Source: a virus. From it: a stretch of DNA of 39,584 bases. Below are positions 1 through 39,584 of the stretch, piece after piece (within the stretch, counting starts at the first letter, position 1; the number at the start of each line of letters is the position of its first letter). The translations under genes and the position numbers were made by a program. The DNA is taken from positions 1 through 39,584 of IMG/VR virus record IMGVR_UViG_3300020122_000326. One strand, written 5' to 3'. The notes under the pieces are model-generated. The model saw only the letters and a list, made by a program, of their open reading frames with translations. It was not told the origin of the DNA and did not search any database.

Positions 1-103
1 TAGTCCATGGGGAATTTATATCCGGGAGCTGGATTGTGTGTGCCAGGGGTTTGTGAGCCGGCATTTTGCAGAGGAGTATGCGGCGAACGGGGTCGAATGT
101 TAA
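1..103 (+). CDS. 3' end of large cysteine-rich tail protein (partial copy)
   Basis: This is the last 33 codons and stop of the tail protein gene whose complete copy lies at the right end of the window. The reading frame enters at base 2 and ends with TAA. It is here only because the circular sequence was opened inside that gene and the first 127 bases are duplicated at the end. It is not a separate gene. Confidence 0.95.
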   Translation, partial: SPWGIYIRELDCVCQGFVSRHFAEEYAANGVEC

Positions 104-127
104 AAAGCTGAAATCATGGAAAACGAA
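1..127. repeat. Left copy of the 127-bp terminal overlap
   Basis: These 127 bases are identical to the last 127 bases of the window, which indicates a circular molecule or circularly permuted genome with one overlap length counted twice. The copy covers the end of the tail gene and the first four codons of the next small gene. Confidence 0.95.
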
Positions 128-301
128 TCTACTAGTCCAGTTACGGAACCTCCGAAAGAGCATCATTTCGAGGTTATTTACGAATCTGCCGACGGCGCGA
201 TTGGGAAAAAACTTGTCCTTGCAAAGTACCAGCGAGAAGCGGTTGCCGCGTGCATTTCCGAAGGGATCAAAGTTATTTCAATCTTCGAGACCAACTTTTG
301 A
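116..301 (+). CDS. Small hypothetical protein at end of tail operon (61 aa)
   Basis: I do not recognise this 61-residue protein. It is soluble-looking, with an acidic N-terminus followed by alternating hydrophobic and charged residues that suggest a small alpha/beta fold. The ATG follows the tail protein stop by 12 bases and is preceded by an A-rich AAAAAGCTGAAATC leader rather than a clear Shine-Dalgarno. Its TGA overlaps the next ATG (TGATG), so the two genes are translationally coupled. Position directly after the large tail gene suggests a small tail-tip or assembly factor, but that is inference only. Confidence 0.7.
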   Translation: MENESTSPVTEPPKEHHFEVIYESADGAIGKKLVLAKYQREAVAACISEGIKVISIFETNF

Positions 302-558
302 TGGCTAAGATTGTGAATATTTATCCGCCGGCTAGCGCTAGGGCCGGCGATGCTGCAGGCGCTCGACTCGATGCATCGAAGCCTGGTCATAGCGTCACGC
401 CGGGCGCGATTCGTGGCCTTGGGGATTTGGTCGAATGGATTGCGAAGCCGATCGCAAAGAGATTGAAGCTGAAGTGTCTGGACGAAAAGGCCCAGCTCAA
501 GCCGGAGAGCCCTTGCGCGAAACGGAAGGCGAAACTGAACAAGGCGTTTCCGATTTAG
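301..558 (+). CDS. Small phage protein with C-terminal Lys/Cys-rich LN motif (85 aa)
   Basis: The protein starts MAKIVNIYPP and ends with a basic stretch containing two cysteines and 'KLNKAFPI'. Tail-end genes of many phages encode small proteins with a 'GLGD...C..C..R...LN...P' C-terminus. This one matches in outline, but its cysteines are farther apart than the usual CGGC pair. The start is ATG coupled to the preceding stop by TGATG. The function is unknown. It may be a minor virion or host-interaction protein at the end of the late operon. Nothing convincing follows it before the terminator. Confidence 0.65.
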   Translation: MAKIVNIYPPASARAGDAAGARLDASKPGHSVTPGAIRGLGDLVEWIAKPIAKRLKLKCLDEKAQLKPESPCAKRKAKLNKAFPI

Positions 559-829
559 GCTGGTCGGCTGCCTCGACTGCCACGCGCATCTTTGCAAACC
601 ATTCATTCGCCGCGCCTGGCGTTGCCAGCTGTGGCCGGCGAATCATTCGGCAGCTTATGCAGCGAAGGCCTCGAGCACGGAGGAGATGTTTAAGCGCCAG
701 CTTTAGGCGTTGGATGGCTGGAGCTGCTCCTGGCCTTTCGATTGCGCGAAGTATCAGCTCGAAGACTTCCGGCTCGCCTCTGTGCCCCATGCAAATGGAC
801 CGGCGTCAATAAGACAAACCTTGCGCTAG
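539..829 (+). pseudogene. Possible cysteine-rich small gene interrupted by TAG
   Basis: One frame reads 'GCLDCHAHLC' through a tryptophan- and cysteine-rich peptide, meets an in-frame TAG at 704-706, and continues in a similar style ('GWSCSWPFDCAKY') to a TAG at 827-829. The composition looks coding-like on both sides of the amber codon, but no good start codon is visible and the other frames are also partly open. It could be a decayed gene, a frameshifted extension of the preceding gene, or chance. Otherwise the region 559-890 holds no gene I can support. Confidence 0.25.
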
Positions 830-890
830 GTCATCAGTATTGGCTAATTCGTTGCTGGGTCACTTGTAGTGGGGTAATTGAAAAGGTGAG

Positions 891-919
891 AGGCGGATGT
901 GTGGACAGCCGCCTTTTTT
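891..919 (+). terminator. Rho-independent terminator after tail operon
   Basis: A 6-bp stem AGGCGG/CCGCCT encloses a 12-nt loop and runs into a T tract (TTTTTT). It lies between the last late genes and the tail spike gene, so the spike and lysis genes probably have their own promoter or depend on readthrough. Confidence 0.75.
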
Positions 920-966
920 GTTTCCCTTGAGGAGCGGACCGGCGCGTTGACCTTGCGCAGGTTTTG

Positions 967-3900
967 ATGACGAGAATTCTGCTCCGTGTTTTCCTGGCCG
1001 CGTTACTGGGAACTGCCGCCGTCGCGCGCGCGCAAACTCCGATCACCAATGCGGTGGTTTTTAACCTTACGGATTTTACGACGGTACCGCAGGGCGCCCG
1101 GAAGTTTCTGCTTTATACGCCAGGGACTTTCACTAACGGGGCTGGGGTTATAATCACACGAGACAGGATAGTGACGGAGACCGGCACTAATGGATCGGTG
1201 ACTGTGAGCAACGTGTACGGGGGGGATTACCGATCGGAGCTATCGGGGACCTTCGCCTCGACTACCAACTGGTACCATTTCCCCCAAACCAATGGGGTCC
1301 TGAACGCAAGCGACTGGGTTACGGCGCCCACAAATAGTCCGAGCGGCGCTCGGGCCTGGACGACTACGGAATCGGACGGGAGATATCTCAAGAAGTCTGA
1401 TGTGCCGAACGCTCTGACGAATGGATGGACCGACGCTTACCTTTCAAACTCTCTCACGATCCATGGACCGCTAAACACGGCAACCTTAAATTTGGTTGGC
1501 GATACGCTTGCCGGCCAGAACATTTCGCTTCAGTCATCGCCGGCAGGCCTCGCCATTACCGCGCCGACTACTTTCGTCGGAGATCTCCAGGGGAAGAACG
1601 GATTGTTCTCTCAAACGGTTTCATCGACCAATTTCGCCGGCAACCTGGCGGGCGCGACAAATCTCGCCGGGACGAATGTGGATATCGTTTGGGGAGCGGC
1701 GGCCACGACCAATGGTCACCAGGTGACGTTCGTCGGCGGATCATCGACCGCGAGCACGAACATCACCTTTCAGCTTTTCCATGACGGCACGCTCCTATCT
1801 CCCACGGGCAAGGTGAGCACGGCCGGGAGCACGACTGCAGGGCTGCAGGAGGCCCTGAATGCATTCACGGCCGGGACGACGGTCGGACCGACTGCAGCGG
1901 GTTTGGAAATCAAGCTGGGCGCCGGCTATTACTATTATACCAACGAGCTCCTGTTCTCTAACAACTTCACGACGGGGATCAAGATCACTGGCAATACGGA
2001 GCTGGATACCAAATTGGTATACGCCGGAGCTAAGAAAGGGATTTCATGCATCACGATCGCCGGCGGACATCACTCGGGAGGCACGCTAGACCTGCCGATG
2101 CATGTCGTTTTGAGGGACCTGGGATTCTCATCGATTACAAACGCCACCAACATCCTGGTGACGGTGACCAATTACAGCCATGCGGAAATAAGCGCCTGCA
2201 ACTTCGAAGGCTGGGCGGCGATGACAAATGGAGATTGGGGCAGCGCGATGAGCCTGAATGCCGCTACACCTCGATGCGACCTGGTCGGGCTGGCGATCGG
2301 CAACGTGGCAGAGCATGGGACTTTTTTGCATGACCTTTATTTTGCTGGGCTCGCGGATGGCGTTTACCTGACATGCGACCATGCGTATGTAAATGGCATC
2401 AAGTTCGCGAACATCGGGATCGATGAGAATCTGAACCATGTCACCGGCTGGGCGAGCAACAGCATCTATTCTATTGGAGCTGGTCTGCTCCGCAGACCGG
2501 GGCTCAATTCCACTTATCACGATGCCCATTTCTACGGCACCTGGCTCGGAGCGGCCATACTGAACGCCGGCGGCGGGGGCGATGACCAATACTTCGATCG
2601 TGTTCTGAGCGAGGGTAATTTCGATATCGCCGCGCAGTTTCCAAGCTCTATTCAGTTCCTTTTGAATGCCGCCAACTGGGACGCGAGTGTTGTTAGGATC
2701 ACAAACTATGTGAGTGGTCCAAATGCCGGAAACTATGATCTTGTCACCACCCCGACACCGGCTCTGATCGTTCGCCACGGGACCTACGTCACCAATGGAT
2801 TTTCGACGACTCCGGTCCTCCACACCGCGGACAATGGAACTCGATACTGGGGAAAAGTGAACGTTGGGACCGAGATTACCGGGAAGATGCTGACGGCAAA
2901 TCTGTCATACGACAATACGCTTTTCCCAGGAGGTACCAGAACCTTCCCGGTAGTTGATGGAAGCGTGGGGGACATCGACGCCAGCGGATTAAGCGACGAT
3001 AGAGCCGGCGGCGTGAATGTCCAGGGAACCGCGCATGCCAATGCGCTGGTCATAACAAACAAAACTCAGCTCGCGACAGGCAATCGGATCATCGTGATGA
3101 CGAATGATGTCGGGGGAACGAACTGGCTTTGGAATATGAACCTCGGGTCCGGCGCCGGCGGAGGCAGTTGGCAAATGAACTTCGGGACGTCGCTTGGGAT
3201 TGGTGACTATGGGAATATTTTTATCAACACGGTCCATGGTGGGCCCACGCCGGCTACGGCAAATGTGGAGTTTCAATTTGCGAGCGCCGGCAATTTCGCA
3301 TTCGGGCCCGGGTTTGGTCGGGGAGGAGCGGGGCATATCCAGTTCGGCATCGGAACGGGGTCCTTTTGGAGTTATTACCAAAATGCCGTCACGATTTCGG
3401 CGGCGACGCCTTACGGAAACTCCGGCGCTGAGACGTTCAAGACCAGCGGCCTGGTCGGAGGCGCGCAAGTTGATTTGTTTCCGGGGATGCTCGGACGCTT
3501 CACCGATACCAATACGCCGAGCGGGGTTTATGAGCTCGATATTTTCCCGGACCTTGGCGCGGCCGCCAGCGACACCTGGGTGCCTTCGACTCTCATTAAC
3601 GGGATACAGGTCTATGGAGGGAACAAGTACGGGGTGAGGCTGAATGGAGGATTGATTCATTCCAAAACGAGCGCTTCGGCCGGGAGCAGCTATGCGCTGA
3701 ACTTTTCCTCAAGCTACTACGTGGATATCAGCGCGAGTGCGACGGCCGTCGCGTTAAGCACGACCGGGATTTCTCCAGGAGCAACGAATGCCGAGCGAAG
3801 GGTGTTTTACATCCGCGCGGGGGCGAGCTCGCCAACGCTTACTTATCCGACGGGCTGGAACACGAATGGACCGGCGCTGCCGTCTTCCGTGCCGGCGGCC

Positions 3901-4764
3901 AATATGCTACGGCTGGAGCTCGAGGCCCTCGGCGGACCTGGAGAGACCAATGTGAGCGTGATCTCAGCGCAAGTGCTCGTGGACCATACGTTCGTTTGGG
4001 ACCAGAACGCTTTGGACTTCCTCGGGGCGGCCGGCATAACGGTCTCTGGCCAGAGCAACGCGGTTAACCAGCTATGCGTAAATGCGAAGGCTAACGGTTG
4101 GTGGTCTCTGTGCGATGTTATTTATCCGTTCGTCGGCGGTACCGCCACGACCCACAAATACAATCTTAAGAATCCGGCGGCGTTTCAAATTACCTGGAAC
4201 GGCACGCCGACTCAGGATGCCAACGGCGTGACTGGAAACGGCTCGAGCATGTATGGGCTAACCGGTTACACGCCCTCCTCGAGCGGGGTGCAATATGTCC
4301 AAAATTCGGCGCATATGTTTGTTTACTCGGGGACTACGACGCCGACTGATGCCGGGATTATGATGGGTAGCTATCTATGGTCCGGAGGAACGGCCGCGCG
4401 GGGATACTTGCGGCGGAATGGAACCTTCCTGGACGCCGGCGGCCTCAATTCCGACACGATAACCTCGATGGTGAACGCCTCCTCTGATTTCAGAGGGCCG
4501 CTCATCGTCATCAGGACAAGCAGCACGGCCGTAGCGGCGGGGGCCAGGTCGGTCTATGGGACTTCCTCGATCGCGAGCACGGCCAGCGAAGGGGCTCAAG
4601 TGGCGTTGATGTGCCGATATGACCAGGGCGGAACGGCGGACAATTTTAGCACTGTGAATTTGAGGGGCGCGTCGATCGGGGCTGGCATGTCTCAAGCGCA
4701 GTGGGATTTGATGCGCGCGGACTGGGATACTTACGAGGCGGCGTTGAGCAGGAAGGTGCCTTAA
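967..4764 (+). CDS. Tail spike / receptor-binding protein with N-terminal signal peptide
   Basis: This 1265-residue protein begins with a Sec signal peptide (MTRILLRVFLAALLGTAAVA, likely cut after ARA). Residues about 130-240 are low-complexity Thr/Asn-rich repeats typical of tail fibres. Residues about 270-500 look like a right-handed beta-helix of the pectate-lyase type (regular short strands, 'YYYYTNELLFSN'). The last about 260 residues contain the motif 'YPFVGGTATTHKYNLKNP', which I know from C-terminal domains of many phage tail appendages. The ATG is chosen over a TTG three bases upstream because it is the better codon and follows GCAGG. A cleavable signal peptide is unusual for a virion protein assembled in the cytoplasm. 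It could be exported instead, or the signal may be retained as a hydrophobic anchor. Confidence 0.8.
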   Translation: MTRILLRVFLAALLGTAAVARAQTPITNAVVFNLTDFTTVPQGARKFLLYTPGTFTNGAGVIITRDRIVTETGTNGSVTVSNVYGGDYRSELSGTFASTTNWYHFPQTNGVLNASDWVTAPTNSPSGARAWTTTESDGRYLKKSDVPNALTNGWTDAYLSNSLTIHGPLNTATLNLVGDTLAGQNISLQSSPAGLAITAPTTFVGDLQGKNGLFSQTVSSTNFAGNLAGATNLAGTNVDIVWGAAATTNGHQVTFVGGSSTASTNITFQLFHDGTLLSPTGKVSTAGSTTAGLQEALNAFTAGTTVGPTAAGLEIKLGAGYYYYTNELLFSNNFTTGIKITGNTELDTKLVYAGAKKGISCITIAGGHHSGGTLDLPMHVVLRDLGFSSITNATNILVTVTNYSHAEISACNFEGWAAMTNGDWGSAMSLNAATPRCDLVGLAIGNVAEHGTFLHDLYFAGLADGVYLTCDHAYVNGIKFANIGIDENLNHVTGWASNSIYSIGAGLLRRPGLNSTYHDAHFYGTWLGAAILNAGGGGDDQYFDRVLSEGNFDIAAQFPSSIQFLLNAANWDASVVRITNYVSGPNAGNYDLVTTPTPALIVRHGTYVTNGFSTTPVLHTADNGTRYWGKVNVGTEITGKMLTANLSYDNTLFPGGTRTFPVVDGSVGDIDASGLSDDRAGGVNVQGTAHANALVITNKTQLATGNRIIVMTNDVGGTNWLWNMNLGSGAGGGSWQMNFGTSLGIGDYGNIFINTVHGGPTPATANVEFQFASAGNFAFGPGFGRGGAGHIQFGIGTGSFWSYYQNAVTISAATPYGNSGAETFKTSGLVGGAQVDLFPGMLGRFTDTNTPSGVYELDIFPDLGAAASDTWVPSTLINGIQVYGGNKYGVRLNGGLIHSKTSASAGSSYALNFSSSYYVDISASATAVALSTTGISPGATNAERRVFYIRAGASSPTLTYPTGWNTNGPALPSSVPAANMLRLELEALGGPGETNVSVISAQVLVDHTFVWDQNALDFLGAAGITVSGQSNAVNQLCVNAKANGWWSLCDVIYPFVGGTATTHKYNLKNPAAFQITWNGTPTQDANGVTGNGSSMYGLTGYTPSSSGVQYVQNSAHMFVYSGTTTPTDAGIMMGSYLWSGGTAARGYLRRNGTFLDAGGLNSDTITSMVNASSDFRGPLIVIRTSSTAVAAGARSVYGTSSIASTASEGAQVALMCRYDQGGTADNFSTVNLRGASIGAGMSQAQWDLMRADWDTYEAALSRKVP

Positions 4765-4766
4765 GA

Positions 4767-5225
4767 ATGAAAGCCCTTTGTCTCATCGCGGTTCTGGCGA
4801 TGGCGGCCGTTCCGGCGGTCGCCCAGATCGACCAGGTCCCTTATGTCCTGACATTGGCCTGGACCGGATCGTCCAGCAATGACGTGGTGGGCGTCGAAAT
4901 TTATTCAGGGGGAGAGAGCAGGGTCTATACGAACAAGGTCCGGCTGGGAGTGGTGACGAATGCGACCGTAGCCGGCTGGAATCACGCGAATTATTATGCC
5001 GTGGTCGCGATCGGCACGAATGAAGTGGAGAGCCCTTTCTCGAATGAAGCGGTTTGGCGGCCGCCTAACCAGCAGACAAATCGGATGGTCACGATCTCGG
5101 TCCAGACCAATTCAACTTTGGCTGGCAAATTCGTTGACGACGCGCGGTTCCGGAGCGTCACGCTGACAAATCCCATTGGCCTTTCGGTGTTTTTCAAAAC
5201 GAGTATTTCGCAAACAAATTTTTGA
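4767..5225 (+). CDS. Exported fibronectin type III-like protein (152 aa)
   Basis: An N-terminal signal peptide (MKALCLIAVLAMAAVPAVAQ, likely cut after AVA) is followed by a domain starting 'LTLAWTGSSSNDVVGVEIYS' with later 'YYAVVAIGTNEVESPFSNE', the pattern of a fibronectin type III fold. The rest is Thr/Asn/Gln-rich and ends 'ISQTNF'. It starts three bases after the spike stop codon, so the pair is co-transcribed. Shared export signals and composition suggest that it works with the spike, perhaps at the cell surface as an adsorption modifier or spike partner. The role is inferred. Confidence 0.65.
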   Translation: MKALCLIAVLAMAAVPAVAQIDQVPYVLTLAWTGSSSNDVVGVEIYSGGESRVYTNKVRLGVVTNATVAGWNHANYYAVVAIGTNEVESPFSNEAVWRPPNQQTNRMVTISVQTNSTLAGKFVDDARFRSVTLTNPIGLSVFFKTSISQTNF

Positions 5226-5227
5226 GC

Positions 5228-5246
5228 GGTCCGAGCCGGACTGGCC
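5228..5246 (+). repeat. Dispersed repeat, GGTCCGAGCC family
   Basis: The sequence GGTCCGAGCCGGACTGGCC recurs with one mismatch at 35921-35939. Shorter or diverged copies lie near 28976, 33222 and, inverted, 32083. Here it lies just after a stop codon. Confidence 0.6.
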
Positions 5247-5274
5247 ATCGTGTTGACGGCTTGGGTTCGGTGGA

Positions 5275-5463
5275 ATGAATGAGCGCCTGAGCGACACGTT
5301 GAAAGTTATTGTGCCGAATGGAGCTGTGGTGGCGTCTGTGAATTTGCTGGAGCTAAAGGGGTTCGCTGAACTTGGCTTGATGGCGCTAAGCGCCGCTTAC
5401 ACGATTTGGAGATGGAGGCGCGACGCTAAACGCAAGAGGCCGTCAGCGGACGACGATTTATGA
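5275..5463 (+). CDS. Small membrane protein, holin candidate (62 aa)
   Basis: The protein has one convincing transmembrane segment (about residues 24-46, ending 'AAYTIWRWRR') followed by a charged tail rich in Lys, Arg and Asp. Small size, a single membrane span, a charged C-terminus and a position after the tail genes fit a holin or antiholin. It overlaps the next membrane gene by ATGA, which supports a paired lysis function. The start is ATG. No sequence family was recognised, so the holin call rests on context and topology. Confidence 0.55.
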   Translation: MNERLSDTLKVIVPNGAVVASVNLLELKGFAELGLMALSAAYTIWRWRRDAKRKRPSADDDL

Positions 5464-5753
5464 AGCTGGATTGGTCGCATTGGATCTATGGACTGGCAGC
5501 CGCGGTTATCGGGGGAGGGTCCGGAGCAGTGACCGCGGGCCTGGCCTCGATGCTTCTGGACCCGGCCAAGTTCAACGTCACGAGCTGGAGCGGTGTGGCC
5601 AGGGTCGTTTCCATGTCAGGGGCTTGCTTCGTCATCAATGGACTGATGGCGATGTTTTACTTTTTGAAGCAATCGCCGGTACCGCGTGAGGAGTTGACAG
5701 CCGGCTCTCAGTTGAACGCAACGAACTCAGTTAATACTCAAAATGAAAAATAA
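5460..5753 (+). CDS. Membrane protein, holin-like (97 aa)
   Basis: Two transmembrane segments are visible: residues about 8-32 (Gly/Ala-rich, 'AAAVIGGGSGAVTAGLASML') and about 44-68 ('VVSMSGACFVINGLMAMFYF'). A hydrophilic C-terminal tail rich in Asn/Thr follows. Two spans with a short loop resemble class II holins. It is translationally coupled to the 62-residue membrane protein upstream and overlaps the lipoprotein gene downstream by 11 bases, so the three form one cassette. It is probably the membrane-permeabilising component. Family assignment is not possible by eye. Confidence 0.6.
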   Translation: MKLDWSHWIYGLAAAVIGGGSGAVTAGLASMLLDPAKFNVTSWSGVARVVSMSGACFVINGLMAMFYFLKQSPVPREELTAGSQLNATNSVNTQNEK

Positions 5754-6261
5754 GAATTGGATGATAAACGGGATCCTGGCCTGTCTGTGCCTTTGCCTGA
5801 TGCTTACGCCGGCGTGCACGTCGGTCACGAGCACAAACTCCACGGGCGGCACGGTAACGAACAAGGTTCCGAATGTGGCGCTGATGGTGAGCCTGGCTAA
5901 AAGCGCCGGCTATCTGGGGACGTCCGTTTATCTGAATGGCCTGGGAGATGGCAAGCAAGTGCCAGCTCATCCGCAGGCGAGGCCTCAATTCGAGACGGCG
6001 AGGACCTCGCTGCGTGCTTTGATTGCGGCCGGGACGTTCAGCGCGTCGGATTTAACGGCCGCACTGCAGGCGCTACCGATTAAGGAACTGCAGGGAGATG
6101 AGGGCACGTTGATCGTGGGAGAGGCTGTCATACTGTGGGACTCCTATGGGGTGCAGCTCGCGGACCTGGATAAGGCCAAGGTTTTTGCCACTTACATTTT
6201 GCCGGTCGCACAGGCGCTGCTCGATGGCCTGGATATGGCGCTTGGCCCGCCGGTTCAATAA
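5743..6261 (+). CDS. Putative lipoprotein of lysis cassette (172 aa)
   Basis: A hydrophobic signal segment ends in the lipobox-like 'LTPAC' at about residues 21-25, so the mature protein would start at Cys25 and be lipid-anchored. A Ser/Thr/Asn linker then leads into a helical domain of about 120 residues ('LVSLAKSAG...LRALIAAG...LTAALQALPIKELQ'). Verrucomicrobial genomes have similar small helical lipoproteins, but I recognise no named family. It overlaps the holin-like gene upstream. An outer-membrane lipoprotein next to holin candidates could serve as a spanin subunit, although it is longer than classic Rz1 proteins. Confidence 0.6.
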   Translation: MKNKNWMINGILACLCLCLMLTPACTSVTSTNSTGGTVTNKVPNVALMVSLAKSAGYLGTSVYLNGLGDGKQVPAHPQARPQFETARTSLRALIAAGTFSASDLTAALQALPIKELQGDEGTLIVGEAVILWDSYGVQLADLDKAKVFATYILPVAQALLDGLDMALGPPVQ

Positions 6262-6285
6262 ATACGGTCCGGACCTGCCGATTTT

Positions 6286-6495
6286 ATGGGCCAGGGAATT
6301 ATCGCGCTTCTGTCGAACCTGTTCGGCATGGCCAAGAGCGCTTTTGGGTTTCAATCCAAAAAACTGGATTTGAGGAACACGAGCGCCATGCAGACGGCGG
6401 CGGCCGCGCAATCAGAGCGGAATGAGGTTGGCCGGTCGGAAAAGGCTGTTGCTGCCAGGAATGTGGATGAGGTCCGAAACGAAATCTCGGAGTAA
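6286..6495 (+). CDS. Small hypothetical protein (69 aa)
   Basis: The N-terminus is mildly hydrophobic ('GIIALLSNLFGMAKSAFGF') and the rest is a charged, Ala/Glu/Arg-rich helix likely to form a coiled coil. No family is recognised. An amphipathic N-terminus plus a helical rod could associate with membrane, in keeping with the surrounding lysis cassette, for example as an i-spanin-like helper. It starts 24 bases after the lipoprotein stop. Confidence 0.5.
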   Translation: MGQGIIALLSNLFGMAKSAFGFQSKKLDLRNTSAMQTAAAAQSERNEVGRSEKAVAARNVDEVRNEISE

Positions 6496-6904
6496 GCCAT
6501 GGGCCATAGCAGGCGACGACTGGGAAGACCCATCGCGCGACCGGACGGGCGTTTTGATTCCCCTTACCATCGCGGCGCTAGCTTTTGGGCTGGCCTTCGT
6601 GCTGATGCTCGCCGGATGCGCTCCTACCGTCATTCCCCTGCAGGTTCGGGACCATGGGGCCAGTTACGACGGGAATGAGCGCAATAGCGGCTTCCTGGGC
6701 TTCGCGGCGGACGGGACTGGGATTATCACTCCCCGGGCCAGGGCTCGCTATAACGAGCTTGTGGCGAGATATGGGGGTCTTTTCAGGCCGGCGCTGTCGG
6801 CCGATGAGGGAATCACGCCGACGGCTACCAATACTTTCCTAATCGATGGGGAACATCTGGTGGATTTTGCCACGATGAACCGGTGGCGGAAGGAGACCAA
6901 ATGA
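6461..6904 (+). CDS. Small lipoprotein, possible spanin partner (start uncertain)
   Basis: The frame contains a hydrophobic segment 'LIPLTIAALAFGLAFVLMLAGC', whose LAGC is a good lipobox, followed by about 95 hydrophilic residues ('VIPLQVRDHGASYDG...'). The start is unclear: ATG at 6422 or 6461 gives a long charged leader overlapping the upstream gene, while a TTG at 6554 would place the signal segment right at the N-terminus, as expected of a lipoprotein. The stop is coupled to the next ATG (ATGA). Together with the other lipoprotein and holin-like genes it suggests an envelope-disruption cassette. Confidence 0.55.
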   Translation: MWMRSETKSRSKPWAIAGDDWEDPSRDRTGVLIPLTIAALAFGLAFVLMLAGCAPTVIPLQVRDHGASYDGNERNSGFLGFAADGTGIITPRARARYNELVARYGGLFRPALSADEGITPTATNTFLIDGEHLVDFATMNRWRKETK

Positions 6905-7134
6905 TGAACATACGCACGGCCGTGAAGCTGTCGGAGCTGCTCGCTATCCGGAACGCCAAGGAATTGGAATATCTACAGGCCGAGGCCGATGTCCTGGCCT
7001 ACCTCGCGGCGAAAGCCGTTGTTGTCCGCGACGCGCAGCCGAAGCTCGAGGGATCCGAGGCAAGGATGCAGGCAGCTCATCTTCCGCCCAGGGCGAAGGC
7101 GTTCATCGAGGGATTGCAGCACTTGCATGACTGA
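6901..7134 (+). CDS. Small helical hypothetical protein (77 aa)
   Basis: The start is ATG at 6901, preceded by a strong AAGGAG six bases upstream and overlapping the previous stop (ATGA). The upstream GTG is not needed. The protein is almost entirely alpha-helical and Ala/Glu-rich ('LAIRNAKELEYLQAEADVLAYL'). No family is recognised. It is the last gene of the rightward cassette, and its TGA lies at the start of a strong terminator stem. Confidence 0.55.
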   Translation: MMNIRTAVKLSELLAIRNAKELEYLQAEADVLAYLAAKAVVVRDAQPKLEGSEARMQAAHLPPRAKAFIEGLQHLHD

Positions 7135-7168
7135 GGCGGGCAGGACTGGGGAATCCTGCCGCCTTTTG
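7134..7168 (+). terminator. Strong terminator between convergent genes
   Basis: The arms AGGCGGGCAGGA and TCCTGCCGCCT pair over 11 bp with one bulge and are followed by TTTT. It overlaps the stop codon of the 77-residue gene and ends three bases before the convergent minus-strand gene, so it may act in both directions. Confidence 0.8.
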
Positions 7169-7170
7169 GC

Positions 7171-8421
7171 TTATTCGATATAAGGAGGATCGGCGTAGGG
7201 AGGGGCATTGCTTACCCAGGCCGTTTTGAAGAACCGATAGGCGTAGCTACCAAACGGAATTGATACGCTGGCGGCCCCATTGGAGTCGGTGAATACATTT
7301 GTCACGGTCGACCAGCTTGTCAGGTTGGTCGATCCATGAACATTCATCGCCATTCGTGCACCGGTGTCATAACGCAGAGAGATGGTTGTATCAGAATGAC
7401 CTGGCCACGGCTGAGGCAGCATTTGAATCTCGTAATCGTCGCCCGGTCCACTCCATTGCACCATCGTGACAGATAGCGTCCCATTGTCGTCGGCCATGCA
7501 ATACCAGCCGCCGCTCACAAACCCAGCTCCCAACAGGAGATTATTGGTGGCATAAAAGAAGGTCGAATCCGCATGCTCGCCGGTGTAGACGATTTGCAAC
7601 ACCGTGAACTGAGAGTCCTTGGAGCATACGTCGGGGATCCTGGCCGCTACCACAAACTCTGCGCCGTTTTGAAGGCTTACCTGCTGAATGCCTGGTCCGC
7701 CATAATGCTTATAGACGGCCGTTCCGCCAACGGGATCGTTTGTGCTGCATGCCACGGCCCACGACTGAGGATATAAACCGTTCGTGTTAAAGTGGTCTGG
7801 ATCGTTTCGGGCCGGGCATCGATCGAGGCATTGTATGGTGAGATCATACCAGAGCATATCAGGCCAATCGCCGCCACCGCTTGGGCGTTTCCAAAAACGT
7901 TCCTCGCGCCACTCGTTTAGTTGCTGCTGAAACAGTGTGCTATTGGTTCGATTCGCATTGATCGATGAGGGCAGCATTTCAGGGAATTTGCCGCGCGGTT
8001 GAAAGGGTGCGTTGTTTGTCCTGAGCGCAGCCGGATTAAGGTTGGTCGAGATCCCAGGGAACTGCGACTCGAGGAATGGAATGAACTTCCCGATCGGGTT
8101 AGTGAAGTTCGGATTTGTCCAGGTTCGCTGCGGGACGATAACGGTCGCTCTTTCTTGCTGTGGCGCCGCCCTGGACACCGGCAAGGCAATCTGCATCGTT
8201 CGGGCAGTGTTGCCTTCGAGCGAGAGCAGGTCATCAATCCAAAAGGTGATTCCGCCATCTGCATTGGTCTCGGTAGCATAGTCATAGCCAGGCTTGGTGT
8301 TGCAGGGGAGTGGAGTTCCAAGAGGGTCCGACAATAATCGGAACTGGAAAGGCTGATGCAGCTCCTGGCCGCCGGCGGCGATCGCTGCCGTGGCTACGAT
8401 TGAACAGATTAGTTTTTTCAT
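7171..8421 (-). CDS. Exported protein with Verrucomicrobia-type C-terminal module (416 aa)
   Basis: The protein starts with a signal peptide (MKKLICSIVATAAIAAGGQE). The middle is Asn/Thr/Pro-rich, with scattered cysteines and tryptophans and no recognised catalytic motif. The last about 60 residues ('GSTNLTSWSTVTNVFTDSNG' then 'YRFFKTAW') resemble the repeated module ('ASTNLxxWxxL..., RFYR') found in many exported proteins of Verrucomicrobiota. It is transcribed against the lysis genes, has its own promoter-like upstream region and lies next to the attP candidate. It is therefore probably a lysogenic-conversion gene expressed from the prophage that alters the host surface. No function is claimed. 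Confidence 0.75.
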   Translation of the reverse strand: MKKLICSIVATAAIAAGGQELHQPFQFRLLSDPLGTPLPCNTKPGYDYATETNADGGITFWIDDLLSLEGNTARTMQIALPVSRAAPQQERATVIVPQRTWTNPNFTNPIGKFIPFLESQFPGISTNLNPAALRTNNAPFQPRGKFPEMLPSSINANRTNSTLFQQQLNEWREERFWKRPSGGGDWPDMLWYDLTIQCLDRCPARNDPDHFNTNGLYPQSWAVACSTNDPVGGTAVYKHYGGPGIQQVSLQNGAEFVVAARIPDVCSKDSQFTVLQIVYTGEHADSTFFYATNNLLLGAGFVSGGWYCMADDNGTLSVTMVQWSGPGDDYEIQMLPQPWPGHSDTTISLRYDTGARMAMNVHGSTNLTSWSTVTNVFTDSNGAASVSIPFGSYAYRFFKTAWVSNAPPYADPPYIE

Positions 8422-8437
8422 GGGATTTCCTTCTTCT

Positions 8438-8446
8438 TTATATCAC
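8438..8446 (-). promoter_or_regulatory. Extended -10 promoter of exported accessory gene
   Basis: On the minus strand TGATATAAA matches an extended -10 element (TGnTATAAT, five of six in the hexamer). It lies 16 bases before the ATG, with GAAGAAGGAAAT between as ribosome-binding region. No good -35 box is seen. The same TGATATAA word precedes the antisense nuclease gene. Confidence 0.5.
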
Positions 8447-8513
8447 CCGACGCCCTGCTTCGCCGAGGCTATTGTTTTGGTTTTCGTCCAGAGCAGGCTG
8501 GAAATCGGTTCCG

Positions 8514-8729
8514 TTGGTGACAATTGGTGACAAAAAAGTTGCGCTGGGATGCGCTTTCTTGCGCTGACAGGAGTTTTCGATGGATGGGAGAGATATCGAG
8601 ATCGTGCAATAATGCCAATGGTTTGAGGGGATTTTGGATTGGACGCGTCGCAGGATACAAACCTGCGACGCATGCCGTCGTACCAGCGGTTTTATGATGC
8701 GGGTTCCCATTGGTGACACTTTGGTGACA
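8514..8729. other. attP: Candidate phage attachment site attP
   Basis: A perfect 10-bp inverted repeat (GCGTCGCAGG / CCTGCGACGC) around a 7-bp spacer ATACAAA lies at 8645-8671, the layout of a tyrosine-recombinase core. On each side there is a pair of direct TTGGTGACA repeats (8514 and 8524; 8710 and 8721), spaced 10-11 bp, as expected of integrase arm sites. The hairpin has no T tract, so it is not a terminator. The integrase is encoded nearby with one gene between. The rest of the 358-base intergenic region 8422-8779 holds no gene. Confidence 0.65.
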
Positions 8730-8779
8730 ACTTTTAGGGTCTCGGAAAGCATCTTACTTTCAAATCCTCCGGCCATTCC

Positions 8780-9493
8780 TCAGGGTCTCCCCTCTTCCAG
8801 GATGATCGTTCTAAGGTTTATCGGGCCCAATAGCGGCTCGAGACTGAGGAAACGGACAATGGCGGGGATCTTAAGAAGGTGAGGAACGCGTTCATTAGCC
8901 CTTTGCTGATCTTCGCAAGACGCTCCGATCCAGACGTTGTCCGGAGGAGCTAACTCTGATTCCCAGCCGGCGAGCCAAAGCCGGAAGCTTCGTCCAGAAT
9001 TTGGGCCAGTGTGGACTTCGTGCATATAGACCTCGCCGATATGCTCAAAGAAGTTTTCCGGCCTTTTGGTGAGCAATAACCAGTCAAGATTCGGGGTTTC
9101 ATAAATCAGTTTCAGGAAATTTGACCTTACCTCGATCGGATCCAGAGGTTTCCCATCCTGGTCGATAATGCCGCCCGGCATCTTATCGAGCCAATCGATC
9201 ATCGATGGAAACCATCGGCCTCTCGTGCCTTCCTTCGCATGGTTCGCGTTAATTCGGCGCGCGTCATTCCAGAAGCCTTTGCTCAAAACCCTCGTCGCCT
9301 TGTCACCCCATACCGGGCGAGTTTCCCAATCCGAGAATTCGGCTCTTTTGTAAGCGGTGCGGAAAATGCGCTCGAGCCTGGTGAGCGCCAGCGCCATCGC
9401 GTAACAAAATGTGCAGCCGGGCGAAACGCACGAGCAGCCTAGATATGGGCCTCCCGTATGATCGGTCCATTGGATTCCAGTTGTTTCGCTCAT
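8780..9493 (-). CDS. Phage Gp37/Gp68 family protein (DUF5131)
   Basis: The N-terminus 'GIQWTDHTGGPYLGCSCVSPGCTFCYA' corresponds to the family signature 'I.WT..TWNP..GC...SPGC..CYA', with cysteines at 20, 22, 27 and 30 that probably bind metal. The radical-SAM-like barrel that follows has 'LDWLLLTKRP' and 'VWIGASCEDQ', and ends with 'RFLSLEPLLGPI'. The length of 237 residues fits. I chose the ATG at 9493 because the family starts there and because it lies five bases after the integrase stop. The family is common in phages and prophages, and its function is not established. Here it is co-transcribed with the integrase. Confidence 0.85.
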   Translation of the reverse strand: MSETTGIQWTDHTGGPYLGCSCVSPGCTFCYAMALALTRLERIFRTAYKRAEFSDWETRPVWGDKATRVLSKGFWNDARRINANHAKEGTRGRWFPSMIDWLDKMPGGIIDQDGKPLDPIEVRSNFLKLIYETPNLDWLLLTKRPENFFEHIGEVYMHEVHTGPNSGRSFRLWLAGWESELAPPDNVWIGASCEDQQRANERVPHLLKIPAIVRFLSLEPLLGPINLRTIILEEGRP

Positions 9494-9497
9494 AATG

Positions 9498-10880
9498 TTA
9501 GGCAGGTCGGGTCCATGCAAAAAGGGGCAGCAGGTCCGCACGGTCGGGCATCAGGGAGAACCAGCGCTCGGCAGTGCGTTTCATTTGGGTGTCGATGCGT
9601 TTGTAGTTTTTCCGGATGATGGCCGGGCTGTTCCCGGCTTGATCCGCGACGAATTCGATGTTGCGGGTGAGCGCTGTGCGGTAGGAGATGAAACTTTTTC
9701 TGAGGGCATTCTTTTTTGGGCCCCTGATTTGGGCTTTGGTCCGTAGCCGGCATAATGAGTTGCTGCTGTTCTCGAGGGGACAGATTCTTCCGTTGGCTCG
9801 AGCATAGGGTTTCAGCCAGGCGATGAGGTTATCAGGCATGTCCACTACGCGATCGTTTCCGGTTTTGGATTCGTGCTTGCCGATGAAAATGCTTTTGCTT
9901 TCCCAATCGATGTTGGACCAGTCCAGGTGCGCGGCCTTTTCTTCATTCATCTCCCCGTGGCGTACGCCGGCAAATGCGGTTATGCAAATGAGAGGCACGA
10001 GCTTCCTCCCGGCTTCGTAGCTTTCCGCATAGTTCAAAAGTCTAAGGAGTTCCTCGGGGGAATAGAGATTTACCGCCACAGGTGGCGGATTGGGATCGGA
10101 GACCTCGGATAAGATGTTCCAATCTTTGCGAAGGTAGCCTCGCGATTTTGAGAATGTGAACAGGGCCGCGATGGCTTTCAGATAGTTGCGCCTGGTCCGG
10201 AGATTAACTGTCCGGGCCGGACCGGCGCTAAGGGAATCCAGCCAGTCATCGATGTCCCGGGCCCGGAGCTCGCTCATCGTGCCGGCGAACTTTGCGGCGA
10301 AGCGCTCGAGCATTTTCTTGAGGATGCGAGTCCATTTGCCGCCCATCTGTCTCCTGGCGAAAAATTCATCGATGGTCTTCGGGATTGTTGCCTGGAGGAC
10401 ACCGGCCGGGTTTTGGGCGACATAGAATCGGGCTGCTTCTAAAGGGGTAACGCCGGCGGGAAGAATTTGCACAGATTCTGTATAAATTCCGACGGCGATT
10501 TCGAGAGGAGGATCGCCGATTGCGTGGAGAAGCTCGCGGGAGCGGCGGAAGGAAGCGCGGTCGGATTCGGTAAATTGGCTTTGGGCGATTTGCCCATCGA
10601 GAAGGTCGACGGCAATTTGCCTGGCGCGGCGCCGGGCGGACTCGATGGTCGCCCGCTTTTCGCGTTTGCGGCCGGTTCCATCGCTCCAGATGATTGTGTG
10701 GCTGCGATAATCCTTCCGGCGTTTCTTATCGCGCCACTTGGTTTTATAGATTCGGACGGTGACCGATCCCTGCTTAATTTCGATGGGCTTTGCGCGTCGC
10801 CTGGTTTGCTCGGCTTCGTCGACATGGATTTGGCCGGAGCGATCGGCAGTAATAGAGAGTCTGAGTTCCGCGGTGTTCAT
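9498..10880 (-). CDS. int: Tyrosine recombinase, phage integrase (460 aa)
   Basis: The C-terminal half is a tyrosine recombinase catalytic domain: Arg307 in 'AFAGVRHGE', Lys339 in 'HESKTGN', Arg394 in 'NALRKSF' and nucleophile Tyr426 in 'AGNSPAIIRKNY'. The core-binding SAM-like domain is at about 165-250, and the basic N-terminus would contact arm sites. Both usual histidines of the HxxR and second His/Trp positions are Asn here (391 and 417), a variation I associate with Verrucomicrobia integrases. It should integrate and excise the phage at the attP candidate near 8650. It lies in the minus-strand operon behind the RHH regulator, so it is probably controlled by that switch. Confidence 0.92.
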   Translation of the reverse strand: MNTAELRLSITADRSGQIHVDEAEQTRRRAKPIEIKQGSVTVRIYKTKWRDKKRRKDYRSHTIIWSDGTGRKREKRATIESARRRARQIAVDLLDGQIAQSQFTESDRASFRRSRELLHAIGDPPLEIAVGIYTESVQILPAGVTPLEAARFYVAQNPAGVLQATIPKTIDEFFARRQMGGKWTRILKKMLERFAAKFAGTMSELRARDIDDWLDSLSAGPARTVNLRTRRNYLKAIAALFTFSKSRGYLRKDWNILSEVSDPNPPPVAVNLYSPEELLRLLNYAESYEAGRKLVPLICITAFAGVRHGEMNEEKAAHLDWSNIDWESKSIFIGKHESKTGNDRVVDMPDNLIAWLKPYARANGRICPLENSSNSLCRLRTKAQIRGPKKNALRKSFISYRTALTRNIEFVADQAGNSPAIIRKNYKRIDTQMKRTAERWFSLMPDRADLLPLFAWTRPA

Positions 10881-10895
10881 TGGACGGGGACTGTT

Positions 10896-11390
10896 TTACG
10901 TGCTCAGTCGCTCTTTCGCACGTGGAGAATCTCGAGGGATCAATCCGGTTTGGCGGCAGGCACGGCATCCCTTTGTGCGAGTGAAGAGGCGCCAAAGGCT
11001 ATATAGCACTCCAGGAAGAAATCCGAAGAACAAGAGAATCAGCCCTATTAGACCGTTCAATGCGTCGGAATGCACAAGGGTTGCACAATATACGGAATAT
11101 ATTGCGCAAGGGAGGATTCCGAATGCCCAGAGGATAATTTCAAGGCCGAGGCTGCCTTTAGTGATCGACTTGGGCCGAGCGACGGTTCCGCAATGAGGAC
11201 AATATTGCGCGCGGGTATCGACTCTGGGGGTCCTAACCGGCGGGGCCGGAGTACAGGGAACGAAAAGCTTGGTTTCTACTCCACAAGAAGGACAGGGAAC
11301 CACGACGCCTTCGTTGGCCAGTTCGAATTCCAGCTTAGCGTTGCAGTGATTACATGGGCACATGGCGGAAGGGGCGTCTTCTTGTCTCAT
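10896..11390 (-). CDS. Zinc-ribbon protein with two transmembrane segments (164 aa)
   Basis: The N-terminal 75 residues hold two zinc-ribbon-like units: 'CPCNHCNAKLEF...CPSCG' and 'QYCPHCG'. Two hydrophobic segments follow (about residues 83-107 and 112-132), then a cytoplasmic tail with a third Cys pair ('GCRACRQTG'). The first unit resembles small zinc ribbons common in Verrucomicrobiota proteins. It sits between the RHH regulator and the integrase in the lysogeny operon. A membrane protein made in the prophage state could act in superinfection exclusion, but nothing in the sequence proves it. Confidence 0.7.
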   Translation of the reverse strand: MRQEDAPSAMCPCNHCNAKLEFELANEGVVVPCPSCGVETKLFVPCTPAPPVRTPRVDTRAQYCPHCGTVARPKSITKGSLGLEIILWAFGILPCAIYSVYCATLVHSDALNGLIGLILLFFGFLPGVLYSLWRLFTRTKGCRACRQTGLIPRDSPRAKERLST

Positions 11391-11450
11391 ATTTTCGAGG
11401 TGTGTTGATGTCCTCTCATGGGGCAGGAGGTTTAAAGCCAGGGAGATAGA

Positions 11451-11738
11451 TTATCCGGCATTCTTCTTCTTTGGTTTGGGCTCTTCGACGAGGGCGGTTT
11501 CTTCGCGATGCGGTGGGTAACTGGATATATTTTTTTCGACGACGACATGCGTTACATCGAACTTGATCGGCATGGCGAGCTGATAGTCATTTTTCTCAAT
11601 GGCTTCGACCGCCGCCTCGACAGCAGCCTGAGCCAGTGCGTGCTTTTTCATTTTGAGCCGGTCCGCACACTCCTGGACCCTATTGTCTAATTCTTTGGAG
11701 ATTCGCAGTGAGAGGCGGGTCATTTTGTAATCGCTCAT
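11451..11738 (-). CDS. Ribbon-helix-helix DNA-binding regulator (95 aa)
   Basis: Residues 4-50 fit the RHH fold: a strand 'KMTRLSLRISKEL', then two helices ('DNRVQECADRLKMKK' and 'HALAQAAVEAAVEAIEK'). A second half of unknown fold ends in a Lys-rich tail. RHH dimers of the Arc/MetJ/CopG type bind short palindromes with the strand in the major groove. The gene is divergent from a second RHH gene, separated by 78 bases packed with inverted repeats and overlapping promoters. Its position at the head of the integrase operon makes it the best candidate for the lysogeny repressor. Confidence 0.8.
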   Translation of the reverse strand: MSDYKMTRLSLRISKELDNRVQECADRLKMKKHALAQAAVEAAVEAIEKNDYQLAMPIKFDVTHVVVEKNISSYPPHREETALVEEPKPKKKNAG

Positions 11739-11759
11739 GGAAACGGGATATCATGAATA

Positions 11760-11789
11760 ATAGTAGAACGCAATCTTTTTTGTTGACAA
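11760..11789 (-). promoter_or_regulatory. Leftward promoter of lysogeny operon
   Basis: On the minus strand TTGTCA (11784-11789) and TACTAT (11760-11765) are 18 bp apart. The -35 overlaps the rightward -35 back to back. Transcription should begin about 15 bases upstream of the leftward RHH ATG. Confidence 0.55.
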
Positions 11790-11810
11790 AGTAGTGAATT
11801 TCACTATTAT
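11783..11810 (+). promoter_or_regulatory. Rightward early promoter
   Basis: A consensus -35 TTGACA (11783-11788) and -10 TATTAT (11805-11810) are separated by 16 bp. The -10 ends six bases before the ATG of the next gene, so transcription should start at or just before the start codon and give a leaderless mRNA. Confidence 0.75.
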
Positions 11811-11816
11811 TCACTC

Positions 11817-12044
11817 ATGAGCAAGAAATCTAAGGGCGGAGTTGTTGATTCCGCGAATGAGCCGCTAATCCCTTTCCAGGTGAAAACCCGGGAGGAGGTC
11901 CGCGAGAAAATGAAGGTGATAGCATCCAAGAACGGTTTGTCTTTGAACGATGTGGCCTCGATGTGCCTAGCTGCTGGCATGCCGATGGTTGAACGGAAGC
12001 TTTCGGAAATTCATCATCCAGAACCGGAGAAGCAAGCCGCTTAG
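11817..12044 (+). CDS. Small RHH-like regulator, first gene of early operon (75 aa)
   Basis: After a short basic N-terminus, residues 17-60 ('LIPFQVKTREEVREKMKVIA' then 'GLSLNDVASMCLAAGM') fit a ribbon-helix-helix fold. The start codon lies right at the predicted transcription start, so translation would be leaderless. It faces the other RHH gene across the shared operator, in the position that cro occupies in lambda. It is probably the antagonist of the leftward RHH regulator or an autorepressor of the early operon. The RHH assignment is by pattern, not by search. Confidence 0.7.
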   Translation: MSKKSKGGVVDSANEPLIPFQVKTREEVREKMKVIASKNGLSLNDVASMCLAAGMPMVERKLSEIHHPEPEKQAA

Positions 12045-12069
12045 AGCACGACGGAGGAAAGGAAATCCA

Positions 12070-12591
12070 ATGAACACACAAAAAGGTAATGGCGCGATCG
12101 CGCGCACGCGCGGAGAAATCCCAACGCAGCGCCCCATGACGGCGAAACAATTAGAGAAGTTTTTCCGCCGCGCTTGTGAATTCCGAAATGCGGCAGAGCT
12201 CGCTGCAAAGTGCGAGCCTTCATTTCGCGCAATATCGGAAGCCATGCGTGACCTTCCAATGAAGGTTTTGGCACTTAAGGATCAACGCGAAAATGACGAG
12301 GCCGAGCGCAAAGATAAAGGGCAAGTGCTCTGGACGCTATATCATCCAATGCCTTTGCCACGATCGATTTTCGATGATCAAAAGGTGGTTACGCGAACCC
12401 CGAACCGGATGATCAAGGGCAGGGATTCTTATTTGAACAAACCGAGGACTTATTTTTGCAATCCGGAGGATTCATTGTCGGATCTCAAGCGTGAATGGCA
12501 AGCAACTGACGTCGCGGCGGTGATCGCCAGAAGCGAGGAAGCTGAGCGGCAATGGAAACGCCGGCTTGAAAAGGAGGCGGCTGCCGCATGA
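12070..12591 (+). CDS. Hypothetical early protein (173 aa)
   Basis: No family is recognised. The protein is charged and basic overall, with a helical N-terminal part ('AKQLEKFFRRACEFRNAAEL'), a middle part with aromatic residues ('VLWTLYHPMPLP') and a charged C-terminal helix ('ARSEEAERQWKRRLEKEAAA'). I chose the ATG at 12070 because GGAGGAAAGGAAAT lies just upstream. The earlier ATG of the same frame would overlap the RHH gene by over 50 bases. It is coupled to the next gene by ATGA. Early position suggests a host-takeover or replication accessory role. Confidence 0.65.
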   Translation: MNTQKGNGAIARTRGEIPTQRPMTAKQLEKFFRRACEFRNAAELAAKCEPSFRAISEAMRDLPMKVLALKDQRENDEAERKDKGQVLWTLYHPMPLPRSIFDDQKVVTRTPNRMIKGRDSYLNKPRTYFCNPEDSLSDLKREWQATDVAAVIARSEEAERQWKRRLEKEAAAA

Positions 12592-12791
12592 ATACAATCC
12601 CCGTTCCAAGCCCTTGGCTTGTCGGAAAGCTCAACTCCTATCCGGAAATTTGCGATTCCGAAAACCGAATCCAGAAAATAAAATCCTCCACAGATATCGT
12701 TTGGCTTAGCCGCGTCCTTGCCTACAGAGACAACCAGGTCTCCGTCAGGAGGGCCGCTGAGCGCCGGCTACGAAAACTTACGAAGGTATGA
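12588..12791 (+). CDS. Small hypothetical protein (67 aa)
   Basis: The ATG overlaps the stop of the preceding gene and the stop overlaps the ATG of the ASCH gene, so it is embedded in a translationally coupled series. The C-terminal half is a basic helix ('DNQVSVRRAAERRLRKLTKV') and could bind nucleic acid. No family is recognised. Confidence 0.6.
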   Translation: MNTIPVPSPWLVGKLNSYPEICDSENRIQKIKSSTDIVWLSRVLAYRDNQVSVRRAAERRLRKLTKV

Positions 12792-13246
12792 AGGCGATCA
12801 CCTTGCTTCAACCGTGGGCCTCTCTGATGGCGTTGGACAAGAAACGATTCGAGACCAGATCCTGGCCGACTACCATCCGGGGGATGGTGGCAATTCATTC
12901 ATCCAAATCTTTCAATAAGGACTGTCGCGGCATCTGTTCAGATCATCCATTCAACCATTATGTGTCGGATTGGTCGAAGCTCCCAACTTCCTGCATCGTG
13001 TCCGTCGGCGAGCTGGTAAAGTGCATCGGAACTGAGTCCCTGAGGCTATTTGATGATTTAAGTCCAGAGGAGCTGGCATTCGGAGATTATCATCCTGGAA
13101 GATTTGTCCACGTTTACAAAAATCTCCGGGCGCTCGCAGTGCCGATTCACTGCAAGGGTCATTTGGGCTATTGGCAACTTCCAGCGCACTTGGAGGCGGA
13201 AGTAATGAGGCAGCTATCGGAAATCTCAAAGGAGCAAGCTGCATGA
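12788..13246 (+). CDS. ASCH domain protein (152 aa)
   Basis: The N-terminus 'MKAITLLQPWASLMALDKKR' followed by 'FETRSWPTTIRGMVAIHSSK' is the ASCH signature: a beta-strand, then a conserved 'KxxETRSW' and a stretch ending in a strand. ASCH domains resemble the PUA fold and are thought to bind RNA; some act as ribonucleases or in modified-nucleoside metabolism. Short ASCH proteins are common in phage early regions. The likely role is RNA binding or base-specific processing during takeover. It is coupled on both sides by ATGA overlaps. Confidence 0.85.
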   Translation: MKAITLLQPWASLMALDKKRFETRSWPTTIRGMVAIHSSKSFNKDCRGICSDHPFNHYVSDWSKLPTSCIVSVGELVKCIGTESLRLFDDLSPEELAFGDYHPGRFVHVYKNLRALAVPIHCKGHLGYWQLPAHLEAEVMRQLSEISKEQAA

Positions 13247-13698
13247 GCGAGGCGGTTCAGCGACTTCAGGAAGATCCTTTTGGGCTTCGTCGACAGATTC
13301 TCGGCAAGATCGAACGATTAGCATGGCCAATTTTCCCCAAGCGAAAAGACAAGATTATCGCAATCTTTGCGCGTATCGCCAGTGGCTCGGTGCATCATGA
13401 ACACGGCCGGGCTCTAACCGCTTTCGCGATTGCCTTGTGCTACGCGGACCCGGAGGAGTTCGAGCTGTATAAGCCACTGGCCGATTATCTAATCGAAAAA
13501 TTTAATTTGGCTGCCGCTAGCGCGCCGAAACCCGAGACGCAAAACGAGCCCAAAAGGGCATCGGAACTTCAGGAGGAATATTTTCGCGCGCGTCGTGCCC
13601 AGGATTTGGCTTTTGTTGAATGGAAGTCGCGAGAGCATGCAGCGACCGAGGCGAGACGGCGATTCGCCGAGGCGGAAGAGAAGATGAGAAACGGCTGA
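13243..13698 (+). CDS. Hypothetical early protein (151 aa)
   Basis: I do not recognise a family. The first about 90 residues look globular and helical ('GLRRQILGKIERLAWPIFPK', 'IIAIFARIASGSVHHEHGRA'). The last about 50 form a highly charged helix, probably a coiled coil ('RAQDLAFVEWKSREHAATEA'). The start ATG overlaps the ASCH stop. Candidates include a recombination or replication accessory protein, with no direct support. Confidence 0.65.
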   Translation: MSEAVQRLQEDPFGLRRQILGKIERLAWPIFPKRKDKIIAIFARIASGSVHHEHGRALTAFAIALCYADPEEFELYKPLADYLIEKFNLAAASAPKPETQNEPKRASELQEEYFRARRAQDLAFVEWKSREHAATEARRRFAEAEEKMRNG

Positions 13699-13703
13699 AA
13701 CCT

Positions 13704-13889
13704 ATGGAGTCCCATTTTAATTTCGCGGCTCATAGGCCGCGCAACAGAAAAACCAAATGCCCGGGAATCCCGGGAGAAAGGAAACCCGATCAGGTAGCCA
13801 CCCAGCGGAGCAGTGCTCCGACAGTTAACCGATTCTGCCGGGACCGCTTTGACCAGAAGAAGCGGCCCCGGCTTCCGGAAGTCGTATGA
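13704..13889 (+). CDS. Small basic hypothetical protein (61 aa)
   Basis: This is a basic, proline- and arginine-rich peptide with two Cys and no recognised family. It starts five bases after the preceding stop, and its TGA overlaps an ATG (ATGA), the same coupling used by its neighbours, which is the main reason to call it. The DNA contains a near-perfect palindrome CCCGGGAATCCCGGG at 13760-13774, whose role is unknown. It may be non-coding regulatory DNA instead. Confidence 0.4.
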   Translation: MESHFNFAAHRPRNRKTKCPGIPGERKPDQVATQRSSAPTVNRFCRDRFDQKKRPRLPEVV

Positions 13890-14171
13890 GCGTGACGAGA
13901 AAAATATTCCGGCGAGCGACAGGCGCAGGCCATCCAAAGCATCAATGCCGGGCTATCTCCTCTGAATAAGACCAACGATGCATTGCGCGAACTGTTGCAG
14001 GACATTCAGAAACAAATTGAGATCATCATCAGAACCGATGAGTCGAAAGATTTGGTCGCTCTTCGGGAAAGGATTCAATCGCTCCTCAGGCACATCAATG
14101 AGATGGAGGTCGGAGCATTTACGATCAGGGTGCGAAACGTTATGGACGAAGCTTGGCGAAAATTGCCGTGA
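13886..14171 (+). pseudogene. Helical early protein with +1 frameshift at an A5 run
   Basis: An ATG that overlaps the upstream stop opens a frame reading MSVTRK. A +1 shift at the A5 run (13900-13904) joins a frame reading 'YSGERQAQAIQSINAGLSPL' and onward to the TGA at 14169-14171. That stop overlaps the GTG of the next gene, so both ends fit the coupled operon if one A is removed; the product would be 94 residues. It is a helical protein with no recognised family. Without the shift only a TTG at 13983 gives a 62-residue product. Sequencing or assembly error, a real mutation and programmed frameshifting are all possible. Confidence 0.6.
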
Positions 14172-14425
14172 ACTCAGCGCCTAAAATTACCCTTGGACTT
14201 GATGTCGAGGCGCTGGACCTAAGCGTGCTTGCTCAGCGGTTGCTGGGTGACCCATTGCTCACGGCCGATGACCTGGCTAAACATTTGAAGGTATCGGAGC
14301 GCACAATCGATACCCTGGTGTCGGAGCATCAGATCGTTTGCCGATACGTTGGCAGGCAGGTCCGTTTCAGGATTATGGACGTCCTGGAATACGAGGAGCG
14401 GATCAAGGTGAGGGCAGCAGCATGA
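14168..14425 (+). CDS. Helix-turn-helix protein, excisionase-like (85 aa)
   Basis: Residues about 32-80 form a MerR/excisionase-type winged HTH ('LLTADDLAKHLKVSERTIDT' then 'CRYVGRQVRFRIMDVLEYEE'). Such domains bind DNA in excisionases and small regulators. I chose the GTG start because it overlaps the upstream stop (GTGA); a TTG five codons earlier is possible. It may be the recombination directionality factor for the integrase or an early transcription regulator. Distance from int is not decisive in this type of phage. Confidence 0.7.
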   Translation: MNSAPKITLGLDVEALDLSVLAQRLLGDPLLTADDLAKHLKVSERTIDTLVSEHQIVCRYVGRQVRFRIMDVLEYEERIKVRAAA

Positions 14426-14619
14426 TCGGGCCATCCGACAATTCGAACGAATTCCATGTCATAACGCATGGGGACAACGTGATGATAACCTCTCTTAGGA
14501 AAATGTCCCTTTTGAGACCGGAAGCTGCAAGGCTAGGGATTTGGCTTCTGGCATTGAGCGGTGTCGATGCCGAATGGGTCGCTAAAAGCTTGGAGGAAAT
14601 TCGAGGGGAACGGGAATAA
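14422..14619 (+). CDS. Small hypothetical protein (65 aa)
   Basis: It is coupled to the HTH gene by an ATGA overlap. The sequence has a short strand-rich start ('EFHVITHGDNVMITSLRKMS') and a helical C-terminus ('LGIWLLALSGVDAEWVAKSL'). The pattern resembles many small phage proteins of the early region, but no function can be assigned. Confidence 0.6.
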   Translation: MIGPSDNSNEFHVITHGDNVMITSLRKMSLLRPEAARLGIWLLALSGVDAEWVAKSLEEIRGERE

Positions 14620-14631
14620 CTATCCATATTT

Positions 14632-14964
14632 ATGAACATTACCGAAATTGTCGTCTCTGCCGGTAGGACGTTTAACAATCCGCACGAGCAGTTCTCGAAC
14701 CTTCGCCCTGAAGTATCGCTTAAGGCTGTGCTTTCAGAAGGCGAAGATCCATTGGAGGCCACGAAGCGGCTGCAGTCTATTGCTGAGGGCCTGGTTGAAG
14801 ACCACAAGCAAGGATTGCTGAAAAGTCTGGATCAGCTTAACGAGCTAACAACGCGCCAGGCCGAGATGCGCGGCCTGCAGAAAGAGCTCGAGCGGACTCA
14901 AGCGCGATTGGATTTCATACGGGGCGAACATCCGGAGCTGCAGCTAGCGGAGGCCAATCCATGA
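14632..14964 (+). CDS. Conserved-looking early phage protein (110 aa)
   Basis: The N-terminal half 'AGRTFNNPHEQFSNLRPEVS' with 'LKAVLSEGEDPLEATKRLQS' resembles a widespread phage protein with the core 'SRTFNhPyE.ysN..P.V.L.A.L.EGEDP'. The C-terminal half is a coiled coil ('RQAEMRGLQKELERTQARLD'). I associate this family with replication and recombination regions, but its function is not established. The stop overlaps the next ATG. Confidence 0.65.
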   Translation: MNITEIVVSAGRTFNNPHEQFSNLRPEVSLKAVLSEGEDPLEATKRLQSIAEGLVEDHKQGLLKSLDQLNELTTRQAEMRGLQKELERTQARLDFIRGEHPELQLAEANP

Positions 14965-15158
14965 GCAAGGCGCCCAGGAAAGAAGCAAAATGGATTAGCG
15001 CTGCGGACGCGAGAACGGAAATCGACACGCTGATTTTCCGCCTTGGCATGCAGGCCGGCCGTTTAATGATGCGAAAGGGAAGATCAGCCCAGCGGACGTT
15101 GAAGCGCAATTTTGACCAAGCCAGATCGCTTGGCGTGAAAATCGATATCGATCTGTGA
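14961..15158 (+). CDS. Small basic hypothetical protein (65 aa)
   Basis: This is a strongly basic helical protein with clustered Arg/Lys ('GRLMMRKGRSAQRTLKRNFD') and could bind nucleic acid. It is coupled at both ends (ATGA to the preceding gene, GTGA to the J-domain gene). No family is recognised. Confidence 0.6.
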   Translation: MSKAPRKEAKWISAADARTEIDTLIFRLGMQAGRLMMRKGRSAQRTLKRNFDQARSLGVKIDIDL

Positions 15159-15784
15159 GCGAGCAGCGACAGGCCTACCCGCTTTCATGGCCAGACGGAT
15201 GGCCAAGGACCGTGAGCCATAGCAGGCAATCTAGCAATTTCCAGCGGGCTGTCAGTTACGGAGCGCGCAGGCATTCAATGGATGAGAGCTGCCGACAGCT
15301 CGGCGCCGAGCTGGGCCGGCTTGGTGCTAAAAACGAGGTTCTATCCACGAATGTTAAGCGGCGCCTGGACGGAGCTCCTTATTCGGGCCAGGCGCAACCG
15401 CAGGACACAGGCGCGGCCGTTTATTTCGAACTGAAGGGAAAGAAGATTAGCCTGGCGTGCGACAAATGGAACCGAGTTGAGGATAACATTTGGGCGATCG
15501 CCAAACACGTGGAGGCGCTGCGCGGGCAACAGCGATGGGGCGTCGGATCGATAGACCAGGCTTTTCGCGGTTATACGGCACTGCCGGCTATCGGTACCAC
15601 CAGCGGCATGAATTGGTGGGAAGTGCTGGGCGTGCCGATTAATTCCGCCCCCGACCAGGTGAGAGAGGCGTACAAGATTCTTGTGCGCAAACAACATCCT
15701 GATGGCGGTGGCGACCGGGAGAGATTTCAGCGCATCCAGGAGGCCTGGGAGCAATTTGAAAAAATGGCTAAGAGAGTTGCATGA
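15155..15784 (+). CDS. J-domain (DnaJ-like) protein (209 aa)
   Basis: Residues 153-205 are a J domain: 'WWEVLGVPINSAPDQVREAY' followed by the invariant HPD at 181-183 ('KQHPDGGGDRERFQRIQEAW'). J domains recruit and stimulate Hsp70 (DnaK). The N-terminal about 140 residues are unrelated to DnaJ and contain strands 'AAVYFELKGKKISLACDKWN'; they probably bind a phage target. In lambda, DnaJ/DnaK remodel the replication preprimosome, so a phage J protein next to the putative initiator could direct host DnaK to that step. The GTG start overlaps the upstream stop. Confidence 0.85.
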   Translation: MSEQRQAYPLSWPDGWPRTVSHSRQSSNFQRAVSYGARRHSMDESCRQLGAELGRLGAKNEVLSTNVKRRLDGAPYSGQAQPQDTGAAVYFELKGKKISLACDKWNRVEDNIWAIAKHVEALRGQQRWGVGSIDQAFRGYTALPAIGTTSGMNWWEVLGVPINSAPDQVREAYKILVRKQHPDGGGDRERFQRIQEAWEQFEKMAKRVA

Positions 15785-16098
15785 GACAAGAGGACTTCAA
15801 AGAGTTCCAAGATCACATTAGGTCGCAAAAGCTCGACCCAGCATTCGAAACCGTCGAGGCGATCTGCGTTATGTCCGGGCCATGCGCTGTGATCGAAATC
15901 GTAGTAGCACAAGCGGCCAACGACAGCGGGATCCCGATGGATTGGGGATATACTGGAGGCCGGGCATTTATCCATGCCAAAGGAGACCGTGATAAGGCCA
16001 GGTTGGCCATCTGCAGAGCCTTTCCATTGTTAGACCTTGATTGCGGAAACGGATATCTGAATAAAAAAAGGCCGACCCCGGTTAGGGCCGGCCAATAG
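15781..16098 (+). CDS. Hypothetical early protein (105 aa)
   Basis: It is coupled to the J-domain gene by ATGA. The sequence contains 'VEAICVMSGPCAVIEIVVAQ' and 'MDWGYTGGRAFIHAKGDRDK', a small alpha/beta-looking protein with no family I know. The last codons are written over the stem of a minus-strand terminator (16063-16093), so the C-terminus 'NKKRPTPVRAGQ' is dictated partly by that structure. Confidence 0.6.
   Translation: MRQEDFKEFQDHIRSQKLDPAFETVEAICVMSGPCAVIEIVVAQAANDSGIPMDWGYTGGRAFIHAKGDRDKARLAICRAFPLLDLDCGNGYLNKKRPTPVRAGQ
16063..16093 (-). terminator. Minus-strand terminator overlapping a plus-strand gene end
   Basis: On the minus strand a 9-bp stem (one G-U pair), with arms at 16085-16093 and 16070-16078 and a 6-nt loop, is followed by seven T. 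Read on the plus strand the same structure has an A run in front and no T tract behind, so it works only leftward. The nearest leftward gene upstream is the response regulator. Confidence 0.75.
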
Positions 16099-16166
16099 AT
16101 TCTTTCGAATCCACCAATGAACAGCTTATTTTATAGCAGGTTTGGACGTGTGATCAACTCTCAGGG

Positions 16167-17186
16167 ATGCGGGTCACGCTTTGGGGTCGCGCTGTGATCG
16201 GGCCACGCCTTCACGAGTGGCGGATGGTGAGTTTGGCGATGGCAGACATCCTGGCTGTGTTCGATTTTAGCCTTCGAGAGCTTAAGATCCTGTCACTCGT
16301 CAGGATGATGTCATTCGGGGCTGGCAAGCCAGAGGTGGAATTGCCAACGTTGGATCATTTCTCTAAGGCATTAAAAATAACCAAGGGCAATGTGAGCGAC
16401 TTGTTGAAAGACCTGGGCGCTGGCAAAGCCGAAAATGCTCCTCCGGGCAGGAGGGTATTGGCGAGAAGAGGAAATTTTTATGGCTTTAGATTTCCAATAA
16501 CGGCTTGGGACGTTTGGCAACGCGTCGAGCAAATCGAGATCATTGACCAGCTCGAAATGTTAGAAAGGCCGGCTTGCCTCCTAACGGCTTTGCGCGACAC
16601 TTTTGTTGAAGCGGTGTTACAGCAAGCCACGGATAGAGCGCCCGTGGCACTACATCAAACGCATGCCAAAGTTCCCGAATCGGGAACCGAGGCACCAACG
16701 CACAACAGACCGTCAGTTCCCGAATCGGGAACTGACGGAGCGTTCCCGAATCGGGAACCATGGAAAAAACGCAATGTTTTTGGGGCCGAAATGGCTCCCG
16801 TTCCCGAATCGGGAACGCCTTGGGGTACAACAGAAGCAAATTTGCAACATTGCAGTTTTGCTCCTAAAGGAGGATCTCTGAAAGAACAAATTTGCAATGT
16901 TGCAAATTTGGAGGTTCCCGATTCGGGAACAGAGGTCGAGTCGAGGGTCGGTAATCGACTAACACCGGAGGAGCAGGAGATTTTTGACGAATGCGGACTC
17001 GTCGGCGCATTTGGCCCAAACCTTGAATCGCGAGGCTGCTGGTTTGCGATGGTTAAGAAGCGTCCGGAGACCGTCAAAGAGCTATTGGGAGAGCTTCGTA
17101 TGCGGCTGCGGGAAGACACCATACGCAATCCAGGCGCATGGATGATGGACAAATGGATCCGATGGAAAAGGCCGGATGATCGCTAA
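16167..17186 (+). CDS. Putative replication initiator containing its own iterons (339 aa)
   Basis: The N-terminal about 110 residues look like a winged-helix DNA-binding domain ('LPTLDHFSKALKITKGNVSD'). Residues about 165-255 are low complexity with repeated 'VPESGT' because the DNA carries palindromic iterons. The C-terminal about 85 residues are helical ('LTPEEQEIFDECGLVGAFGP', 'NPGAWMMDKWIRWKRPDD'). An initiator gene with iterons in its middle is the arrangement of lambda O and its origin. The start may be the first ATG or an ATG 19 or 24 codons later. It follows the early operon and has no recognised helicase or polymerase neighbour, so host replication proteins would be recruited. Confidence 0.7.
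   Translation: MRVTLWGRAVIGPRLHEWRMVSLAMADILAVFDFSLRELKILSLVRMMSFGAGKPEVELPTLDHFSKALKITKGNVSDLLKDLGAGKAENAPPGRRVLARRGNFYGFRFPITAWDVWQRVEQIEIIDQLEMLERPACLLTALRDTFVEAVLQQATDRAPVALHQTHAKVPESGTEAPTHNRPSVPESGTDGAFPNREPWKKRNVFGAEMAPVPESGTPWGTTEANLQHCSFAPKGGSLKEQICNVANLEVPDSGTEVESRVGNRLTPEEQEIFDECGLVGAFGPNLESRGCWFAMVKKRPETVKELLGELRMRLREDTIRNPGAWMMDKWIRWKRPDDR
16671..16930. repeat. ori: Iteron array, probable origin of replication
   Basis: Five 17-bp inverted repeats lie inside the initiator gene at 16671, 16716, 16742, 16800 and 16914. Four read GTTCCCGAATCGGGAAC, and the last has T at its centre and so faces the other way. The second extends to 29 bp (CCGTCA/TGACGG flanks). Between copies 4 and 5 lie two AT-rich elements sharing AAATTTGCAA (16838 and 16888), the second a longer palindrome, which may be the unwinding region. 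Irregular spacing rules out CRISPR. Confidence 0.75.
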
Positions 17187-17187
17187 A

Positions 17188-17865
17188 TCAATGCACGGCC
17201 TGGCGACGTATCCAAGCAGCTTGGGCTATGCTGGAGGCTCCAGTTTTTACGAGTATGCTTTTTACGTGAGTTTTTAGGGTATTCTCACTGAGCCCGATTT
17301 CCGCGGCGGTTTCTTTGTAGGTTTTTCCTCTTTCGAGTTCGGAGAGAATTCTTTTTTCTTGGGGGCTTAGCCTGCCCAATAAAGGTGTTCGCCGACGGAA
17401 GAAGAGGATCAGTTCTTCAGCGACCTCGGGACTTATGGCGGGACGGCCGCCATGGACTCTTGCTATCGCAGTGGCCAGGACCTGACGTGGGGTTCGGGTT
17501 TTGACGAGGTAACCGTCGGCTTCGCTTTCGAATGCGCTAAAAATTCTTTCGGGGACCGCGCTGGCGCTGAGGATGATGACCTTTAGCCGAGGAAGCTCGC
17601 GCTTAATCTGCCGGCATGCATCGAGTCCATCGAGTCCTCCAGGGATGGTGATATCTAAAAGGAGAACATCGGGCCTCATGCGATGGATGGCGGCGCCGGC
17701 GATCGCAGTCTCGAAGGAGTCGAACGATCCGATCCAGGCAAGGGAGGTGCTATGCCTCATTTCGAATTCGAGGCATTTGAGCAGGGTTAGATCATCATCG
17801 ATGCCAACAACTCGTATGCGATTTTGGCCCTTCAAAACCTGATCCAAAATACCGTTATCACACAA
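17188..17865 (-). CDS. Response regulator, NarL/FixJ type (REC + LuxR HTH)
   Basis: The receiver domain (about 15-135) has all key residues: acidic Asp23-25 in 'GIDDD', phospho-acceptor Asp71 in 'LLLDITIPG', Ser100 and Lys122 in 'YLVKTRT'. Residues about 165-222 form a LuxR/GerE helix-turn-helix ('RLSPQEKRILSELERGKTYK', 'ENTLKTHVKSILVKTGA'). It would be phosphorylated by a host sensor kinase and bind DNA as a dimer. No kinase gene is present. The start is GTG. It is isolated on the minus strand between the initiator and packaging genes, two bases from the convergent initiator stop, and looks like an acquired host-type regulator that lets the phage read host signals. Confidence 0.88.
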   Translation of the reverse strand: MCDNGILDQVLKGQNRIRVVGIDDDLTLLKCLEFEMRHSTSLAWIGSFDSFETAIAGAAIHRMRPDVLLLDITIPGGLDGLDACRQIKRELPRLKVIILSASAVPERIFSAFESEADGYLVKTRTPRQVLATAIARVHGGRPAISPEVAEELILFFRRRTPLLGRLSPQEKRILSELERGKTYKETAAEIGLSENTLKTHVKSILVKTGASSIAQAAWIRRQAVH

Positions 17866-17909
17866 AAGAGCGAGTATTTAGAGGAATTCGACATTGGCAT
17901 AGTTCGCTC

Positions 17910-18248
17910 ATGCCTGAGCTAAAACATCTGAGGCCTTCCGAACCAGACATCACGGAACTCAAACAAGCTGCAGTCGCCCTCAAGGATTCCAACAGGGCAT
18001 TGGCCAGTGCAAAAAAGTCGGCTGATGCAGCCAAGATTGTCTTCGCTACGTGGCTCAAGAAAGAGCGCGGAATAGATTTGGACGCATTGGCCATTGGCGA
18101 CGCAGTGTGCATCGATGAGGTCTTGCTAGTAACAATCGAAGCGCGCAACAGCTTCGATGAGCAGGACTTTTTGAAAGAGCATCCAGCTCTTCATGCCCAA
18201 TTCAAAAAGGATTTTGTCGTGAAAAAGTTTAAGCCGTTGACTTCGTAA
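17910..18248 (+). CDS. Hypothetical phage protein (112 aa)
   Basis: Helices at residues about 14-50 ('DITELKQAAVALKDSNRALA') are followed by strands ('AVCIDEVLLVTIEARNSFDE') and a C-terminus 'DFLKEHPALHAQFKKD...FKPL'. Many phages encode proteins of this size and ending; their function is unknown to me. It is divergent from the response regulator with 44 bases between and precedes the terminase genes, so it may be the first gene of the late operon. Confidence 0.65.
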   Translation: MPELKHLRPSEPDITELKQAAVALKDSNRALASAKKSADAAKIVFATWLKKERGIDLDALAIGDAVCIDEVLLVTIEARNSFDEQDFLKEHPALHAQFKKDFVVKKFKPLTS

Positions 18249-18336
18249 CCCTGCGGCACGCTCGCACCCCTCCCCCCTTAAGGAATCTATTTGGACTCTT
18301 TAGAGAACAGGTTACCAAGCATTTTCGTTTGTCCCT

Positions 18337-18933
18337 ATGAGCGGCAAAAAAAGTAAGTCTCCGCCACAACCGATCGCTCCAGAGTCGGCTTCGAGCCCGT
18401 CCAGAGCGGGTGAAACGGATGCGAAAACAAAACGCATAATGCATAAATCGCGGTGCCGCTCGAGGCGGCGATCGCGGAAGGAAGTCGGCGAGGTTGAGAC
18501 GCCGAAGGATTATTCGGTGAATGCGCTGAGTGCGTTGCTGGGGAATGACCGGCGGACGATCGACAAGGCGGTCGTGAATGTTAAGCCGACACGCGTTGAG
18601 GGGAAGACGAAGTTTTATAAGCTCGAGGATGTGGAGGCGGCGCTCGCGCGGAACGAATCGCCACTGAAGGATGAAAAGCTCCTGGAGGAAATTCGGAAGA
18701 TCAGGATTGCCAACGACGAGAAGGAAAACCTGGTCGTGAAGACCTCGAAGGTTGCGGATTCGATTCGCAGATGCTTGACGCCAATGATAGCGGCGCTCGA
18801 GCAAAGGTTGGTGAACGAATATCCAACGGCCGTGGCCGGCCTGGACGTTCCACAGGCGCGCGTGTACGGCAAACGATTGTTCGACGAGATCATTGAATAT
18901 CTTCGGTCATTCGAAAAGGAATGGGACTACTAG
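18337..18933 (+). CDS. Terminase small subunit (Nu1-like, 198 aa)
   Basis: After a Lys/Arg/Ser-rich N-terminus, residues about 55-100 form an HTH ('YSVNALSALLGNDRRTIDKA', then 'TKFYKLEDVEAALA') like the DNA-binding domain of lambda Nu1. A helical oligomerisation part follows ('KLLEEIRKIRIANDEKENLV'). It recognises the packaging site and loads the large subunit. It overlaps the large terminase gene by 13 bases, the usual pairing. Confidence 0.82.
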   Translation: MSGKKSKSPPQPIAPESASSPSRAGETDAKTKRIMHKSRCRSRRRSRKEVGEVETPKDYSVNALSALLGNDRRTIDKAVVNVKPTRVEGKTKFYKLEDVEAALARNESPLKDEKLLEEIRKIRIANDEKENLVVKTSKVADSIRRCLTPMIAALEQRLVNEYPTAVAGLDVPQARVYGKRLFDEIIEYLRSFEKEWDY

Positions 18934-20822
18934 CCAAGGCAGCATGGAGAGGGCTCGTTGAGCCTCGCGATCGCCGGCCTATTCCTGAATGGGCCCACGA
19001 TTTTATCCGGCTATCGCCGCCGATCACCAGGACCGGGCCGTTCGATGTCTCGGGCAGCCGGCATTTCATTCAGATATTTGATTCCCTGCAGAACGATCGC
19101 AAGCGGGAGGTGAATGTTCTAAAGCCGGTGCGGGGCGGTGGAAGCTTGATCGGGGACGTGTTCTGTCCCTGGGCGATGAAGAACGATCCGGGCCCTTACA
19201 TGGAGGTGTTCCAAACTGAATCGGTGGCCAGTGCGCATGCCGAGGAACGATCGAAACGGATTTTTGAGCGCTGCGAGCCATTGAAGGAATTGCTGCCGAG
19301 CAATCGGCACAAGGTTCGCGACGACGAGATTTTATTTTCGCACGGCCACACTTGGTACGTCCGCGGGCCCAGCCTGGCCAACCTGCAGGCGAAGGGCATT
19401 CGATATCTTCGCCTCGAGGAGGTCTGGATGTGGGACCAGGGCCGTATGGCGGAGGCTGAGGGGCGCATTGGTGATTACCTCAAAATGCAAACCTCCAAGA
19501 TTTTGAGAGTGAGCCAGGGCGGCCCTCGAGACGGAATCAAAATGGAGGACAGCGATTGGTTTCAGGCTTATTACCGCGGGAAGATCCACGAGTGGGAGGT
19601 TCAATGTCCATCGTGCTTGAAGTACTTCGACCCGATTTTCAGCGGGACCAGGCAGGACGGCAGCTTCTGGGGCATGACCTGGGATCGACACATGACGGCA
19701 AGCGGCGAGTGGGACATCGCAAAATGCCTTCCGACAATCCGTTTCGAGTGCCAGCACTGTGCGCATCCGATGATGGATTGCTCGAGGACCAAAACGGAGT
19801 GGAACCGGACCGGCCGGTATAGGCAGTGTGTTACCGCGGGCCAAGGCGCTGCGCGCGGGGACGACGTTCCGAGTTCGGACACGGGCAAGCGGGACTCGTT
19901 TCATTTCGAGTGTGTGATTGATTTTCCCTGGGATGAGCTGGTGGAGCTTTGGCTATCGGCCTGCAATGCGGAGAAGCGCGGTGAGCTGAAGGCCAAGGTC
20001 CAGTTTTACCAGAAGCGTCGGGCGATGTTTCGCGATGAGGAATCGCTCCTCAAGGGCGGCCTCAATCTTCGCAAGGTGGTTTACGAAATCAATTCGGCCT
20101 GGCCGGAGGAGCGCGCAAGGTTCCTGACGGTCGACCGGCAGGAGGAGGATTTGTTTTGGTGGTCGGTCCGGGCCTGGTCGAACCAGCGCAGCCGGCGGCT
20201 TGGATTTGGCCGCTGTTATGGATTTGGGGCGGTGGAAAAACTGAGGGAGCAATTCAAGGTCGCGCCAAACCATACCTTCATCGATTCCGCATACCAGGCG
20301 AAAGGGGACGCCGGCGTTTACCTGGCATGCCTAAAGCATGGATGGATCGCCGTGAAGGGCGCCGCGGAATATCACTTCCAGCACAGGCTTAAGAACAAAA
20401 GGATGGTGCTGAAATCTTATGCCCCGCTGGCATTTGGAGATCCGGCGGTAGCGACCTTGGGCCGGAAGTTCTGCCCGCTGATTCGGTTTTCAAAGCCGCA
20501 GATGAATCAAAAGGTCCAGGAACTCATCGATTCCGGCCGTTGGGAGGAACCAATGGACAGCGCCGATCCTGAAATGGACAAGGAGTACAGCCTTCAGATG
20601 GCGTCCCGGGTCAAGAAAACAGAGTTCAACGCGAAGACCGGGCAGTCCAAGCAGTACTGGAAGGAGAGCAAGAATGACCATGCCCGGGATTTGGCCAACG
20701 CGCAGGTCCTGGGGGCGATGCTTTCGGATTTGATTCCGGACCCTGCGGCGGAAGTGCTTTCGAAATCTGAGGAGGCCGGGACCGATCCCGACAAGTCGGG
20801 GCTTCCTCCTGTCGCGGCATGA
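18921..20822 (+). CDS. Terminase large subunit (GpA family, 633 aa)
   Basis: Order and motifs fit lambda-GpA-type terminases: N-terminal 'IPEWAHDFIRLSPP', an ATPase region, Cys pairs 229/232 and 277/280 forming a zinc ribbon ('CPSC...CQHC'), and a C-terminal nuclease region with 'FIDSAYQAKGDAGVYLACLK'. The Walker A segment is atypical: 'VRGGGSLIGD' (about 70-79) lacks the usual GKS/T, while Walker B is 'YLRLEEV' (162-168). It cuts and pumps DNA into the prohead through the portal. Confidence 0.9.
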   Translation: MGLLAKAAWRGLVEPRDRRPIPEWAHDFIRLSPPITRTGPFDVSGSRHFIQIFDSLQNDRKREVNVLKPVRGGGSLIGDVFCPWAMKNDPGPYMEVFQTESVASAHAEERSKRIFERCEPLKELLPSNRHKVRDDEILFSHGHTWYVRGPSLANLQAKGIRYLRLEEVWMWDQGRMAEAEGRIGDYLKMQTSKILRVSQGGPRDGIKMEDSDWFQAYYRGKIHEWEVQCPSCLKYFDPIFSGTRQDGSFWGMTWDRHMTASGEWDIAKCLPTIRFECQHCAHPMMDCSRTKTEWNRTGRYRQCVTAGQGAARGDDVPSSDTGKRDSFHFECVIDFPWDELVELWLSACNAEKRGELKAKVQFYQKRRAMFRDEESLLKGGLNLRKVVYEINSAWPEERARFLTVDRQEEDLFWWSVRAWSNQRSRRLGFGRCYGFGAVEKLREQFKVAPNHTFIDSAYQAKGDAGVYLACLKHGWIAVKGAAEYHFQHRLKNKRMVLKSYAPLAFGDPAVATLGRKFCPLIRFSKPQMNQKVQELIDSGRWEEPMDSADPEMDKEYSLQMASRVKKTEFNAKTGQSKQYWKESKNDHARDLANAQVLGAMLSDLIPDPAAEVLSKSEEAGTDPDKSGLPPVAA

Positions 20823-20823
20823 A

Positions 20824-21312
20824 ATGAGCTTGGATTTTCTTCTCGTGAGTAATTCCAATAATGACGCGGCGGACCTGCCTGAGGCCTCGATTTCGGATCA
20901 TCCAGCGGAGCATTGTCTGGAGGCATTTTGCCCGAAGTGCAACCGGGTCGTGGATGCGGCTTGTCCTGGCTGCGGGTCGAACGTGGAGCTGGCCGGGGCG
21001 AGCACTGATGGCGCGGCCGGCTCGGCGTTATCCAGGACGGAGTTTTATCGGCGATTCATTTTGCTGATTCAGGGTTCGAGAAACTCAAAATTTACGCTGG
21101 GTTGTTATCTCATCGCGACGGGAGACGCCTTCGCCGACGGCGTGAGCATGACGGAGTTCGGGAAGGAGTGGGGTGTGTGCAAAGCGACGGTGTCCAAGCA
21201 TTGCCGGCATATCTGCGCTTACCTGGGGATCGCGCCGAGCCAGTACATGCGCAAGGAGGAGATGGCGCGGAAGTTCAGGACCTCCAACCGCCGGCCAACA
21301 AAACAAAATTAA
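20824..21312 (+). CDS. Zinc-finger and HTH protein (162 aa)
   Basis: The N-terminal part has a zinc-ribbon 'CPKCNRVVDAACPGC' (about 38-52). The C-terminal part is an HTH ('MTEFGKEWGVCKATVSKHCR') followed by a basic tail. It looks like a DNA-binding regulator or a second terminase-associated protein. It starts one base after the terminase stop and is coupled to the next gene by TAATG. The role is unknown; control of late genes is a guess from the HTH. Confidence 0.65.
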   Translation: MSLDFLLVSNSNNDAADLPEASISDHPAEHCLEAFCPKCNRVVDAACPGCGSNVELAGASTDGAAGSALSRTEFYRRFILLIQGSRNSKFTLGCYLIATGDAFADGVSMTEFGKEWGVCKATVSKHCRHICAYLGIAPSQYMRKEEMARKFRTSNRRPTKQN

Positions 21313-21596
21313 TGAAACTCAAACATCGCGTCGTTCACTATTTGCATAAGCTCACCGACGAAGGGATCGAGCTTCTGCGCTCGAGGAAAATGCCGGAAGG
21401 CTTACTGCCGCCCAAAAAAGAAGTGATGAGCCATTTGGCGGTCGGCCGGGTTTTTGTTTTTCCCAGGTCTAAGACCGCTTACCGGGTTACGGTGACCGGC
21501 GCTGTAGTGCGGGCGAATCCCAAGCCGTGGAGAAATAAGGCGGAGCAAAAGCGCTGGAAAAAGGCGCGCCGGCTGGAGAGGGGTAAATCTGAATGA
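21312..21596 (+). CDS. Small basic hypothetical protein (94 aa)
   Basis: The protein is basic, with a strand-rich middle ('HLAVGRVFVFPRSKTAYRVT') and a C-terminal Lys/Arg/Trp-rich helix ('NKAEQKRWKKARRLERGK') suited to nucleic-acid binding. The start ATG overlaps the TAA of the zinc/HTH gene; a longer upstream reading frame is a shadow. It overlaps the next gene by four bases. No family is recognised. Confidence 0.55.
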   Translation: MKLKHRVVHYLHKLTDEGIELLRSRKMPEGLLPPKKEVMSHLAVGRVFVFPRSKTAYRVTVTGAVVRANPKPWRNKAEQKRWKKARRLERGKSE

Positions 21597-22258
21597 AAAC
21601 CAGAGATGGCTCATCCCGGAAGATGGGAGGAATGGGAAACATGGGAGATATAGGTCCGACCTGGGATGTCGCGGTCCTAAAGGGGGCTCGGTTCACGCCT
21701 CTACAGCTGGAGCTGCCTGAATCCATGCCGCTGGACGATTGGGCGGCTATTGGGCGGAAATTAGTCCGGTCTGACCAGGTCATGCAGTGGTGGCTTGGGG
21801 ATTGGGCTGCCTTCGGAGCCGGGAATCCGGATGCCAAGGGCTGGCGCCGGCATGGTCAATTGAAGGAGTTCGCCGAGGCCAATGGCATCAATTACCAAAC
21901 GCTTCGCAACCTGGCCTGGGTGTCCGGCCGAGTCGAAATGTCCCGCCGGCGGGACAATGTCGAATGGTCGAAGCATTCGGAGGTGGCCGCCCTGCCGGCA
22001 GAGGAGCAATCGAAGTGGCTGCAAAAGACCGAGAAGGAAGCCCTGCCACGGGCCGAGCTGCGGCGTCAGATACGCCAGGCCGGAGGTTCAAGCAATGCGC
22101 TCGAGGCGGACGGGCCGCCCACTAAGTTTGTCTCGAAGGCCCTGGATGACCTCGTGCATTGGCTCAAGACGAGGCCTGCGGAGTTCTGGGATGAGGATAT
22201 GAGGGCAGTTTGGAAGGCCAGGTTGGAGCCGATCGTGAAGTTTTGGCAGGGGCTCTGA
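21593..22258 (+). CDS. Putative regulatory HTH protein with 9-bp-repeat leader (221 aa)
   Basis: Residues about 11-21 ('MGGMGNMGDIG') come from a 9-bp DNA repeat. The rest resembles a class of phage/plasmid proteins with 'MPLDDWAAIGRKLVRSDQVM' and 'WWLGDWAAFGA', a helical HTH-like domain ('NGINYQTLRNLAWVSGRVEM') and a helical C-terminus. The pattern recalls LmbU/ParB-like regulators in which an HTH follows 'W.lGDwl..G'. It may regulate the late operon. It overlaps the previous stop by ATGA. Confidence 0.6.
   Translation: MKTRDGSSRKMGGMGNMGDIGPTWDVAVLKGARFTPLQLELPESMPLDDWAAIGRKLVRSDQVMQWWLGDWAAFGAGNPDAKGWRRHGQLKEFAEANGINYQTLRNLAWVSGRVEMSRRRDNVEWSKHSEVAALPAEEQSKWLQKTEKEALPRAELRRQIRQAGGSSNALEADGPPTKFVSKALDDLVHWLKTRPAEFWDEDMRAVWKARLEPIVKFWQGL
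21623..21658 (+). repeat. 9-bp repeat array, copy a
   Basis: Four 9-bp units follow the pattern ATGGGANNN: ATGGGAGGA, ATGGGAAAC, ATGGGAGAT and a degenerate ATAGGTCCG. The units are in frame here and give Met-Gly-Xaa repeats. Related arrays lie at 23056-23091 and 33337-33372. Confidence 0.7.
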
Positions 22259-22331
22259 GCCGAGGCCTGCCGCGCCGGCTTTGGCAATGGGGCCCGTATA
22301 ATCATCCTTGCACTCAGCGCCGGATCTGGCG

Positions 22332-23114
22332 ATGCTCGAGACAATGAGCTTTCCAGGCAGCAAGGGCCAGGCGGGAGTTTGGCAGAGAATCATTGGCCAA
22401 ATGCCCCCACATTCCACATACATCGAACCTTTCTTTGGAAGCGGGCAGGTGTTCTGGCGCAAAAGACCATCGGCGTCCACCATCGTCATTGACCGAGTTC
22501 CTGGAAACATCGCCGGAGCTGCCGCTATCGCCGGCGTCCGCGCTATCGCTGGCGATGCGATATCCATATTGCCCACCTTGGGACCTTTGCTTGCCAGCGA
22601 TGCTCTGATCTACTGCGACCCTCCATATCCCCTGCAGACGCGCCGGAACAGGCGCTACTACGAGCACGAGCTAAGCGATGCCGAGCACGTGTCGCTTTTG
22701 AAAGTGCTTAGCTCCGTGGCCTGCCGGGTAATGATTTCCGGATATCCGTCGCCCCTTTACTCCCAGGCTCTTCAAAGTTGGAGATGCATCGAATACAAGA
22801 CACGCACGCGCGGGCGGACTGTGACGGAGCTGCTCTGGTGTAATTTCCCTGAGCCGCCCGAGCTTCACGATTGGCGTTACGCCGGACAAACATTCCGCGA
22901 GAGACTAAGCCTCAACCGCCTGGCTGCGCGGTGGATTGCGCGTCTCGATTCGATGCCGTCCAGGAAAAGAGGGTTCCTGCTGGATGCGATCGCGCATCGC
23001 CATTGCCGGCGTGAGCTGCCGGCAGACCGCGCCGATTTCGGCGCTGGGCGCCCACATGGGAGGAATGGGAAATATGGGAGTAATGGGACGCCCGAGGTAA
23101 CGGTGCAGCGGTAA
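22332..23114 (+). CDS. DNA adenine methyltransferase (D12 class, 260 aa)
   Basis: The sequence opens with 'SFPGSKG', followed by the SAM-binding motif 'YIEPFFGSGQVFW' (about 30-42) and the catalytic 'DPPY' at 96-99, the order of Dam-like N6-adenine methyltransferases. The C-terminal about 90 residues differ from the family and end in a repeat-derived stretch. It would methylate an adenine in a short site in phage DNA and protect it from host restriction. No restriction gene is nearby. ATG 22332 is chosen; ATG 22344 is also possible. It lies among the packaging genes, an accessory location. Confidence 0.88.
   Translation: MLETMSFPGSKGQAGVWQRIIGQMPPHSTYIEPFFGSGQVFWRKRPSASTIVIDRVPGNIAGAAAIAGVRAIAGDAISILPTLGPLLASDALIYCDPPYPLQTRRNRRYYEHELSDAEHVSLLKVLSSVACRVMISGYPSPLYSQALQSWRCIEYKTRTRGRTVTELLWCNFPEPPELHDWRYAGQTFRERLSLNRLAARWIARLDSMPSRKRGFLLDAIAHRHCRRELPADRADFGAGRPHGRNGKYGSNGTPEVTVQR
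23056..23091 (+). repeat. 9-bp repeat array, copy b
   Basis: Units ATGGGAGGA, ATGGGAAAT, ATGGGAGTA and ATGGGACGC lie near the 3' end of the methyltransferase gene but in a different reading frame from copy a, encoding 'HGRNGKYGSNGT'. The conserved thing is therefore the DNA, not a peptide. Confidence 0.7.
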
Positions 23115-23115
23115 G

Positions 23116-23160
23116 CGTCGATTCCGGCGCTGAGGTACCCAACGTCAATTCCGACGCTGA
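23116..23160 (+). repeat. 18-bp direct repeat pair between genes
   Basis: CGTCGATTCCGGCGCTGA (23116) and CGTCAATTCCGACGCTGA (23143) match at 16 of 18 bases, 27 bp apart, in the 74-base gap before the small head protein gene. They could be binding sites for a regulator or for terminase. The role is unknown. Confidence 0.5.
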
Positions 23161-23188
23161 TTCCAGGTTGACGGGCGGTGGCTTATGA

Positions 23189-23443
23189 ATGGCGATTAAC
23201 TACTTCATTGGCTGGGAGCAGGAGGATTTGGAGAGGGAACTAAGGGCGGCCCAGGAGGACCTGGCGGCAGGGAAATCGACGATTCAAAGCTCGGCCGGGG
23301 ATGCGGAGGGCCGGTTTATGAGGGAGGCATCCATCACGGAACGAATCAAGGCGCTGCTCAAGGCTTTGAATGTCGTGGACCCGGTGACTTATCCAATCGA
23401 CCAGATTTCCGCCATTACGGTTACGAAGGTCGCCCTGTCATGA
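23189..23443 (+). CDS. Small head-joining-like protein (84 aa)
   Basis: The helical N-terminal half ('EQEDLERELRAAQEDLAAGK') is followed by 'ITERIKALLKALNVVDPVTY'. Size and position between terminase and portal fit a gpW-like head completion protein (lambda W lies there), but no diagnostic motif was recognised. The stop overlaps the next ATG. The ATG at 23189 gives an N-terminus 'MAINYFIGW'. Confidence 0.5.
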   Translation: MAINYFIGWEQEDLERELRAAQEDLAAGKSTIQSSAGDAEGRFMREASITERIKALLKALNVVDPVTYPIDQISAITVTKVALS

Positions 23444-23637
23444 ATGCTGACGTCCTGGCCCGCGTAGATATGAAGACCATCGAAGAAATGAGACGAGAAC
23501 TCATAGCTGCAGGCTGGAAGAAATGGAATGGGAACTCGCACATTTGGAAGTCCCCAAATGGTGGAATATGGCGGGGGCCAGCACTTGCGTGGCACGTAAT
23601 GAACAATCTGCCTTGGCCACCGGTCCAGGCCGTTTGA
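23440..23637 (+). CDS. Small Trp-rich hypothetical protein (65 aa)
   Basis: It has seven tryptophans in 65 residues ('AAGWKKWNGNSHIWKSPNGG', 'NLPWPPVQ') with a helical start. The pattern 'GWKKW...IWKSP.GG.wRGPA.AW' suggests a compact domain like those of small HicA or hydrolase-linked phage proteins, but it is not assignable. It is coupled to the upstream gene by ATGA and ends one base before the portal gene. Confidence 0.6.
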   Translation: MNADVLARVDMKTIEEMRRELIAAGWKKWNGNSHIWKSPNGGIWRGPALAWHVMNNLPWPPVQAV

Positions 23638-23638
23638 T

Positions 23639-25252
23639 ATGGCCTCGGCTCCTTACAAGATTATCGATCGCAGGGCATCTGCCGGCTATAGCTCGACGAA
23701 TCGGCTGATTGAGGCGGCGACTCAGACTAGCGATCGGCAGCTGGCGCCGGTCCTGGATTATGACATCCACCGGACTGTATCGAATTACGGCCGCAGGATT
23801 CTGATGAACCTCGGGCGGATGATGTTTTGGAAGCATCCGGCCCTGCAGGCCTCGATTCTCGAACAGGCCAATTTGGCAGTTTCCTCTTTTCTTCCCCAAT
23901 ACACAGGCCGCAATAAGGCCTGGGGCGCCATGGCCGAGACGATGCTGGGCAACTGGCATAAGATCATGGACGTGGCCGGCTGGCCCTACGATTTCGACAG
24001 TTACCTGCAGAGCCTGGTCATCGCGCCGCTGGTCGAGGGCGAAAATTTCACGCTCCTGACGGAGACGCCGGACGGATATCCATTGATCCAGGTGATTGGC
24101 GCGCATCGCGTGGGGAGCCGGCTGACGGCCGCCATCACGGCGAAGGTGCGTTATTACCAGGACAAGCTTTGGGTTGATGATGTGCTCATCGATGATGGCC
24201 GTCCGTCCCTGGCAGAGGACCCGATCGAGTTTGATGCTCGGGTTTTGGACGGCGTGATCGTGGACGATTACAGCCGGCCGATCGCTTACCGTGTTTACCA
24301 GGATAATTTTGTGAGTGCAGGGTTTCAGGATTTGCCGGCGCGCAATTTCTTTCCGGCTTTCGTTCCGATGGTGTCGGGCCAGGTGCGTGGGTTCTCGGGG
24401 CTGGCGACCTCCGTTTTTCCCTGGGCCGACATGCATGAATGGCAGGCGTTCGAGCGGCTGGCGCACAAGGTGTTCTCCGGCAAGACGGTCGTGGAAACCA
24501 ATGAGACGGGCGACACTGACACTGCGAAAGCGATTATTACGGCCGCCGCGACGTATGACGCCACGACCGGGAACAAGACCGGGCTGGATATTCAGCGCAT
24601 CGATGGCGGGCAATACCATTATTTGAAAGCCGGCACGGGCAGCAAGTTGGAGATGTTCGATTATAACCGGCCGGGCGCGGACTCTCAGAAGTTCATGGAA
24701 ACGACGCTCAGGGATGCATTCCGGGGCACGGAATGGGATGTTTTCTTTTCGCTGGACCCACAGAAAGTTGGCGGGGCGCCGATGCGGGTCATCGTGGAGA
24801 AAATAAATGCTGTCCTGGACAAGCGCCGCAAGCTGGTCCGCAAATGCTGTCTGCGCGTGGATGGTTATGCGCTCAGCAAGTTCATGAAGCTTGGGCTCCT
24901 GCCATGGGATGATGATTGGTATATGTGGAATTACCAGGGCCCGGCGGAAGTGACGGCCGATAAGCGATATGATTCGCAAGTGGATCTTCAAGAAGTCGCG
25001 CAAGGTTTCCAGACTCGGAAGCTGGCTTGCGCAAAACGCGGCCTGAGCATCGAGGACGTCGACCAGCAGCGGGAGGATGAGGCGAGGTCTGACCTGCAGC
25101 GAGCGCAGCGGCTGGCGAAGGAGTTCTCGATTACGATTCAAGAGGCCTTGGTTGTGTTACGGCCGCCAACGCCCAACCAACAGCTCCCCGTTAGTCAGGT
25201 CGTGGAGGAAAATTCAAACGAAGCGCCGGCGCCGGCGCCGGCAGCAAACTGA
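23639..25252 (+). CDS. Portal protein (lambda gpB-like, 537 aa)
   Basis: The sequence follows the lambda-type portal pattern: 'LNRLIEAATQTSDRQLAPVL'-like N-terminus, a long central wing ('DVLIDDGRPSLAEDPIEFDA', 'PARNFFPAFVPMVSGQVRGF') and the stem region 'EWDVFFSLDPQKVGGAPMRV'. The length fits the family. The portal dodecamer is the DNA gateway and terminase dock at one prohead vertex. The C-terminus ends in an Ala-Pro repeat. Its TGA overlaps the ATG of the protease gene, as in lambda B-C. Confidence 0.88.
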   Translation: MASAPYKIIDRRASAGYSSTNRLIEAATQTSDRQLAPVLDYDIHRTVSNYGRRILMNLGRMMFWKHPALQASILEQANLAVSSFLPQYTGRNKAWGAMAETMLGNWHKIMDVAGWPYDFDSYLQSLVIAPLVEGENFTLLTETPDGYPLIQVIGAHRVGSRLTAAITAKVRYYQDKLWVDDVLIDDGRPSLAEDPIEFDARVLDGVIVDDYSRPIAYRVYQDNFVSAGFQDLPARNFFPAFVPMVSGQVRGFSGLATSVFPWADMHEWQAFERLAHKVFSGKTVVETNETGDTDTAKAIITAAATYDATTGNKTGLDIQRIDGGQYHYLKAGTGSKLEMFDYNRPGADSQKFMETTLRDAFRGTEWDVFFSLDPQKVGGAPMRVIVEKINAVLDKRRKLVRKCCLRVDGYALSKFMKLGLLPWDDDWYMWNYQGPAEVTADKRYDSQVDLQEVAQGFQTRKLACAKRGLSIEDVDQQREDEARSDLQRAQRLAKEFSITIQEALVVLRPPTPNQQLPVSQVVEENSNEAPAPAPAAN

Positions 25253-26085
25253 TGAAGAGATATCCGCACATTTTTTCGAAGCTTTATTACGAGCCGCTTG
25301 TCCTTACTCGGGCAAAGCATAATGAAATTTGCAAGTTCATGGAGTCTAGGCTTCAGGATGGAGGGGGAGAGATCAACATCGGCGGTCGAGAACCGCTCAG
25401 TGCCGATGAGGAAATGGAGTGGAACGGCTATCGCCGAGTGAACGATGCGGCGATTATTACCGTAGAAGGGCCTATTGGAAAGCATCTCTCTTCGATGGAA
25501 ATGATGTCCGGAGGCGGCTGCGACCTGGACAACGTCAATGCCATGATCGACCTCGCTATTGAGGATCCCGATGTGGAGAGAATCATTTTCGATTTCCGAA
25601 GCCCGGGCGGTTCCGTGACGGGGATCCCGGAGACCGGCCGGAAGATAGCAGGCATAGTGAGCAAGCCCACGATCGCCTATACGGATTCGGAATGTTGCTC
25701 AGGGGCTTTATGGCTCGCAGCTCAATGCCGAACAATTTACGCGACTGAATCGGCCACTATTGGAAGTATCGGCGTTTGGTGCGCTTACCTTGATGTGTCC
25801 AGGCAAATGGCCAATCAGGGCCAAAGCATTCAGGAATTCTCGGCCGGGAAATATAAAACCATGGGAGCGTACTGGCGTCCATTGAGCGACGAAGAGGCCG
25901 GCATGATCCAGCGGAACGTGGATAAGATTTATGGTCAATTCAAAACGGCGGTGAATTTGCATCGGGAGGTGGCCGATAAGTTCATGCAGGGACAGACGTT
26001 TGACGGGATGGATGCGTTGGATGCTGGTTTGATTGATTTCCTGGTGGAGGATCTGCAGCAGGTCCTAGATGAAGACCAAAGTTAA
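25252..26085 (+). CDS. S49 (SppA-like) prohead protease (277 aa)
   Basis: The fold and motifs are those of S49 peptidases of lambda gpC type: 'RSPGGSVTGI' (about 116-125), nucleophile Ser150 in 'ECCSGALWLAAQ', and 'SATIGSIGV' (167-175). A catalytic Lys in 'SAGKYKTMG' follows (probably Lys202, or Lys200). It would process scaffold and portal during head maturation. In lambda the scaffold is nested inside gene C; here the scaffold-like gene is separate and downstream. The last 104 bases are overlapped by the antisense nuclease gene. Confidence 0.9.
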   Translation: MKRYPHIFSKLYYEPLVLTRAKHNEICKFMESRLQDGGGEINIGGREPLSADEEMEWNGYRRVNDAAIITVEGPIGKHLSSMEMMSGGGCDLDNVNAMIDLAIEDPDVERIIFDFRSPGGSVTGIPETGRKIAGIVSKPTIAYTDSECCSGALWLAAQCRTIYATESATIGSIGVWCAYLDVSRQMANQGQSIQEFSAGKYKTMGAYWRPLSDEEAGMIQRNVDKIYGQFKTAVNLHREVADKFMQGQTFDGMDALDAGLIDFLVEDLQQVLDEDQS

Positions 26086-26398
26086 CGAGCTGAGCCTTCC
26101 TTTGATCTTCTTTCCAATCTGATGGGTCATATGGGCACGACTCGAATTTACAGAGCGATCCATCCTGCCTTCTCATTACCAAAAAGGTTGGAACTCCATG
26201 TTCTCGAAGGATGGCATGCATTCGTTGCTGTTCGGGACTGACAGGGTCGTATCCAGTCTTTGCCTCCACGCCGAAAATGGAAACGATTTTTCCAGATCGA
26301 TTCCTACGATAGCAGAGGAAATCTGGCCAGCCATTGCGGACCACGGTCATGCCCTCGCCTTCGAAGTGCTTCCGGACTTCCGTTTCGAACTTGTTCAT
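25982..26398 (-). CDS. VRR-NUC type PD-(D/E)XK nuclease, antisense in head operon (138 aa)
   Basis: The sequence 'GWPDFL' (Asp26), 'VEAKTG' (Glu45, Lys47) and 'SPEQQRMHAILREHGVPTFL' is the VRR-NUC signature: PD, ExK and the conserved Gln helix. N-terminal Glu5 or Glu7 would complete the metal site. Small VRR-NUC proteins of phages are thought to act as structure-specific nucleases. The domain ends at about residue 85; the Pro-rich remainder is written over the 3' end of the protease gene on the other strand. It is transcribed against all neighbours and has its own extended -10 promoter, as a moron would. The start ATG lies six bases after the -10. Confidence 0.85.
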   Translation of the reverse strand: MNKFETEVRKHFEGEGMTVVRNGWPDFLCYRRNRSGKIVSIFGVEAKTGYDPVSPEQQRMHAILREHGVPTFLVMRRQDGSLCKFESCPYDPSDWKEDQRKAQLVNFGLHLGPAADPPPGNQSNQHPTHPSRQTSVPA

Positions 26399-26403
26399 CC
26401 GGG

Positions 26404-26413
26404 CCTTATATCA
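26404..26413 (-). promoter_or_regulatory. Extended -10 promoter of antisense nuclease
   Basis: On the minus strand TGATATAAGG gives an extended -10 (TG-n-TATAAG), and the start codon follows six bases after the hexamer, so the message would be nearly or fully leaderless. A weak TTGAGC lies about 20 bases upstream of the hexamer. Confidence 0.5.
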
Positions 26414-26542
26414 TGACCAAAACCTTGTCCGCTCAAGGGAACGTGCTTTCGTTGTCTCTCTTTATCCCAAATCACCCCTATGGCGAAATTTGGTCGTTTT
26501 TTCTTATTGACCGCCGTTTCGTTGACTGGTGGCCAAGCTTAG

Positions 26543-27025
26543 ATGAGTTGGAAATTTTTTAACGCCGGCAAGGCTAATGCCGAAATTGAGCGGTTGGAAA
26601 AGGAATTGGCCACTACCAAAATTGAATGTGACGAAGCAGTCACCGCGCTTGGATCCTATGACTCCGAGGCCATCAAGGCCGCTGAGGGCTTTCAGGCGGA
26701 CCTGGCAACAGCTCGCACCGTCAATTCGGAGCTTAGCGCGCAGGTCACCAAACTCACGAACGATCTTTCGGCTGCCACTACGGAATTGACTGCGGTCAAG
26801 GCCGAGCTCGTGACGGCGAAGGCTCAAATCGCTGATCCGGCCGGAGTTATCCAGAAAGCAGCCTCAGCCAAAGCGGCCGAGATCACCAGTTCACAGGGAC
26901 AGCCTCCCGTGAAAGTGGATCCCACGACGTCGCCGGCAGCGCCCGGTAAGGAGCAAAGCGGTTTAACCGGCATTGCCCGCGTGCAAGCGGCGTTCAAAAA
27001 GCAAATGGCCCCTCGGGATTCCTGA
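26543..27025 (+). CDS. Scaffold-like coiled-coil protein (160 aa)
   Basis: Residues about 10-95 are a long coiled coil ('NAEIERLEKELATTKIECDE', 'LTNDLSAATTELTAVKAELV'), followed by a disordered Pro/Ser/Thr linker and a C-terminal helix ('GIARVQAAFKKQMAPRD'). This shape and the position between prohead protease and major capsid protein fit a scaffolding protein with a C-terminal capsid-binding helix. The identification is by architecture and position. It begins after the region occupied by the antisense nuclease, so it may rely on a separate ribosome entry. Confidence 0.7.
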   Translation: MSWKFFNAGKANAEIERLEKELATTKIECDEAVTALGSYDSEAIKAAEGFQADLATARTVNSELSAQVTKLTNDLSAATTELTAVKAELVTAKAQIADPAGVIQKAASAKAAEITSSQGQPPVKVDPTTSPAAPGKEQSGLTGIARVQAAFKKQMAPRDS

Positions 27026-27066
27026 GCTGATCCGAAATTTCTCATCGCAACTACTGACAATTTTTT

Positions 27067-28035
27067 ATGTCATACTCATATCTGACGATGCTCGATATCG
27101 CGAAGACCAACGGGTCTGACGTGACGGTCGGGCTTGTGGAGGAAAATCTCAATGCGGCTCCAGAGGCGGCAATTCTGCCGGCGAGGACAATCAAGGGAAC
27201 CTCCTTCAAAACTTTGGTTCGCACGGCTTATCCGACCACGTCCTTCCGGTCGCCGAACGGCAGCACACAGCCGACGAAGAGCACGTACGTGAACAAAATG
27301 TTCGAAACGTTCTACTACGACGGTCAGATGGAAGTCGACAACGCTGTCGCGACTGCCGATGACCAGGGCCCAGACCATGCCATGGCGATGGAAGCCGATG
27401 GCCACGGCCGCGCTTTCCTGCTCAAGGCAGGCTCTCAAGTCTGGTATGGCACGGGCACTAATGGCGATGCTCTCGGTTTTCCCGGCGCGCATGACATTGT
27501 CGCCGGCAACACCACACTTTTGATCGATGCGACCGGAACCACGGCGAGCACTGCTGGATCGGTTTATGCGATCGTCGCTCTTCCCAAATTCTTCGAACTG
27601 ATTTTGGGCAATGACACCGTTTTGAACGTTGGCCAATGGCGGATGCAGAGCATCACGCGCACGGTCAATGCCGTGGCCGGTGAAGTGACGGCCTGGAAGA
27701 ATTCCCTCGAGGGCTGGATCGGCGCCGCGTTCTATAGCAAATGGGCGGTTGGCCGAATCAAGAATTTGACCGCGGACGTCGGCAAAGGATTGACCGATAC
27801 CTTGCTCGCAACATTGTTGGCTGCTTTCCCGGTTGGCGTTAAACCAACTCACTTTTTCATGAGCCGCCGTTCTCGCAAGCAGCTCCAAATCAGCCGCACA
27901 GTAACTCTTTACGGTGGTCCTGGTGGCGTGAAGCCCGGCAGTAACCTGGCCACGATCGCACCAGTCCCGACCGAATACGACGGGATTCCGATCATCGCGA
28001 CGGATTCTATCCTGGACACTGAAGCAATCGAGTAA
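27067..28035 (+). CDS. Major capsid protein (322 aa)
   Basis: The protein sits between scaffold-like and decoration-like genes, at the size expected for an HK97-fold capsid protein. It has a loop-like N-terminal part ('FRSPNGSTQPTKSTYVNKMF'), a spine helix region ('DDQGPDHAMAMEADGHGRAF') and a C-terminal A-domain ending 'EYDGIPIIATDSILDTEA', a typical capsid C-terminus in which a strand carrying 'GIPI..TD' closes the domain. Hundreds of copies would form the shell. No HK97 crosslink residues can be proposed by eye. Confidence 0.85.
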   Translation: MSYSYLTMLDIAKTNGSDVTVGLVEENLNAAPEAAILPARTIKGTSFKTLVRTAYPTTSFRSPNGSTQPTKSTYVNKMFETFYYDGQMEVDNAVATADDQGPDHAMAMEADGHGRAFLLKAGSQVWYGTGTNGDALGFPGAHDIVAGNTTLLIDATGTTASTAGSVYAIVALPKFFELILGNDTVLNVGQWRMQSITRTVNAVAGEVTAWKNSLEGWIGAAFYSKWAVGRIKNLTADVGKGLTDTLLATLLAAFPVGVKPTHFFMSRRSRKQLQISRTVTLYGGPGGVKPGSNLATIAPVPTEYDGIPIIATDSILDTEAIE

Positions 28036-28099
28036 GCGGTGCGTGCCGCACGGGCCATCGCGCTCCGCGCGGGAAATTGAAAACTGAAAACTAAAATTT

Positions 28100-28324
28100 A
28101 TGGCAAAAGCCTCGTATAATAATGGGATCGAAGTCGTGGAGCTCACTATCCTGAGCAAGAACAAGGATGGCAGCCTGGAGCTGAGCGCCGACGGGGAAAC
28201 TCTCAAAGTGGGCAAATGCACGGTCGACGATAGCGACAGCGATAAGCCGGCCGTTGGTACTTGCCGTCCCATTCAGGAAGCGCCCAAAGACCCGCCGGCC
28301 AAGAAGGATCCTCCGGCTAAATAA
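28100..28324 (+). CDS. Small head-associated protein with Lys/Pro tail (74 aa)
   Basis: A short strand-rich domain ('NGIEVVELTILSKNKDGSLE') is followed by a repetitive Pro/Lys/Asp-rich tail ('KDPPAKKDPPAK'). It lies just after the major capsid gene and is probably a small head accessory protein. The leader contains 'GAAAACTGAAAAC' rather than a Shine-Dalgarno. No family is recognised. Confidence 0.55.
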   Translation: MAKASYNNGIEVVELTILSKNKDGSLELSADGETLKVGKCTVDDSDSDKPAVGTCRPIQEAPKDPPAKKDPPAK

Positions 28325-28382
28325 CGTCACCGGCGAGCACGAGTGCCGCCCAAGCTAACAAAACAGAAAACTTTTTAAGAAT

Positions 28383-28811
28383 ATGGCAAACGAGTTCGCA
28401 AGAAATATTCAGGAAGCGGCGCTGAATCCAGCGACTTTCGCGCTTCCCACGACTCTGGGCACAGCCGGCGCGACCACGTCCGCCGCAGTTGACCTCGGGA
28501 CGGATACTTACAAGACCGAGCGCCTCGAGCTCGAGCTCTCGATCCCGGCTCTCAATTCCACGATCGCGCCGGCGGCGAGCACGACCGGTGTTTCGTATAT
28601 CGTCGAATCAAGCACGACATCCACTTTCAGCGCGGTCGCCCGGACAATCGTTCGGCAGGACATCGCCGGCTCCGGGTCCGGCGTGGTTGCCACGAAGGTT
28701 CGGACCCGGATCCCCTCGGACTGCGAGCGTTACATTCGCGCCAAGGTTATCCTGGGCACGACTTGCACTGACGCGAGCGCGGTGGCCGGAACACTGACTT
28801 TGAGATTCTGA
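28383..28811 (+). CDS. Putative capsid decoration or head protein (142 aa)
   Basis: This Thr/Ala/Ser-rich protein is predicted to be beta-sheet rich ('LELELSIPALNSTIAPAAST', 'YIVESSTTSTFSAVARTIVR') and ends 'AGTLTLRF'. Similar Thr-rich proteins after the major capsid gene of other phages serve as head decoration or vertex proteins; this is inference. It is the last gene before a strong terminator, so it marks the end of the head transcript. Confidence 0.6.
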   Translation: MANEFARNIQEAALNPATFALPTTLGTAGATTSAAVDLGTDTYKTERLELELSIPALNSTIAPAASTTGVSYIVESSTTSTFSAVARTIVRQDIAGSGSGVVATKVRTRIPSDCERYIRAKVILGTTCTDASAVAGTLTLRF

Positions 28812-28868
28812 TCTATCTAATTTAATTGGTAGCTGTCTGACTAACTGTTTAACCTCCCGCACCTCCGC

Positions 28869-28904
28869 AAGGCCGCTTCTGGGATTCCCGGAGCGGCCTT
28901 TTCG
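28869..28904 (+). terminator. Terminator closing the head operon
   Basis: The 9-bp arms AAGGCCGCT and AGCGGCCTT enclose a 14-nt loop and lead into TTTTCG. This separates capsid genes from the downstream glycosyltransferase and tail genes and may lower expression of the latter relative to capsid. Confidence 0.8.
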
Positions 28905-28942
28905 TTGGGGGAAAGCCGAAATTAAGAAAGTTGAAAGCTGAA

Positions 28943-30175
28943 ATGGAAAACGGTCAAGAGACTATAGGACTACTGAGTCCGAGCCGGACCGTCGCTGACT
29001 CGGTAGGGGCGCCGAGGATATCGCTCTGCATGATTTGCGGGAATGAGGAATCGGTGATTTTGAAGTGTTTGGAGTCGGCTAAGTCGGCGTTTGATGAGCT
29101 TTGTTTGGTTCAGGCAATTGGTGAGCAAGAGGAGGACGACACTTTCAAGGTGGCCTGGAAGTGGTGTCTCGATAACAAAAAGCGGTTTCGTTTTGGGATT
29201 TATCGAAACAAGGTCGCCGGGCTGAAGCATGTGGATGACTTCGGGGCGGCGAGGAATCAGAGTTTTGAGCTGGCCCTGTCGCAACGTGCACATCGTAATT
29301 CCACGGCTTCCGATTGGCTTCTATGGCTCGACTGTGACGATTACCTGGACGATATCAACTGTGGACGTATCAGGGAGGCAGTGGCGACGTGCCCGGACCA
29401 ATGGAACGCGCTGTTTTGCCGGTATAGGGTGGAATCTGAGGGGGCTGTTATCTCGAGGGAGCGATTGATTCGAGCTTGCGGCCGGCCGCGCTGGAAAAAT
29501 GCGGTCCATGAGACTTGTACCATCGAGGGAAAGACCGGTGATTGTCCTCAGATCGAGGTTTTCCACGCTGACCACACTGCCAAGCATGAATCGTCCGCGG
29601 CGAGGAATCTGTCGATTTTGACCCGCGTGACTCAGGATGCCGGCAGGCACCATTTTTATCTCCACACGGATTTGAAGACGATGGGGCGATCTGAGGAATC
29701 GCTCCGGGCCGGTCATGCCGCCCTGGCTCTCCTTGCGCCTGACCAGGTCGAGGAGCGATACCTGATCCTGTTGAATTTATCGGAGCTGGAACCGGAACGC
29801 CGGCGCGAACGGTTGCTGGAGGCAGTCGGGCTGCAGCCGCATCGGCGCGAGGCGTTCGCTTACCTTGTCCAATTGAGCCTGATAAACGGGCATAGGAGCG
29901 ACGCGATATCCTTTTTCAGGCTCATGGATTCGCTTCCGGTTCCGTCTCCGGTGCCATGGACGCACCAGGGAATTTGGTATAATGGCTGGGCGCGGCATTT
30001 TTTGAGGGTCAGGGTACTTAGGGCCGCGGGGAAGCATCAAATGGCCCAAGACGACTATTGGATGCATTGGAAGGCCTCCGAAGAGTTTAGGAAAGGTGCC
30101 GAGGCCTGGTCTGCGAGAAATGGATTCCTGGATTTCGGCGGCGGCAATCCTGATCCGGAGGAGCCAAAATTATGA
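28943..30175 (+). CDS. GT-A (family 2-like) glycosyltransferase with helical C-terminus (410 aa)
   Basis: 'RISLCMICGNEE' (about 25-36), 'VDDFGAARNQSF' (97-108) and the metal site 'LDCDDYLD' (129-136) are those of GT2-like enzymes. Residues about 200-400 form helical repeats, TPR-like ('AGHAALALLAPDQVEERYLI'). It would move a sugar from a nucleotide-sugar to a virion or host target. The start is ATG 28943, after 'GAAAGCTGAA', rather than the TTG 12 bases earlier. The 5' end covers a dispersed repeat. Its stop overlaps a lipoprotein gene. Confidence 0.85.
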   Translation: MENGQETIGLLSPSRTVADSVGAPRISLCMICGNEESVILKCLESAKSAFDELCLVQAIGEQEEDDTFKVAWKWCLDNKKRFRFGIYRNKVAGLKHVDDFGAARNQSFELALSQRAHRNSTASDWLLWLDCDDYLDDINCGRIREAVATCPDQWNALFCRYRVESEGAVISRERLIRACGRPRWKNAVHETCTIEGKTGDCPQIEVFHADHTAKHESSAARNLSILTRVTQDAGRHHFYLHTDLKTMGRSEESLRAGHAALALLAPDQVEERYLILLNLSELEPERRRERLLEAVGLQPHRREAFAYLVQLSLINGHRSDAISFFRLMDSLPVPSPVPWTHQGIWYNGWARHFLRVRVLRAAGKHQMAQDDYWMHWKASEEFRKGAEAWSARNGFLDFGGGNPDPEEPKL

Positions 30176-30354
30176 AAAAACACATTTGTTGGATGCTCGC
30201 GGGGATCTTTCTCTCAGGTTGCACCGTGGTTTCTGCCAATCGCGTTTTTCCGAAGCTTGACTGGTACTGGTCTGCTGATGCCAAGGAGCAGCGAAGGTCC
30301 CGGGAGTGGGAACGAACCAACCGACCGCCGGTAATAAAAGCTGAAAATCCATGA
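30172..30354 (+). CDS. Small lipoprotein (60 aa)
   Basis: The signal MKKHICWMLAGIFLSGC ends in the lipobox LSGC (Cys17). Behind it are about 40 hydrophilic residues. It overlaps the glycosyltransferase stop (ATGA) and the next ATG. A tiny lipoprotein amid virion genes suggests a surface-exclusion function like that of small phage conversion lipoproteins, which block the receptor or DNA entry. The function is inferred. Confidence 0.7.
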   Translation: MKKHICWMLAGIFLSGCTVVSANRVFPKLDWYWSADAKEQRRSREWERTNRPPVIKAENP

Positions 30355-30674
30355 GCCGACTTGGAAATGACATTTTGAGGGGGCATCGGGACCTGGCTAA
30401 GCAATTGGGCAAGCCTACTTTCAAATGGAATAATGGCGACTATGCCTGCATTGCTAACGACGCCGGATCTGGAGGTGTCTTCGGGGCCGGTGGTATTGGG
30501 TCGGTGTCTGATTTGGTTCTGTTTGTGGAGGCGGCGATTCTTCCGAATCCAGGGCCGCAGTTGAAGCATACGATTATTTATAAGGGCAAGACCTACAGGA
30601 TCGATCATATCGTGGGATTGCCTGGAGATGCGGAGCTGAAGTTTACATGCGTGGATCCGACGAGGGGAGTATGA
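30351..30674 (+). CDS. Head-tail joining-like protein (107 aa)
   Basis: The C-terminal half 'IYKGKTYRIDHIVGLPGDAE' with 'FTCVDPTRGV' recalls small head-tail connector proteins of the lambda FII type, in which a beta-barrel carries 'G..yrI..I....g....l.C.dp.r'. The N-terminus is helical. Position at the start of the tail genes supports this. The start is ATG after 'AAAAGCTGAAAATCC', with the stop coupled to a 36-residue gene. Confidence 0.6.
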   Translation: MSRLGNDILRGHRDLAKQLGKPTFKWNNGDYACIANDAGSGGVFGAGGIGSVSDLVLFVEAAILPNPGPQLKHTIIYKGKTYRIDHIVGLPGDAELKFTCVDPTRGV

Positions 30675-30781
30675 CCTCCGCGATTCGGCGCTTGGCGTGT
30701 AAGCTGGGATTCCACCGCTGGGCAGCGCAGGAATCACATTTTGGAGGCGTTGTAAGAACTGTTCCGAATATCAATTTTTAG
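30671..30781 (+). CDS. Microprotein with CKLGFHRW motif (36 aa)
   Basis: This small gene opens at an ATG overlapping the previous stop (ATGA) and ends four bases before the next ATG. The product 'MTSAIRRLACKLGFHRWA...' carries a Cys-Leu-Gly-Phe-His-Arg-Trp run, similar to the start of small phage zinc-binding proteins ('C.LfGHkW'). It was found by reading the gap between two head-tail genes. Function is unknown. Confidence 0.5.
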   Translation: MTSAIRRLACKLGFHRWAAQESHFGGVVRTVPNINF

Positions 30782-30785
30782 ACTG

Positions 30786-31481
30786 ATGAACAATTGGGAC
30801 CAGAGCGGATTTGACCAGGCGTTGCAGGGTTACCTTAAGGTGACGTCCAGGACGCTGCAGCAGGTTCTCAATACGAAACTTTATTACATCGCCAGGCGCG
30901 CGATTTGGAACACGCGAAAGGCGGATACCTCCTCGATCACCCAACAGCTCGGGAGCATTGTCACCGTGAGCCGGCTAAACAGGAACGGGAAAACTGTCAG
31001 GAAGCGGGTGTCACAATTGGTTCCATCGTCACGCGTCAATGCGCCTCTGGCGGCCTTAATTATCAACGCACGCCGCGCAAAGGCTGGCCTGCCTGGTCTG
31101 TATGGCAAGCAGATGGAAAGAGCGGTTAAATCGCTTCTTGGCGCAAGGATGAGGTCGGTCGCTTTCATCAAATCCGGATTCGTTCCGGGTGTCAGAATTC
31201 TTGAACCCTTCGCCGATCGCGCGGGAGCGCCGGCGAGCGACAGTTCGGCGAGGATTTTTGGCAGGCCGAAAGGAACCGCGACGCCGGCGCCATCGGGTTA
31301 CAAAATCCAAGCAGAATTAGTCAACCTGGCATCAGCGCATGGTGACAAGAAGGGAGCGCTCGTGAGGTATGGCTCTGAGGGACTGGACAAAGCCTTCCAG
31401 GATGAGGCGGCATCGATGATCGAATACATCGAGCGAAAAATGAAACCGGACGCCGATGAATTTAACAGGCGTGCCGCCTGA
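30786..31481 (+). CDS. Tail-completion-like minor structural protein (231 aa)
   Basis: The N-terminal half is helical and basic ('WDQSGFDQALQGYLKVTSRT', 'KLYYIARRAIWNTRKADTSS'); the C-terminal part is helical with 'YIERKMKPDADEFNRRAA'. Proteins with this outline ('...A..Ia..A...t......I...L') in this slot resemble HK97 gp10-type tail completion proteins, which sit at the head-tail joint, though the match is weak. Confidence 0.6.
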   Translation: MNNWDQSGFDQALQGYLKVTSRTLQQVLNTKLYYIARRAIWNTRKADTSSITQQLGSIVTVSRLNRNGKTVRKRVSQLVPSSRVNAPLAALIINARRAKAGLPGLYGKQMERAVKSLLGARMRSVAFIKSGFVPGVRILEPFADRAGAPASDSSARIFGRPKGTATPAPSGYKIQAELVNLASAHGDKKGALVRYGSEGLDKAFQDEAASMIEYIERKMKPDADEFNRRAA

Positions 31482-31516
31482 GGCCTATGCGCTTCGCGCG
31501 GGAAAGTTGAAATCAC

Positions 31517-32047
31517 ATGAGCACGAGTTACCACAATATTCTTTCGAAGAACGATCGGGCGCTGATGGCTTACCTGGTCGCGAGGGGGGCCGGAACTTTC
31601 GCCGATGTGTTTCCCGCCAAGCGCTCTCTTAATAAGGAGCTTCCTTGTACGGTGTGCTGGTCGGAGAAGGGAGTTCCGATTCGCAATACGGGGGATTATA
31701 CCGTCCCGACTTCGATCATGGTGAAGACTGCCGCTCCGGTCGATGCCGGCGTGGATCCAGGGCAACCGCGGCTAGACAGCGATGCTCGAGTACGGGCGAC
31801 GTTCGACGCCTTTTTCACGATGGACACCGGAGGAACAGATTTTGATTCGACGGTTGTGGCGGCCCAGGTCACGGCGGCGGCCAGGGCGCTGGCGATCGCT
31901 GATCCGGCGAATCATGCGGACCTGGCTGATTATACCTGCCTCGATGTGAGAGACATGGGGCCTGAGGCGGCTTTCTCTGAAAATGTCGATGCCTGGGTGG
32001 ATACGCTGAATTTGGAAGTGGACTGCTGTCCGAGCAATGTGGACTAG
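31517..32047 (+). CDS. Minor tail or terminator-like protein (176 aa)
   Basis: No motif is diagnostic. The sequence contains 'CTVCWSEKGVPIRNTGDYTV', an alpha-helix 'AAQVTAAARALAIADPANHA' and ends with Cys-rich 'LEVDCCPSNVD'. Size and order match a tail terminator (lambda U-like). The leader 'GGGAAAGTTGAAATCAC' lacks a Shine-Dalgarno. Confidence 0.5.
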   Translation: MSTSYHNILSKNDRALMAYLVARGAGTFADVFPAKRSLNKELPCTVCWSEKGVPIRNTGDYTVPTSIMVKTAAPVDAGVDPGQPRLDSDARVRATFDAFFTMDTGGTDFDSTVVAAQVTAAARALAIADPANHADLADYTCLDVRDMGPEAAFSENVDAWVDTLNLEVDCCPSNVD

Positions 32048-32061
32048 GGGCAAAAGACCAC

Positions 32062-32101
32062 GGGACTACTGACCACTGACCACCCGGCTCGGACTGTTGA
32101 C
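32062..32101 (+). repeat. Composite dispersed repeat between tail genes
   Basis: A 22-bp copy of the GACTACTGACCACTGACCAC element is followed directly by an inverted GGTCCGAGCC-family copy. The first part is repeated exactly at 37790-37811, and the second resembles copies near 5228, 28976, 33222 and 35921. Confidence 0.65.
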
Positions 32102-32118
32102 TGCGGCCGTTCTGATGA

Positions 32119-32481
32119 ATGGCTAGCGAAAAACGAACTTCGGTCAGTTTCTCGGTTGTGGTCGGGGGAGTGACTCTCGGCATTTCGGCTTCGAAAAACG
32201 AGGACCTCTCAGGAACAAATGCACAGGGCCAGATCCAGACTATCCCCACTGCATGGACGGCCGTGGACGTTTCTTTGCTGGCTTCCGTGGACCTGATCTG
32301 CGTTCGCAATAACGACGCTACCAATTACGTCCAGCTGGCCATCGCGAATGATGGTACCAAGATTTTCGGCCGGCTTCTGCCCGGCCGAGCCTGCTATTTG
32401 CCATTGGAGGTGGGGGCAGTGCTTTACGCAAAGGCCAATACGGCGAGCTGCGATCTGCAGGTGGTAGCCGTGGAGCCCTAG
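32119..32481 (+). CDS. Beta-rich virion-associated protein (120 aa)
   Basis: The sequence alternates strands: 'TSVSFSVVVGGVTLGISASK', 'VDLICVRNNDATNYVQLAIA', 'GRLLPGRACYLPLEVGAVLY'. The pattern 'lrN.datNyV.L......f...L.PG....lpl' is one I know from small phage virion proteins of the tail region. It is likely a beta-sandwich. Function is not known. Confidence 0.55.
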   Translation: MASEKRTSVSFSVVVGGVTLGISASKNEDLSGTNAQGQIQTIPTAWTAVDVSLLASVDLICVRNNDATNYVQLAIANDGTKIFGRLLPGRACYLPLEVGAVLYAKANTASCDLQVVAVEP

Positions 32482-32520
32482 GGCGGAAGATGGGAGATGG
32501 GAGATAGAAGATAAACTTTT

Positions 32521-32745
32521 ATGGATCCGGCAACTGAAATTCGAGCGCTCGAGGAGCAAGTAAAGGCCGCTGCGCTTGCGAGATATCGCGCGTTTTCGAC
32601 TGAGGAGGAGAGAGCCGCATTCTATTGGGCCACGCCGATTTTGCAGGGGATCATTTCCATCGGAACTCATCAAAAGCCTGGACCTGGTCGCAGCGCCGAA
32701 GCTGACGCGGCTCGAGGCGCTAGCCCGACTGAGAACGCAAGCTGA
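32521..32745 (+). CDS. Small helical hypothetical protein (74 aa)
   Basis: A helix 'EIRALEEQVKAAALARYRAF' is followed by 'EEERAAFYWATPILQGIISI' and a disordered tail. The start ATG follows 'GATAAACTTTT', with no Shine-Dalgarno. No family is recognised. It may be a head-tail or tail assembly helper by position. Confidence 0.5.
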   Translation: MDPATEIRALEEQVKAAALARYRAFSTEEERAAFYWATPILQGIISIGTHQKPGPGRSAEADAARGASPTENAS

Positions 32746-32758
32746 TTAAGGATTTTTT

Positions 32759-33181
32759 ATGGCATCAAGTGTAATGAAGGGCAAAGCGATCGTGGAGACC
32801 TCTGTGGGGGCCATGGACGTTTATGCCGGCGTCACTAACGAGCAGCTCCAGGCCGCCCATGCCTGGGAGGCGGAAGAGATCAAAGACGACAAAGGCTTTG
32901 ACATGACGTGGATTGCCCGGAATGAAAATTTCACGATGTCGGTGGAGATCAAGCTGACGGGCGCCAGCAAGGCGGCCGCGGCAACGGCCGCAGTGTTCCT
33001 GGCTCCTTATGCGGCTGTGACGCTCTCGGGCTTTACTCTGTCCTGGATGAATGCGGTTTGGCAGTACGTTGGCGGGACGACGATCAATCTGAGCGCCAGC
33101 AAGCACGGGACCGCGAATATCAAGCTCCGGAAGTACGCCGATGCCACTCAAAACACGGCTTCGCATACGGACGCGACTTAA
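32759..33181 (+). CDS. Tail tube-like structural protein (140 aa)
   Basis: The protein is beta-rich: 'ASSVMKGKAIVETSVGAMDV', 'FDMTWIARNENFTMSVEIKL', 'TLSGFTLSWMNAVWQYVGGT', 'TINLSASKHGTANIKLRKYA'. Small beta proteins just before the chaperone and tape measure genes are usually the tail tube. I cannot confirm by family; the length is somewhat short. Confidence 0.55.
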   Translation: MASSVMKGKAIVETSVGAMDVYAGVTNEQLQAAHAWEAEEIKDDKGFDMTWIARNENFTMSVEIKLTGASKAAAATAAVFLAPYAAVTLSGFTLSWMNAVWQYVGGTTINLSASKHGTANIKLRKYADATQNTASHTDAT

Positions 33182-33186
33182 TTCAA

Positions 33187-33831
33187 ATGCACGACGCCGC
33201 GTTCAGCGAGGCGGCTGTTAGCGGTCCGAGCCGCGACTCTTTCATTCTTGGTATGGCTTTGCGGCCATACTCCATTGGGCATGAGCTCTGCCTGCAGAAG
33301 TCTCGGAATTGTTTGGTTTGCGAGGAACCGGGGCCCATGGGAGGCATGAGAAGTATGGGAGGAATGACAGACCCGGAGGTTGCGGCGCTGTTTGAGGCGG
33401 TGTTGGTCTGCTCTCAGACGTGGAGGGAGATCGAGGGGATGGAACGGGACCCTCTGATTTGGCTAAAGATGCGGATCTGGCGTTGGAGAGCTCGCAAAGC
33501 CAACATCCAGGAGGGAATTAAGGCTTTCTGCCGGTACCGCCTGGCCGGTTATAGTTTTCCGAAATCAAAGCCGGTTGGCGAGGGCGGCCGTCGACCTGGA
33601 GGACCCGTGCTTGCGCGGGTGATTCAATTTTTGGTCATGAGGATGAGAATGACCGAGGTCGAGGCGATGGATTATCCGCTCGGGCTAGCGCACTGGCATT
33701 TTGCGACCTGGCTCGAGGGCGAGGGGACCTTAAATATTCAAAACGCGGCGGAAAAGGAGTTCGATGATTTTTGCGACCTGGAAGATGCAAAAGCTGAAAT
33801 GGGAACAGGAGGGGAACCATGCCCAGTTTAA
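33187..33831 (+). CDS. Putative tail assembly chaperone (214 aa)
   Basis: It lies directly before the tape measure gene and overlaps it by 13 bases, the place of the lambda G/GT chaperones. The ATG at 33187 is preferred: the upstream start of the same frame would overlap the tube gene by over 120 bases. The first about 60 residues carry a Cys-rich motif and the 'MGGMRSMGGM' repeat. The rest is helical with 'WLKMRIWRWRARKANIQEGI' and ends in 'DFCDLEDAKAEMGTGGE'. Confidence 0.55.
   Translation: MHDAAFSEAAVSGPSRDSFILGMALRPYSIGHELCLQKSRNCLVCEEPGPMGGMRSMGGMTDPEVAALFEAVLVCSQTWREIEGMERDPLIWLKMRIWRWRARKANIQEGIKAFCRYRLAGYSFPKSKPVGEGGRRPGGPVLARVIQFLVMRMRMTEVEAMDYPLGLAHWHFATWLEGEGTLNIQNAAEKEFDDFCDLEDAKAEMGTGGEPCPV
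33337..33372 (+). repeat. 9-bp repeat array, copy c
   Basis: Units ATGGGAGGC, ATGAGAAGT, ATGGGAGGA and ATGACAGAC lie inside the chaperone-like gene, in the same frame as copy a. The last unit is degenerate. Confidence 0.65.
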
Positions 33832-35126
33832 TCGCAACGCTCGGCCTCGAGGCATCGGCATTTCAGGCAGGTCTTAACCATGCGGCCTCGGCCGCGCAGC
33901 ACGCCGGCCATGAAATCGGTGAGCATCTCGGAGAGCATTTAACCGGCGCGTTGGCCGGCGCGGCCTCCGTGGGGGCCATGGAAGAGATCATCCACAGGAC
34001 GGTCGAATATGGAGAGCATGTGTCCGATTTGTCGCAACGTCTCGGCATTAGCACTGATGCGGTCCAGGCATGGGACTATGCGCTGAAACTGAACGGGAGC
34101 ACGATCGATTCGGCAGCGGGATTTTTCGAAAAGCTGGGCGCGGCCAGGACAAAGGCTTTGCGGGGCGGCGATGAGCAAATCCAGTCTTTCAAGAAATTGG
34201 GAGTGTCGATCGAGGATCTGAAAAACCAGCGCATCGAGGATATCGGCAAACGAATCGCCGAGGCGTTTGAATCGGGCGACCCTCAAAAGTTAATTGGAGA
34301 TTTGAAGAGGGTGGGTGGCAAGGGTGCCGGCGAGATGGTGGCGGCCTTCCGGGCCGGGTTCGCCGAGCTGCTCGACGAAGCGCGATCGGCGGGGACCATC
34401 ATCGACGCCAACGTCATCGATAAGCTGAAGGAGTTTGGTGATTCATCGAAAAGGATCGGGGCTCAGTTCCTCGCGGGCATCGCGCCGGCATTAGCCACCG
34501 TTGGCAACCTCCTGGAGAAAGCGTGGCAGGGATGGAATGCTGGCATGCGCGTCGCGGTCGGTTTTGCGACCGGGGGCGTCCAAGGGGCCAAGGATCTCCT
34601 TAAAGAATACCAGGATCAAATACGTGAGACTGAAAAGGCGGCCGAGGCGCGAGCGGAAAAGCGTAGGGAGCCGCTCACCGGTGGCGGCGATGAGGAAGAG
34701 TCCAAACATGAACGGCAGGAGGAAATCCGCCATGCCGAAAAGATTCTTCGGCTCAAAGAGGAGCTCGTCAAGCTCCAGGAGCAAAACGATCTCAGAGAAC
34801 TTTCGAAACAGGAGCAGATCCAAGAGCTATTGCGTCGCCGCAAGGAAATCATAGAGAGCGCGGATGAGAGCGAGCAGGGCCAGCTCGAGGCCCAAGTCGA
34901 GGCAGCGAAAATCGACTCGCAATTGCAGAACCTAAGAAAGGTCAAGGCGGAGCCGGACAGGGATGTGAAACGGCCGGATGTGAATTCGCTACAGAAGATC
35001 GGGGCGTTTGCGAGCCCGGTCGATAATGCGCTGCTGACGGCCGCGCAGAGGAGTGAACGGCATTTGGCGAGGTTGGTGGAATTGACCACCTATGGGAATG
35101 CCGGCAACCCCGACGAAGGATATTAA
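33819..35126 (+). CDS. Tail tape measure protein (short, 435 aa)
   Basis: The N-terminal 'MPSLIATLGLEASAFQAGLN' with 'HAASAAQHAGHEIGEHLGEH' is the usual opening of tape measure proteins. A helical region follows ('VSDLSQRLGISTDAVQAWDY'), then a hydrophobic segment (about 215-240) and a long coiled coil ('KILRLKEELVKLQEQNDLRE', 'QEQIQELLRRRKEIIESADE'). It sets tail length, and 435 residues would predict a short tail. It is followed directly by the next tail gene (TAATG). Confidence 0.8.
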   Translation: MPSLIATLGLEASAFQAGLNHAASAAQHAGHEIGEHLGEHLTGALAGAASVGAMEEIIHRTVEYGEHVSDLSQRLGISTDAVQAWDYALKLNGSTIDSAAGFFEKLGAARTKALRGGDEQIQSFKKLGVSIEDLKNQRIEDIGKRIAEAFESGDPQKLIGDLKRVGGKGAGEMVAAFRAGFAELLDEARSAGTIIDANVIDKLKEFGDSSKRIGAQFLAGIAPALATVGNLLEKAWQGWNAGMRVAVGFATGGVQGAKDLLKEYQDQIRETEKAAEARAEKRREPLTGGGDEEESKHERQEEIRHAEKILRLKEELVKLQEQNDLRELSKQEQIQELLRRRKEIIESADESEQGQLEAQVEAAKIDSQLQNLRKVKAEPDRDVKRPDVNSLQKIGAFASPVDNALLTAAQRSERHLARLVELTTYGNAGNPDEGY

Positions 35127-35920
35127 TGGGAACACCTGCAATAAAAGGAACGCTAGCGGCTATCCGGCAGCCGGACCGGGTAACGTTTGACCCGCAAAAG
35201 GGAATCACGCGCTACGCGGTCTTTGAGTCGGCATCGGAGACGAACATCGACCTTTTGGCAGAGGCCTATTTGATTCTGAGGCTGCCATACACCATCACGA
35301 GCACGGGAACGAAGATCCGGCTCGAGGTGGCATTCATCGGCGGGGATTCGCTAAACCCGACGCCGATCGATACCTGGCAGATACTCGGCAACGAAATCCA
35401 AAAGAGCCAATGGGAGCACAATGCGTTGCTGGGGTTCGACCCGGATTTCATTGCGCTGGCCCAAACCTCGATCGATAAGGGCAAGACGAGCTCCGATTTT
35501 CAGAGCCAGCTCGAGGAGGACTCGGACTTGTCCCCTGGAGATATCGATACGCTGATGGGGTTTTACAACCTAGTGCGGCGTGGGAGCACGCATTTCGCGC
35601 TTGGGCAATATGTGCTCAAGCATTCAACCAATGTAGGCCAGGGCTATTCGTCCAACGTTTCGGATAGTGGAGTGGAACGGCTTTACACGACCGCGCAGCT
35701 GATTGCGGAGACGACTGATCCGGGGCTTTGGACTTATCCGCTGCCTGGCCGGCTGCGGGCTAAGATAGAGAGCATTGTCGCCCCTCCGGACCGGCCTGGA
35801 TATCTGTGGAGCTGGCGCAAGCTGCCGAGCACGGAGGCGACGGCCGCCGGAGGGCGAGTTGAGATATCCAGCGAGTATTGGCTGGAGCAGTGGAGCATGT
35901 TGGACTACTCGCCGCTCTGA
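35126..35920 (+). CDS. Tail protein of unknown role (264 aa)
   Basis: The sequence contains beta-strand-rich parts ('DPQKGITRYAVFESASETNI', 'YTTAQLIAETTDPGLWTYPL') and a probable C-terminal domain ('GRVEISSEYWLEQWSMLDYS'). It lies next to the tape measure gene, where distal tail or baseplate proteins are encoded. I do not recognise a family. The start is ATG overlapping the tape measure stop (TAATG). Its stop is followed by a dispersed repeat. Confidence 0.6.
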   Translation: MGTPAIKGTLAAIRQPDRVTFDPQKGITRYAVFESASETNIDLLAEAYLILRLPYTITSTGTKIRLEVAFIGGDSLNPTPIDTWQILGNEIQKSQWEHNALLGFDPDFIALAQTSIDKGKTSSDFQSQLEEDSDLSPGDIDTLMGFYNLVRRGSTHFALGQYVLKHSTNVGQGYSSNVSDSGVERLYTTAQLIAETTDPGLWTYPLPGRLRAKIESIVAPPDRPGYLWSWRKLPSTEATAAGGRVEISSEYWLEQWSMLDYSPL

Positions 35921-35939
35921 GGTCCGAGCCGAACTGGCC
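35921..35939 (+). repeat. Dispersed repeat, GGTCCGAGCC family, second long copy
   Basis: This copy reads GGTCCGAGCCGAACTGGCC, one mismatch from the copy at 5228-5246. Like that one, it lies right after a stop codon. Confidence 0.6.
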
Positions 35940-35977
35940 TATTGTCCATTTTTGGTTCCTCATTAGAGGCGGCAAAA

Positions 35978-36589
35978 ATGGACACGACAGCCCTCTTTTG
36001 GGTAGTTTGCGCAATGCCTCAAGGCCACATACCACCGAGACCGCAAGGGACAGGATCAAGGATTCGCTTTGACCAATGGGTGTATGACGAGCTCGTTGGA
36101 CTTCGCACTTCGGACACTCCAGATGCGGCAACGAACCGGACCACACGAGGCGCCTATGTGGTGCCTAAGCGATCGAAGGGGGGAATCGGGGGTTGGCATT
36201 TCGCGGACCCTATGGAGTATGACGTCGATCGCTCCTATTCGATCGATGAAGTGGTGATCGTTTCGAAGGACAATACCGCCGTGACCGATGGGGTGGTTAG
36301 CAAGTACACGCCTGAGAATGATTTTGCAGTGCCCGGCATGTATGTGTGCGTGAAGGAGCCCACGACCGAGGTTCCGGACAAGAATGCTCCGGACAACAAA
36401 TTTGTGCATGTGCCGATCTGGCCCCTGCCAGATGACGACAGTGATACTGACGATGGGGAGGATGGCCCTCAGAACTATTGGATCCCGATATCGTTTGGGC
36501 CGCTCGAGATGCAGGATTGTCAGGAGGGGCAGCCAAAGGATTTTGTGCACAATGCTGCGGAGTTAGTGGACCATAGCAGCGATGACTAA
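35978..36589 (+). CDS. Tail protein, Asp/Pro-rich (203 aa)
   Basis: The ATG at 35978 is chosen because GAGGCGG lies upstream; a TTG 12 codons earlier would also be open, and an ATG 12 codons later is possible. The C-terminal half is acidic ('DDDSDTDDGEDGPQNYWIPI'). The rest contains 'GTGSRIRFDQWVYDELVGLR' and strands. No family is recognised. It overlaps the following tail gene by 8 bases, so it is likely a partner in the tail tip. Confidence 0.6.
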   Translation: MDTTALFWVVCAMPQGHIPPRPQGTGSRIRFDQWVYDELVGLRTSDTPDAATNRTTRGAYVVPKRSKGGIGGWHFADPMEYDVDRSYSIDEVVIVSKDNTAVTDGVVSKYTPENDFAVPGMYVCVKEPTTEVPDKNAPDNKFVHVPIWPLPDDDSDTDDGEDGPQNYWIPISFGPLEMQDCQEGQPKDFVHNAAELVDHSSDD

Positions 36590-39560
36590 CATACGAATAA
36601 ATCCGATAGAGGAGATCGTCCTGCGCGGCATCGTCAGTGGAATAATTGTCATTCCATTCACCCCAGATGAGCGGGAGTGGTGTTACAAGGAGATCGAGGC
36701 GCGACCAGCATGTGGGGGCGAGGACCTGGCGGAGCAGATTTATCGCGGGGGGCCTTATCAGCATTTCAAATCCTCTGAACAAAATGTTCAGAAGTACGCC
36801 AATACGACGCTGGTGGACGACTGGGCTTGCCCGGAGGACGACGGGTGGAACGGGGACGGGATTCCTCCTTATCCGAGATTGGCGGGCCCGGACCTGGTCG
36901 GGGGCGGCGGAGATTGTCCAGGCGGGACTGCCAACTGCAGGCTTTCGACGGATGACCCTTGCACGGATTCAGAGAAGCCGCTTTGCGGGCCTTGGGTTCC
37001 GGGGGACTTTCATACATGCATTTCGCCGCCGCCGCCGGCATCGGGCGTCGTGCGCATCGATAACAATTGTTACTCGATCGTGCCGGGCGAGTATGTTGAT
37101 TACTCGAAATGCCAGAAGATAGGTTTCAAGGCTGTCCAGGCCGGCAAATGGTGGCAGGGCAGGTTCGGTTGGGTATCGCACGACTTCAATGGGTTTTCGG
37201 GAATCGACGATTGGCAGGAGGCGCATTGCTCGTGCGCGGCCGAGACCGAGCAGCCGGCGGCTGATGACACGAAATATTTGCGCCTAGCTGTGACGGCCTT
37301 GAAGGAGGTAACGGGCACGGTGGGTACCTTTGAACAGGCAGTGACCCTGGGAAGGTATGATGGGGTTCAAGTATTAGACTCGTGCGAGGCGGGCGGGGAC
37401 CACGACAATTCGGTCTATGCGCAGGGATTGATCGTGATGGTGAACGGGAGCGGGATCGCGCAGGTGATATCCAAATATTGCGCGCTGCTGGCCATCTATG
37501 ATGGGGACCCTGCTTATTCGGTTGTGGAGACCGGTTCGGCTCCTGACTTCCACCTGGAGATTTCTCAAGTGTCGGATACGGACAATCCTTTGAGGTTCGT
37601 GGCCGATTTGCATATTCCGACTAGCCTGGCTGACACGGCTTCTTATGTTCAAACGACGTGGGGTTATCGGAGTCCATCGGACACCTTTGGGACGCTCGGG
37701 ACCACGACTTTTAAGATCACAAACACGAATTGGCATTATCGGCTTGAAAATCATGGAGTTGACGGGCCGCTGCCTCCTCCTCCGGAGGAGGGACTACTGA
37801 CCACTGACCACGGGACCAGTCCGGCCGGATTGCTGCCGCCGGCTGTGCCGCCGAACGGGCAGGAAACGGTCGATGCCACTTTGACGGAGGAATACAAAAG
37901 CGCGGATGTTTACGAGGACCAGGTCGCGATGCTCGCCCTTTGGGATTTGAGCGACGATATTCAATATCCATGGCGCACTGACCCGAATGTGACGGTGAAT
38001 CCTCTGGTGACCCGGAATGAGCATTACACTGCAGGGTTGCCGGCCGTGGGCGTGGCTTGCGATTATGTGGACCCGGCCGGCGCGGATTTCGACGGGACGA
38101 TCATCGGAGCGCCATTGCCGCCGGGCTATGGGCCGCACTTCGACTGGAGGCACAAGACCTGGCGCGCGTGCCTGGACGGCGGAGGAATTTTGCAATGGTT
38201 CATTTACGGCTACGGGGCCCGGCGTGGAGATATCAACCTCGGAGATATCACCGACTCAGTGATGCCGCTCTCGGCAACGCAGTGGACGGATAATTTTACC
38301 GCGTCGAACTTGCGGCCGGGCGCCTGGCTTATTTTTAACAACGGATTCTCAATGGCCCAAAAATGGGCTGAGATTCAGGTCCGGAGACCCTCTTATAATT
38401 TTGCGCGGCCGTGCGGCGACGATCGGTTCCTCCTGGATGAGCCAGGCGTGAGATGCATCACGGACGTGAGTGGCGATGGCGGCGGGACTTTGTTTGTGGT
38501 GACGATCGCGAGCGAGACGAATATCGCAACGAACGATTGGTGCCTGGTGTGCTGGCCAGGCGGGAGCGCGGCAAATGGGCTTTGGAAAGTGAAGCGATTA
38601 ACGGCTACGACTTACGAGCTGGAGACGAGGGTTGGAGCTGGGCCCAGCGGGGATTGTGGTACGGGGATCTTCGGCAAGCTGCGTTTTCCGCTGGCTCCTC
38701 GAGCGTGCACTGGGCCATGGGCTGATTCTGAGCCGAAGGGAGATTTCGTCTATGTGTCGTGGATGAGCAATTATCGTGACTTTGCAGAGAAGGACCGCAT
38801 GTGTGGGCAGTATGCCGGCCGTGATATGGGCTGCGCCGGCATCGGGCCAGGGATTTGCATGGACGTGGGCGGGAGCTCGATATCGCCGTTGCGCTGGAAC
38901 CAGTCGCAGCATGGCATGGATCGGGACGTGATCGAGTTCAACGCGGTCCAGAGTTGTCTGCCGTTTATTCCTTGTTGCCCAAGCGTGCTTTGCATTTCGC
39001 CGAGCGGAGAGAATTTCACCAACGGCAGGACGTTCGCTTTTCCTGATGCGTTTGGACTGGATGAACGGTATGGAGCGAAATGGCAGGCGGCGTTTGTTCA
39101 GCACATGGTCGACCCGCTATGGGAGCCGCCGCACAAGCCTTGCGTGGAGGGCGACACGGATAATCATCCAACGAATTGCGCCTGGTCGGAAGACGACGGC
39201 TCCTGCGCTGAGGATAATTGCGCTGAAGAAGGGGACACGGCTGAGGGGACTCTTTATTACGCGCAACGGCCATGGGTGGAGGCGCGATTGACGGTTCCGG
39301 ATGGAGCGCCGGCGCTGTCGGCCGGGATTAATTTTGGGTCTTTGACCCTCGCTGAGCTGGACGCGGCGATCGCTCCGGATGGGAATGTGTTGCCGCCGCC
39401 GCCGGCAGTTGGATTTTCGTATGAGGCTTTTGGGCCGACTCCTCCGCGCGGGATTGATAGTCCATGGGGAATTTATATCCGGGAGCTGGATTGTGTGTGC
39501 CAGGGGTTTGTGAGCCGGCATTTTGCAGAGGAGTATGCGGCGAACGGGGTCGAATGTTAA
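36582..39560 (+). CDS. Large cysteine-rich tail protein (992 aa)
   Basis: This is the largest gene after the tail spike. It has about 36 cysteines spread along the chain ('ANCRLSTDDPCTDSEKPLCG', 'SCLPFIPCCPSVLCISP'), unusual for a cytoplasmically made protein. Parts are beta-rich. At about residues 405-410 it encodes 'GLLTTDHGTSP', derived from a dispersed repeat. Its place downstream of the tape measure gene fits a central tail-tip or receptor-interaction protein. The start overlaps the upstream stop. The gene runs across the join of the circular sequence. Confidence 0.75.
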   Translation: MTNIRINPIEEIVLRGIVSGIIVIPFTPDEREWCYKEIEARPACGGEDLAEQIYRGGPYQHFKSSEQNVQKYANTTLVDDWACPEDDGWNGDGIPPYPRLAGPDLVGGGGDCPGGTANCRLSTDDPCTDSEKPLCGPWVPGDFHTCISPPPPASGVVRIDNNCYSIVPGEYVDYSKCQKIGFKAVQAGKWWQGRFGWVSHDFNGFSGIDDWQEAHCSCAAETEQPAADDTKYLRLAVTALKEVTGTVGTFEQAVTLGRYDGVQVLDSCEAGGDHDNSVYAQGLIVMVNGSGIAQVISKYCALLAIYDGDPAYSVVETGSAPDFHLEISQVSDTDNPLRFVADLHIPTSLADTASYVQTTWGYRSPSDTFGTLGTTTFKITNTNWHYRLENHGVDGPLPPPPEEGLLTTDHGTSPAGLLPPAVPPNGQETVDATLTEEYKSADVYEDQVAMLALWDLSDDIQYPWRTDPNVTVNPLVTRNEHYTAGLPAVGVACDYVDPAGADFDGTIIGAPLPPGYGPHFDWRHKTWRACLDGGGILQWFIYGYGARRGDINLGDITDSVMPLSATQWTDNFTASNLRPGAWLIFNNGFSMAQKWAEIQVRRPSYNFARPCGDDRFLLDEPGVRCITDVSGDGGGTLFVVTIASETNIATNDWCLVCWPGGSAANGLWKVKRLTATTYELETRVGAGPSGDCGTGIFGKLRFPLAPRACTGPWADSEPKGDFVYVSWMSNYRDFAEKDRMCGQYAGRDMGCAGIGPGICMDVGGSSISPLRWNQSQHGMDRDVIEFNAVQSCLPFIPCCPSVLCISPSGENFTNGRTFAFPDAFGLDERYGAKWQAAFVQHMVDPLWEPPHKPCVEGDTDNHPTNCAWSEDDGSCAEDNCAEEGDTAEGTLYYAQRPWVEARLTVPDGAPALSAGINFGSLTLAELDAAIAPDGNVLPPPPAVGFSYEAFGPTPPRGIDSPWGIYIRELDCVCQGFVSRHFAEEYAANGVEC
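37790..37811 (+). repeat. Dispersed 22-bp repeat inside tail gene
   Basis: It is identical over 22 bases to the copy at 32062-32083 (core GACTACTGACCACTGACCAC), but lies within a coding frame here, where it encodes part of 'EGLLTTDHG'. It fits an insertion of a short host-type repeat into the gene. Confidence 0.6.
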
Positions 39561-39584
39561 AAAGCTGAAATCATGGAAAACGAA
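39458..39584. repeat. Right copy of the 127-bp terminal overlap
   Basis: Identical to bases 1-127. It contains the last codons of the large tail gene and the first four codons of the next small gene. Trimming one copy gives a circle of about 39,457 bp. Confidence 0.95.
39573..39584 (+). CDS. 5' fragment of the 61-aa gene (duplicate)
   Basis: Only the first four codons (MENE) are present before the window ends. The complete gene lies at 116-301. It appears here because of the terminal overlap. Confidence 0.85.

Follow-up and report, generated by a model that had tools for sequence, protein, structure and literature searches.

Does the intergenic stretch at positions 8514-8729 of a virus genome serve the tyrosine integrase encoded nearby as its phage attachment site (attP) and, if so, what kind of chromosomal site would it be joined to? 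The window, meaning the whole stretch of DNA analysed, is the 39,584-nt record IMGVR_UViG_3300020122_000326. A 127-bp direct repeat is present at its ends, so the record is probably the whole genome, apparently complete at 39,457 bp and either circular or terminally redundant. Comparison with Pfam and PHROGs showed that its gene products include a tape measure protein, a portal of the lambda type and a terminase (GpA ATPase).

Two other regions of the window are recorded here in passing. The strongest inverted repeats of the window lie at 16710-16738, 16799-16817 and 16887-16910 within the frame 16167-17186; they are, in this order, a 13-3-13 repeat, CCGTCAGTTCCCGAATCGGGAACTGACGG, a shorter copy of its centre, and CAAATTTGC/GCAAATTTG. 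These repeats are a possible replication origin or operator. At 11451-12044 two small genes diverge from each other, and the space separating them has AGTGAAT/ATTCACT inverted repeats at 11792-11815. The left gene is weakly similar to Arc (phrog_582, E 0.006), and the pair is a possible lysogeny switch.

Arm repeats, core and integrase of the window

The features that make up the putative attachment site and its surroundings are as follows.

8514..8532, + strand: left pair of arm-type sites, two copies of TTGGTGACA 10 bp apart, with the same layout in relatives
8539..8565, + strand: three direct repeats, TTGCGCT/ATGCGCT/TTGCGCT, with an exact 10-bp period, assessed by shuffles; predicted excisionase array
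8645..8671, no strand: predicted attP core, with core-type integrase sites formed by two inverted repeats of 10 bp around a 7-bp overlap
8710..8729, + strand: right pair of arm-type sites, two copies of TTGGTGACA 11 bp apart
8780..9541, - strand: DUF5131 (Gp37/Gp68 family) gene between integrase and attP (PF07505, 4e-34)
9498..10880, - strand: tyrosine integrase gene, 460 aa (Pfam PF00589, 2.2e-6; phrog_1 integrase, 8e-22)

Copies of TTGGTGACA start at 8514, 8524, 8710 and 8721, all on the + strand, and no further copy was found on either strand of the whole window. First-order Markov shuffling of the window gave a mean of 0.12 copies on the + strand over 200 shuffles, and an arrangement of two pairs of any 9-mer was obtained in 0/200. 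The core, GCGTCGCAGG-ATACAAA-CCTGCGACGC, is a perfect 10-7-10 inverted repeat with the overlap ATACAAA at 8655-8661; an inverted repeat of these dimensions is expected 0.055 times per window (200 first-order Markov shuffles). Its centre is 144 bp from the start of the left arm and 52 bp before the start of the right pair. The four arm copies and the core are where the initial annotation had placed them, and they are far beyond chance. An attP of a lambda-type tyrosine integrase is expected to have inverted core sites with an overlap of 6-8 bp between them, arm-type repeats to the left and right of the core and a tyrosine recombinase gene close by. All three were found, the overlap being 7 bp and the integrase gene lying about 0.8 kb from attP. 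An exact 8-bp inverted repeat was also observed, AAAAGTTG at 8534-8541, just inside the left arm pair, and CAACTTTT at 8728-8735, at the outer end of the right pair; it may be due to chance.

The canonical catalytic residues of tyrosine recombinases are R-K-H-R-H/W-Y. A profile built from 19 relatives of the window integrase matches XerC-like, XerA and XerD structures, with R307, R394 and Y426 invariant in 19/19 integrases and K339 present as K in 17 and as R in two. The histidine usually found three residues before R394 is replaced by N391 in 19/19, and N417 occupies the later H/W position in 17/19, so that asparagine is family-wide at two positions usually occupied by histidine or tryptophan. 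Relatives of the integrase were found at 59 viral and 45 bacterial loci. All but one of the bacterial loci are titled as Verrucomicrobiota groups (44, with one Hydrogenedentota), supporting the phylum previously proposed for the host. The best segments of these bacterial relatives are 25-35% identical, on which measure the host lineage of the window is sampled only distantly. No host could be pinned down through relatives of the terminase, for which 58 genomes gave three at 28-30% identity.

The DUF5131 gene has relatives in 120 phage records and is absent between integrase and attP in two related phages (L112 and L114), where attP directly follows the integrase. It is probably a passenger lying outside the attachment site proper.

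The same layout in related phages

The loci selected by their integrases were searched for two pairs of one 8-mer, with 10-12 bp within a pair and 165-260 bp between pairs. This arrangement was found in 13/104 loci, three of them weak, against 0/104 shuffled loci. All were viral (13/59 viral, 0/45 bacterial loci), and in a bacterial locus the arms would have been divided between attL and attR on integration. The distance from core centre to left arm start is 144 bp in the window, 146 bp in L112, 144 bp in L118, 153 bp in L117, 155 bp in L148, 141 bp in L049 and 155 bp in L114, giving 144-155 bp for the nearest phages with an attP (L114, L112, L117 and L118). From the core centre to the start of the right pair the distance is 52 bp in the window, L112 and L114, and 51 bp in L118. 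The arm sequences themselves vary, being TTGGTGACA in the window, TTGGGGAA in L112, TTGGGTCA in L118 and TTGGGACA in L117. The nearest relative with an attP, L114 (IMGVR_UViG_3300014968_000005), has an integrase 57% identical to that of the window and resembles the window in its paired arms (two of the four are TTGGTGAC), in the core stem GCAGG/CCTGC and in a weaker period-10 repeat. It differs in having the T-loop TTCAAGC followed by an acceptor strand and CCA, in having a palindrome of only 5 bp and in lacking the DUF5131 gene between integrase and attP. A further relative, L115 (integrase 49%), was uninformative, since its contig ends 21 bp past the integrase and its other end has no attP.

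Paired TTGGTGACA arms were found elsewhere at 91 viral loci, the first 80 of which were examined. In nine of the 80 (L010, L015, L027, L030, L031, L034, L049, L055 and L084), additional copies of the same orientation lie at a distance of about 190-212 bp. Most of the 80 contain just one pair, spaced by 12 bp, and these single pairs may be coding repeats.

The three units of the 10-bp-period array start at 8539, 8549 and 8559, directly after the left arms. The period-10 test covered 17 attP regions with 500 shuffles. No shuffle was as good as the window triple (0/500), and triples as strong occurred in 0 or 1/500 shuffles for the window, L112, L118, L117 and L049. The fraction was 0.03-0.042 for L114, L010 and L031 and 0.14-0.93 for the other nine regions. 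An array of this period, weak in L114, is thus present in all four nearest relatives with an attP, with a sequence different from that of the window. The segment 8539-8565 is probably a binding array for an excisionase (recombination directionality factor). No excisionase gene was recognised when 20 window frames were compared with Pfam and six with PHROGs, so the name of the array is one that we infer. RdfS of ICEMlSymR7A is reported to be an excisionase that oligomerises on the DNA beside an arm site, each 10 bp being occupied by one molecule (PMC11963761). The 10-bp spacing beside an arm site is common to the RdfS site and the window, whereas an RdfS-like protein was not identified in the window. 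Judged from sequence comparison, the attP plan of paired arms, predicted 10-bp excisionase array, core and paired arms is kept while the sequences turn over.

The attP of phage lambda is bound by a heterobivalent integrase and has a 7-bp overlap between inverted core sites, arms on both sides comprising five arm sites, excisionase sites inside the left arm and IHF sites. The window resembles it in the 7-bp overlap, the inverted core sites and the arm sites on both sides, as well as in a predicted heterobivalent integrase and predicted excisionase sites inside the left arm, and has four arm sites where lambda has five. Among mycobacteriophages, cores flanked by pairs of arm repeats in direct orientation are described for Giles and L5, and two pairs of 11-bp repeats with the core at a tmRNA T stem for the Cluster K phage CrimD (PMC3203893). 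Arm pairs flank the core in these phages and in the window, while the arm and core sequences differ, L5 has further arm sites and the right pair of CrimD is inverted. The window core also differs in forming a perfect 10-7-10 palindrome with a loop other than a T-loop.

Transfer RNA genes and the chromosomal target

At 27/45 bacterial loci a tRNA or tmRNA gene lies upstream of the integrase frame at a distance of up to about 500 bp, and therefore this integrase family sits at chromosomal tRNA genes; the 45 loci together contain 31 tRNA/tmRNA genes in 363 kb. The attP regions of the phages were then scored for a T stem-loop under a strict rule. Before counting, L116, L128 and L157 were dropped as the same contigs as L112, L027 and L113, as were L015 (arm arrangement as L010) and L124, L129 and L135 (weak two-mismatch arm sets). 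Eight of the 15 regions other than the window passed (L112, L118, L117, L148, L049, L155, L169 and L154), and in L155, L169 and L154 the T-arm is on the opposite strand, nearer the left arms (centre at 62). The regions of L149, L113, L027, L010, L030, L031 and L034 failed, although those of L149, L027, L030 and L031 are T-loop-like by eye. The T-arm of L114 was recognised by reading and stands outside this count. A loop TTCRA within a T stem was sought in the window attP and not found, and the window loop TTTGTAT/ATACAAA is not a T-loop. An Rfam search for partial tRNAs found none in the window, but as it also missed the positive controls L112 and L114 this negative carries no information.

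The origin of a long palindrome can be followed in L112. On the right-arm side, one half of the L112 and L118 sites is identical at 23/23 bases to a chromosomal tRNA-Asp(GTC) of a sampled genome (G012). The L112 core is an 18-7-18 palindrome whose right half and loop match the 3' end of this tRNA, while its left half, gagcggcggg, mirrors the right half where the tRNA reads ggttacggg; L118 shares these 23 bases, and its left half resembles the tRNA. As the left half of L112 is a mirror of the right half and not tRNA, its long palindrome was made by the phage. By analogy, and with the core stem of the window being that of the L114 T-arm, the phage probably also made one half of the window palindrome by mirroring the other, in which case only one half of the window core would need to match attB.

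The core at a prophage boundary, the check proposed in the initial annotation, was sought and none was found. The 19-bp core occurred at no place with 0 or 1 mismatch in 387 Verrucomicrobiota genomes. Allowing two mismatches gave 28 places, compared with 10 for the reversed control. Of the 28, 20 were fetched and no called tRNA gene overlaps any of them; one, L240, has the exact inner 17-mer without a tRNA. A search of the 387 genomes for the overlap plus one half gave nothing convincing, just two places with three mismatches, and the corresponding search of 245 genomes gave only a single exact 17-mer, which lies in the frame of a P-type ATPase. Thus no chromosomal attB sharing the overlap was found in the 387 and 245 genomes. 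Given that no close host genome was found, this empty search does not refute the reading of the stretch as an attP. In viral contigs an exact 17-mer, GCAGGATACAAACCTGC, was found at seven loci in three distinct sequence contexts with no arm repeats and was dismissed as chance; the overlap plus one half gave 0 and 1 places, the single one (L246) lying in a record without an integrase match and lacking neighbouring arm repeats. Away from called tRNA genes of another, integrase-bearing genome (G017), a T-arm copy, GCAGGTTCGAATCCTGC, was noticed at 1501-1517 of locus L221 and is perhaps an old attachment scar.

The initial annotation had suggested a tRNA-Thr(UGU) gene as one possible target, with the core corresponding to its anticodon arm. 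The 5-7-5 size and the minus-strand loop TTTGTAT do fit an anticodon arm, and such arms are known integration targets (PMC8371274). A tRNA-Thr(UGU) pattern was found at 58 places (two of which do not look like tRNAs) in 54 of 59 sampled Verrucomicrobiota genomes, 0/58 having the loop TTTGTAT or the stem GCAGG/CCTGC. Furthermore, the relatives have a T stem-loop at the core position, that of L114 having the same stem around TTCAAGC, and no tRNA-restoring T-arm follows the window core on either strand. This target is therefore hardly credible. A second possibility, that the present attB is a tRNA gene of unusual or decayed form and the core its T-arm, has more in its favour: the stem is identical to the T-arm stem of L114 at the same place, TTTGTAT agrees with TTCGAAT at 5/7 positions and the minus strand continues as GACGCGTCCA, close to an acceptor strand and CCA. 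To our knowledge C56 and A58 are nearly universal in tRNAs; both are changed here, the CCA is one base out of register and no such tRNA was found among the 387 genomes, so we consider this explanation unlikely.

An operator or a terminator hairpin with repressor sites around it, and hence no attachment site at all, would agree with the intergenic location and the long perfect hairpin. Against this, there is no run of T after the hairpin on either strand, the arm 9-mer is absent elsewhere in the genome and the layout matches, nearly to the base pair, the attP of other integrases whose cores are tRNA fragments; we rate it as highly improbable. A tyrosine-recombinase attachment site had already been proposed in the initial annotation. 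The reading of 8514-8729 as the attP of a lambda-type tyrosine integrase, in a temperate phage of Verrucomicrobiota, is backed by a layout that agrees position for position with the related phages and by the integrase gene nearby. Points against it are the failure to find an attB in the genomes searched, a loop that is not a T-loop and the variation of the arm sequences among relatives; we nevertheless regard it with considerable confidence.

A model for the attachment site

On the evidence of its anatomy, the stretch would function as follows. By homology and geometry, the N-terminal domain of the integrase would hold the paired TTGGTGACA arm sites on either side while the catalytic domain would occupy the two 10-bp half-sites and cut 7 bp apart around ATACAAA, and the circular phage genome would be joined to a chromosomal attB having the same 7-bp overlap. 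For excision, an excisionase on the triple repeat of 10-bp period would reshape the left arm. The window core would derive from a tRNA T stem-loop site, as in the relatives; it seems to have drifted from a T-arm and to have become symmetric. Comparison of L112 with the chromosomal tRNA gene suggests how, in that one half would have been turned into a mirror copy of the other to give a longer palindrome with two equal half-sites. As a tentative and rather doubtful extension, the attP cores of this lineage may become perfect palindromes by copying of the tRNA-restoring half onto the free half, and the window core may have left the tRNA gene, its T-loop lost and its stem kept, with the integrase now acting on non-tRNA or relaxed sites.

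In the literature collection searched, no paper was found on a Verrucomicrobiota tyrosine recombinase with a tRNA and an attP, and those found on prophage attachment sites do not, judged by titles and abstract openings, deal with this subject. For a phylum in which genetic tools are scarce, the window provides a sequence-defined cassette of integrase and attP, and together with its relatives a natural series of attP sites for asking how integrases change their targets. If the symmetric core has indeed left the tRNA gene, a switch of integration target would have been caught in progress.

Follow-up and report, generated by a model that had tools for sequence, protein, structure and literature searches.

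A divergent pair of ribbon-helix-helix genes as a candidate immunity switch between the integrase and early operons of a temperate phage

To our knowledge, nearly all well-studied temperate phages use helix-turn-helix (HTH) repressors in their primary switch. The locus described here raises the question of whether a pair of small ribbon-helix-helix (RHH) proteins could occupy that position instead. We analyzed the full length of an IMG/VR record of 39,584 bases, referred to as the window, which represents a siphophage-like temperate genome with structural genes for terminase, portal, head protease, major head protein, and tape-measure protein. The window carries no tRNA genes, and the terminase search gave no close named phage. 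A preliminary description of this DNA had proposed that two RHH genes facing away from each other across 78 bp constitute a compact and whole lysis-lysogeny switch.

Position of the gene pair and its two proteins

The divergent arrangement was confirmed, with open reading frames at 11451-11738 on the minus strand (gene L) and 11817-12044 on the plus strand (gene R) separated by the gap 11739-11816. The gene order reads integrase and membrane protein leftward from L, and early genes, including an excisionase-like gene, rightward from R. Gene L heads a leftward operon comprising L, an exported or membrane protein, and the integrase, and gene R heads the rightward early operon with its excisionase-like gene. 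The features of this region and a further regulator gene are as follows; G001-G007 denote the related phages introduced below.

9498-10880, minus strand: tyrosine integrase (phrog_1, E 8e-22; Pfam PF00589), co-oriented with L
10896-11390, minus strand: zinc-ribbon and membrane protein between L and the integrase gene, with homologues in G002, G003, and G007
11451-11738, minus strand: gene L, 95-residue RHH-type protein with a Lys-rich tail and weak, repeated Arc/CopG family matches
11739-11816, no strand: shared control region of L and R, 78 bp
11817-12044, plus strand: gene R, 75-residue Arc/Mnt-like RHH protein
12070-12591, plus strand: second gene of the rightward operon, preceded by a strong Shine-Dalgarno sequence, GGAGGAAAGGA
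14153-14425, plus strand: HTH_17 excisionase-like protein of the rightward operon (Pfam PF12728, 1.3e-9; phrog_66, 3.2e-6; phrog_1840)
17188-17865, minus strand: response regulator with REC and LuxR domains, the rival regulator discussed below

A DUF5131 protein (phrog_2045) is encoded directly after the integrase gene (8780-9541, minus strand), and the early region contains a DnaJ-domain protein (phrog_9210; 15155-15784, plus strand) that is 67% identical in G001. At 0.1-0.5 kb beyond the integrase gene, sequences resembling tRNA 3' ends were observed, namely ACGGGTTCGAGCCCCGCCGCTCCCGCCACT in G001 and G006 and CTAGGTTCAAATCCTAGCCCCGCAACCA in G003 and G007, the element being inverted in G003 relative to G007. 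They are likely attP cores.

Both proteins had been described as RHH proteins. Family matches bear this out more firmly for R and weakly for L, with no curated cut-off reached in either case. A profile of the R family, comprising four sequences, aligned with the P22 Mnt and Arc profile at an E-value of 7.6e-6 (probability 84%). BLASTP gave 48% identity over 25 residues between R and Mnt, with the common pattern EVREK-K--A--NG-S-N, and the match of R to Pfam Arc (E 0.02) stayed below the cut-off. By sequence resemblance, R can be placed among the Arc/Mnt RHH proteins. L and its relatives gave weak, repeated Arc-like and CopG-like matches (phrog_582, E 0.0057; phrog_7325, E 4e-4 and 5.5e-4) as well as weak matches to CopG and PutA RHH entries of the PDB. 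When read by eye, the L sequence follows the RHH pattern of a strand, a first helix, and a second helix. L has no match to Mnt or Arc and is only marginally similar to R (E 0.015, probability 3%). L likewise has weak matches to RelB-like RHH entries, and weak NCBIfam matches pointed to RelB-like antitoxins and the ORF56 copy-control protein.

AlphaFold models of the monomers, based on four sequences, were poor (pLDDT 61 and 64) and contained a strand in neither protein; at this low pLDDT, R showed helices at residues 26-39 and 43-53, and L a single long helix. Poor monomer models are expected for an obligate dimer with only four sequences available. Foldseek returned no significant match, with CopG, VapB, and Arc among the best non-significant ones for R. 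Among named phages, no relatives of L or of the integrase were found and R gave only DnaK-like matches; two profile scans found no relatives in bacterial genomes.

The pair in related phages and its exchange

Scans with the R and L proteins retrieved three phage contigs, G001 (L003), G002 (L004), and G003 (L005), all of which keep the divergent pair together with the control region. We also searched with an integrase profile built from the window, G001, and G003, a search independent of the RHH pair. It matched G004 (L028), G005 (L029), G006 (L031), and G007 (L032), and each of these four has divergent small RHH-type genes upstream of the integrase gene. All eight related phages, the window included, have small RHH-type genes in this divergent arrangement, and four of the eight were recovered independently of the RHH genes. 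The best family matches of the proteins from G004-G007 are mostly RHH_1, Arc-like, or CopG-like, all below the curated cut-offs, and the assignment of the G005 pair and of L from G007 comes mainly from reading the sequence. A phmmer search of the PDB with four diverged proteins gave weak CopG-family matches for one of them only.

An exported or membrane protein lies between L and the integrase gene in each phage whose record has that stretch. It is a zinc-ribbon membrane protein in the window, G003, and G007, a homologue of which adjoins L in G002; other exported or membrane proteins take this place in G001 and G004-G006. Because such genes usually occupy that place, we propose that the zinc-ribbon membrane protein of the window (10896-11390) is a superinfection-exclusion or lysogenic-conversion gene.

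The histories of the pair and of the integrase conflict, as the comparison of G003 with G007 shows. Their integrases are 81% identical, whereas the L proteins share 37% and the R proteins 35% identity. At the DNA level, 77% identity extends over 1.5 kb, taking in the integrase gene and the final part of the zinc-ribbon gene, and a further block of 76% identity covers the start of the zinc-ribbon gene. No DNA similarity between the two is detectable in the segment from L through the gap to R; it resumes downstream in the early operon. The operators are likewise unlike, with GTAGTGAA repeats in G003 versus a 23-bp palindrome in G007. The window and G004 have integrases of 57% identity and L and R scores at background, whereas the window and G003 have integrases of 39% identity, with 51% for L and 72% for R. 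These comparisons support the view that the pair and its operators have been exchanged independently of the integrase, as swapped immunity modules behave. The strongest argument that the pair sets immunity is this swapping of a cassette of regulators plus operators within a conserved frame.

Promoters and repeats in the shared gap

The elements within the 78-bp gap are listed below.

11754-11764, no strand: left arm of an inverted pair, TGAATAATAGT, evaluated by the shuffle test
11760-11789, minus strand: TTGTCA-N18-TACTAT, a leftward promoter candidate that scores at chance level
11763-11775, no strand: GTAGAACGCAATC, a degenerate counterpart, read from the alignment, of GTAGTGAAATGCAAT conserved in G001-G003
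11783-11810, plus strand: rightward promoter with -35 TTGACA (11783-11788), a 16-nt spacer, and -10 TATTAT (11805-11810)
11792-11806, no strand: palindrome TAGTGAATTTCACTA within the rightward promoter spacer, a putative operator for R, L, or both
11803-11813, no strand: right arm of the inverted pair, ACTATTATTCA, covering the rightward -10

The forward promoter agrees with the consensus at 11 of 12 positions and is the best in 8.6 kb (p ~0.005 against dinucleotide-preserving shuffles). G001-G003 have a rightward promoter at the same position and with the same 16-nt spacing as in the window. Across the eight phages, every gap has GTTG[A/C]C located 34-39 nt ahead of the start codon of R, and the forward promoter reaches a combined p of 1e-5. 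The forward promoters of G005 and G006 have a poor -10 and are not individually significant; in G004 the best-scoring pair of hexamers differs from the one containing GTTGAC. The preliminary description had also placed a reverse promoter in the gap, with two -35 boxes overlapping back to back. While the forward TTGACA holds, the reverse TTGTCA does not: TTGTCA...TACTAT lies at chance level (p ~0.29 versus shuffles), TTGTCA is not conserved in the relatives, and a leftward promoter over the eight phages gave a combined p of 0.32.

The ATG of R lies 34 nt past the first base of the rightward -35 in the window. Transcription from a sigma-70 promoter with its -35 at this conserved distance would begin at the R start codon or a few nucleotides ahead of it. 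A Shine-Dalgarno sequence was found at the R start in none of the eight phages, nor was one found at the L start. We therefore predict that the R mRNA is leaderless or nearly so across the lineage. The lambda cI mRNA transcribed from P RM is a known leaderless mRNA.

The repeats that had been noted in the gap withstood dinucleotide-preserving shuffles, both the 15-bp palindrome TAGTGAATTTCACTA at 11792-11806 (p 0.0145), which has no further copies elsewhere in the window, and the inverted pair with its 11-bp arms (p at most 0.003). G001 has a counterpart of the inverted pair, TGTAGTGAA...TTCACTACA, about the same dyad. Over the gaps of the eight phages, inverted repeats are enriched with p = 6e-7, and the repeats are specific to the type of pair. 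The GTAGTGAA half-site, allowing at most one mismatch, occurs twice in each gap of the window and G001-G003, with p ~0.002 each, values that are optimistic since the motif was picked from the same gaps. The outline shared by control regions of this type consists of GTAGTGAAATGCAAT, a T tract, and TGTTGAC, with another half-site of the GTAGTGAA type inside the promoter spacer. G007 has its 23-bp palindrome, ACCATATACAA-g-TTGTATATGGT, over the spacer and -10, and G004 has the repeats TGTAAGAC/GTCTTACA. Full operators were seen only in the gap, with no second, lambda-like operator region.

The operator pattern GAAATGCAATNTTTTN{0,3}GTTGAC, searched against viral contigs, was discarded; only three of its 13 matches, the known relatives, came with the genes, and the other ten were chance-like.

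Rival readings and known systems

Taken together, the sequence comparisons make it probable that the locus is an RHH-based immunity (lysis-lysogeny) switch in the primary position of CI/Cro. The proposal of such a switch is backed by the pairs in all eight phages, the repeats in the gaps, and the exchange apart from the integrase; its leftward promoter is the part that lacks conservation. In a lysogen, L, the proposed maintenance repressor, would be made, bind the repeats, and shut the rightward promoter while keeping L (and the integrase gene) on. During lytic growth, R would be the first product of the strong rightward promoter, translated from an mRNA with little or no leader. As a proposed autorepressor similar to Cro or Arc, R would then bind the spacer palindrome, repressing L and, at a later stage, its own promoter in the manner of P22 Arc. 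A phage that exchanged both genes along with their operators would acquire a new immunity specificity. That RHH pairs are capable of such work is illustrated by Mnt and Arc of P22 (PMC7549136).

The further statement that this is the whole switch has fared less well. The comparisons favor an RHH-only module at the switch position, but it may not be the whole switch, since these phages have also conserved a LuxR-type regulator. Likewise, the statement that no CI/Cro-type HTH repressor is visible holds for HTH_3, HTH_31, and Peptidase_S24, none of which was found in the window, and so no separate primary CI/C2 region was recognized in this record; the window does, however, encode the LuxR-type response regulator and the HTH_17 excisionase-like protein. 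Peptidase_S24 is absent from all eight records, which may be incomplete, and small HTH_3 (XRE) genes occur only in two relatives, G003 and G005 (L026 11860-12063; G005 12138-12260). We lean slightly toward the stricter reading that primary immunity throughout this lineage of environmental temperate siphophages depends solely on the divergent, operator-swapping RHH pair with a leaderless R and without any CI/Cro-type protein.

The main competitor is that the pair forms a secondary module like immI of P22, or serves the early operon only, and that the true repressor is encoded elsewhere; the LuxR-type protein near the terminase would be its most plausible candidate. The RHH pair of P22 is indeed secondary to C2, and a protein with a LuxR HTH was found in seven of the eight records (the window, G001, and G003-G007). 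The window protein (17188-17865) combines a REC domain having the DD/D/K residues with a LuxR/GerE HTH and adjoins the terminase genes. A full response regulator of this kind occurs in the window and G001, whereas the other relatives match only the LuxR HTH part. In the window the gene is located at the early/late boundary beside the terminase, and it flips strand between the window and G001; along with the HTH-only matches, this fits a late-gene regulator better. It is the RHH pair, not the LuxR gene, that is found at the boundary between integrase and early genes wherever the record includes the integrase. Moreover, no antirepressor was recognized downstream of R. We consider a secondary role of the pair unlikely on these grounds. 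The location beside the terminase genes of the window points to late-gene control by the LuxR-type protein, possibly in response to a host phosphorelay signal; no histidine kinase was seen.

The pair might alternatively control only integration and excision, that is, the integrase gene against the excisionase gene and their neighbors, since L is co-oriented with the integrase gene and R heads the operon with the excisionase-like gene. Yet the rightward operon is long and runs toward the late genes, so its first promoter controls early lytic expression, and the swap of specificity beside the near-identical integrases of G003 and G007 would be unexpected, which leaves this reading quite improbable. 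The weak NCBIfam matches to RelB-like and ORF56 copy-control proteins could also mean that L and R are unrelated RHH proteins of plasmid or antitoxin type, serving copy control, partition, or as orphan antitoxins. We rejected this reading as highly improbable because the genes are divergent rather than operonic and no toxin or ParA neighbor was recognized; the pair also has a fixed position in eight phages, and the matches reflect the shared fold.

The closest known system is P22 immI (BK000583), where the gap between the divergent mnt and arc genes measures 90 bp, as opposed to 78 bp here. The window shows the immI-type layout of a divergent RHH pair, a short shared gap, and an operator within the spacer of the rightward promoter. 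Both rightward promoters carry TTGACA, with O arc located within P ant in P22, where P ant and P mnt overlap. In P22 lysogens, Mnt represses arc; during lytic growth, Arc acts as a repressor of the operon to which it belongs (PMC7549136, PMC11016777). R resembles Mnt and Arc, whereas no resemblance of L to Mnt was detected. In P22, immI ranks second to C2/Cro, has control of the antirepressor gene ant, and lies far from the integrase gene; by contrast, the pair in the window lies between the integrase gene and the early operon, and no family match to ant was found downstream of R. In P22, moreover, arc is preceded by a leader and Mnt has an operator of its own, whereas R in the window appears leaderless.

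In position, the pair resembles the lambdoid CI/Cro genes (C2/Cro in P22), where repressor genes diverge at the head of the early operon, operators overlap their promoters, and the region between integrase-side and early operons is swapped as a unit between relatives. The differences are the RHH instead of HTH proteins and the single operator region seen here. In addition, induction by self-cleavage of the LexA/CI type is unlikely because an S24 autoprotease domain is lacking. In the virus SSV1, the tiny RHH protein F55 keeps the carrier or lysogenic state by binding repeats in the early promoters and its own promoter (PMC9608457); F55 thus illustrates that lysogeny can have an RHH protein as its main viral maintenance factor, although SSV1 is an archaeal virus with this single RHH protein and no divergent pair. 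Life-cycle control has also been proposed for Arc-type RHH proteins of Pseudomonas Pf prophages and for YosL of SPbeta (PMC7549136, PMC10516654), although these are accessory to Pf repressor C and MrpR, respectively, and their function is conjectural.

Previously, RHH proteins were known from P22 immI as an accessory pair and from one archaeal virus as a lone regulator, and our search of a collection of open-access papers found no primary RHH/RHH switch described. Here, a divergent RHH pair of the P22 immI type probably acts as an exchangeable immunity cassette beside the integrase gene. If true, the logic of CI/Cro could be built from proteins of ~75 residues without a self-cleavage domain, and one would then have to ask by what means such a prophage detects damage or induction. 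Such phages would be recorded as repressor-less when annotation seeks only CI-like genes. The varied pairs and operators could furthermore supply synthetic biology with small repressors that differ in specificity.

The C-termini of the two proteins show a further regularity. Lys-rich ends of L recur across otherwise unlike pairs (PKKKNAG, PKKKTG, PKKKAK, LKKKTGT, and PKKKTGT), with the exception of G002, and every R protein ends in AA. These shared ends are possibly traces of a common descent of both positions despite the diverged DNA-binding parts.

Follow-up and report, generated by a model that had tools for sequence, protein, structure and literature searches.

Phages lambda and SPP1 carry a replication origin within the gene of the initiator, and in both this arrangement is experimentally established (PMC7466680, PMC6022878, PMC6316719). 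In lambda, the iterons bound by dimers of the O protein lie midway through gene O, beside an AT-rich tract that becomes unwound (PMC7466680, PMC6022878); in SPP1, oriL lies inside gene 38 and consists of repeats and an AT-rich unwinding element (PMC6316719). O-like or DnaD-like initiators from Gram-positive bacteria and their phages (Paenibacillus prophages, Geobacillus phage GBK2, and Brevibacillus phage Jimmer1) resemble the gene described here in their N-terminal domain and in-gene arrays. The Paenibacillus arrays have the same arms as our locus, GTTCCC-N5-GGGAAC, and the GBK2 array has GTTGGT-N5-ACCAAC, likewise with 6-N5-6 geometry.

The stretch that we analyzed (the window) is a phage genome of 39,584 nt that is known from environmental sequence alone. 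It has a 127-bp direct terminal repeat and thus is probably complete, and integrase, terminase, portal, capsid, and tape-measure genes were recognized by Pfam and PHROG scans. One of its genes very probably encodes a lambda-O-type initiator and carries the phage origin inside its own coding sequence. The gene and the elements found within it were the following.

16167 to 17186, plus strand: O-like replication initiator gene of 339 aa, assigned by family membership (A1), with a putative origin inside.
16671 to 16687, plus strand: iteron 1, GTTCCCGAATCGGGAAC, encoding VPESGT.
16710 to 16738, plus strand: iteron 2, a perfect 29-bp palindrome with the core GTTCCCGAATCGGGAAC at 16716 to 16732, encoding VPESGT.
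16742 to 16758, plus strand: iteron 3, in another frame (phase 2), encoding FPNRE.
16799 to 16817, plus strand: iteron 4, a 19-bp palindrome, encoding VPESGT.
16837 to 16910, plus strand: AT-rich inverted repeat with arms at 16837 to 16863 and 16884 to 16910, a putative unwinding and hairpin element.
16914 to 16930, plus strand: iteron 5, GTTCCCGATTCGGGAAC, with a reversed center (T, not A), encoding VPDSGT and lying beyond the inverted repeat.

The five 8-1-8 palindromes reported in the original prediction were all perfect and all located within the ORF. They share the 17-bp form GTTCCC-GANTC-GGGAAC (GTTCCCGANTCGGGAAC), start at 16671, 16716, 16742, 16800, and 16914, and span 16671 to 16930; the fifth differs from the prediction in having T, not A, at its center. 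The extension of one copy to 29 bp was exact, and the proposed VPESGT protein repeat was found in four of the five copies (as VPESGT or VPDSGT), the copy at 16742 being read in another frame. No further copy with three or fewer mismatches was present elsewhere in the 39,584 bases, where the next best site mismatched at 4 of 16 positions. None of 200 synonymous-codon shuffles of the gene reached five sites, which excludes a chance origin of the array. An antisense ORF at 16655 to 17152 with VPDSGT repeats was rejected as a by-product of the palindromes. In both the window and the relative L148, the final iteron has the reverse orientation, but this was rejected as a family rule because it was not general among the relatives.

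The two AT-rich palindromic elements that had been noted next to the iterons were indeed AT-rich and adjoining, but they proved to be the two arms of a single inverted repeat that separates iteron 4 from iteron 5. The arms are 27 nt long, 89% complementary, and 20 nt apart, and the element contains 65% AT versus 44% for the record. It overlaps the 60-bp stretch with the lowest stability in the gene, which ranks at the 99.2 percentile across the record, and its single strand folded with -23.7 kcal/mol compared with -9.5 ± 2.4 kcal/mol in dinucleotide shuffles (z = -5.95). Among the relatives, the hairpin was strong in L016 and clear in L012, while it was weak or absent in L152, L011, L006, L024, and L148 and thus is not a universal part; the values for L029 and L034 were not clean, as the folded ranges took in iteron sequence. 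Iterons flanked the AT-rich element on both sides in the window and in L012, L016, L034, L148, and L152.

The protein was divided into three parts.

16206 to 16526, plus strand: winged-helix N-terminal domain (residues 14 to 120), PF04492/lambda O-like, with putative iteron binding.
16647 to 16949, plus strand: linker predicted by AlphaFold to be disordered (residues 161 to 261), with the whole array inside.
16959 to 17183, plus strand: C-terminal helical domain (residues 265 to 339), from AlphaFold helices and alignment A5.

The winged-helix N terminus that had been proposed was borne out by a confident AlphaFold prediction, with pLDDT values mostly above 90. The window protein had no direct Pfam or PHROG match (PF04492 was absent up to E=1), it matched nothing in the phage records, and a related-locus search with the protein returned no relative. 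Its PF04492 (Phage_rep_O) membership therefore rests on profile comparison. The window-family profile aligned with residues 25 to 121 of lambda O (hhalign E=1.5e-5) and with the PF04492 domain of the relative L031 (E=2.4e-11), whereas an unrelated HTH control protein gave E=0.23. Additionally, the N-terminal profile A2 matched Paenibacillus O-like genes with values of 1.8e-14 and 1.8e-8. These comparisons show that the N-terminal domain is remotely homologous, at the level of sequence profiles, to that of lambda O.

In Foldseek searches, the nearest solved folds of the N-terminal domain were the winged helices of MarR/GntR regulators, weak matches of which none fell below E=0.2. These matches, together with the perfect dyads, which have the typical shape of operators, would suit a winged-helix regulator that acts on sites in its own gene, repressing it or blocking its transcription (as autoregulation or in immunity) and playing no part in an origin. 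However, the sites lie in the middle of the gene rather than at a promoter, an AT-rich hairpin is embedded in the array, and the homology is to lambda O. Furthermore, no other initiator candidate was recognized in the genome, with no second replication protein found besides this ORF when about 30 of its proteins were scanned. We consider a purely regulatory role of the palindromes improbable, and autoregulation could coexist with origin function.

AlphaFold gave pLDDT values below 50 at residues 161 to 209 and 215 to 261, and this predicted disordered stretch coincides with the array, which agrees with the proposal that the sites force peptide motifs that probably form a linker. The C-terminal block had pLDDT values of 67 to 92 and matched no known family, with no relatives found in the PDB, among DnaD proteins, or in the lambda O C terminus. 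No DnaB_2 domain was detected there by Pfam, and the C-terminal profile A5 aligned with the C terminus of L031 over 16 columns with E=0.069. L031 differs from the window protein in having a DnaD/DnaB_2-type C terminus. A role of the window C-terminal domain in helicase recruitment is inferred, since this domain is unlike lambda O, DnaD, and solved structures and no loader gene lies 3' of it.

A layout like that of lambda O/ori with unrelated sequence had been proposed. The layout was confirmed, with dyad iterons placed centrally in the gene, in several frames, in an inter-domain stretch, and next to an AT-rich element; the sequences are not wholly unrelated, given the homologous N-terminal domain and the 6-N5-6 geometry shared by the iterons. 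Several differences were evident. The lambda iterons read TCCCTC-N5-GAGGGA rather than GTTCCC..GGGAAC, and the four of them lie on one side of the AT-rich tract, whereas those of the window lie on both sides. The window C-terminal domain was not recognizably related to that of lambda O, and no P-like loader gene adjoined the initiator. In GBK2 and Jimmer1, too, a helicase loader gene adjoins, and none is present 3' of the window initiator. SPP1 gp38/oriL is alike by description in having origin repeats and an AT-rich unwinding element in the initiator gene, but its repeats are described as direct, it has a second origin (oriR), and it encodes its own loader and helicase.

No P- or DnaC-like loader adjoined the window initiator; the next gene encodes a response regulator and runs in the opposite direction, the terminase comes after it, and no helicase or helicase loader was recognized in the phage by PHROG scans of about 30 proteins. 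Two neighboring genes were annotated.

15155 to 15784, plus strand: DnaJ-domain protein (PF00226; phrog_9210), two genes upstream of the initiator.
17188 to 17865, minus strand: full-length response regulator (receiver and LuxR-type HTH), directly 3' of the initiator gene.

The DnaJ-domain protein had homologues in 86 phage records with very diverse hosts, and one of them was in L006, close to the O-like gene of that phage; a chaperone partner in origin remodeling is a possibility. ORF 15781-16098 ends, just 5' of the initiator gene, in a G+C-rich inverted repeat beside an A-run (16073 to 16096), which looks like a terminator. GC skew, a check suggested in the original prediction, was positive overall and showed no inflection or extremum at the array, and its range was within that of the block shuffles with which it was compared.

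Palindrome arrays are also found at partition sites, and a centromere-like or incompatibility array of a plasmid-like prophage would have a similar appearance. We regard this as very unlikely here: the phage encodes an integrase, no ParA/ParB-like protein was recognized among the proteins scanned, and the gene bearing the array is an O homologue.

We searched IMG/VR for the 17-mer and then for close pairs of the arms GTTCCC-N5-GGGAAC. The paired-arm scan returned 19 stretches, and 14 of these (12 distinct genes) had the array in the middle of a homologous O-like gene. A control palindrome of the same composition with reversed arms returned 2 stretches, neither of them in an O-like gene. Relatives scoring above the PF04492 cutoff included L011 (1.2e-7), L034 (6.7e-7), L025 (4e-11), and L031 (1.7e-18), with L011 and L034 being members of the window family A1, and PHROG labels on some relatives read "replication initiation O-like" or "DnaD-like helicase loader." The outer arms were constant, while the five central bases varied between phages.

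These genes allowed us to ask, as the original prediction had suggested, whether relatives keep the DNA palindrome more than the encoded peptide. Selection for a VPxSGT peptide, with the palindrome as a by-product, would explain the common frame of four of the five window copies and of every copy in L011 and L016. However, 36 of the 83 sites in the 16 genes with GTTCCC arms were out of the VPxxGT frame, as is one in the window, and the palindromes of the relatives occurred in all three frames. In each of the 16 genes, none of 200 synonymous-codon shuffles matched the observed number of sites, and the linker that contains the peptide is predicted to be disordered. The peptide explanation is largely refuted, and we assign it a very low probability. 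Retention of the palindromes in every frame, the remote homology to lambda O, and the coincidence of the predicted linker with the array all favor the interpretation of the locus as an iteron origin within an initiator gene.

Prevotellaceae and Victivallales genomes also contained dispersed copies of GTTCCC-N5-GGGAAC that lay away from initiator genes, and the palindrome alone is therefore no marker of an origin; its gene context is. In Prevotellaceae loci (within L039 to L135, e.g., L040, L060, and L110), dispersed palindromes were spaced 22 or 44 bp apart in many places. Paired GTTCCC-TGTAG-GGGAAC and GTTCCC-CTACA-GGGAAC units with complementary cores, approximately 30 to 50 bp apart, were found in L043, L056, L063, L068, L072, L095, and others, from Victivallaceae, Chlamydiota, and one Prevotellaceae bin; these look like another dispersed repeat element. 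Two copies of GTTCCC-GCGTA-GGGAAC were located in the middle of a gene for a different winged-helix-like protein in L057 (2745 to 3740), L065, and L032, which come from Azospirillum genomes and a phage contig; this protein may be the initiator of a separate family that shares the arms. Regular arrays of the GTTCCC-arm palindrome were seen in a Calothrix plasmid gene (L086, 2150 to 3331; four copies, core AATTT) and an Oscillatoria scaffold (L097; core TCTTA), and both are possible plasmid iterons.

To avoid choosing relatives by the palindrome, we also sampled phages with similar terminases (55 to 97%). L152 and L148 had a homologous initiator at the corresponding position, where the palindromes were of other kinds, AGTTGGTAAATTACCAACT-type and TGTTGGGAAAATCCCAACA. 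In L148, the O-like ORF opens with a tandem 18-bp repeat that encodes repeated MSQPNP (46 to 117), and its true start could therefore be further inside. Three other terminase-related phages, L153, L156, and L157, shared the C-terminal domain alone, with a different N terminus and without such an array.

L153, 3890 to 4633: putative initiator sharing the C-terminal domain only.
L156, 3914 to 4606: putative initiator sharing the C-terminal domain only.
L157: putative initiator sharing the C-terminal domain only.

L153 retained an AT-rich inverted repeat just 5' of the C-terminal domain. The dispersed copies in Prevotellaceae and Victivallales, which have identical arms, raise the alternative that a mobile REP- or MITE-like palindrome of the kind seen in Prevotellaceae was inserted here by chance. 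However, in the window genome the palindrome was restricted to one gene, it occupied the same position in homologous genes of unrelated phages, and other palindromes substituted for it in syntenic relatives, which leaves chance insertion with a negligible probability.

Nine complete PF04492 genes were picked by protein from 121 Bacilli genomes, and seven of them had in-gene palindrome arrays above the level of synonymous shuffles. Together with the GBK2 and lambda arrays, these genes indicate that in-gene arrays are common in the PF04492 family, and the window fits this pattern. A rule that all O-type iterons begin with GTT was rejected, as it failed for lambda, L187, and L192. In Verrucomicrobiota, an N-terminal profile search of 388 genomes gave three marginal matches and no more, and PF04492 was not found in 289 genomes; terminase relatives were present in 20 of the 388, on loci too short to reach the initiator.

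Overall, the lambda-O-type in-gene origin is of an already known kind, and the window represents a diverged branch that varies in having iterons to either side of the hairpin, a C terminus of no known family, and no recognizable loader; it does not represent a new principle. By analogy with the described systems, we infer that the array is a functional origin whose iterons are bound by the protein. In the proposed mechanism, the five GTTCCC-N5-GGGAAC iterons would be occupied by dimers of the N-terminal winged helix, which would wrap the region, and melting would occur at the AT-rich inverted repeat that separates iteron 4 from iteron 5, perhaps with hairpin extrusion. The C-terminal domain would then bring the host replicative helicase, directly or via a host loader, leading to theta replication. 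Because the sites have to be accommodated within the gene, they would be placed in the stretch coding for the disordered linker, where peptides such as VPESGT, FPNRE, and similar ones would be tolerated.

More tentatively, and with less than even confidence, we propose that the origin is modular in the terminase-related phages. The AT-rich inverted repeat and the C-terminal domain would form a unit joined to interchangeable N termini, each with a private linker array of the GTTCCC, AGTTGGT, or TGTTGGG type; in L153, L156, and L157, its partner would be an unrelated N terminus lacking such an array. The unit would open the DNA and bring the helicase without a phage loader.

These results extend the lambda paradigm, in which the origin lies in the initiator gene and coding and cis-acting sequence are jointly selected, to a diverged branch that had no match in the phage records searched. 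They also offer a genomic test, namely, a private palindrome array in mixed frames within the disordered linker region of a phage gene that codes for a winged-helix protein. With such arrays, origins and initiator specificity would be directly readable from phage sequences in metagenomes, and homologues with differing arms provide natural pairs for studying site choice by O-type domains.
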